Of a stretch of DNA of 29,871 bases, positions 1-29,871 are shown in pieces; the first letter of the stretch is position 1, and the number at the start of each line of letters is the position of its first letter. Source of the DNA: a virus. Under the pieces are notes generated by a model. The model saw only the letters and a program-made list of their open reading frames with translations, made no database searches and had not been told where the DNA came from. The DNA lies in IMG/VR virus record IMGVR_UViG_3300032284_000947, positions 1 through 29,871 of that record. One strand, 5' to 3'. A program made the position numbers and the translations under genes.

Positions 1-2
1 AA

Positions 3-137
3 ATTGCCGGTGCGAATCACTTAACCCCCTACAGATTAACCACTTTAGCTATCACTATTGGACTATATTCACAGAAAGATATAAAAGCGACACATAGCGA
101 ACGTAGTTTGCAAAGAATGAAACCGGAGAACACATAA
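3..137 (+). CDS. 3' end of an unknown upstream gene (partial)
   Basis: The frame starting at base 3 is open for 44 codons and ends at a TAA (135-137) that shares its last base with the ATG of the next gene (TAATG). This stop-start overlap is the coupling style used throughout the window, so the frame is probably the C-terminal tail of a plus-strand gene entering from the left. The visible residues include LTPYRLTTLAITIGLYSQ and a polar, basic end. No domain is recognised. The other two plus frames close earlier, at bases 24 and 97. It could also be an untranslated leader of the phosphoesterase gene. Confidence 0.45.
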   Translation: MAGANHLTPYRLTTLAITIGLYSQKDIKATHSERSLQRMKPENT

Positions 138-1069
138 TGCCTACTCCTCCAATCAGCTTTGAACTCCTGCTTGAAACACTGCGCGTTTTTGAAAGCAACA
201 ACAATAATATATCCGCTGCCGCTCGTTCTTTAAATATCCCACGCCAAACATTTGAACACAGATTAAACCGTGCAAAAGAACAATTTCCCGGTGGATCACC
301 TGAGCAAAACATCAATGGTCGTTGGACATATCCCCGCATTATTATGAAAGATGTTCCCAATACGCAGTGGGTAATTGGTTCCGATCTTCACATTTGGGAT
401 GGCGATCCGCCCCTGATTTACAAAGCCTTCGTAAAAGTATGCAAGTCTCTCAAGCCAGATGGTATCATTCTGAATGGAGACGTTATCGATGGCGCTAGGA
501 TTTCACGCCACCCGTCAATACGCAGCAGCAAAGCGCCAAAAATCGAAAAGGAAATCGAGACTGCCAAGAAATGGCTTAAAATGTTGCCCAAGACCAAACA
601 CCGTCTCTGGACAATGGGAAACCACGACGTCCGAATCGATAACTACGTTGCCTCCAACGCCAATGAACTCGACGGATATATCCTGTCCCTTCAAGAACAT
701 TTCACCGACTGGGAAATTGCGTGGGCATTCGAACTCAACAACACCGTTGAAATCAGACACCGCTTCCGTGGCGGTATCCATGCAGGTTGGAACAACGCTC
801 TCCACGGAGGGATTAGCATGGTTACAGGACATACGCACCAGCTCCAGATGACGGCTATGCGTGACAGAAACGGCTCGCGGTGGGGCATTGAGACTGGCTC
901 GTTAGCCGATCCCTTTGGCCCACAGTTCCAGTACGCTGAAGGCTCTCCTAGCCGCTCTCAGATGGGCTTTGTTGTCATTAGCTTTGATGAGGATGGCAAT
1001 CTAATGCCGCCAGAATTGTGCGAAATGATTCGCGGTCGTCCAGTGTTCCGTGGGCAGTACATTATGTAA
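137..1069 (+). CDS. Calcineurin-like metallophosphoesterase with N-terminal helix-turn-helix
   Basis: A 310-residue protein. Residues about 20-47 look like a short DNA-binding helix-turn-helix (ISAAARSLNIPRQTFEHRL). From residue 78 come the metallophosphoesterase signature blocks in order: GSDLHIWDG (D83, H85), NGDVIDG (D115), GNHD (161-164), then HAGWNN and TGHTHQ near the end. These residues normally hold a pair of divalent metal ions that hydrolyse phosphomono- or diesters; the substrate here is unknown. The fusion of such a helix-turn-helix to a phosphoesterase is a recurring phage architecture, so it may act on DNA ends or nucleotides. GGAG lies 8 bases before the ATG, and the start overlaps the stop of the preceding frame, which fits co-translation with that gene. 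Confidence 0.9.
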   Translation: MPTPPISFELLLETLRVFESNNNNISAAARSLNIPRQTFEHRLNRAKEQFPGGSPEQNINGRWTYPRIIMKDVPNTQWVIGSDLHIWDGDPPLIYKAFVKVCKSLKPDGIILNGDVIDGARISRHPSIRSSKAPKIEKEIETAKKWLKMLPKTKHRLWTMGNHDVRIDNYVASNANELDGYILSLQEHFTDWEIAWAFELNNTVEIRHRFRGGIHAGWNNALHGGISMVTGHTHQLQMTAMRDRNGSRWGIETGSLADPFGPQFQYAEGSPSRSQMGFVVISFDEDGNLMPPELCEMIRGRPVFRGQYIM

Positions 1070-1272
1070 AAGGGGTACGGGCTAAGGATGGACCATCAGG
1101 CTACTACCTTTGTCTTAAGCCACACCCCCGTACAGCGTGGCAGCATTGTATTAACTTCCAATACGGACGTACAGCCGCTTGACCAAGCCAGAACACAAAC
1201 CAGACATGGCCGACCTAAATTAGTGGTCCCCCAGCAGTGTGCAATGCAGGAACATACTGGGGGTTGCCTCTA
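1070..1272. other. Convergence zone with inverted repeats and an off-frame open stretch
   Basis: This zone lies between a plus-strand gene end and a minus-strand gene end. Visible structure: GTACGGG (1075-1081) pairs with CCCGTAC (1127-1133); CCCCCAG (1228-1234) pairs with CTGGGGG (1257-1263); GTATT (1148-1152) pairs with AATAC (1160-1164); and CGTACAGC is repeated directly at 1129 and 1168. No T-run follows the hairpins, so they are not textbook intrinsic terminators, though they may slow or end transcription from both sides. A frame offset by -1 from the phosphoesterase stays open from GTG 1018 to TGA 1182 and reads GYYLCLKPHPRTAWQHC in its second half, which looks protein-like, but it has no ATG and no ribosome-binding site. 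It may be a remnant. Confidence 0.45.
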
Positions 1273-1575
1273 TTATTCGTCGTTATCAACGATGTCAACG
1301 TCTTCGTCAGTCTCTTCAACCCACTCAACAAGGGTCTCCTCGTGAGTGTCTTCGTCAATCACAGACATAAGGCAGGGCAGCTCAAATGCCGCCTGAAACA
1401 AAGCTAACTCAGCCTGAAGCTCTTCATACGAATCAGCATTAGGAACGGCAGCCTCGCCACTCCAGAACGCAATCTCGCCATCATCATTATAAAACACTTC
1501 ACGGATAGCATATTCACCAATGTCATCTAATGCAGATACAATTGGATCGTAAACAACGCGGTAATTCCAAGACAT
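1273..1575 (-). CDS. Small conserved MSWNYR-type hypothetical protein
   Basis: A 100-residue acidic protein. The start MSWNYR at 1575 has a very good site (AGGAG, 7 bases before ATG). Small phage and bacterial hypothetical proteins commonly begin MSWNYR and continue with a block like IREVFYNDDGEIAFWSGE and then a line such as DSYEELQAEL, which is the pattern here. The function of this family is not known to me. The C-terminal 25 residues are almost all Glu, Asp, Thr and Val, giving a highly acidic tail. The frame stays open upstream, and a second ATG at 1674 also has GGAG 6 bases before it, so a 33-residue N-terminal extension (total 133 residues) is possible. It is the last gene of the long minus-strand array. 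Confidence 0.75.
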   Translation of the reverse strand: MSWNYRVVYDPIVSALDDIGEYAIREVFYNDDGEIAFWSGEAAVPNADSYEELQAELALFQAAFELPCLMSVIDEDTHEETLVEWVEETDEDVDIVDNDE

Positions 1576-1675
1576 TTCTTTATCTCCTGTATCAATTGTG
1601 TAGGTCGTGAACGAAACGGATGGGAACATCCCATACAAAAACTCAACTGAAAGGGTGTCGGCAGTAAACGGCATT

Positions 1676-1753
1676 TTACACTCCAAGGATAATCAGTTTG
1701 CGTATGGTATTTAGAACTTCATTCAGTTTGATGACAAGAGAATTGTTAACCAT
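1676..1753 (-). CDS. Possible 25-residue micro-protein
   Basis: ATG at 1753 opens a 25-codon frame (MVNNSLVIKLNEVLNTIRKL and five more hydrophobic residues) ending in TAA one base before the alternative ATG at 1674. The peptide is amphipathic, with a hydrophobic C-terminus. It exactly fills the gap between two genes, in keeping with the packed style of the array, but no clear Shine-Dalgarno site precedes it; the stop of the previous gene is 10 bases upstream, so reinitiation would be needed. It may be chance. Confidence 0.3.
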   Translation of the reverse strand: MVNNSLVIKLNEVLNTIRKLIILGV

Positions 1754-1763
1754 ACAGTAATGA

Positions 1764-1988
1764 TCAATCACTATCCGTCATTGTTTTTGGTTCTGCGAAC
1801 ATTTTGTAAAAATACAAAAGAGTATCTTTATTTCTTTCCGCATAATCCCATGCTGTATTAAAGTCTCCCGTCAAACAACATTCAGATTGACCGTTTTTTA
1901 AACAGACAACAGTATATAAATCCTCATCAGGATGCCAATTTTTTTGGGTGTTCATCCATTCAAATGTTGTTTCGTTTTTATGATCCAT
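1764..1988 (-). CDS. Hypothetical protein, 74 residues
   Basis: Starts at MDHKNETTF, where ATG 1988 overlaps the TGA of the preceding 38-residue gene by one base (TGATG), so translation is probably coupled. The open frame extends much further upstream, but that part is antisense-like and overlaps two other genes, so the short start is preferred. The protein is polar, with two cysteines side by side (ECCLTGDF) and an aromatic C-terminal half (TLLYFYKMF). No family is recognised. The coupling pattern and compact size are the main support. Confidence 0.65.
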   Translation of the reverse strand: MDHKNETTFEWMNTQKNWHPDEDLYTVVCLKNGQSECCLTGDFNTAWDYAERNKDTLLYFYKMFAEPKTMTDSD

Positions 1989-2104
1989 CACCACTGCACG
2001 TCCCCATTGACAACAATATGCTCGTACCACCGGTCGCCATCTTCGCTTTCCCATAAAGCCCAGACGTTGTGTGGTTCGTATTCGTAGCGGATAAGGGTTT
2101 TCAT
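1988..2104 (-). CDS. Micro-protein, 38 residues, Trp/Tyr-rich
   Basis: A short gene starting MKTLIRYEYEPHNVWALWES and ending in two beta-like lines (WYEHIVVNGDVQW). It contains four Trp and three Tyr in 38 residues, and strand-like alternation suggests a small beta-sheet protein. Support: GGAG sits 8 bases before the ATG, the ATG overlaps the stop of the DUF551-like gene (ATGA), and its own TGA overlaps the ATG of the next gene (TGATG). This double coupling is hard to explain by chance. No known function. Confidence 0.7.
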   Translation of the reverse strand: MKTLIRYEYEPHNVWALWESEDGDRWYEHIVVNGDVQW

Positions 2105-2349
2105 TTCGGTGGCTCCGGTAATGGCATCCAATGGGATGGGCAAATACAACGATCCGGCCCATCACTTTCAACGCGATGGGGGGCGTAAACAAACATTGGT
2201 TCATCGCCATATGTATAGTGCATTTCACTATGATACACCGCCACCGCAATCCGCTGACCAAACTCCGCCTGATTGCCTTTTTCCTTATTGCCGTACACTA
2301 AAATTGGACGGTCTTTCGGTGCTGTTTCTATTGGTTGCCATTTATTCAT
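2101..2349 (-). CDS. DUF551-like small phage protein
   Basis: An 82-residue protein beginning MNKWQPIETAPKDRPILVYG and ending CPSHWMPLPEPPK. This frame of a WQPIETAPKD opening and an HWMPLPEPP close is the hallmark of the DUF551 family, common in phage early regions and of unknown function. ATG 2349 overlaps the TGA of the upstream 69-residue gene (ATGA), which fixes the start; the longer frame upstream is rejected because the family starts at this Met. The end overlaps the next gene, again by ATGA. Confidence 0.85.
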   Translation of the reverse strand: MNKWQPIETAPKDRPILVYGNKEKGNQAEFGQRIAVAVYHSEMHYTYGDEPMFVYAPHRVESDGPDRCICPSHWMPLPEPPK

Positions 2350-2555
2350 GTCCGCACCATCCCGCAAAAGCCGTGGGTTGTGCTGTACACTGCGGGCCAA
2401 GCACCAGTATCAGGGTCTTTCTCGTTTTCGTATCGCATATGCCGCCAGCGCCAAGCCATGCAGTTTGGGCCAGAGCAAGTTCGGTAGCTTGGTGTTTGGG
2501 CGCAATCTTTGTGGTGGGCCTCTTCAGGAGTCATATAGTGTGGGTTATCAGTCAT
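2346..2555 (-). CDS. Small Cys-rich phage protein with CMAWRW motif
   Basis: A 69-residue protein. Motifs are MTPEEAHHKDC, then TCSGPNCMAWRWR, and a C-terminal THGFCGM. Small phage proteins with a PEEA...C, a C...CMAWRW and a GFCG block are widespread; the four cysteines suggest a metal-binding knuckle, which is inference. The start has GGAG 8 bases before the ATG. The 3' end overlaps the DUF551-like gene by four bases (ATGA), placing both in one translational unit. Confidence 0.8.
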   Translation of the reverse strand: MTDNPHYMTPEEAHHKDCAQTPSYRTCSGPNCMAWRWRHMRYENEKDPDTGAWPAVYSTTHGFCGMVRT

Positions 2556-2573
2556 TTTGTTATCTCCATTACA

Positions 2574-2765
2574 TTAACTAAAAATACTATCCTCATATTT
2601 GTCATCATTGTCAATCAATACAACAACGCCAGTTATCTTTATGTATGCGTCAATGATCTTAATATTCTCAGCATCAATCTCTTCGTATTTTTCTAAAGTC
2701 TTCTCTAGATCGTTTACCCGTTCTTTTAGTACAGCGACGTAACGCATGATTGGGTCTTCATTCAT
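2574..2765 (-). CDS. Hypothetical coiled-coil protein, 63 residues
   Basis: Residues 7-45 (YVAVLKERVNDLEKTLEKYE and onward) have a clear heptad pattern of Val, Leu and Ile with charged flanks, so a coiled coil is likely. AGGAG precedes the ATG, and the ATG overlaps the TGA of the upstream 79-residue gene (ATGA). No function can be assigned. The C-terminus is acidic. Confidence 0.7.
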   Translation of the reverse strand: MNEDPIMRYVAVLKERVNDLEKTLEKYEEIDAENIKIIDAYIKITGVVVLIDNDDKYEDSIFS

Positions 2766-3001
2766 TGCACAGTCTCCTGCGAATCAGTTGGCTTACTCAT
2801 AATCATGGATGAGAACACCATTGCAGCTTTCGTGCGGTCAGGCTCTTCCATGTTAGCCAGAACAGATGCGGTGAACGACGCCATAATGTGCAACACAGTG
2901 CCAATCGTCATGCCATCAACCGCCCTACCAATGGCGTCATACGCCTTGACGTGCTTGGCTTGGGTCTTCTTCTTCATGTGTTCTTTAAGGTTAATGGTCA
3001 C
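2762..3001 (-). CDS. Hypothetical helical protein, 79 residues, GTG start
   Basis: The likely start is GTG at 3001, with AGAG about 7 bases upstream; an internal ATG (residue 9, MKKKTQAK) is the alternative. The N-terminus is Lys-rich, followed by helical Met/Ala-rich sequence (MTIGTVLHIMASFTASVLAN). Several residues are methionine. No family is recognised. It overlaps its neighbour upstream by 11 bases and the coiled-coil gene downstream by four. Confidence 0.65.
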   Translation of the reverse strand: MTINLKEHMKKKTQAKHVKAYDAIGRAVDGMTIGTVLHIMASFTASVLANMEEPDRTKAAMVFSSMIMSKPTDSQETVQ

Positions 3002-3188
3002 GTTTAATCTCTTTCAATAGGTCAATTTGACGGGTCAGGAAGTCGATCTCCTTGGTATATTTACCAATCTGATCAATCGCCCAGTTAGCACGCATGTTGG
3101 CAGCCAGAAGATCGTCGTGGAGCCGACTAATCACAGACTGGTACTGAACCTCAACATCGGGGTCTACGATAATCCTCTGGCCATCCAT
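2991..3188 (-). CDS. Hypothetical coiled-coil protein, 65 residues
   Basis: ATG 3188 shares its first base with the TGA of the upstream gene (TGATG), so this start is chosen over the GTG one codon earlier. The protein opens MDGQRIIVDPDVEVQYQSV and continues as charged helix (LHDDLLAANMRANWAIDQIG, then TRQIDLLKEIKRD), probably a coiled coil. Small helical proteins of this type fill phage early regions and their roles are mostly unknown. Confidence 0.7.
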   Translation of the reverse strand: MDGQRIIVDPDVEVQYQSVISRLHDDLLAANMRANWAIDQIGKYTKEIDFLTRQIDLLKEIKRDH

Positions 3189-3424
3189 CACTTAGTTTCC
3201 TCAATCACGGTGAACACATCACCCTCATCAACAACCGCAATGGAGAAAATACGTTCAGCAGGAATAAAGCCCACAACGTAATCATCCCACGACGACTGTT
3301 CGCCATCTGGCAACTTCTCATTGCGGTAGAAAGTTGCGCCTTCCCAATCAATGTTCAAACGATCAGCAATCACCTGAAGGCAGCCACCATTGTTTAACCA
3401 GATATTCCAAATATGCTTACCCAT
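3188..3424 (-). CDS. Hypothetical protein, 78 residues
   Basis: Start chosen at MGKHIWNIWLNNGG (ATG 3424), seven bases after the stop of the previous gene and preceded by GAGGGT. The longer frame upstream runs antisense-like through the preceding gene and is rejected. The sequence alternates like a small mixed alpha/beta protein (ATFYRNEKLPDGEQ, YVVGFIPAERIFSIAVVDEG). No family is recognised. Its stop overlaps the next ATG by one base. Confidence 0.7.
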   Translation of the reverse strand: MGKHIWNIWLNNGGCLQVIADRLNIDWEGATFYRNEKLPDGEQSSWDDYVVGFIPAERIFSIAVVDEGDVFTVIEETK

Positions 3425-3431
3425 TACACCC

Positions 3432-3677
3432 TCACTTGGTACGGAAGACACGGAAACCAACATCATGGTTGGTATCGTCAAACACAACACGAAACGCTTT
3501 AGGCGCACGCTTCCTATTAGAAGCATACACTGTCTGGCGAATGCTACTAAACGATGACACGTCATCATAGGGAATGAAGAAGCTATCCTCAACATCCATA
3601 GCATCCCAAGGAAAGGATGACGACAGACGAGATGGACGAGGCATCTTTACTTTTTTATCAATCTTATATTCGCTCAC
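3432..3677 (-). CDS. Hypothetical protein, 81 residues, GTG start
   Basis: GTG at 3677 follows AGGAG with a 7-base gap, a strong site that decides the start. It is the first gene after terminase. The N-terminus is Lys- and Arg-rich (MSEYKIDKKVKMPRPSRLSS), followed by MDVEDSFFIPYDDVSS and an Arg/Lys patch SNRKRAPKAFR. The middle block, in which Asp/Glu-Ser-Phe precedes a line of Ser and Thr and then a basic patch, is a layout seen in small phage proteins of unknown function. Confidence 0.7.
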   Translation of the reverse strand: MSEYKIDKKVKMPRPSRLSSSFPWDAMDVEDSFFIPYDDVSSFSSIRQTVYASNRKRAPKAFRVVFDDTNHDVGFRVFRTK

Positions 3678-3718
3678 TGTATTACTCCTACTAACAGAGC
3701 CATCACAGTAACGAATAA

Positions 3719-5413
3719 TTACGACGGATACAATGGGGTATTCCCAGTATTCCCAGCAAAGCGTTGGCTCTCACTAAGCTCAAACGTACGCTCAGCGCCG
3801 CGTTGGATCATGCCAGACCGACGCATGAAGTTAATGGCTTGGCTAACCGTATCAACCAAGTCGTCATGGATGCCTTTGGGAAATGATTCGACTTCGGTGA
3901 CAACCATGTCAGCCCATACACGGAATGTATCTGGATCACCGATCTTAGTGGGCGCATACACCAATCCCTCAGCGAATAGGTGCTGTACGGCATATAGCCG
4001 TGCAACCTTGTCTAGATCATTCGGGCTAACCTCACGGACAGAGAACTCTTCGATGCCAACGAGACGCCTGATCTCCTGAGCCACACTAATGCCCGGTCCC
4101 TTGGCTTCAACTAGCAAGATGTCCAGCTTAGATGCTCGTGCAGTCTCAACTACCTTGGCGACCAGATCATGGAACTCAAGGCGCTCCTTCCATGCATTGG
4201 TCAACATGATCTTGGGAATGTCACCGCCCTGATCAGAGCTTTGGATACGGCTAGATACAGCTCCTTGGAAGTTCTTATTTGATACAGCGGTGTAGTTACC
4301 CGAATCACGCCACACGCCCCAGCAAGTCATGGCGGAGAAGTCGTTCTCTTTCTTCGTGGTGTACGCCAAATCAAGCGATCCAATCGTAATCTCCATGTCG
4401 GGGAAGTTGTCGCCCTCATATGGTTCCCACCATGTACGCTTGATAATACCGCCACCCGCTGGCTGAGGACGCATCTGTAGCTGACCCGCTGATCCATACG
4501 GGCCAAGACGCCCTTTTAGTTCATTAACTTCCGTTGGGCCAAACCGCTCAGGCCAGAGAAGTTCACCCTCCTCTTGGCGTGGGTCAGTCCATACGATGTC
4601 ACCTTCGCCGTCATTGGCCGAATCAGGAACCAGCACCGTGTAAATGCGGCGACTAGGCTCAAACTCCATTGGCAACATCAGATGTGTCCAGTTACCAATG
4701 TCCTGCGATAGAATATGCCCAGTGATGTCACGCTCGTTCAGTCTCTGTTGCACCACAATACGGCAGCCAGTTTTTGGATCGTTCAGTCGGGTTGACCAAG
4801 CCATATCCCACCACTCAATGGTAGACATGATCACGGCCTCAGAGTTGCTTTCACGCGCATTGTTAGGATCGTCACAGATCAAATACTGTCCACCCAGACC
4901 AGTCGTTGAACCGCCAACCGATGTGGTCATACGACGGCCACCTGATTCAAGATCAAACTGGCTCTTGGTGTTCTGGTCGCTCGATACCTGAACGCGATCA
5001 CCCCAACGCGACAGATACCAATCACTCTCAAGCAAGCGGCGGCACTTCAGGCTGTCCTGCAATGCCAATGTCTGGCTATACGATGCATGTAGAAACTGCA
5101 CACCATTGCCCGACACTGGTGTATTCTCAGGCTGGGCAAATACCCACGCCGGGAACAACACACCACACAGCGTTGACTTACTGAAGCGGGGCGGAATGTT
5201 AATGATCAGGTTACGGATGTTACCGTCAGCACACGCTTGCAGATGATCACACACCGCTTGCATGGAGAAACCACCACCAACGAATGGCGCTGGATCAATT
5301 ACGTGCCACGCTTCCTTAGTGAAGTCATACAGGCTGCGCTCCATGCGACGCTTAGATAACTTGTTCCGTAGCGCCTCAGCCTCGTCACGAGACATTTTAG
5401 TTATATCAAGCAT
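3719..5413 (-). CDS. terL: Terminase large subunit (DNA-packaging ATPase and nuclease)
   Basis: The motor that cuts concatemeric phage DNA and pumps it into the prohead through the portal. From MLDITKM (ATG 5413) the protein has 564 residues, normal for TerL. Walker A-type motif IPPRFSKSTL lies at about residues 73-82, Walker B YLICDDP at 178-183 and a coupling-type motif VVQQRLNERD at about 220. The C-terminal nuclease domain shows SLDLAY, LLVEAKGPG and KGIHDDLVD, which give the acidic metal-binding residues. The layout matches the group of phage terminases with an IPPR(H/F)SKS loop. The frame is open upstream, but the ATG at 5413, which overlaps the TerS stop by 8 bases, is preferred. The fold of the upstream extension is unsupported. 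Confidence 0.96.
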   Translation of the reverse strand: MLDITKMSRDEAEALRNKLSKRRMERSLYDFTKEAWHVIDPAPFVGGGFSMQAVCDHLQACADGNIRNLIINIPPRFSKSTLCGVLFPAWVFAQPENTPVSGNGVQFLHASYSQTLALQDSLKCRRLLESDWYLSRWGDRVQVSSDQNTKSQFDLESGGRRMTTSVGGSTTGLGGQYLICDDPNNARESNSEAVIMSTIEWWDMAWSTRLNDPKTGCRIVVQQRLNERDITGHILSQDIGNWTHLMLPMEFEPSRRIYTVLVPDSANDGEGDIVWTDPRQEEGELLWPERFGPTEVNELKGRLGPYGSAGQLQMRPQPAGGGIIKRTWWEPYEGDNFPDMEITIGSLDLAYTTKKENDFSAMTCWGVWRDSGNYTAVSNKNFQGAVSSRIQSSDQGGDIPKIMLTNAWKERLEFHDLVAKVVETARASKLDILLVEAKGPGISVAQEIRRLVGIEEFSVREVSPNDLDKVARLYAVQHLFAEGLVYAPTKIGDPDTFRVWADMVVTEVESFPKGIHDDLVDTVSQAINFMRRSGMIQRGAERTFELSESQRFAGNTGNTPLYPS

Positions 5414-5885
5414 CGTCTTCGTCATCCAGATCGATAACAATCTCATCTGGTGCGGGTAATGCCAGAATAGCGTTCAGCATTGATTCGAGCTGCTCCTGCT
5501 CCTCAATGTCCAAAACATCCACGTCAATCTTCTGCGTCAATACTGGGCCACCACCAGCGCCAGTGACTTCCATCTGCTTGACTTCAGCCCAACGGCCTTT
5601 GCCACGCTTGCTGAGGAAGAACTTAGCCGCATCAACAGCCTTGTCAGTCTTAGCCGTCATCTCATCAAGTAACACGCCAGTAGCCAGCGTCATTGTATCA
5701 GCCCAGCCAGTTCGTAGTTCTAGATCGTAATGTTTTACAAGCGTCTTTTCATTGACGCCCATAGCCTCAGCAATCTCATATTGCCATAAACCAGCCGCAG
5801 CCATTAGTTTGACTGTACGCCTTGATGCGTCAGACACTTTATGTGATGGACGGCCCATCTGTTTTGGCTTCTTTGGTCTGGCCAT
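5406..5885 (-). CDS. terS: Terminase small subunit
   Basis: 159 residues; recognises phage DNA and loads TerL. The N-terminus is basic (MARPKKPKQMGRPSHKVS), and residues about 22-52 form a helix-turn-helix (VKLMAAAGLWQYEIAEAMGV followed by NEKTLVKHY). A central helical part (DAAKFFLSKRGKGRWAEVKQ) matches phage small terminases of this class, and the C-terminus is strongly acidic (DLDDEDDA), likely the surface that meets TerL. It lies directly upstream of terL with an 8-base overlap. It is the first gene after a 137-base gap carrying an inverted repeat, so transcription may restart here. Confidence 0.9.
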   Translation of the reverse strand: MARPKKPKQMGRPSHKVSDASRRTVKLMAAAGLWQYEIAEAMGVNEKTLVKHYDLELRTGWADTMTLATGVLLDEMTAKTDKAVDAAKFFLSKRGKGRWAEVKQMEVTGAGGGPVLTQKIDVDVLDIEEQEQLESMLNAILALPAPDEIVIDLDDEDDA

Positions 5886-6022
5886 AGTAATTCCATAAAG
5901 TTTGATTTTTCTGTTGTATCACAACACTTTACAAACACACGAGTCTTGTTTGTCTTTCCCCCCATCTATTTTTACGGTTTTTTGCGGTATTCTGATACCC
6001 CACAAATGAACTGAAATTTGGT
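5886..6022 (-). promoter_or_regulatory. Intergenic region upstream of terS with inverted repeats
   Basis: This is the largest gap in the minus-strand array. It holds a perfect 6-base inverted repeat TGTTGT-ATC-ACAACA (5912-5926) about 27 bases from the terS ATG, which looks like an operator. GGTAT-TCTG-ATACC (5986-5999) is a small hairpin. AAATGAAC (6004-6011) and GTTCATTT (6021-6028) form an 8-base stem over the end of the methyltransferase gene, without a T-run. No convincing -35/-10 pair was found. Two short frames (5919-6026, 35 codons with an ATGA overlap; and 5929-6036) could be translated, but neither has a ribosome-binding site. Confidence 0.4.
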
Positions 6023-6574
6023 TCATTTATCATAAACAATGTTTGGAACTTGTCCCCATTGCCAATCCCACAGATACCATGCGTATGAATGCCGGGGTGC
6101 CCCCTTGCTGCCCTCAATCCACTTAGGACGACGTGTCAGAACGATCTTACAGGCGAATGGTGATGTATTACCGAATATGCCCTTTCGGCTACTGGCGCAG
6201 TCAAACTCATTCCTGAGTAACATGGCTACTTTGCCACCGAAGTTCTTTGTTAGCAGTAATGCGTGGTTAATGAACTGATCAGCTAAGTCCTCAGCGAATG
6301 GTGGGTTGGTTATGATATCCCTTCCCTTATTATCCCATGTGAGTAGGAAGTCTTTTACATCATAGCCAAAGCCGTAGTCGTGTATGTCTGAGCAGTACAC
6401 ATCTATGCCTGTGTTAGCCAAGGTGTTTGCGATGGCCCCCTTGCCAGCCGCTGGTTCCCACACACGAGTGAAGTCCTCATGCCTCAGCAGAACCTCCGTA
6501 CACCAAGCTGGCGTCTCATAGTGATCCCATGCCATACGTTCATAATGCGTTGCGTTCATTAGTTGGTCTGACAT
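6023..6574 (-). CDS. DNA methyltransferase-like protein (N6-adenine/N4-cytosine class)
   Basis: 183 residues from MSDQLMN, where AGGAG stands 8 bases before the ATG. Residues 38-48 (RVWEPAAGKGAIA) are the S-adenosylmethionine-binding motif I, and residues 87-93 (DIITNPPF) are the catalytic (D/N)PP(F/Y) motif. Motif order I then IV and the short length fit a small phage methyltransferase with no separate target-recognition domain. It would methylate adenine or N4-cytosine in phage DNA, perhaps to avoid host restriction; no partner nuclease is next to it. The C-terminus is Trp-rich (WYLWDWQWGQ). Enzyme activity is inferred only from the two motifs. Confidence 0.8.
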   Translation of the reverse strand: MSDQLMNATHYERMAWDHYETPAWCTEVLLRHEDFTRVWEPAAGKGAIANTLANTGIDVYCSDIHDYGFGYDVKDFLLTWDNKGRDIITNPPFAEDLADQFINHALLLTKNFGGKVAMLLRNEFDCASSRKGIFGNTSPFACKIVLTRRPKWIEGSKGAPRHSYAWYLWDWQWGQVPNIVYDK

Positions 6575-6632
6575 GGGATACACTCCTATTTCGTTATCGT
6601 TGAGCGGTATCTGGATACCACAGTGGTTTATG

Positions 6633-6752
6633 TTAGCCCTTAATTGCCTTGATGATGTAGTAAACATTACCAATCACCATTCCCCACAATATAAGTGCGG
6701 CTGGGAACTCAATCATCCAATAGTCAAAGCTAACTAGCGTAGGAATTTCCAT
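6633..6752 (-). CDS. Single-span membrane micro-protein, 39 residues
   Basis: A 39-residue frame beginning MEIPTLVSFDYWMI, with a hydrophobic segment at about residues 16-34 (FPAALILWGMVIGNVYYII) and a basic end KAIKG. AGGAGG lies 6 bases before the ATG, among the strongest sites in the window, and the preceding gene ends one base before the start. A single transmembrane helix with the positive end inside is predicted by eye. No function is known; small membrane proteins like this in phage early regions may affect superinfection or host envelope functions, which is speculation. Confidence 0.72.
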   Translation of the reverse strand: MEIPTLVSFDYWMIEFPAALILWGMVIGNVYYIIKAIKG

Positions 6753-6753
6753 C

Positions 6754-7113
6754 TCAATCCTCCTCTGATGCTTCTAATAGTTCTTCGAGCATATCCAACT
6801 TAAACAAAAGTTCTAGAAACTTAACATAGTCGCCTAATTGAACGATTGTCTCCAATGAGGTGAAGATTGGCAGCATCTTCTTGTCTGAGTAGTGATTGAT
6901 AATGTGAGACGCCAAACCAACTGACTTTAAACCAATTGACGGCTGTTTAACCCAATCCCACGGTCCAGCACTAAACATTCCACCCATTGATCCATAATGA
7001 TCTAGCAAGCGCATGAACTTGGTAAACGAGTTTGGCTTGAACATCTGTGTAATCCAGATTGGCAAGTCGTTCGTGTCGAATGTTTCTGTTGTGATTAAGT
7101 GCCAGTTTTTCAT
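6754..7113 (-). CDS. Hypothetical protein, 119 residues
   Basis: Start at MKNWHLI (ATG 7113), which overlaps the TGA of the upstream gene by ATGA. The protein is mostly helical, with a hydrophobic core (IWITQMFKPNSFTKFMRLLD), a Gly/Trp-rich turn (GPWDWVKQPSIG) and a C-terminal leucine-rich acidic helix (LELLFKLDMLEELLEASEED). No family is recognised. It is followed, after one base, by a membrane micro-protein. Confidence 0.65.
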   Translation of the reverse strand: MKNWHLITTETFDTNDLPIWITQMFKPNSFTKFMRLLDHYGSMGGMFSAGPWDWVKQPSIGLKSVGLASHIINHYSDKKMLPIFTSLETIVQLGDYVKFLELLFKLDMLEELLEASEED

Positions 7114-7292
7114 TTGTCTTTGTCCCATGAGAATTTTGGTAATGTCACCTTTGGCTTTTCGCCCGACATTGTTGCACTGATGTCTGCGTTCTTCTTTACT
7201 CGCTTTGCTACTGCTGCCTTTGTCTTCCCCTTCTGTTCAGTCTTTGGTGCTTTTGTTGGTTTATCGTCTGCATTAGTGAATTTAATTGCCAT
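7110..7292 (-). CDS. Small basic Lys-rich protein, 60 residues
   Basis: Low-complexity, Lys/Ala/Thr-rich sequence (NADDKPTKAPKTEQKGKTKA, then VAKRVKKN), highly basic, probably unfolded alone and possibly nucleic-acid binding. AGGAAGG stands about 9 bases upstream of the ATG, in the tail of the previous gene, and the stop overlaps the next ATG. No family is recognised. The name rests on composition only. Confidence 0.65.
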   Translation of the reverse strand: MAIKFTNADDKPTKAPKTEQKGKTKAAVAKRVKKNADISATMSGEKPKVTLPKFSWDKDK

Positions 7293-7297
7293 TGCTG

Positions 7298-7630
7298 TCA
7301 GCCTTCCTCATCAAATTGCAACTTATCGGTAATTGATTCGATGATCTGCTGAGTGGCTGGCGACCAATCCATAGCCCTAGCTTTTTTCAAAAGACTATAC
7401 AGAAATGCCCTGTAATCATCCACGATCTCTTCGTACAGATCAATTTCCTTGCGATACTCAACGCATACATCGCCCAGTCTGCGGGTCTCACGGTTTAGAA
7501 ACACCAATTCATCAACGGCGTCCATTCCCTTAGCTCCATCAAGCAATTCTGGCTTAATCCCGTCCCATAACTTATTCGTTACCATCTGCTTCTTTTCTTT
7601 TGGCGTTACACTAGCCCGCACACACATCAT
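7298..7630 (-). CDS. Hypothetical coiled-coil protein, 110 residues
   Basis: ATG 7630 is preceded by AAGGAG in the end of the upstream gene and overlaps its stop by ATGA; a second ATG follows at once. The N-terminus is basic (ASVTPKEKKQM), and the centre is a charged helix (LVFLNRETRRLGDVCVEYRK followed by EIDLYEEIVDDY), likely coiled coil. The C-terminus is polar. No function is recognised. Confidence 0.65.
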   Translation of the reverse strand: MMCVRASVTPKEKKQMVTNKLWDGIKPELLDGAKGMDAVDELVFLNRETRRLGDVCVEYRKEIDLYEEIVDDYRAFLYSLLKKARAMDWSPATQQIIESITDKLQFDEEG

Positions 7631-7914
7631 TTTTCTCCTTCAACGTGCTTTAGAATACGCTTTAGCATCTCATGATCTTGTTTAGATCGGCGGTCATTGT
7701 CCCGACCTTCGAGCTTCTGACCAACCATAATTAATGGCAATGCAACCAACTGGATAACACCACCGGATACGTAGAAAACTAACTGCTCCCACCTTGCGTC
7801 TAATGATGGTAATAGTGACCATATCATAAAAGCGTAAACGCAAAACATTGATGACATAGCTGCGACTGTATGTCTAGCCAGCCAATCATTAAATTTATGG
7901 AAGTGATCAAACAT
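7627..7914 (-). CDS. Small two-span membrane protein, 95 residues
   Basis: Two hydrophobic helices are visible, at about residues 17-36 (VAAMSSMFCVYAFMIWSLLP) and 45-64 (LVFYVSGGVIQLVALPLIMV), followed by a charged tail GQKLEGRDNDRRSKQDHEML. The pattern of a pair of spans followed by a VGQ and an Arg/Asp-rich helix recalls short DUF1003-like membrane proteins found in phages and actinobacteria, but I cannot be sure. It could act as a holin, but it is far from the lysis genes, which already include one. AGGATT lies upstream of the ATG. Confidence 0.7.
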   Translation of the reverse strand: MFDHFHKFNDWLARHTVAAMSSMFCVYAFMIWSLLPSLDARWEQLVFYVSGGVIQLVALPLIMVGQKLEGRDNDRRSKQDHEMLKRILKHVEGEK

Positions 7915-7924
7915 TTTATAAATC

Positions 7925-8038
7925 CTACGCTATTAAGATGGCCGCGAGCAGGAACCAACCCCATCCCGACACATCATGTACACCGCCTACAATAGCACAA
8001 ATTAGGGCAATGCTGGCAACAATATGATTTCCCCGCAT
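7925..8038 (-). CDS. Two-span hydrophobic micro-protein, 37 residues
   Basis: A 37-residue frame (MRGNHIVASIALICAIVGGV and then HDVSGWGWFLLAAILIA). Two hydrophobic stretches flank a short polar turn, so a small helical hairpin in the membrane is likely. GGAGG stands 7 bases before the ATG, and the ATG overlaps the TGA of the upstream gene (TGATG). Tiny membrane genes with a GWGWFL-type second helix occur in other phages. Function unknown. Confidence 0.72.
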   Translation of the reverse strand: MRGNHIVASIALICAIVGGVHDVSGWGWFLLAAILIA

Positions 8039-8283
8039 CACCAATCCTCCGTTAAAATAAGGTTAGCCATAGCTGACCATGCAGAATCAGGTGCTATACA
8101 AGCCAAGCCAAGAGAATTACCCGCCACTAGCCTGTTTGCTGCTCGACCAGCCTTCAGCATTTCTTCTGTTGGATTTTTAAGGAGACTACGAATCCGTTCA
8201 ATCTTATCTGCGGCTTCATTCGTAAGCGCAATCTCATCCTCGCTTGTGTATATTCGTAACCGCAACCGTTCAACAATATCCAT
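8038..8283 (-). CDS. Phage early protein of the MDIVERLR type, 81 residues
   Basis: Starts MDIVERLRLRIYTSEDEIAL with the continuing block TNEAADKIERIRSLL. This opening, a short helix followed by an EAAD-(K/E)IERLR coiled coil, is common to many small phage early proteins of unknown role. ATG 8283 is preceded by GGAGG at 7 bases, better than the GTG one codon earlier. The second half (KAGRAANRLVAG, then ACIAPDSAWSAMANLIL) is a more globular helical region. Coupled to the downstream micro-protein by TGATG. Confidence 0.78.
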   Translation of the reverse strand: MDIVERLRLRIYTSEDEIALTNEAADKIERIRSLLKNPTEEMLKAGRAANRLVAGNSLGLACIAPDSAWSAMANLILTEDW

Positions 8284-8316
8284 CACTCACCCTCCTTCAG
8301 TGCTGGCAGTATCATT

Positions 8317-8514
8317 TTATTTTTCGCCTAATGTTTTGCGAACATCTTTTTTAATGGCATAGAGAATATCATCTTCATTGCCACACTCTAAGATATCCTC
8401 CAATTGCTCACGATACCGATCATTCTCTGCCCTGAGGCGAACTAATTCTGAAACCGTCACGTCGTCAGCAAGTCTATCTGTTGGTTTGTACGGACCTAAC
8501 CATGTAATGCTCAT
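8317..8514 (-). CDS. Hypothetical coiled-coil protein, 65 residues
   Basis: Start at MSITWLGPYKPTDRLADDVT (ATG 8514), with GAGG upstream overlapping the stop of the 47-residue gene (TGAGGAAATTAAAATG). The open frame upstream of this start is rejected because it overlaps that gene. Residues 23-45 (ELVRLRAENDRYREQLEDIL) form a clear heptad helix. The C-terminus is basic. No function is recognised. Confidence 0.68.
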   Translation of the reverse strand: MSITWLGPYKPTDRLADDVTVSELVRLRAENDRYREQLEDILECGNEDDILYAIKKDVRKTLGEK

Positions 8515-8524
8515 TTTAATTTCC

Positions 8525-8668
8525 TCAATGAATTTTGGACATTGCAACCGAAAGACTTGGACACATGATTGGATCATGCATTACGCCGTAAACGTAATAA
8601 TCAAATCCGTATGATTCTTTAACTGCCCAAATTTCAATGTTGCCTTTTTTGTAAACGATGTAAGCCAT
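8525..8668 (-). CDS. Micro-protein, 47 residues, first gene after promoter cassette A
   Basis: MAYIVYKKGNIEIWAVKESY opens a beta-like, Tyr-rich protein ending CPSLSVAMSKIH. GGAG is 7 bases before the ATG and belongs to the repeated leader described at 8669-8742. Its TGA is part of the ribosome-binding site of the next gene. No family is recognised. The strong site and the dedicated promoter argue that it is a real, well-expressed gene. Confidence 0.72.
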   Translation of the reverse strand: MAYIVYKKGNIEIWAVKESYGFDYYVYGVMHDPIMCPSLSVAMSKIH

Positions 8669-8742
8669 TGTATTTCTCCGTTAGTTGCCCGTTGGCCGTT
8701 GTTGATGGACATAGATATAAACGCATCCACGAATCATGTCAA
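8669..8742 (-). promoter_or_regulatory. Promoter and 5' leader cassette A
   Basis: Reads leftward: -35 TTGACA (8742-8737), 17-base spacer, -10 TATATC (8719-8714), then a leader of about 45 bases with CATCAACAACGG (8707-8696), a GCC-AACG-GGC stem and a CGGAG ribosome-binding site. It shares with cassettes B (10328-10400) and C (9967-10040) the 13-base core GTGGATGCGTTTA (here 8730-8718) and the leader CATCAACAACGG. The TGA of the methyltransferase-like gene is inside the -35 box. It resembles a sigma-70-class promoter; use by host or phage factors is untested. Confidence 0.8.
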
Positions 8743-9329
8743 CCCCATTGTTCAGCCATTGCCCTTGCTATGCCTTGATAGGTCGTGCTGCGAATCTTCC
8801 ACCGGTCCGCTGATGGCGGCAAGTAATGCAAGCGCTCCCGCTGGTTCTTGGGCAACGCCATCATCTCATCCTTGACGTTGTTTGTCGCTACCAATGGTTG
8901 CAGCCCCTTAAGCCACAGGCAGGTCGCTTTCTGCTCCAAGTGCCCAAACATCCACGGCTGCACAACTTGCGTCTGCTTGACCCCTCCGATGCGTTCTTTG
9001 GCATACTTGTGCATGATGGGGTTCTCGACGGCTATCATAGGAATATCAGCATTTAACAAATCCTTGAAGAACGCCGCTCCACCATCAAGTTTGGCCCATC
9101 TCGAAGGGTCTTTGTGTAGCCACGTCACACCGCTATTGGTTAGATACGTGCATGGCGGATGGGCGACCATCAAATCCCAGCCATCGCCAATAATATCAAA
9201 TACATTGCCCTGATAATGCGGTCCAGCTTTGTCGGTTGGCAGCAGATCGCACGACATGGCATCATGCCCCTTGGCAATGAAGGCATCGCGAACTGTTCCG
9301 CTGTATTCACATGCAATAAGAACTTTCAT
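8739..9329 (-). CDS. C5-cytosine methyltransferase-like phage protein
   Basis: 196 residues from MKVLIACEYSGTVRDAF (ATG 9329, AAGGA upstream). The first block resembles the methyltransferase motif I region, HPPCTYLTNSG (57-67) carries the PPC catalytic-loop motif of C5 methyltransferases, and VENP later stands where ENV would normally be. The protein is much shorter than a classical C5 enzyme (about 330-400 residues) and lacks an evident target-recognition domain. Similar short phage proteins are commonly labelled DNA cytosine methyltransferase; whether they methylate DNA is not shown. The frame is open far upstream but overlaps another gene there. Its stop lies in promoter A. Confidence 0.75.
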   Translation of the reverse strand: MKVLIACEYSGTVRDAFIAKGHDAMSCDLLPTDKAGPHYQGNVFDIIGDGWDLMVAHPPCTYLTNSGVTWLHKDPSRWAKLDGGAAFFKDLLNADIPMIAVENPIMHKYAKERIGGVKQTQVVQPWMFGHLEQKATCLWLKGLQPLVATNNVKDEMMALPKNQRERLHYLPPSADRWKIRSTTYQGIARAMAEQWG

Positions 9330-9519
9330 CGTTTGATTTCCTTTTTGTTGTTCCAAAACCTTTATTTGGATTTTTCTTTTTCCCACCAATTTTTCCACCA
9401 GCAGATGCTGTCTCAGATGTGAACTTATTTCTGTTACCTGTTTTGCCACCAAGCGATGAGACTTGTTTACGCTTCTCAGCTGACAGTAGGGCAAACCCTG
9501 TTTTGCTCTTCAATTCCAT
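9307..9519 (-). CDS. Small Gly/Lys-rich basic protein, 70 residues
   Basis: Composition is Lys, Gly, Ser and Thr, with repeated GGK-type turns (SLGGKTGNRNKFTSETASAG followed by GKIGGKKKNPNKGFG). This pattern of SEx(R/K)...GGxxGxxxKFTSE is common in small phage and stress-type KGG proteins. AAGG lies upstream of ATG 9519, though further away than usual. The end overlaps the methyltransferase-like gene by 23 bases. Nucleic-acid binding is a guess from charge. The C-terminus is NDESSYCM. Confidence 0.65.
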   Translation of the reverse strand: MELKSKTGFALLSAEKRKQVSSLGGKTGNRNKFTSETASAGGKIGGKKKNPNKGFGTTKRKSNDESSYCM

Positions 9520-9664
9520 GTTGCATGTAACCTTTATTAATTTGGATGATGGATAGGAATGGGCTGTTAGCCAGAACGATTGGCTGGGCTATGATCATCC
9601 AAGACTTGACGCGGAGACCAGTAGCCCCCGCAATCCGTTTCCGCTTGAACAATGGAATAATCAT
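9476..9664 (-). CDS. Possible small protein, 62 residues
   Basis: ATG 9664 overlaps the TGA of the upstream gene by ATGA, as in proven-looking neighbours. The frame (MIIPLFKRKRIAGATG, then LRVKSWMIIAQPIVLANSPF) is basic, then amphipathic. It fills what would otherwise be a 140-base gap. Against it: no Shine-Dalgarno site and a 44-base overlap with the next gene. It may simply be a leader for the Gly/Lys-rich gene. Confidence 0.35.
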   Translation of the reverse strand: MIIPLFKRKRIAGATGLRVKSWMIIAQPIVLANSPFLSIIQINKGYMQHGIEEQNRVCPTVS

Positions 9665-9966
9665 TGCACGTTGATCTTGAATGTCAGTGAAGGCTTAGGC
9701 GTGGACACTTTGCAGTTCTTGGTCCACCAATCTTCACCCATCTCCTTCTTGACCTTATCGGTGTCAAGGGTCCAACGAACTGAACCTTCTGAGAACACAG
9801 CTTTAAAAAGATTGCCGGAAACTTCTTTGCCGGTAGCGCGTTCGCGAATCACTTCCTCAGCTGCGTTGAACTGAGCAGTAAGTTCCTTGATCTGAGCCTT
9901 GAGGTAAGCTGCCGCGTCGATGACTTCAGCGGTGTTCATTGCGGTGTAATCAGTTGCGTTGCTCAT
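9661..9966 (-). CDS. Phage early protein, 101 residues, first gene after cassette C
   Basis: Start MSNATDYTAMNTAEV (ATG 9966) with AAGGAGA upstream; the much longer open frame upstream runs through cassette C and is rejected. Residues 15-50 are a helical, coiled-coil part (AAYLKAQIKELTAQFNAAEE), followed by a beta hairpin (GNLFKAVFSEGSVRWTLDTD), and KVKKEMGEDWW; the end is TPKPSLTFKINVQ. This order (helical half, then a strand pair containing LDT(D/K) and VKK) is a recurrent phage early gene type of unknown function. It is transcribed from its own promoter. Confidence 0.75.
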   Translation of the reverse strand: MSNATDYTAMNTAEVIDAAAYLKAQIKELTAQFNAAEEVIRERATGKEVSGNLFKAVFSEGSVRWTLDTDKVKKEMGEDWWTKNCKVSTPKPSLTFKINVQ

Positions 9967-10040
9967 TGTAGTCTCCTTGGGTTGGGCCTCAGCCCCGTTG
10001 TTGATGTATCTTGTGTAAACGCATCCACAGCATCGGTCAA
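9967..10040 (-). promoter_or_regulatory. Promoter and 5' leader cassette C
   Basis: Reads leftward: -35-like TTGACC (10040-10035), 17-base spacer containing the core GTGGATGCGTTTA (10028-10016), a weak -10 (TACACA at 10017-10012), then CATCAACAACGG (10006-9995) and a GGGC-TGAG-GCCC stem before AAGGAGA. Compared with A and B the stem bases are swapped but still pair. The stop codon TGA of the preceding 96-residue gene is inside the -35 element. The -10 is the poorest of the three, so strength may be lower. Confidence 0.7.
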
Positions 10041-10327
10041 TAGCCCCGATCAATAATTTCTGAAATAATTGACCAATCCTTCTCGTAGTATTTTGCCTTG
10101 ATCTTCTCGACCACATCCTTGTCGTTGGCCGTCGTGAAGTTGACGATATTGCCGCTGTTGTCTTCGGCATAATTGATGTGGATGTAGGAGAAGTTCCATG
10201 ACGTATCGCCATCAAAGTCAGAGCCGTACTCAACAAGCGCCGTGGCATCGACGAGCACTACCTTGTCGCCAATTGTGTACTCGAAGTTGTCGATTGCAAA
10301 CTCAAAATCACCATCACAAAAAAACAT
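10037..10327 (-). CDS. Hypothetical acidic protein, 96 residues, single-gene cassette
   Basis: ATG 10327 follows CGGAGACGAAA from cassette B; the longer open frame upstream lies in the promoter and is rejected. The protein is acidic and beta-rich (MFFCDGDFEFAIDNFEYTIG, VVLVDATALVEYGSDFDGD), with aromatic residues spaced in strands, and ends in a helical KDVVEKIKAKYYEKDW. No family is recognised. It is a stand-alone unit: promoter B in front, promoter C directly behind, with the stop codon forming part of promoter C. Confidence 0.72.
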   Translation of the reverse strand: MFFCDGDFEFAIDNFEYTIGDKVVLVDATALVEYGSDFDGDTSWNFSYIHINYAEDNSGNIVNFTTANDKDVVEKIKAKYYEKDWSIISEIIDRGY

Positions 10328-10400
10328 TTTCGTCTCCGTTGGTTGCCCGTGGGCCGTTGTTGATGAACATAGTATTAAACGCATCCACAGATGATGTCAA
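10328..10400 (-). promoter_or_regulatory. Promoter and 5' leader cassette B
   Basis: Reads leftward: -35 TTGACA (10400-10395), 17-base spacer with the core GTGGATGCGTTTA (10388-10376), -10-like TAATAC (10377-10372), then CATCAACAACGG (10365-10354), a GCC-CACG-GGC stem and CGGAG before ATG 10327. This copy is closest to A: both have GGGCAAC-AACGGAG in the leader. The stop codon TGA of the preceding 65-residue gene is inside the -35 box. Confidence 0.8.
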
Positions 10401-10594
10401 CAGCCTATTTCGTCAGAACATAAATTCATTATTTCCATCATGTCCGCTAAATGATGAACACGCTTATCAGACAGCACTAACACGCGCCAAAGATCAAACA
10501 CTGGCGACCACTGGCACCAAGCAATCTCTTTGCCATCATGAAGCACGGTAAACATAGTCTCGCTTTGGTATTTTATATCAAATTCGCTGCTCAT
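10397..10594 (-). CDS. Hypothetical protein, 65 residues
   Basis: Begins MSSEFDIKYQSETMFTVLHD and has two Trp close together (IAWCQWSPVFDLWRVLVL). The first ATG is used, with AGGG upstream and a 17-base overlap with the end of the primase gene. The frame ends GC-TGA, where the TGA is also in promoter B. Short beta-strand-like lines suggest a small globular fold. Function unknown. Confidence 0.65.
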   Translation of the reverse strand: MSSEFDIKYQSETMFTVLHDGKEIAWCQWSPVFDLWRVLVLSDKRVHHLADMMEIMNLCSDEIGC

Positions 10595-11510
10595 TTCGCT
10601 TTTCCCTTAAAACATCGTTCCAGTCACCGATCCGTGTAGGAACACGAACCTCAATCTTCATCTCAGGATTTGTCATCTTCAGTCGCCTTGCAAGATCGTA
10701 TGCGGCTGAGTGACCCGTGAAATTAACATCGTTATCCGCGAAAATTGTTAAGAAATTGCAAATTTTTGGCGGCTGAAACTGTTTTAATAAGGGAGCACTA
10801 ATCGCTGACCATGTTGGTATGCCCGTCAGGATACTGGCTGACATTGCTGTCTCAATGCCCTCAGCAATGCCCATTGATTCGGCTGGCTCTGTAAGTCGAA
10901 TAGCTGAACCGGGCGGGATTGATCCGGCCATAAGCAGCTTATTAGGATTAAACCCCGCAACCTCACCATTTGTGAGCAAGTACGTCTTATGTACGGACAC
11001 GCCACGACCATCCACGTCACTGACTTTGGCTGCCATAACAAAATATGATCGATAGTCCCCATCGGGATGTGTTGCGTGGCCCTCACGAATGACAGGGGAG
11101 GCGTAGAAGCCATTTAATCGTGTTGTAAGGTACGACCACACCGGAGAGCCATTCATGACCCTCCGCGTGCTCTTCCAGAACCGTTCCGCTGATGAATGAG
11201 TTTTTCCCGTATCAACTTTTGGCACGACCCTGAGTGTCGCGGTATCTATCAATGGTTCTACCATTTTGAGGACATCTCCGGCTGGTATTCCCCTGATTCG
11301 CGACACCAAGTTAAATCCATTACCCGCACCGCAGTTAGAGCAAATCCAATTGCCATCTCCCTGCTTATTATCAAACCGAAAGCGATCCTTACCGCCACAG
11401 ATTGGGCATGGACAATGTTTGCCAGATAGGTGTGCGCTATCGACCCCCAACTGTAGAAGGATGCTATGCCACTTGCCGTGTGATTGGGCTATTGCTGTTG
11501 CGAAGTTCAT
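10578..11510 (-). CDS. DNA primase (zinc ribbon and Toprim, no helicase domain)
   Basis: 310 residues from MNFATAIAQSHGKW (ATG 11510; a GTG three codons earlier is also possible). Residues 32-60 are a primase zinc ribbon: CPICGGKDRFRFDN followed by WICSNCG. A linker leads to a Toprim domain with AEGIETAMSASI at about 218, LTIFADND at about 258 and DWNDVL near the end, giving the acidic metal-binding residues. This is the build of a phage primase that makes RNA primers; no Walker-type helicase segment follows, so unwinding would come from the SF2 helicase gene next to it or the host. The gene overlaps that helicase by 47 bases. Confidence 0.88.
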   Translation of the reverse strand: MNFATAIAQSHGKWHSILLQLGVDSAHLSGKHCPCPICGGKDRFRFDNKQGDGNWICSNCGAGNGFNLVSRIRGIPAGDVLKMVEPLIDTATLRVVPKVDTGKTHSSAERFWKSTRRVMNGSPVWSYLTTRLNGFYASPVIREGHATHPDGDYRSYFVMAAKVSDVDGRGVSVHKTYLLTNGEVAGFNPNKLLMAGSIPPGSAIRLTEPAESMGIAEGIETAMSASILTGIPTWSAISAPLLKQFQPPKICNFLTIFADNDVNFTGHSAAYDLARRLKMTNPEMKIEVRVPTRIGDWNDVLREKRNEQRI

Positions 11511-12966
11511 TTTTCTCACGTTGTTTTGCCTTAGTGATGTTTAAATGCTTGATCCAAGCTGATGTAGCCTGTGACGGCATGATTGGGAATGGCCTACTAG
11601 CCGGCCCCACACCAAACCTCTGACGGTAAGCGTGATAAGCCCAACCATCTTTGTATCCCTTGATTTGAGCGTGTCCAAGCAATTCTGCGTAGAATGTTGA
11701 TTTGGCAGCCGCTGGCCAGTCTTTGGCAATCTGCTTTTTGTTTGGCGTTAGTTCTAACAATTCACCCTCTTCTGTATTTATCTTTGATACGTACTCAGCT
11801 TTAAAGCCACAAACTGGGCATTCCCGTGTTTTTGGGGGGCGAACGAACGTGCATTTTGGACAGGGTTTCGGTAGCGGCGTTTCTTTTTCAAACTTACTGG
11901 CCGTTCTTTTATCGCCCGAATCGAGTGTCTCATGGTGAATGTCCGTCACAAATCCAAGCCGGATTGTTGTGTCACTGTGGTCTAATATCAGGCAATTATC
12001 CTTGCCTTCAGCCGTTCTAAGTCCACGGCCAATGATCTGTGTATACAAAATCTCAGAGCGTGTAGGCCGCGCCAGAATGATGCACCGCACATCCCAATCA
12101 ATGCCAGTTGTGAGAACACCGACATTGCAGACAATCTTCAAATCACCGTCTGCAAATTGTTTGGCGATTTCCTGACGTTCCAACAGTTCAGTAAAAGAAT
12201 CCATATACCCTGTTGGAACTCCAGCAGCCAAAAACTCTTGCTGTATCTTTTTAGCGTGAGCACGATCCACACCAAAGCATAGCGTTGGACGATCCTCACC
12301 CTTCTCAAACCACGTTGAGACAATATCGGCCACAAGAGTACCCTCCTGCATGGCGGCAGATAATCCTTTAGTCTCATAGTCACCCTTAACGATCTTAACA
12401 TCCGTCAAGTCTGGGTGGGCTGGAGCAAACACACGGAACCCTGATAAATATCCAGCATCAATCAATCGCTGCGTTGTCGTTCCAACAATCAAATCATCAT
12501 ACAATTTACCCATGCCTCTGGCCCACGGAGTTGCCGTTAATCCAATAACAGGTATTCGATTTTCGGCCAGTTTCTCAAACCACTTACCGTAGAACTTAAA
12601 CAGGACGTGGGCCTCGTCGATAATGACCAAGCCACAATCTGGCACATTACGCCGCATCAATGTCTGGATCGAAGCAACCTGAACCTGAGCCGTGTGATCC
12701 GTGCGCTCGTGATAGGCTTGCATGACACCGATATCAAAGATGCCATCCCGCTCAAATGACTTAACTGTTTGGTCAACGAGGCTGATTGCTGGAACGCAGA
12801 AGATAACTCTGCGCCCCCGTTCGAGTGCCATGTTGATGATATTACCCGCGATGGCAGTCTTACCGCCACCCGTTGGAACTTGCAGCACCGGCCTTTGTTT
12901 ACCAGATCGAAGTGACTGGCGGAGAGCCGTAATCGCATCCTCTTGATAATCACGCAGTTTGTGCAT
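11464..12966 (-). CDS. Superfamily 2 DEAH-box helicase
   Basis: 500 residues from MHKLRDYQEDAI (ATG 12966). Motifs in order: Q-like LRDYQ at 4-8, Walker A VPTGGGKTA (30-38), motif II LVIIDEAH (113-120), motif III GLTATPWARG (142-151), motif VI QIIGRGLRTAEG in the second RecA-like domain. A zinc-ribbon-like segment follows (CPKCTFVRPPKTRECPVC), then a C-terminal tail of unknown role. This is the layout of phage UvsW/SSL2-type helicases that unwind or remodel branched DNA. It overlaps both the DnaA-like gene upstream (17 bases) and the primase downstream (47 bases). The wider open frame to 13032 is not favoured. Confidence 0.92.
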   Translation of the reverse strand: MHKLRDYQEDAITALRQSLRSGKQRPVLQVPTGGGKTAIAGNIINMALERGRRVIFCVPAISLVDQTVKSFERDGIFDIGVMQAYHERTDHTAQVQVASIQTLMRRNVPDCGLVIIDEAHVLFKFYGKWFEKLAENRIPVIGLTATPWARGMGKLYDDLIVGTTTQRLIDAGYLSGFRVFAPAHPDLTDVKIVKGDYETKGLSAAMQEGTLVADIVSTWFEKGEDRPTLCFGVDRAHAKKIQQEFLAAGVPTGYMDSFTELLERQEIAKQFADGDLKIVCNVGVLTTGIDWDVRCIILARPTRSEILYTQIIGRGLRTAEGKDNCLILDHSDTTIRLGFVTDIHHETLDSGDKRTASKFEKETPLPKPCPKCTFVRPPKTRECPVCGFKAEYVSKINTEEGELLELTPNKKQIAKDWPAAAKSTFYAELLGHAQIKGYKDGWAYHAYRQRFGVGPASRPFPIMPSQATSAWIKHLNITKAKQREKNELRNSNSPITRQVA

Positions 12967-13372
12967 TGTCTCTCTCGTAACATTTAACGTCGTAAAGGAT
13001 TGTTTTGTGATCACGTTGCAGCCATCGACCAATTTGGCTAGCTGAGTATTTCAAATCTTTAACGGCAAAGTAGGCAACTTCACGACGAATTTTGACAACT
13101 TCGGGTTTATGATTCGGGACGATTAGAGAGTTAGGATCGACACTATGTTTTTGAGCAATTTTAATCAGTAGCTTCGAGAAATTGTTATTGGGGATATGGT
13201 CCACCTTGAACACAACTTCAACGGCTTCCTCAACACGGGAGGATACGACCTTTTGAACTTCTGGTGGCCTAATTGGGACAAGTCCCGCTGACTTGCCAAG
13301 TCCGCCCAATCTTTTTCTAACTGCCAAGTAATGTGCACGTAATTCATTGTAGTTTCGGAAGTCCTGTGTCAT
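12950..13372 (-). CDS. DnaA domain IV-like DNA-binding protein
   Basis: 140 residues. Residues about 76-134 resemble the C-terminal DNA-binding domain of DnaA: a first helix with REVAYFAVKDL, a turn with YSASQIGRWLQRDHKTILYDV, where the RDH(K/T)T(I/V)L stretch corresponds to the DnaA box-recognition helix-turn-helix. There is no AAA+ domain, so it cannot act alone as an ATP-driven initiator. The N-terminal half is basic and of unknown fold. Next to primase and helicase, it might mark the phage origin or recruit host DnaA partners; this is inference. Confidence 0.75.
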   Translation of the reverse strand: MTQDFRNYNELRAHYLAVRKRLGGLGKSAGLVPIRPPEVQKVVSSRVEEAVEVVFKVDHIPNNNFSKLLIKIAQKHSVDPNSLIVPNHKPEVVKIRREVAYFAVKDLKYSASQIGRWLQRDHKTILYDVKCYERDNAQTA

Positions 13373-13718
13373 CTGCCTCGCCCATTGCGTAAATCGTTAC
13401 AACCATTGGCTCTGATGATTCTTTGGCCCACTCAGCAGCCAAAGCCATGCACTGCGAGTCGTCTTCTACGATGTGGAGCTTAACAAGTAGGTCACTGGTG
13501 GCCTTCAAGATATTATCCAAATCACGACGTTTGTTGGTTTTTCTCGCCCTAATGTGAAGGGCATACTCGCCATCAATTGTCTGCTTAGTCTGTTGCTTCA
13601 CCATCCAACCAGCCTCTTCAAGCCAGTCTTTGTAGAGCTTTGTCTTGTACATTCTGGAGCCAGTTATGCGCCAAAGAGCATTAGTTGACGGGGCCAGTGG
13701 AAGAGTTAATTGTATCAT
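13344..13718 (-). CDS. rusA: RusA-type Holliday junction resolvase
   Basis: 124 residues, the family's usual size. RusA cuts four-way junctions during recombination and before packaging. The N-terminus MIQLTLPLAPSTNALWRITG is typical (a strand then PSTN), and the catalytic Asp cluster is visible at D66 and D68 (KRRDLDNILKATSDLL) and at D86-D87 (VEDDSQ). The C-terminal tail is short. ATG 13718 shares its first base with the TAA of the regulator gene (TAATG). It lies in the minus-strand replication array, whereas the annealing protein it would serve lies on the plus strand. Confidence 0.9.
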   Translation of the reverse strand: MIQLTLPLAPSTNALWRITGSRMYKTKLYKDWLEEAGWMVKQQTKQTIDGEYALHIRARKTNKRRDLDNILKATSDLLVKLHIVEDDSQCMALAAEWAKESSEPMVVTIYAMGEADDTGLPKLQ

Positions 13719-13903
13719 TACTTTTTACCAAAAAAATCTTCCGGTTTCAGATAACCCCCTGATGCTGCAATGATTTTCTTTGCTGCACTGATTAGCGGGT
13801 ATTGTTTATATCGTTCAATTCGAGACAAGGATGCCATCGAAATTCCAGTTTGAAAAGACAAATCGTCAAGTGTGACAAAGTGTTCTTTTCGAAACATTCT
13901 CAT
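13718..13903 (-). CDS. XRE-family helix-turn-helix regulator
   Basis: 61 residues from MRMFRKEHFVTLDDLSFQTG; the start at 13903 gives an ATGA overlap with the preceding gene and puts the helix-turn-helix right at the N-terminus as usual. The recognition part is TGISMASLSRIERYKQYPLI, the standard XRE pattern (S-x-S-x-I-E-R). Longer frames from 13984, 13993 or GTG 14023 would overlap the conserved upstream gene by 85-124 bases. A candidate operator lies about 230 bases upstream (14132-14151). It could set the balance between the two divergent operons; no integrase or lysogeny genes were seen. Confidence 0.85.
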   Translation of the reverse strand: MRMFRKEHFVTLDDLSFQTGISMASLSRIERYKQYPLISAAKKIIAASGGYLKPEDFFGKK

Positions 13904-14121
13904 GGGGTGGGTAGGCGTATATTCGAGATCGATTTCCGGCCCGCCGTCGTATTTGGCTGCATCCGAATCAATGGGTTTTCCCATGTCCAACATTCTCCAG
14001 TTCCGTCTTGAAAACAAACCCACATCAAATGGTGTTCAAACCCATAGTCAATCAGGAAGTGCGCCATAGCACTGCCCTTCGGGGTGAATACAGGTAGCGG
14101 GGGATCGAGCCGTTCAATCAT
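13900..14121 (-). CDS. Conserved phage protein of the MIERL/GECWTW type, 73 residues
   Basis: Starts MIERLDPPLPVFTPKGSAMA (ATG 14121, AAGGA 8 bases upstream) and continues FLIDYGFEHHLMWVCFQDGT then GECWTWENPLIRMQPN. This run (PPLPV-TPKG, DYG-EHHLLWV, GECWTW-NP) is a conserved phage early protein I have seen in many proteobacterial phages, with no known function. It is the first gene of the long minus-strand array. A longer frame to about 14205 would overlap the divergent Gp157-like gene and is rejected. Confidence 0.82.
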   Translation of the reverse strand: MIERLDPPLPVFTPKGSAMAHFLIDYGFEHHLMWVCFQDGTGECWTWENPLIRMQPNTTAGRKSISNIRLPTP

Positions 14122-14187
14122 TTGACAATCCTTGCATTGAGTGCAATCAATAACATGCCGAAAACAAACATACAAGGGTGTTAACCA
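14122..14187. promoter_or_regulatory. Divergent intergenic region with overlapping inverted repeats
   Basis: These 66 bases separate the start of the minus-strand replication array (14121) and the plus-strand recombination operon (14188). Two overlapping inverted repeats are present: TTGCA-TTGAG-TGCAA (14132-14146) and ATTGA-GTGCAA-TCAAT (14136-14151). They look like an operator for a dimeric regulator such as the XRE protein nearby. TTGACA (14122-14127) is a possible rightward -35, but no matching -10 at 16-18 bases was found. The plus-strand gene has AAGGGTG before its ATG. Confidence 0.55.
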
Positions 14188-14739
14188 ATGAAACAGTTTC
14201 CACATGGCGCACAGTCGGATGCCACTGAGCTGCATAAACTTAGATTAGCTATGCCAGTTATAGAACATGAAATTACTAACCTTCTGGCTAACATATATAT
14301 TAATAATCCTGAGTTAAAGAATGATGATACTTTTAAGTCAGATATCTTAGAAGGTTCTACTGACTATATGGATATTATTAATAAGTGTTTATTAGAACTA
14401 TCTATTACAGAAGGTTATATAGAAGGTATTAAAATATCGCGCGCGCGTATGGATGACCGAATTTCGAAACATACCGTTCGCGTTAATTTGATCCGTACCC
14501 TGCTCCGCCGCATGTTGGAGATGGCCGATATGCGTACCGTTAAGGCCGCCAATGGAACCGTTTCGCTGAGCCAGAAGCCTCTGTCGGTACAAATTTTGGA
14601 TGAGGGGTTGATCCCCGATGAATTTATGCGTATCAAAGTTGAACCAAACAAGACGTTGATTGGTGAAAAGCTAAAGGCTGGCGAAGACGTTCCCGGCGCA
14701 ACGCTGTCTAATGGCGGCGAAACATTAACGGTAAGGTAA
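14188..14739 (+). CDS. Gp157-like phage protein
   Basis: 183 residues. The C-terminal half carries the pattern of the siphovirus Gp157 family: VKAANGTVSLSQKPLSVQIL, then DEGLIPDEFMRIKVEPNKTL and KAGEDVPGATLS. The N-terminal half is a long helical region (LHKLRLAMPVIEHEITNLL and onward). Gp157-type proteins usually sit next to an ERF or other annealing protein, as here, and have been linked to phage survival of host defences in some systems; the mechanism is unclear. Oddity: codons from about 14236 to 14435 are very AT-rich, and the use changes abruptly at TCGCGCGCGCGT (14436-14447). It is the first gene of the plus operon. Confidence 0.8.
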   Translation: MKQFPHGAQSDATELHKLRLAMPVIEHEITNLLANIYINNPELKNDDTFKSDILEGSTDYMDIINKCLLELSITEGYIEGIKISRARMDDRISKHTVRVNLIRTLLRRMLEMADMRTVKAANGTVSLSQKPLSVQILDEGLIPDEFMRIKVEPNKTLIGEKLKAGEDVPGATLSNGGETLTVR

Positions 14740-14741
14740 CG

Positions 14742-15437
14742 ATGAAAAACATTATCAAGGCATTGAATGAGGTGATGAAATCCGTCTCCTACGTTCAAAA
14801 ATCCTCCGAAAATAAGTTCCACGGCTACAAGTATGCCAGCGAATCATCCCTCCTTGAATCACTTCGTCCCGCGATGATTGATCAGGGATTGGTGCTTATC
14901 CCAAGCATCGGAAACGTATCGCCAATCGACGCGCACGGTAATACAACCGTCACCGTCGAATACACATTGGCTCACACATCGGGCGAGATTTGGCCTGATA
15001 AAATTATTGCCGTTGGTTGCGGTAATGACAAGTCTAAATCTGGCAGCGTAGGCGACAAGGGTATTTACAAGGCTCTGACAGGGGCCAATAAATATCTGTT
15101 GTTCAAGTTGTTCCAGATTGAAACTGGAGACGACCCTGAGAAAGAGGATGGCGATAAGTCAGCACCGAATCAGGAATCTGAAAAGCCAGTTCCGAAGAAG
15201 CAGCCGTTCAAAGAGATTGAACTACCACAGCGTGCTTTAGAGGCTAAAGACGTTGATAACTATGTTGGTACTTTTTTTGGATTGCTGGAAATGTGTCGCG
15301 ATGAAAATGAAGCCAAGGAAACATGGAAGGAAGAGAGTAAAAATAGAATAAAGATGGCAATAACGCCTAATAGTGATGAATATAAAAATATGAAAAACGC
15401 CGTTCTTGCAAAAATCAATGTGATGAGAGGAAATTAA
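14742..15437 (+). CDS. erf: ERF-family single-strand annealing protein
   Basis: 231 residues. ERF proteins coat single-stranded DNA and anneal complementary strands. Visible signatures: an N-terminal helix with ALNEVMKSVSYVQKSSENKF, then GYKYASESSLLESLRPAMID, DQGLVLIPSI, and the core TGANKYLLFKLFQIETGDD, all typical of the ERF superfamily. The C-terminal third is Lys/Glu/Pro-rich and varies among relatives. AAGG precedes the ATG by 5 bases, directly behind the Gp157-like stop. With RusA on the other strand and the ssDNA-type protein downstream it forms a recombination set. Confidence 0.88.
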   Translation: MKNIIKALNEVMKSVSYVQKSSENKFHGYKYASESSLLESLRPAMIDQGLVLIPSIGNVSPIDAHGNTTVTVEYTLAHTSGEIWPDKIIAVGCGNDKSKSGSVGDKGIYKALTGANKYLLFKLFQIETGDDPEKEDGDKSAPNQESEKPVPKKQPFKEIELPQRALEAKDVDNYVGTFFGLLEMCRDENEAKETWKEESKNRIKMAITPNSDEYKNMKNAVLAKINVMRGN

Positions 15438-15438
15438 A

Positions 15439-15699
15439 ATGTCTAATTATGAAGTTAAAGATATGAGCGGATCAGCGTTCAAAAACAAATATAAAACCCA
15501 AGATAAGCATCCAAGCTATACCGGATCGGTTAAGGTGGATGGTGAAGATTACAAATTGGCAGTGTGGATTAAGGTAGATCGTAATGGTGAAAAGTTTCTC
15601 TCATGCAGTTTCCAAAAAGCCGATCAAGACAATAAATCTAATGGGGGACAACGACAGAATGCCCCATCAATTGATCTCGACGATGACATTGCCTTCTGA
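15439..15699 (+). CDS. Small beta-rich protein with an SSB-like acidic tail
   Basis: 86 residues. The N-terminal 57 residues form a beta-type domain (YTGSVKVDGEDYKLAVWIKV then DRNGEKFLSCSFQ). A polar linker leads to SIDLDDDIAF. Bacterial single-strand-binding proteins end in DDDIPF, the docking peptide for repair and replication partners, so this end is one residue away from it. The fold is not a recognised OB fold of SSB; it resembles the small YxG...VDGxxYxLxxW proteins often found beside phage recombinases. Role as ssDNA-binding or adaptor protein is inference. GAGG stands before the ATG, which follows the ERF stop by one base. Confidence 0.72.
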   Translation: MSNYEVKDMSGSAFKNKYKTQDKHPSYTGSVKVDGEDYKLAVWIKVDRNGEKFLSCSFQKADQDNKSNGGQRQNAPSIDLDDDIAF

Positions 15700-16111
15700 T
15701 CCAAACTTTAGGTTCGAGTGGAAGGCGGTCTCTTATCGTCCTGAGGCCGTTACGAATGAAGCCCGTGGCATTGTCATCGGCAAGGGATTTAGCACCAAGC
15801 GAGATACTATCAATATCTTGCTTGAGGCTCTCCCCTTAACCGATCCAGACAACTTCTGTCGGGTAATCCTTCGTCCATTGGAATATATGGAAATTGATGA
15901 GCATTGGCCTGAGCGGTGGACAGTTTTGTCTTATAAGACTGACCGCAACGGTGCGACTAAGAAGACAATTATTGGCAATGGTTGGCTTGAGGATAACGAA
16001 ATTCTTGTAATCCTTGATGCCCTTCCAACGCCAAATCAAAACGTAGAGTGCTGGATTGCACTTAAACCAAGGATCGAACGTCACTATGCAAATACCGTCG
16101 AGACTGATTGA
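15683..16111 (+). CDS. Hypothetical protein built from two copies of one small domain
   Basis: 142 residues from MTLPSDPNFRFEWKA, overlapping the previous stop by 17 bases; longer frames overlap more. Residues about 10-70 and 75-133 are two diverged copies of one unit. Copy 1 shows W-x-A-V-SYR, GIVIGKGF, INILLEALP, FCRVILRP; copy 2 shows W-x-V-L-SYK, KTIIGNGW, ILVILDALP, VECWIALKP. Single copies with an IGxGW...LDALP...LRP pattern occur as small phage or plasmid proteins. No catalytic residues stand out. No good Shine-Dalgarno site was found at 15683, so the exact start is uncertain. Confidence 0.68.
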   Translation: MTLPSDPNFRFEWKAVSYRPEAVTNEARGIVIGKGFSTKRDTINILLEALPLTDPDNFCRVILRPLEYMEIDEHWPERWTVLSYKTDRNGATKKTIIGNGWLEDNEILVILDALPTPNQNVECWIALKPRIERHYANTVETD

Positions 16112-16433
16112 AAACCAATGGATTGAGGATGCTCTTCAGTATCTCTCAACCTCGACAGATCAAACTGCTGCTGCTCGCGCCAATAGGGTGCGAGCAGAGT
16201 TCACCAGAAAGCGAACCAAGGCAAACTTAATCCTTCGCTCACCCGAATCATCCGTGGCAATGCGTGATGCTTGGGCTGAATCGCACGATGATTACAAAGA
16301 AGTTTGCGATGCAGAGGTTGCAGCAATTGAGGCCGACGAGTGGCATAGGGCGCAACGAAACAAGTGTGACACGATTATCGAAGCGTGGAGGACAGAACAA
16401 GCTTCTCATAGAGCGGGGAGTAAGTTCCAGTGA
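16086..16433 (+). CDS. Hypothetical helical protein, 115 residues
   Basis: ATG 16086 is preferred over a TTG at 16056; AAGGA lies about 12 bases before it. The protein is helical and charged (DALQYLSTSTDQTAAARANR, then AEFTRKRTKANLIL and AWAESHDDYKEVCDAE). The pattern of a helix with ARA(N/K)xxR followed by a long acidic helix and an EWHRAQR stretch looks like a small conserved phage helical protein, but I cannot name it. It overlaps the next gene by four bases (GTGA). Confidence 0.7.
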   Translation: MQIPSRLIENQWIEDALQYLSTSTDQTAAARANRVRAEFTRKRTKANLILRSPESSVAMRDAWAESHDDYKEVCDAEVAAIEADEWHRAQRNKCDTIIEAWRTEQASHRAGSKFQ

Positions 16434-16882
16434 TTGATGCACCCTTTATATCTTATCAAACTCCACATGATTTAAATCGAGAACATCAGATCATCGAGTT
16501 CTTGGGCACTCAGTGGAATTTTGAATATGAAAAGATGGGTGATTACAGCATTTTTGACTTTAAGTGTCGGAGGCATGGTGAAATCGTTGGCTTCATTGAG
16601 GTTAAAACCAAGAGCAAGCCATACACTGACTTCGACACCTATATCTGCACAAAGACTGACATAGACCACGGTTTAAAACTATCTAAAGAAACTAAGTTGC
16701 CAGCGTTATTGGTCGTTAAGTGGCCTGACTATTTTGGCTATCTTGATATTCTCCACAATCAATACAAGTCACGCAAATCTGGTCAACGAAACAGAAACGA
16801 CCCACGGGATTACGAAGCAATCTGCTACTTGATACCAAGGGAACAGTTTAAAGAAATAAAAGGTTTTTCCTTTAATGACTGA
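16430..16882 (+). CDS. PD-(D/E)XK-like nuclease candidate, GTG start
   Basis: 150 residues from GTG 16430, with GGGGAG 9 bases upstream and a GTGA overlap with the preceding gene. The centre reads MGDYSIFDFKCRRHG, then GFIEVKTKSKPY: an Asp (D43) followed by E57-x-K59 at the end of a strand, the arrangement of a PD-(D/E)XK nuclease core. A following helix (DHGLKLSKETK) and strand (PALLVVKWPD) fit the same fold. In an ERF operon it may be the nuclease that makes single-stranded DNA for annealing. A restriction-like role is another option. Named from the fold pattern only. Confidence 0.6.
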   Translation: MIDAPFISYQTPHDLNREHQIIEFLGTQWNFEYEKMGDYSIFDFKCRRHGEIVGFIEVKTKSKPYTDFDTYICTKTDIDHGLKLSKETKLPALLVVKWPDYFGYLDILHNQYKSRKSGQRNRNDPRDYEAICYLIPREQFKEIKGFSFND

Positions 16883-17231
16883 GGATATGGGAACCACTAA
16901 ACGAGGGAACCTATCGCAAAGAAGAAAGTTAGCGATATGGGAACGAGAACATGGCAAATGCATGATCTGCTCAGTCAAGTTGAGGACAGGTCATTTTATC
17001 TTCGAGCACGTTCGGGCCTTAGAACTGGGAGGGTCGGATACGGACGAGAATATACGTCTTACGTGCAAGGCTTGTGCTACGGAAAAGACGAAGGAGGATC
17101 ACAGCAGAGCAGCAAAAGCGAAACGAGCGAAGTCATCAACTTTAGGTTTGAAAGAATCCAAAACCCCACTGCCATACGGAAAGAACTCAAAATGGAAGAA
17201 AAAGCTAAACGGAACTATAGTAGCCCGCTAA
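16875..17231 (+). CDS. HNH endonuclease
   Basis: 118 residues. Residues 18-71 form an HNH domain: WEREHGKCMICSVKL with a CxxC knuckle (C29, C32), FEHVRALELGG carrying the catalytic His region, ENIRLTCKAC with the conserved Asn and the second CxxC (C64, C67), followed by EKTKEDHSRAAKAKRAK. The zinc-binding four-cysteine form is clear. The C-terminal part is basic. It could be a free-standing homing nuclease or a packaging-linked HNH; it is not next to terminase. It overlaps its neighbours upstream by 8 and downstream by 40 bases. Confidence 0.88.
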   Translation: MTEDMGTTKRGNLSQRRKLAIWEREHGKCMICSVKLRTGHFIFEHVRALELGGSDTDENIRLTCKACATEKTKEDHSRAAKAKRAKSSTLGLKESKTPLPYGKNSKWKKKLNGTIVAR

Positions 17232-17560
17232 ACTGGCGTCAGTTCATTGATCACACACAGAAGACCGCTGAGGCTCATGCTGTTAAAAATGGTGATCCAG
17301 TTCCGGCAATTACGAAGGCTTCCCTGATGGCCTCTGTAATGCTTGAGAAAGAGGTAACGGCGCACGATGTATCAATCATCATGATGTGTATATCGTTAGC
17401 CAAGGTCAGTGAGGATCGCCTTAATCCCGATCTGTACCGTGATGTGATCACAACGTCAGCACACACAGCCCAGTTCGCAAAGCCGGTAGATGGTAGCTTT
17501 GCTGAACTGAGAATTATGTCTGACTTAGCTAATCAGCTGGCAGCAGCGGACATAGCTTAA
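17192..17560 (+). CDS. Phage accessory protein with ASLMASVMLEKEVTAHDV motif
   Basis: 122 residues from MEEKAKRNYSSPLNWR (ATG 17192, GGAAAGA upstream). The second half, TKASLMASVMLEKEVTAHDV, then SIIMMCISLAKVSEDRLNPD, resembles DUF6378-like proteins of phages, which carry a helix with AxLxAxxLxxxxSxxDVxxxMxxxKLAR. Their function is unknown to me. The longer frame from 16937 is an out-of-frame reading of the HNH gene. It is the last plus-strand gene; its TAA overlaps the TAA of the convergent gene. Confidence 0.7.
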   Translation: MEEKAKRNYSSPLNWRQFIDHTQKTAEAHAVKNGDPVPAITKASLMASVMLEKEVTAHDVSIIMMCISLAKVSEDRLNPDLYRDVITTSAHTAQFAKPVDGSFAELRIMSDLANQLAAADIA

Positions 17561-19851
17561 CGTTTGGCTGCATCCAACGCTTGAACAACTGCGTCGTCGG
17601 GTAATGAAAGCATATGCTCAGTCTTGCTTGCCAACATAACCTGACGGCGCTTCAAATCACGAAGAAGTGATTCTGCCGTAAGACCACCGACCTTACCGCC
17701 AGATTTGTGACCAACACGACCGCCATTAGCACGTTGCTCTGGCTGAGCCGGATTCATTGCTGGGTTAGATGCAATGTATTTCGTTAAGCGTGTTTCAAGA
17801 TTGCTAAAAATCTTTTTATTCAAGTCATCTTTATTTAAAGCATCTCTTAATTTGGCCTGAACAGCGGGATTTGGATCAACAGCCATACGAAGCATAGCTG
17901 AAGCACGTTGATTAGCCAGACCACGAATAGCCATAGCTCCGCCAGCAATAGGAATTGCTAATCCAGCCGCAGCTAATGTGTAACCTAAAGTGTATGGATC
18001 AGTAGCGTGAGCCGCAACTTCTGGAATTGTTGAAATTGCATGTCCAGCAGCTTGCACTGCTCCAAATCCAGCCGCGCTTCCGGCAGTGGATGCAGCCAAA
18101 AGTTGGCCAATAGACATATTTGATTTAGTAGAAAGACCCAATGTCCCTGTTAATTCACGAACACGGGCCATTTTAAAGGTACTATTAAGATCATCAAAGG
18201 TATTATCGCCTAATGCTGACCTTAATCGTCCTTCAGTTACGGAATCTATGTCCTTAAATGCACTAGCTGCTACATCTGGATTTTCTTTAACAAATGAAAG
18301 CAATCCAGTTTTAAAAGCATTTTTTTCCGTATCGCTATATCCACCCTGCTTTGGGGCAGCAGTTAGGTAATTCAATTGATTGCCGATATCTTCTGCATTT
18401 CCCTTTGGCTTTGTAATCATGCCAAAGAAATCACTACCCGCATCAAAGGCATTGTCAGCCTTAATATATCGTTGAGCAGTTCCTAATGCCTCACCATATG
18501 CAGGGAACATACTTTTAAGAGTATCAGTAAATTTTTTTGTCATCGCTTGAGTTGATGCAGCTGTATCAGACTCACCCGGTGTTGCTGCCTGTTTACGACC
18601 CTCACCATTCAAGCCACGCTTAACATAATCCCAATATTCAAGGTCTGGTGGTTCTCCGCCAGATGGCGAGCGCAAAACATATAAGCCAGAATCAGGGTCT
18701 TTTACGAATGGAGTTGGTCCAAGAATGCCATCTTTTACCCGCTCATTATTAGCCCACTGAATTGCAGACTGACCTTCTTTCGTATTAATTACAGTGTTAA
18801 AGTATGGGTTCCAAACATTATCTGCCCCTTCAGAGTTAAAAGCAGCATTATATGCAGGAGCAGCAGCACTACGATATGCTTTATTTGCAGCGTCGCGTTC
18901 AGCAGCCGCATCAATCGTTTTACCAGCAGCATCATCAATTTGAGAACCAATAATAGTGGGATTATTGGCAATCCTTTTGTTAACTACGCTATTTAATGCC
19001 AAAGCATTTGGGTCATTCTCAACTTGACCCTCTGCCTTCAAAATAAGCGGTTTAACACCTTGAACGTCAGCCAAAGAAACATTTTTATCGCCACGATCTA
19101 AAGCATCTAAATACGCTTCTACCGACAACTGACGCTGCGATGGAAGAATTGAAGGTTGAGTTGCCGCACCAGACACAATTTTTTTAGCCATTACGGATTC
19201 TGGATCAAAGATGCCAGCAATCTTACTTCCAACGGCCTTAACACCTTTGGCACCAAAAGTTAATGCTGAGGATATCGGAGTCGCAGCCATACCAGCCAAA
19301 GTACTCGTACCAAGGCGTGATGCAGTTTCCTCTGGAGTTTCACCCGGAATCGCCTCAGAAGAAGCAGCAGATGTTAATCCGCTTTCGGTCATACGTCCTA
19401 AATATGGAGCCACTTTGGAAATTAACCGTGGTGCATTTTCAGTTAAAGATGCCAAACCACGTTCAATACCAATTTCAGGCTGCAAAATAGATGCCGCAGC
19501 TGGAACGCCACTCATAAATGAATATGTCATAGGTGCAGCAGCATATTTTGCCCGTTCAATCGCCTCACGTTGCGCTTGAAGGTCCGTATACCGATTACTG
19601 AAATCCTGCCCTTGACCAGAGCCAGCAGCAGCCATAGCAGCATCCAAAGCCTTATTATAAATAGGGCCAACAATAGGAACTTGTCCAAATTGAAATGGTT
19701 GATAAGCCGCAACTTGACCCATAGGGCCAGTCGCAGCTAACTGTTTTTGCATCTCAGGAAGTTTTGACTGAACTTTAGCCTCAAAATCCTGAGTTCCTTC
19801 TTCTGCGACAGGATGAAAAGATTCGTCAGCAACAGGAACTAAATTGCTCAT
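17557..19851 (-). CDS. Putative internal virion/DNA ejection protein, 764 residues
   Basis: Last gene of the late operon, ATGA-coupled to the 1359-residue gene. The N-terminus is Gln/Ala-rich helix, then several Ala/Gly helices. Residues 570-660 hold hydrophobic stretches (AASTAGSAAGFGAVQAAGHA and LGYTLAAAGLAIPIAGGAMA) that could enter membrane, which fits a protein ejected ahead of the DNA. Near the C-terminus is RANGGRVGHKSGGKVGG, then a helix (LLRDLKRRQVMLASKT) and LPDDAVVQALDAAK. In podoviruses, proteins with an ANGGRV-(K/H)xxGG turn and this closing helix occur at the end of ejection proteins. The exact role is inference from position, size and composition. Confidence 0.65.
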   Translation of the reverse strand: MSNLVPVADESFHPVAEEGTQDFEAKVQSKLPEMQKQLAATGPMGQVAAYQPFQFGQVPIVGPIYNKALDAAMAAAGSGQGQDFSNRYTDLQAQREAIERAKYAAAPMTYSFMSGVPAAASILQPEIGIERGLASLTENAPRLISKVAPYLGRMTESGLTSAASSEAIPGETPEETASRLGTSTLAGMAATPISSALTFGAKGVKAVGSKIAGIFDPESVMAKKIVSGAATQPSILPSQRQLSVEAYLDALDRGDKNVSLADVQGVKPLILKAEGQVENDPNALALNSVVNKRIANNPTIIGSQIDDAAGKTIDAAAERDAANKAYRSAAAPAYNAAFNSEGADNVWNPYFNTVINTKEGQSAIQWANNERVKDGILGPTPFVKDPDSGLYVLRSPSGGEPPDLEYWDYVKRGLNGEGRKQAATPGESDTAASTQAMTKKFTDTLKSMFPAYGEALGTAQRYIKADNAFDAGSDFFGMITKPKGNAEDIGNQLNYLTAAPKQGGYSDTEKNAFKTGLLSFVKENPDVAASAFKDIDSVTEGRLRSALGDNTFDDLNSTFKMARVRELTGTLGLSTKSNMSIGQLLAASTAGSAAGFGAVQAAGHAISTIPEVAAHATDPYTLGYTLAAAGLAIPIAGGAMAIRGLANQRASAMLRMAVDPNPAVQAKLRDALNKDDLNKKIFSNLETRLTKYIASNPAMNPAQPEQRANGGRVGHKSGGKVGGLTAESLLRDLKRRQVMLASKTEHMLSLPDDAVVQALDAAKR

Positions 19852-22800
19852 GGAGAAGTTACCTCTTTACCTGTTGACCAATCGAAACGCTTGCCATCTT
19901 GAACTGCTTGATTATTGGATGGATCAAAAGAGAAACTACCTTTTCCGGCCATCCAAGGCTGGCGTTGCACTGGCTTAAATTCTGCCGGTGTGGCCAAAGT
20001 CTCAGAACCAACAGTTCTCTTATATGGCAAATTATTGATATCTTTTGGCGTCATTCCAGCAAAATAATCAATCTGATCAACTGCCTTTTGATCATAAACC
20101 TTTTGGGAATGATCAGGATCACGGGTCCAATCTGCAATAAACTTGGCCTGTGTTTTTCTTTGTGCTGGATTAGGATTATTAATATTATCAATCCAATCAC
20201 GCGCTAAGTCTTCCTGACGCAACTGATTACTGCGGTCTTGAGTAATAACTTGATATTTTGCTGCTGGTGCCTTTACTGGCTCCGCAACTGACATCAAACC
20301 TTCCTTTAATTGCATATTAGTGGTACGGCCACCTGCATTTGCTGCAACGGTTTTAAAAGCATTGACAATAGCATCTTTGGCGGCAGTGTCAGCCAGCCCT
20401 TGGAAACCATCACTATCAACATCAACGCCAGCCTTCTTTAGTGCATTATCAAGGACTGGAGTTCCTTTAATAATACCAATAGCATCTGCCTTAAATCCAG
20501 TGGTCCGGTTCATATCAATTTTTTGATATGCGTTAATCAGACCATTTTGAACCTGTTGGACAGCTGGAAGCTCTTCCAAAAATTTAGAATTTTCGGTTGT
20601 AAACTTGGTTGCATCTGCATTCTGAGCATCAGCCATTGCTTTTTGAGCAGCTGCCGATAGATTTTTTTGAACAATGGATTGCGGAAATCCATATGTTTTA
20701 CCATCAGATAACAATGTCTGCTGGCTTCCATTAGCAATGCCTTCAGCCTTATCAGATAAGGACTTCCACGCCTCGAATGCTTTGGTTGCGTCCTGTCCCA
20801 TATCCTGAAGTTTTTGATAACGCTTCCATGCCACGTCAGCTTGATTCCTAAAGTAAGTAGGCGTTCCAGATGGATGAATATCTGGATATGGATTTACATC
20901 TCCAGTCTGTGAAGCATCCGTAGCAACTGCTCCAGCAGTATCAGGAACTGCTGCTTGCGCCACTTTAATTGGCTGAGGAGCGGTTTGATCTTCTGTAGGT
21001 TGATTGCTTGGAACAACTGCCTGAATACCACCATCATCAGGCAGCATTGATTGGCCGCCGATTGCTTGCGCCTGACGTGGCTTTGAAGTTCTAAGTGCAT
21101 TCATTACGGCAGGAGAAAACCCAGCAGCCTGAATAATTGCATTTAATTGTGCATTATATTCTTCTGGCGTTAATGGTGGCGCTCCAGAACCCGGCGTAGG
21201 AGCCATAATAGCATTACCCTGCGAATCAACGTCAGAATGATATTTAGATATAAATTTCGTATAGATATCAAGCGCTTGACCACGATTTTGAATATCAAGT
21301 TCTTGCTGCCTGAGCGGGATTCCAGCTTCACCAACGCCGACTTGACGGCTTTGAATTGCCTGTTCAGCCAACGCCTTCTGAGTCTCATAATCAATATTGC
21401 GCTGTTTAGCATATGTATTTGCGCCGATTAGACCACCCTGACCAATGGCCTGAGTGAGGAATGGCGACGGGCTTGCAGCCATGCCAAATCCAGCAGCCAT
21501 AATAGCCTGACGAGCATCGTCGGAAAGGGGTTGTCCCTTATTAAACAAATTACCAATCAGACCGGGCTGATCGCTTGAGCTTGGCAAACTGGAAAGACCC
21601 TTAGATATAGATGATCCTAAGTTTCCCAAAAAATCTTGATTTGCTGAAATTGTTTGATCGGGATTTGCTGAACTTCCATCAGCATGTGGGACGCGGGGGA
21701 CTAAGCCACCAGTTGCATAGGAATTGGTAAATGGACCCATGCCCTCATAGCCGCCAGCACCAGCAACGTAATTTGGATTATTAGCACTAATGCCAAATGT
21801 TTGACCGTACTTATTAAGAGCAGCTTTACCAAAGCCAGCAATGCCAGATGTATCAAATGCTGGTGCTTCGTATGGTTGAGCGTGAGGAAGGCCCATACCG
21901 CCACCCCCTTGAATGCTAATATGCGGAATATATGAACCAAGCGTAATTTTGGCTAATGAAGCCATTTCCTCAGCCAATGGATCATCGGCGTAAGGAGTTT
22001 CACCAAACTGCCTCTGGCTTTGACCAATGCCACCATAAGCATAAGGGCGTCGTTCCATGCTTTCAGGAACAAGACCGCCCATCGAAGAACCGCCAGTTGC
22101 GAAGTGACCACGATCCGCCGCCCCACTCGTTGCATCGGCATAATTAACCATCCGCAACCCACTTTCTGTCCTATGAACAGCATTAGGATTGCGCTTTTCA
22201 ACTTCCTGAGCACTCAAACCAATATTGGTTTTTGGATCGCCCTTATAGTTAAACTTGTAAATATTCTGGCCATCAAACGTCTTGCCAATTGGTTCCATAT
22301 TATCTTTGGAACGCTCATCAGACATAGTTAATAGCGATGTACCAAGGCCAAGTGCGGCATTCATTGGATTTGGAGCCGGGGCAGTAGCAGTGCTTGTTCC
22401 ACCTTGACCAGCGCCAAGGCCGGAAGCCATGTTGGCAAGACTACCCAGTGTTTGCCAAGGATAAGCCTGTTGCTGAGCATACTGTTGATATGCAGCGGCG
22501 TTTTGAGCCTGTTGAACTGCATACGGAATAGCGCCAGCCGCCGACAACTGTTGAGCACCAGTTTCGCCAGCCGTTTGAGCGCCAGCCCCTAACTGTCCAT
22601 ATTGAGCACCAGCGGCCAATGACATTGGAACCGTTTGAAGCGCCGCGTTTTGAGCCGATGTTCCAAGCTGACCATATTGAGCACCAAGTGCGCCAAGTTG
22701 TTGAGCGCCCTGCATGGCAGCATTTTGAGCGCCAGTTCCAAGTTGACCGTATAGTGATGCTTGCTGCTGAGCCAATGGCATACCCTGAAGTGCCGCGTTC

Positions 22801-23927
22801 TGAGCCGCAGTACCTAATGCACCATATTGACCAGCCGCACCCATTCCTTGGCCAGCAATGTTTGCAATATTAGCAGCGCCCTGTTGCTGAGCTTGACCGG
22901 CATTAATAAGAGCCTGTTGAGCCTGTCCACCAAGTTGACCATACTGATTAGCAAGGCCGCCAATCTGTCCATACATAGAACCCTGCTGCCCAGCGATACC
23001 CGCCTGAGCGCCAAGGCCAGACAAATAATTCTGTGCCGCCGATTGATAGCCAGTGTTAGCCATCTGGCCAAGCGTTTGACCCATAGCAAGGTTCTGCTGG
23101 CCCATAAGAGCCGCCTGAGCTACGTTGCCACGATCCCCACCGAAAGCACCCTGCTGGATTGCGCTTCCCTGAAGTTGCTGTTGCTGCTGTTGATTTTGGT
23201 TCTGCATCATTGCAGCCGTTGAACCCATTGCATTCTGCAAATAAGGATTCATGTAACCCTGAACACCAGCCGCATAATTCGGGGCATTGTAACCCTGAGA
23301 AATACCACCCAATCCGCCGATAGTCTGCCCAAGCCCACCAGCCGCGCCCATCGTACCCATCTGAGCGGCCTGATAACTTGGCTGAGCTGCATATGTTGAT
23401 TGCATCAGCGGCCTCATGCCAGCTTGAGCAGCGCCCGCAGCTTCTTGATATTGAGGCATAGTTCCAGCCGCAAAAGTTTGAGCACCCTGAAAATAAGGTT
23501 GCGCCACTCCCAAGCCTTGGTTCAAAATATCTTGAGCTTGCCCAGCCGCTCCATACCCCGCCTGATAAGCTGGCTGAGCCGCATTCATGTTCATTCCAGC
23601 TTGCTGTGCAGCGGCACCCGTCAGATCAGTAGCCGCGCCATAATAAGGCTGGGCAACATTTTGGCCTTGAGCAATTTGGTTCATGGCAGTATTCGTCGCG
23701 CCATAACCAGCCTGATATCCGGGCTGTGCGGCCTGAGAATATTGCTGAGCTTGATTGATGCCAGCTTGCTGAGTAGCATTGATATCAGGAACTAGCTGCC
23801 CCTGATATTGCTGGTAAGGTTGCTGTTGAAGGGTTTTGCCTTGCTGGGTTATGTAATTATACATATCCTGAACGGCCTGTGGAGGCGCACTCGTGGACGT
23901 AGTGGTGGCTGAACCCTTGGAACCCAT
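19848..23927 (-). CDS. Giant Gln/Ala/Gly-rich virion protein with internal S74-like motif
   Basis: 1359 residues. Residues 1-530 are low complexity, with YQAGYGA-type repeats, a poly-Gln run (about 244-252), and repeats of YGQLG followed by AQNAA-type lines (about 328-447). At 535-600 lies MSDERSKDNMEPIGKTFDGQ, IGLSAQEVEKRNPNAV, VNYADAT: the pattern of the peptidase S74 intramolecular chaperone of phage tail spikes, here far from the C-terminus. Residues 620-760 are Gly-rich loops with ATGG turns. The last 600 residues are helical, with LSDDARQAIMAAGFGMAASP and a long coiled-coil stretch. Most likely an internal or ejection-type virion protein. GAGG precedes ATG 23927. Confidence 0.7.
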   Translation of the reverse strand: MGSKGSATTTSTSAPPQAVQDMYNYITQQGKTLQQQPYQQYQGQLVPDINATQQAGINQAQQYSQAAQPGYQAGYGATNTAMNQIAQGQNVAQPYYGAATDLTGAAAQQAGMNMNAAQPAYQAGYGAAGQAQDILNQGLGVAQPYFQGAQTFAAGTMPQYQEAAGAAQAGMRPLMQSTYAAQPSYQAAQMGTMGAAGGLGQTIGGLGGISQGYNAPNYAAGVQGYMNPYLQNAMGSTAAMMQNQNQQQQQQLQGSAIQQGAFGGDRGNVAQAALMGQQNLAMGQTLGQMANTGYQSAAQNYLSGLGAQAGIAGQQGSMYGQIGGLANQYGQLGGQAQQALINAGQAQQQGAANIANIAGQGMGAAGQYGALGTAAQNAALQGMPLAQQQASLYGQLGTGAQNAAMQGAQQLGALGAQYGQLGTSAQNAALQTVPMSLAAGAQYGQLGAGAQTAGETGAQQLSAAGAIPYAVQQAQNAAAYQQYAQQQAYPWQTLGSLANMASGLGAGQGGTSTATAPAPNPMNAALGLGTSLLTMSDERSKDNMEPIGKTFDGQNIYKFNYKGDPKTNIGLSAQEVEKRNPNAVHRTESGLRMVNYADATSGAADRGHFATGGSSMGGLVPESMERRPYAYGGIGQSQRQFGETPYADDPLAEEMASLAKITLGSYIPHISIQGGGGMGLPHAQPYEAPAFDTSGIAGFGKAALNKYGQTFGISANNPNYVAGAGGYEGMGPFTNSYATGGLVPRVPHADGSSANPDQTISANQDFLGNLGSSISKGLSSLPSSSDQPGLIGNLFNKGQPLSDDARQAIMAAGFGMAASPSPFLTQAIGQGGLIGANTYAKQRNIDYETQKALAEQAIQSRQVGVGEAGIPLRQQELDIQNRGQALDIYTKFISKYHSDVDSQGNAIMAPTPGSGAPPLTPEEYNAQLNAIIQAAGFSPAVMNALRTSKPRQAQAIGGQSMLPDDGGIQAVVPSNQPTEDQTAPQPIKVAQAAVPDTAGAVATDASQTGDVNPYPDIHPSGTPTYFRNQADVAWKRYQKLQDMGQDATKAFEAWKSLSDKAEGIANGSQQTLLSDGKTYGFPQSIVQKNLSAAAQKAMADAQNADATKFTTENSKFLEELPAVQQVQNGLINAYQKIDMNRTTGFKADAIGIIKGTPVLDNALKKAGVDVDSDGFQGLADTAAKDAIVNAFKTVAANAGGRTTNMQLKEGLMSVAEPVKAPAAKYQVITQDRSNQLRQEDLARDWIDNINNPNPAQRKTQAKFIADWTRDPDHSQKVYDQKAVDQIDYFAGMTPKDINNLPYKRTVGSETLATPAEFKPVQRQPWMAGKGSFSFDPSNNQAVQDGKRFDWSTGKEVTSP
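22580..22960 (-). repeat. Tandem YGQLG / AQNAA coding repeats
   Basis: Within the 1359-residue gene, several copies of a 25-30-residue unit encode YGQLG, a Gly/Thr/Ser-Ala-Gln pair and a (M/L)QG-type end. On the plus strand this shows as repeated TTGACCATATTGAGCACC-like and GCGTTTTGAGC-like stretches. Copies are diverged in DNA but regular in protein. They are separated by AAQ- and GALGAQ-type linkers. Slippage or recombination between copies could change protein length. Confidence 0.7.
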
Positions 23928-23937
23928 CGTATAACCC

Positions 23938-24498
23938 TCAATCTACTTCTTCGTCAGTAGAACCTGTTTTCGCGCCCCATAGGAAAAACGCCCCAGCGGG
24001 TTCACCAAAGTTACGCTCGTATAAAGCTATCTTAGCACTTGTTCTCGTATTTGACAAAACCCCAATCATCAAAGGAAGTTCAAGGTCTAACGCAACTTTC
24101 TTAGCAAATTCAATCAGTTTCTGGACCCGTGATTCTTTGGCATTACGATAATCTGGATGCACAAAGACACACATTTCTTCCAAGAACTGTTTTTCCGAAT
24201 ACCAATAGTTGGCCACTCGCAATACAACCAATCCTTCAAGTTTATCTTTCGGTCCAATGACGCCGATAATACCGTTGCTTTGTGTCAATTGTGGCCACAG
24301 AGCTTCAGCAACTTTGGTGTCATTAAAATCAAACAAACCATTCTCTTTATGGACAATACGAGCCAAGTCCATAATGCCAAATAGGTCGTCTTTGGTGGCA
24401 ACCCTGACGCGGGCTGGGGTAGTGATTAGCTCAATTTTGCGGTTCTTCCGTGCACTCTTTGACAGACGAACACGTTTTTTAGTCTCTACAATTTGCAT
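23938..24498 (-). CDS. GNAT acetyltransferase-like phage protein
   Basis: 186 residues. The N-terminus is very basic (ETKKRVRLSKSARKNRK). From residue 30 a GNAT-type order appears: VRVATKDDLFGIMDLARIVH, then VLRVANYWYSEKQFLEEMCV followed by FVHPDYRNAKESRVQKLIEF (strand, acetyl-CoA loop, helix), and ALYERNFGEPAGAFFLWG. The loop RNAKESRVQ is a loose fit to the Q/RxxGxG/A motif, so activity is uncertain. Similar GNAT proteins occur between head and neck genes of podoviruses, where the role is unknown; modification of a host or capsid target is possible. The upstream gene ends in two TAA stops in a row just before its ATG. Confidence 0.72.
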   Translation of the reverse strand: MQIVETKKRVRLSKSARKNRKIELITTPARVRVATKDDLFGIMDLARIVHKENGLFDFNDTKVAEALWPQLTQSNGIIGVIGPKDKLEGLVVLRVANYWYSEKQFLEEMCVFVHPDYRNAKESRVQKLIEFAKKVALDLELPLMIGVLSNTRTSAKIALYERNFGEPAGAFFLWGAKTGSTDEEVD

Positions 24499-24501
24499 TT
24501 A

Positions 24502-25104
24502 TTAGTCTTTCTTTGGGCCAGGTAGTTTACTAAGTGTCTTTATTAAGTCCTTACGAGCCAAAACGACAGTATCGTCCAACAAATTATGGCCATGATTGAT
24601 ATCGCCACCACCAAGTGAAGTAACAACACTAGGAGGAATAACATATTCCCCTCCAGCAGCAACAATAGGCGCGAGAGCACCGTGTTCTTTTTCAATTTTA
24701 GGTCCGCCATTATGGCCAATCATACTTACTTGTTTATTATCATTGTAATCGTGGCAAAGGTCATCCAAAACATCAAGCCCTGCATCGGTATTTCCCTCAC
24801 CTAATGCCGACACGATGTCAGCTGGAATAACATATGACCCAGCCGGAACATGCATATTGAGATGATCAGTACGACCAGCTACTGCGGCATGAATTGGTCC
24901 GATATGAACACGCAAATCATGCGCCGCACGATCTGAGACATCTGCATTGGTTAACGGGTCGGGAATGTCACCGCCCGATGCCTTCTTAGAACGAGCAACA
25001 TTCAATGCCGCCGCTATGGCTTGATCTTGAGGATGACCTGAATGGATCATTTCCCTTATATTAGAGCTGATCGTCTTCTGTGACTTACCGTGTGCTAGTG
25101 GCAT
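24502..25104 (-). CDS. Structural-type protein with duplicated YVIP domain
   Basis: 200 residues. The first 42 (MPLAHGKSQKTISSNIREMI, then QAIAAALNVARSKKASGG) match the DUF6496-like opening found in phage and bacterial proteins (HGKSxKTxSxNI...G(H/Y)PQxQAxAxAL). Residues 85-116 (VPAGSYVIPADIVSALGEGN) and 147-179 (AAGGEYVIPPSVVTSLGGGD) are two copies of one unit, each ending in a LDDL or LDDT line. Neighbours are neck and ejection genes, so it is probably a minor virion component. It ends in tandem TAA TAA. Confidence 0.65.
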   Translation of the reverse strand: MPLAHGKSQKTISSNIREMIHSGHPQDQAIAAALNVARSKKASGGDIPDPLTNADVSDRAAHDLRVHIGPIHAAVAGRTDHLNMHVPAGSYVIPADIVSALGEGNTDAGLDVLDDLCHDYNDNKQVSMIGHNGGPKIEKEHGALAPIVAAGGEYVIPPSVVTSLGGGDINHGHNLLDDTVVLARKDLIKTLSKLPGPKKD

Positions 25105-25111
25105 GACGACC

Positions 25112-25459
25112 TCAACTATACGACACGGCTACAATCATGCCGCTACCGGGAGTGATAACAATGCCCTTATTAACGGGCATATTGATGGTGTAGATGCCAA
25201 CAGTATTTGGAATGATGGCTAAACGAAAACCAGTCACTGCCGTCGCAACAGATGTTGCGTCATATATAGTGCCAGTCGTTGTACCCGCCACAATGACACT
25301 AACCTTAGCAACCCATCCAATAGTTGTCGCAAAATATGTTGATGCAGTTACTTCGTAGGTATTCACCGTGCCAGCAATGTTCTGCGTCGTGTGGTTCAAA
25401 GCATTGATGCCTTGCACGCCGTTCTTCTGGGTAGTGAGAATATCGTCTAAAGATGCGAT
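25112..25459 (-). CDS. Small beta-rich structural-type protein, probable ATC start
   Basis: 115 residues if started at ATC 25459. AGGAGG (25470-25465) lies 5 bases before ATC, directly after two in-frame stops (TAA TAG). The reading from there, (M)ASLDDILTTQKNGVQGINAL, looks like the N-terminus of phage proteins beginning MA(S/N)LDD(L/I)LTTQKNG. The first regular start is GTG 25417, within NGVQGI, with no ribosome-binding site. The rest is beta-rich and Thr/Val-heavy (TYFATTIGWVAKVSVIVAGT, ATAVTGFRLAIIPNTVGIY), typical of a small head or neck decoration protein. Neighbours are hub and DUF6496-like genes. A sequencing error (ATG read as ATC) is the main alternative. Confidence 0.68.
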   Translation of the reverse strand: MASLDDILTTQKNGVQGINALNHTTQNIAGTVNTYEVTASTYFATTIGWVAKVSVIVAGTTTGTIYDATSVATAVTGFRLAIIPNTVGIYTINMPVNKGIVITPGSGMIVAVSYS

Positions 25460-25471
25460 GGTAGCCTCCTA

Positions 25472-27514
25472 TTAAAATTTGCCGTCAATTTGGTAACGAT
25501 AACGAATCGCACCAAGACGCCAGAAAGTTCCAACATCGCTAGATGATACTGCAATTGACATAAGACGGGCGCGTATGCGGACGGAGATGTACTCTGTCGC
25601 TTGCGTCATGTTGTACGGACCATAAGCAGTAACTGCGTCGCCGGGGTAATTCGTCACGTAGAATGTGATCTGAACTGTGGCGTTCTGCGTACCGCTGTAA
25701 GTCCCCCACTTCATGTCTGGCCAAATCTGATCAATGAAGATCAGGTTGTCAGCCTCATTGAGCTGGAAGAAGCCTGTCTGGAACGATGACAGCATGGCCG
25801 TCGTGGTAGCTCCACTGGCCGCATCATTGCCTACCTCGTGCTGATATAGGTAATTATCAGACCCAGCACCAATGGGAGGCCCAAGCACAGATTGATCAAT
25901 CCAAGCAGTACGACCAAGAGAGCCATAATCCCACTGTTGGAGAACCGTATTGTATTTAACATAAGAGTCATTCTCCGTCGAACTTGCCGATGGATAGTAC
26001 CAAGTTACTTCATTGAACTGCGAGTTAACAGCGCAGCATACCTTGCTCAAGTATGATGTATTAATGTTCTGGAAGATAACATCCCAAATCGGGCATGGAA
26101 TACTCTGGGGGCCAGAACCCATTGACATGAAGAATTGCTTTTGGCTCATCCAAAAGATAGCGCCGTTAAGCTGGCCGGTGCAATGACGCGATACAGCTCC
26201 GCAGTTCGATCCAATTTTGTTGAACCCATATACAAACGGAGCGCCAACATACTGCATCGCCCACATATCAAGGTCGGTCCAAAGCAAACCCTGCTGTGGT
26301 CCTTGGATGCCAGCGACAATCTTTGATCCGGTTGGAATACGATATGAGCCAGCCTGATTGGTTGGCGTAGCATTCCATTGAGTAAAATCTTCAATATCGC
26401 ACCAACGAACCAACAATGGATCAGGTGAAAGCGTAAACGACGAGCCATATGCAATAATTTGACGCTCTGGCATGGCGACAAAGATGCCGCTGTTGACTAG
26501 GGGGCCGTTGCCTCCAACAATCTGAGCATTTTGAAGCTGTCCACCGGGATGCCAATAGTAAATAGCTCCACCAGCTGGGCAAGCAATCAAATCTTGGCCA
26601 AAGTTATCCAAGGTCCAGTCAGTAGTGGTTACTGGAGTTCCGGAAGTTGATGGTTGAGTTGTTCCAACACCAAAGCCACCAGTACCATATCCGCCAACAC
26701 CATATCCGCTACCCGTTGGCTGTGGCCCCAAGGCAATGTAAAATGTTGATTGAATGTTTCCCGAATTTATAGAAACAGGGCCAGCCGTTGATGTGGCCGT
26801 ATTAGCCGCTGAAAATGTAAACGTGTTCACCGTTGGAACGGTCAAAACGGTGTAAAGACCAAATAAAGTTAGACCACCAAGCGTAGTTGAAACGCCAACA
26901 TAAAAAACATCACCAACAGAATAACCGTGATTGTTAAATGTAGTCGATATGATTGAAGACCCATTCGTGGTTGAGAACGCATATGACGCGCCACCACTTG
27001 AGACTGTAGATGCAGCTAATGCTGAAGCGTTAATTGTGTATGTCGTTCCAGCCGCTGTGTAGATGGTGTATGGGCCAGTAAGGATTAATCCACCAACTGA
27101 AACAGGCGTAACAAAATTGACCAAATCTAATACGGATGCAGTTATTCCAGCATCTGTAATAGTTACCGTATTTGATCCCGCTGTGGTTGAAAAGTTGGGA
27201 GCTGAATTTGTAACTGTCACTTGCGGGGTAATATCAACGAGATTGTTATTCGTTAAAACATCAAGTTTAGATTCAGCACCGACAGCAAGATGATTTACGG
27301 CATTAAGATCAGCCCAACCCTTAAGCGCCCTAATTTTAGAAGATATGGAAGAATTATAATACGCAATCCAGCCACCAAGTTTTTGAGCCAAGCCAAGGCC
27401 CATTCGCTCAGGCAAAAACCGAATCAATGCGGATGATGAGTATGCAGCCTCATTGAGAGCCAACGTGGTGTTGGTTTCTACGCCGGGCCGTAACTTGATC
27501 GTGTTATGGGGCAT
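25472..27514 (-). CDS. P22 gp10-like tail hub/DNA-stabilisation protein
   Basis: 680 residues. Start MPHNTIKLRPGVETNTTLAL, then SSALIRFLPERMGL and LAQKLGGWIAYY. The C-terminal 300 residues contain GQLNGAIFWMSQKQFFMSMG, VKYNTVLQQWDYGSLGRTAW, and SVRIRARLMSIAVSSSDVGT followed by FWRLGAIRYR: a beta-propeller-like series ending in the R-x-R-x-M...WRLG line seen in phage hub proteins that close the neck and hold packaged DNA. Residues 109-175 and 179-246 are a duplicated (V/L)GGL-x-L-x-G-x-YT(I/V) module inserted near the N-terminus, followed by a Gly-rich loop (YGVGGYGTGGFGVG). The gp10 assignment is a similarity of pattern. Confidence 0.72.
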   Translation of the reverse strand: MPHNTIKLRPGVETNTTLALNEAAYSSSALIRFLPERMGLGLAQKLGGWIAYYNSSISSKIRALKGWADLNAVNHLAVGAESKLDVLTNNNLVDITPQVTVTNSAPNFSTTAGSNTVTITDAGITASVLDLVNFVTPVSVGGLILTGPYTIYTAAGTTYTINASALAASTVSSGGASYAFSTTNGSSIISTTFNNHGYSVGDVFYVGVSTTLGGLTLFGLYTVLTVPTVNTFTFSAANTATSTAGPVSINSGNIQSTFYIALGPQPTGSGYGVGGYGTGGFGVGTTQPSTSGTPVTTTDWTLDNFGQDLIACPAGGAIYYWHPGGQLQNAQIVGGNGPLVNSGIFVAMPERQIIAYGSSFTLSPDPLLVRWCDIEDFTQWNATPTNQAGSYRIPTGSKIVAGIQGPQQGLLWTDLDMWAMQYVGAPFVYGFNKIGSNCGAVSRHCTGQLNGAIFWMSQKQFFMSMGSGPQSIPCPIWDVIFQNINTSYLSKVCCAVNSQFNEVTWYYPSASSTENDSYVKYNTVLQQWDYGSLGRTAWIDQSVLGPPIGAGSDNYLYQHEVGNDAASGATTTAMLSSFQTGFFQLNEADNLIFIDQIWPDMKWGTYSGTQNATVQITFYVTNYPGDAVTAYGPYNMTQATEYISVRIRARLMSIAVSSSDVGTFWRLGAIRYRYQIDGKF

Positions 27515-27517
27515 ATA

Positions 27518-28228
27518 TTAACCCCTTGAAGGTGTTGCAACAGGAGATTGAGAATAAGAAGTCCAAGCTGCATCTTGATATTTTTTACGATTTTCTTCGG
27601 AAAGAGCAGACCTAAGAAGAACCTGATACTGACTTTCGTAGCTTTGTGCCATCTGAGGATCGTCTGATTGTCGGCCAAAGTTACGTTGATATGCAGAAAT
27701 ATAGATCATAGAAGCCATAATCATCATATCTGGCAAATTAGTAGAAATATATGTTTGTGTGTTTGTGGCTGATAATGGAGCAGAACGAACTGTGCCAGTC
27801 AATCGAACTTGATAAGCCAAATCTGGGATAGGGCCAATCGTCATGATCTGAGATGTGAAGCCAGTCGTAGCCGCATCGCCGCCGTATTCAGCATAAAACT
27901 GTGGCAATCCAGTAGTTGAACCGCCACCATAAACATTCTGAATGTATTCTTTTGTCACTGGCAGCAACGGGGAAGATACACCCGATCCAGTGATAACTTC
28001 CATCGTCTCAGTCGTTACAAATTGTGTCTGTGGAATTGTAAACGTACCGCTATTAGCCGTCAGCGAGTAAGCCGTCGTGCTAATTTGGGTGGAAAGAAAA
28101 TCAAGGTCACGCTGCATACGCAATTCAGCATATGAGATCATTGATGGTAAAATAATCTGAAAATTAATGTCTGTTGTCGGAACAACTGACATCGTAGCAA
28201 TAGTTTGCACAAAGGAATTATAGTCCAC
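27518..28228 (-). CDS. Head-to-tail adaptor protein, GTG start
   Basis: 236 residues from GTG 28228 (MDYNSFVQTIATMSVV). GGGAGG lies 5 bases upstream, inside the end of the homing endonuclease gene. ILPSMISYAELRMQRDLDFL is the amphipathic helix of phage adaptors that sits on the portal; beta lines follow (TIPQTQFVTTETMEVITGSG, GLPQFYAEYGG), and a helix with YISAYQRNFGRQSDDPQMAQ closes the domain, continuing to ENRKKYQDAAW. This is the usual build of a podovirus neck adaptor (P22 gp4-like role). It is followed by the hub gene after 3 bases. Confidence 0.75.
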   Translation of the reverse strand: MDYNSFVQTIATMSVVPTTDINFQIILPSMISYAELRMQRDLDFLSTQISTTAYSLTANSGTFTIPQTQFVTTETMEVITGSGVSSPLLPVTKEYIQNVYGGGSTTGLPQFYAEYGGDAATTGFTSQIMTIGPIPDLAYQVRLTGTVRSAPLSATNTQTYISTNLPDMMIMASMIYISAYQRNFGRQSDDPQMAQSYESQYQVLLRSALSEENRKKYQDAAWTSYSQSPVATPSRG

Positions 28229-28880
28229 TTAAGCCTCCCTTTTGCGCCAAACGACGCTTTTCAGACCAAGGACGGCCTTTGTGAGAATTAGACATTTTTA
28301 ACTTTGTCTCATCAGAAAAAGATTTTCTTACCCTATTTCTTTGAAACTTAGACATCTTAGCACGAGTTTCTTCTGAATGGGATTTATGTTTTTTACCTAT
28401 ATTTGATTCGGAGATTTTTCTTTTATGTTCTGCTGAAAGAACGCGACCTTTTCCCGCAGCACCAATTTTTGCACGATGCTCTTCGCTATGCGGGCCAATC
28501 CTTCTTTTCGAAGCAGAAAAAGACAGATTTTTACGATGTTCGTCGGAAAATTTTTTTCCTTTTGCAGATTCAGACATTTTTTTACGAATTTCTTCAGATG
28601 GATTTGATATACCTTCACCACCATCTGTCATATTTGAAAGATTTTCACGACCATAAAAAGCAATTCTATCTCGTTCAACAAGAAAAGCAGATTCCTCAGT
28701 TAACTTTGAAACAACAATTCTTACGTCAACAGAAAATCCCATTGCCGTTAATTTAGATTGAATTGCTTTATGATGTGGATTCCGATTGAACATCACCCAA
28801 GCACGACGCGCAGTTCCTTTACCCACATAAAAGCAGGTATCGGTATCTGGACGCCAATGCTCATAGATGTAATAATCCAT
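28218..28880 (-). CDS. GIY-YIG homing endonuclease with NUMOD3 repeats
   Basis: 220 residues. Residues 1-90 are a GIY-YIG nuclease: YYIYEHWRPDTDTCFYVGKG in place of GIY...YIG, then TARRAW, with E69 in LVERDRIAFYG and LSNMTDGGEG. From residue 92 come about six short repeats of the NUMOD3 type (SEEIRKKMSESAKGKKFSDE, SEEHRAKIGAAGKGR, SAEHKRKISESNIGKKHKSH, SDETKLKMSNSHKGRPWSE), which bind DNA. The gene is AT- and Lys-rich unlike its neighbours and stands between endolysin and adaptor, as expected of a free-standing homing gene (Seg type). Its TAA overlaps the adaptor start by 11 bases. Confidence 0.9.
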   Translation of the reverse strand: MDYYIYEHWRPDTDTCFYVGKGTARRAWVMFNRNPHHKAIQSKLTAMGFSVDVRIVVSKLTEESAFLVERDRIAFYGRENLSNMTDGGEGISNPSEEIRKKMSESAKGKKFSDEHRKNLSFSASKRRIGPHSEEHRAKIGAAGKGRVLSAEHKRKISESNIGKKHKSHSEETRAKMSKFQRNRVRKSFSDETKLKMSNSHKGRPWSEKRRLAQKGGLSGL

Positions 28881-28882
28881 GA

Positions 28883-29395
28883 CTATCCGACCATGTTAAA
28901 TGCCGCTGTTTCAACCTCAGAAACGCGGCGCGACCAACCTTTTCCAAAGTTAGCATAGTTTGATAGAGATTGTAAGAAGGCTAAACGGGCTTCGCAAACT
29001 CTCGTTGCAACATCGCGAGGGTTTGACGCTTCAAGAGCATCAAATGTATCTGGCCCGATCTTTCCGTCCGCATTAACATTGAGAACCGTTTGAAGGGCTT
29101 TCGCTGCGCGGAACGGCCCCGAATTGACGGCAAAATCGAAGACGGCATAATCTACCCCAGCTGGAAGATCGTCTCCGCTTATAGCATCCCAATATTTCGT
29201 TCGATAGAGAGGTTCAACATCATTTGGCGTCAAAGCTGCAATGTCGTCTTTCGTCACTACATGGCCAACATACTGCTCCCAAACCGCCTTGGTACAACCT
29301 AGATTGGTCGCACCGCCGGGGTCTCTGGGGTTGTCAACATACCCGCCCTCGTTTTGAAGGATGAGCACGAAGCAGGGCTGCCAGTTACTTTGCAT
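28883..29395 (-). CDS. Endolysin, glycoside hydrolase 108 type
   Basis: 170 residues. Cuts cell-wall glycan as an N-acetylmuramidase. The N-terminal block ILQNEGGYVDNPRDPGGATN contains the catalytic Glu (E16 in EGGY) and the PGGATN turn typical of GH108. The C-terminal peptidoglycan-binding part shows AKALQTVLNVNADGKIGPDT, then RVCEARLAFLQSLSNY and the WSRRV end. There is no signal peptide, so it needs the holin. It overlaps the holin gene by 11 bases. ATG 29395 is the only plausible start. Confidence 0.93.
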   Translation of the reverse strand: MQSNWQPCFVLILQNEGGYVDNPRDPGGATNLGCTKAVWEQYVGHVVTKDDIAALTPNDVEPLYRTKYWDAISGDDLPAGVDYAVFDFAVNSGPFRAAKALQTVLNVNADGKIGPDTFDALEASNPRDVATRVCEARLAFLQSLSNYANFGKGWSRRVSEVETAAFNMVG

Positions 29396-29759
29396 GGACG
29401 CCTAATGTCTTTTCATAAGTACGCAAACCAGCCATACCAAGCATGGCGGTTACTAATTCCATAAGGGACTGATCCAAAGTAGGCAAATCATGCCACCCCG
29501 CCCCAACGGCGATTGGACGCAGAAGGTATTGGTATGCGAGGCCAAGTGCGCCAATCCACCCAATAGCAGGCCGCCAGCCACTAACAAAAATAGAAGACGA
29601 TTGTGCTTCATTTGCATTCACCTGATTTTGTTGTTCGTCCCAGCCCTGTAAAGACGAACGCAAAGATGCCTCTGCGTCCGCCCTTTGATTCGGATCAGGT
29701 ATAAACTTATTGATGATTTGAAGTCCCGCACCAATTGCGTCGTCTATACCAAATGCCAT
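29385..29759 (-). CDS. Holin of the 3TM-type family
   Basis: 124 residues. After a helical N-terminus (DDAIGAGLQIINKFIP, then NQRADAEASLRSSLQGWDEQ), residues 60-90 (SGWRPAIGWIGALGLAYQYL) form a first hydrophobic span that carries the WRP signature of the phage 3TM holin group; residues 96-112 (LDQSLMELVTAMLGMAGLRT) form another. It would open the inner membrane to release the endolysin encoded right behind it. A third span is not clear. AGAG lies before the ATG, within the tail of the preceding gene. Confidence 0.85.
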   Translation of the reverse strand: MAFGIDDAIGAGLQIINKFIPDPNQRADAEASLRSSLQGWDEQQNQVNANEAQSSSIFVSGWRPAIGWIGALGLAYQYLLRPIAVGAGWHDLPTLDQSLMELVTAMLGMAGLRTYEKTLGVHAK

Positions 29760-29764
29760 AATAT

Positions 29765-29871
29765 TTACTCTGCTGGAGTTTCGGCTGGAGCTTCTGTTGC
29801 GGCAGTAGACGCTGCTAATTCTACTTGTGGCTTAGCTTGCCCATGAAGTGCTGCAATAACATCCGCAACTT
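29765..29871 (-). CDS. 3' end of an Ala/Pro/Glu-rich gene (partial)
   Basis: The frame VADVIAALHGQAKPQVELAA followed by STAATEAPAETPAE stays open to the right edge and ends at TAA (29767-29765), five bases before the holin ATG. The Ala/Pro/Glu tail looks unstructured. The gene lies just upstream of the lysis cassette in the late operon, so a virion or scaffold-like protein is possible, but only 35 residues are visible and nothing specific can be said. Confidence 0.6.
   Translation of the reverse strand, partial: VADVIAALHGQAKPQVELAASTAATEAPAETPAE

Follow-up and report, generated by a model that had tools for sequence, protein, structure and literature searches.

The stretch of DNA analysed here, which we call the window, comprises all 29,871 nucleotides of the IMG/VR virus record IMGVR_UViG_3300032284_000947. 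Between positions 8,525 and 10,594 of its minus strand, small genes are interspersed with three copies (E1, E2, and E3) of one promoter-leader element. The genes and features of this region are given below; bit scores refer to R1, a covariance model of the leader.

10594-10397, minus: gene c10, which precedes E1 and has its own TGA within the TTGAC of E1
10400-10328, minus: element E1, 73 nt (TTGACA, 17-nt spacer, TAATAC, leader, and Shine-Dalgarno sequence)
10376-10388, minus: core GTGGATGCGTTTA of E1, proposed operator of the group A phages on the grounds of invariance and group specificity
10328-10365, minus: leader of E1 and predicted 5' UTR, hairpin GCC-CACG-GGC (from covariation), 51.7 bits
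10327-10037, minus: gene c11, cassette 1, 96 aa, function unknown; a distant homologue takes its place in the relative G004
10040-9967, minus: element E2, 74 nt (TTGACC, 17-nt spacer, TACACA, leader, and Shine-Dalgarno sequence)
10016-10028, minus: core of E2, the same 13-mer GTGGATGCGTTTA
9967-10006, minus: leader of E2 and predicted 5' UTR, hairpin GGGC-TGAG-GCCC (from the fold), 63.6 bits
9966-9661, minus: gene c4, first of cassette 2, 101 aa, function unknown; has its own element in most phages, at varied loci
9519-9307, minus: small basic gene of cassette 2, c17-like, 70 aa
9329-8739, minus: DNA methyltransferase gene of cassette 2 (phrog_757, E = 1.9e-57)
8742-8669, minus: element E3, 74 nt (TTGACA, 17-nt spacer, TATATC, leader, and Shine-Dalgarno sequence)
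8718-8730, minus: core of E3, the same 13-mer GTGGATGCGTTTA
8669-8707, minus: leader of E3 and predicted 5' UTR, hairpin GCC-AACG-GGC (weak, not the minimum-energy fold), 45.6 bits
8668-8525, minus: first gene behind E3, 47 aa

For the c4 protein, a structure model (pLDDT 77, pTM 0.54) gave no significant fold match. Elsewhere in the window, the protein encoded at 28218-28880, which starts with MDYYIYEHWRPDTDTCFYVGKGTARRAW and lies among structural genes, resembles a GIY-YIG endonuclease by eye, and imperfect repeats, several of them at multiples of three bases (e.g., 75 and 150), occupy 22551-23751 within a 1359-aa frame (19848-23927).

Read directly, E1, E2, and E3 each contain TTGAC, the 13-mer GTGGATGCGTTTA, CATCAACAACGG, and a Shine-Dalgarno sequence, and lead into ATG. 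The 13-mer has exactly three copies in the 29,871-base record, each within an element; with up to two mismatches the window holds 4 matches against 0.84 expected, and with up to three mismatches core plus leader is found twice against 0.00 expected (E2, one base shorter, is missed). The three elements, already recognized in an earlier reading made from the sequence only, are thus real, exact, and far beyond chance. The spacer of 17 given in that reading also stands when measured from TTGACA, with TAATAC (E1), TACACA (E2), and TATATC (E3) as -10-like boxes, but the common sequence does not end with CATCAACAACGG; all three continue with a conserved hairpin of 3-4 bp and AAC(C)nAACGGAG. A consensus promoter scan returned 8 matches versus 4.9 expected from shuffling, and E1 is the only one of the three elements to pass (as TTGACA-18-AATACT, 10/12). 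On the minus strand, no terminator-like site was found immediately before any of the elements.

The sequence-only reading had further proposed that the -35 box contains the stop codon of the preceding gene. This holds for all three window copies, where the TGA of c10, of c11, and of the methyltransferase gene ending at 8739 is the TGA of TTGAC. It does not hold as a rule: an upstream frame could be identified for 38 distinct elements, and its stop is the TGA of TTGAC (+1) in 15 of them, falls at another position within the element in 7, and precedes the element in 16, counts made with a mechanical ORF finder in which a few calls may be wrong. We therefore read the overlap as a reflection of genes running into the element, not as a design rule. 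Genes entering the promoter would end at their first in-frame stop, which would frequently be the TGA of TTGAC, since it comes first for one frame.

Searching with core plus leader, as that reading had suggested, retrieved four other IMG/VR contigs. More distant phages, with the same leader and a different spacer core, were reached through a relative of the 101-aa gene c4. The family was collected with a pattern of TTGAC and leader that leaves out the core, together with R1; this yielded elements in about 20 IMG/VR contigs besides the window, and a looser pattern added about 15 more contigs with leader variants such as CATCAGCAACGG. Within a phage, all copies lie close together and on one strand. 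Although the collection pattern let TTGAC precede the leader by 27-41 nt, it does so by 33-35 nt in 41 of 45 distinct elements.

Several matches were set aside. Contigs L045 and L129 fit the DNA pattern but carry the GGGATAGGAGCCC of cluster K and were excluded from the family; four matches to TTGAC-N7-core in cellular genomes correspond roughly to the chance expectation for 18 fixed bases in 257 Gb; and a leader match in Erwinia phage Y2 lies inside an annotated gene. Among phage isolates, BLAST with the leader gave weak or chance matches only, tblastn with the c4 protein found none, and R1 gave a single 16.7-bit match in Roseobacter phage CRP-901 and none in Manatee Spring phage. Rfam covariance models had no match in 8500-10500 of the window at E up to 1, and a literature search with the letters of the leader listed no phage paper among the first 10 of 59 matches. 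The best terminase matches listed are to unclassified or alphaproteobacterial phages at no more than 43% identity, none of them T4-like; they point, at this low identity, to alphaproteobacterial phages.

The leader, about 40 bases long, begins with C or T followed by ATCAACAACGG and continues with the hairpin, AACCAACGGAG, and ATG. Across 30 leaders the hairpin positions are paired in all 76 cells (100%) and show 13 two-sided changes, and at two of the three hairpin pairs G-C, C-G, and A-U replace one another. The resulting covariation score was reached by 0 of 500 shuffles, and many of the loops (TACG, TGAG, TGCG, CACG) fit YNMG. Single leaders fold no more stably than their shuffles, so that the evidence for structure is covariation and not energy. 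The hairpin lies between promoter and Shine-Dalgarno sequence and lacks a U-tract. As TTGAC precedes the leader by 33-35 nt, a sigma-70 start would fall at or beside the first leader bases, and the leader is thus probably the whole 5' UTR.

Our main finding, which goes beyond the sequence-only reading, is that the core is specific to groups of phages while the leader is common to the family. The first 12 nt of the leader are equally conserved within and between phages (0.82 vs 0.82). The promoter spacer, by comparison, agrees at 11.3 of 19 positions within a phage versus 7.0 of 19 between groups (p = 5e-5, phage labels permuted). In group A, to which the window belongs, the core is GTGGATGCGTTTA; in group B it is AAAGACTGCC, in group H AAGCTATGCC, and in group J ACGAAATTACTTCG, with an inverted copy across the -35. 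Among the operator-like cores of other groups is TCTGCAATGTGCAGA, present twice; group N has two TCTGCA-TGCAGA palindromes, and the core of a leader-variant group is GGGCC.G.GGCCC. The copies of group D have no clear common core, and no inverted repeat is visible in that of group A, palindromes being confined to some of the other groups. Taken together, a spacer core that is common within a phage and differs between groups looks like the operator of a phage-specific regulator.

Cores could also be alike within a phage through recent duplication or gene conversion, in which case no regulator would be needed, and the clustering of each phage's copies on one strand is in keeping with this. Other observations speak against it. 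The 18 positions of TTGAC plus core are invariant in the 13 copies that the window and four close relatives carry between them, a description and not an independent test, given that these very copies served to define the block; in the three window copies, all 12 remaining positions among the first 30 are variable. Moreover, the core of phage H remains the same although the -35 or the leader differs, and cores recur outside elements, in arrays or as inverted copies. We regard copying as a very unlikely explanation.

Which protein might bind the core? Two proteins conserved near the elements are candidates, and only candidates, for the regulator:

12950-13372, minus: DnaA domain IV-like DNA-binding protein (PF08299, E = 1e-6)
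13718-13984, minus: Cro/C1-type HTH protein (PF01381, E = 3.5e-4, below the curated cut-off)

Next to the latter, 13985-14187 is a divergent intergenic region between the Cro/C1-type gene and a rightward gene block; it looks like a regulatory switch region, and the core is absent from it.

Outside the elements, the core of phages H and M also forms arrays with a period of 21-24 bp that adjoin terS (0 of 100 shuffles), and, in group E phages, four elements have a perfect DnaA box, TTATCCACA, 23-35 bp before their TTGAC:

L079 13706-13949: core array of phage M, directly beside terS
L084 12203-12383: core array of phage H, directly beside terS
L077 3485 and 4407, L085 7291 and 8217: perfect TTATCCACA boxes of group E phages

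No core array was found in the window or its near relatives, and in phage K the core-like sites that cluster between terS and terL do not exceed chance. The arrays of H and M are a possible replication origin or packaging site. The arrays and DnaA boxes, along with a DnaA_C-like protein found in 18 of the loci searched, could mean that a replication initiator (e.g., a DnaA domain IV-like protein) has its site in the core and that the promoters are tied to replication instead of to an immunity repressor. The window core contains GTGGAT, part of the reverse-complement DnaA box, which would favor this. On the other hand, an array by terS would also fit a packaging site, the cores of most groups are unlike a DnaA box, and phages B1 and B2 have the same core in spite of DnaA-like proteins with only 45% identity. 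All in all, an initiator site seems to us improbable.

Comparison of close relatives suggests what happens to the genes themselves. Between the window and G001/G003, homology ends at 9329 and restarts at 8743; between the window and G002 it ends at 9344 and restarts at 8742, in the TTGAC of E3. Between these breakpoints lies the methyltransferase gene of the window, an unrelated methyltransferase gene in G001/G003, and almost nothing in G002. Around E3, identity is at chance level upstream (0.48-0.55), rises to 0.92-0.97 within the element, and reaches 0.97-1.00 in the gene. At E1, the window and G004 show the reverse, identity falling from 0.85 upstream to 0.51 in the gene, with homology ending at the start codon; across the E3 region, including the 47-aa gene, blastn detects no homology between the two. 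Similar switches at element edges are seen in the phage pairs B1/B2 and E1/E2.

Two cases reveal where a gene may have come from. Contig L065 (4089 bases) combines an A-type upstream flank and core with an E-type c4 gene behind them, the encoded protein being 74% identical to that of phage E1 and 29% to that of the window; we take it to be a natural recombinant on this comparison. In G004, the c11 protein is 47% identical to that of B2 versus 31% to that of the window, while its neighbors are 85-97% identical to the window's. Both cases support the view that genes were exchanged at the elements while the resident core stayed in place. Position varies too: the loci at which the element-plus-gene pairs of c4, c58, and c68 sit differ between phages. 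Relatives mostly did not show the same genes without the element, a finding that would speak against such units: c4 follows its own element, but it is the second gene of its cassette in group H.

The elements could then be mobile recombination cassettes like the PeSLs of T4, the repeat being kept mainly as an island of homology and regulation being a by-product. That homology changes abruptly at the edges of elements in several pairs of close relatives fits this, as do the varied loci of c4, c58, and c68 with their elements. Breaks are, however, common at other gene boundaries too, and the excess at elements is not significant (11/21 element vs 38/116 other boundaries, p = 0.07, with non-independent pairs). 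Of the original proposal, units that bound exchangeable genes are thus borne out by the homology switches, and a focus of recombination on the repeats is not. Furthermore, a pure island of homology would need neither a group-specific core beside a universal leader nor two-sided compensatory changes in a hairpin. We therefore think it unlikely that homology is what the repeat is mainly kept for.

We favor instead, as the likely reading, a two-part expression unit made up of a group-specific operator promoter and a constant predicted 5' UTR; its transcription start, operator and regulator, leader function, and recombination route we infer from sequence. The first part would be a sigma-70-like promoter (TTGAC, a 17-base spacer, and a weak -10) with a putative group operator in the spacer, so that one phage-encoded regulator could bind every copy of the core and switch the small-gene cassettes together. 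In the second part, transcription would start at or next to CATCAACAACGG and pass through the 3-4 bp hairpin and AACCAACGGAG to ATG; the most likely role of the leader is to stabilize the 5' end of the mRNA and to leave the ribosome site accessible. Since the leader is common to the family and the operator is resident, recombination with its end point at the start codon or in the leader would bring the acquired gene under the control of the recipient.

Such a unit would work like two known systems, the PeSLs of T4-like phages and the SAS/ESAS of cluster K mycobacteriophages, but by its sequence features belongs to neither. PeSLs are reportedly called promoter-terminator motifs in the title of Comeau 2014 and are said to feature also in Arbiol 2010. 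They are described as a repeated early-type promoter plus stem-loop in gene-dense regions with gene shuffling (PMC4503421). The repeated promoter, here at a fixed TTGAC spacing (41/45, in silico), and the shuffling of genes between relatives are shared, and in these respects the T4 link drawn in the sequence-only reading stands. A terminator hairpin and a T4-like carrier are not shared: here the hairpin lies in the 5' UTR before the ribosome site and has no U-tract, which sets it apart from a promoter-terminator composite, and the genes that were read do not mark the phages as T4-like.

The SAS of cluster K is a constant sequence that contains the Shine-Dalgarno site and lies, in one orientation, just before the starts of many small genes; the consensus of the upstream part of SAS/ESAS varies by subcluster, with proteins of different specificity as its proposed binding partners, and upstream stop codons can fall in SAS (PMC3203893). 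A constant sequence with a Shine-Dalgarno site and a group-specific motif upstream are what we find here as well. The 13-bp SAS, GGGATAGGAGCCC, is nevertheless absent and unrelated to our leader of CATCAACAACGG, hairpin, and AACCAACGGAG; ESAS consists of 17-bp imperfect inverted repeats upstream, whereas our core sits in the spacer of a TTGAC promoter and has no such repeat in group A; and the leader hairpin covaries here, while little support for an RNA hairpin was reported for SAS (PMC3203893). Cluster A stoperators resemble the cores as one-orientation repeats with a subgroup-specific consensus, there matched to the repressor; they number up to about 30 per genome, most of them outside promoters, and their repressor is known (PMC6550527), whereas the window has three exact sites, all in promoters, and candidate HTH and DnaA-like proteins only. 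The 26-bp repeat before 8 gene starts in Citrobacter phage Mordin likewise is start associated and includes GGAG, but its sequence is another, and the announcement reports no promoter or structure (PMC4611695).

A further step is tentative, and we would sooner doubt it than rely on it: the unit may be a plug-in regulatory interface, in which the family-wide 5' UTR lets genes move while each group keeps its own operator, and in those members where the site is arrayed by terS, one protein may tie replication or packaging to the expression of exchangeable genes. Small genes are constantly exchanged among phages, and how a newcomer enters resident control is a long-standing question. With one constant leader, many group cores, and recombinants like L065 that pair a foreign gene with a resident core, this family offers a natural comparison. 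The leader can also serve as a sequence tag in searches of uncultivated phages for such accessory genes, the functions of which are mostly unknown. In these phages, a new gene is apparently plugged in under the phage's own control by way of a common leader and a group-specific promoter.
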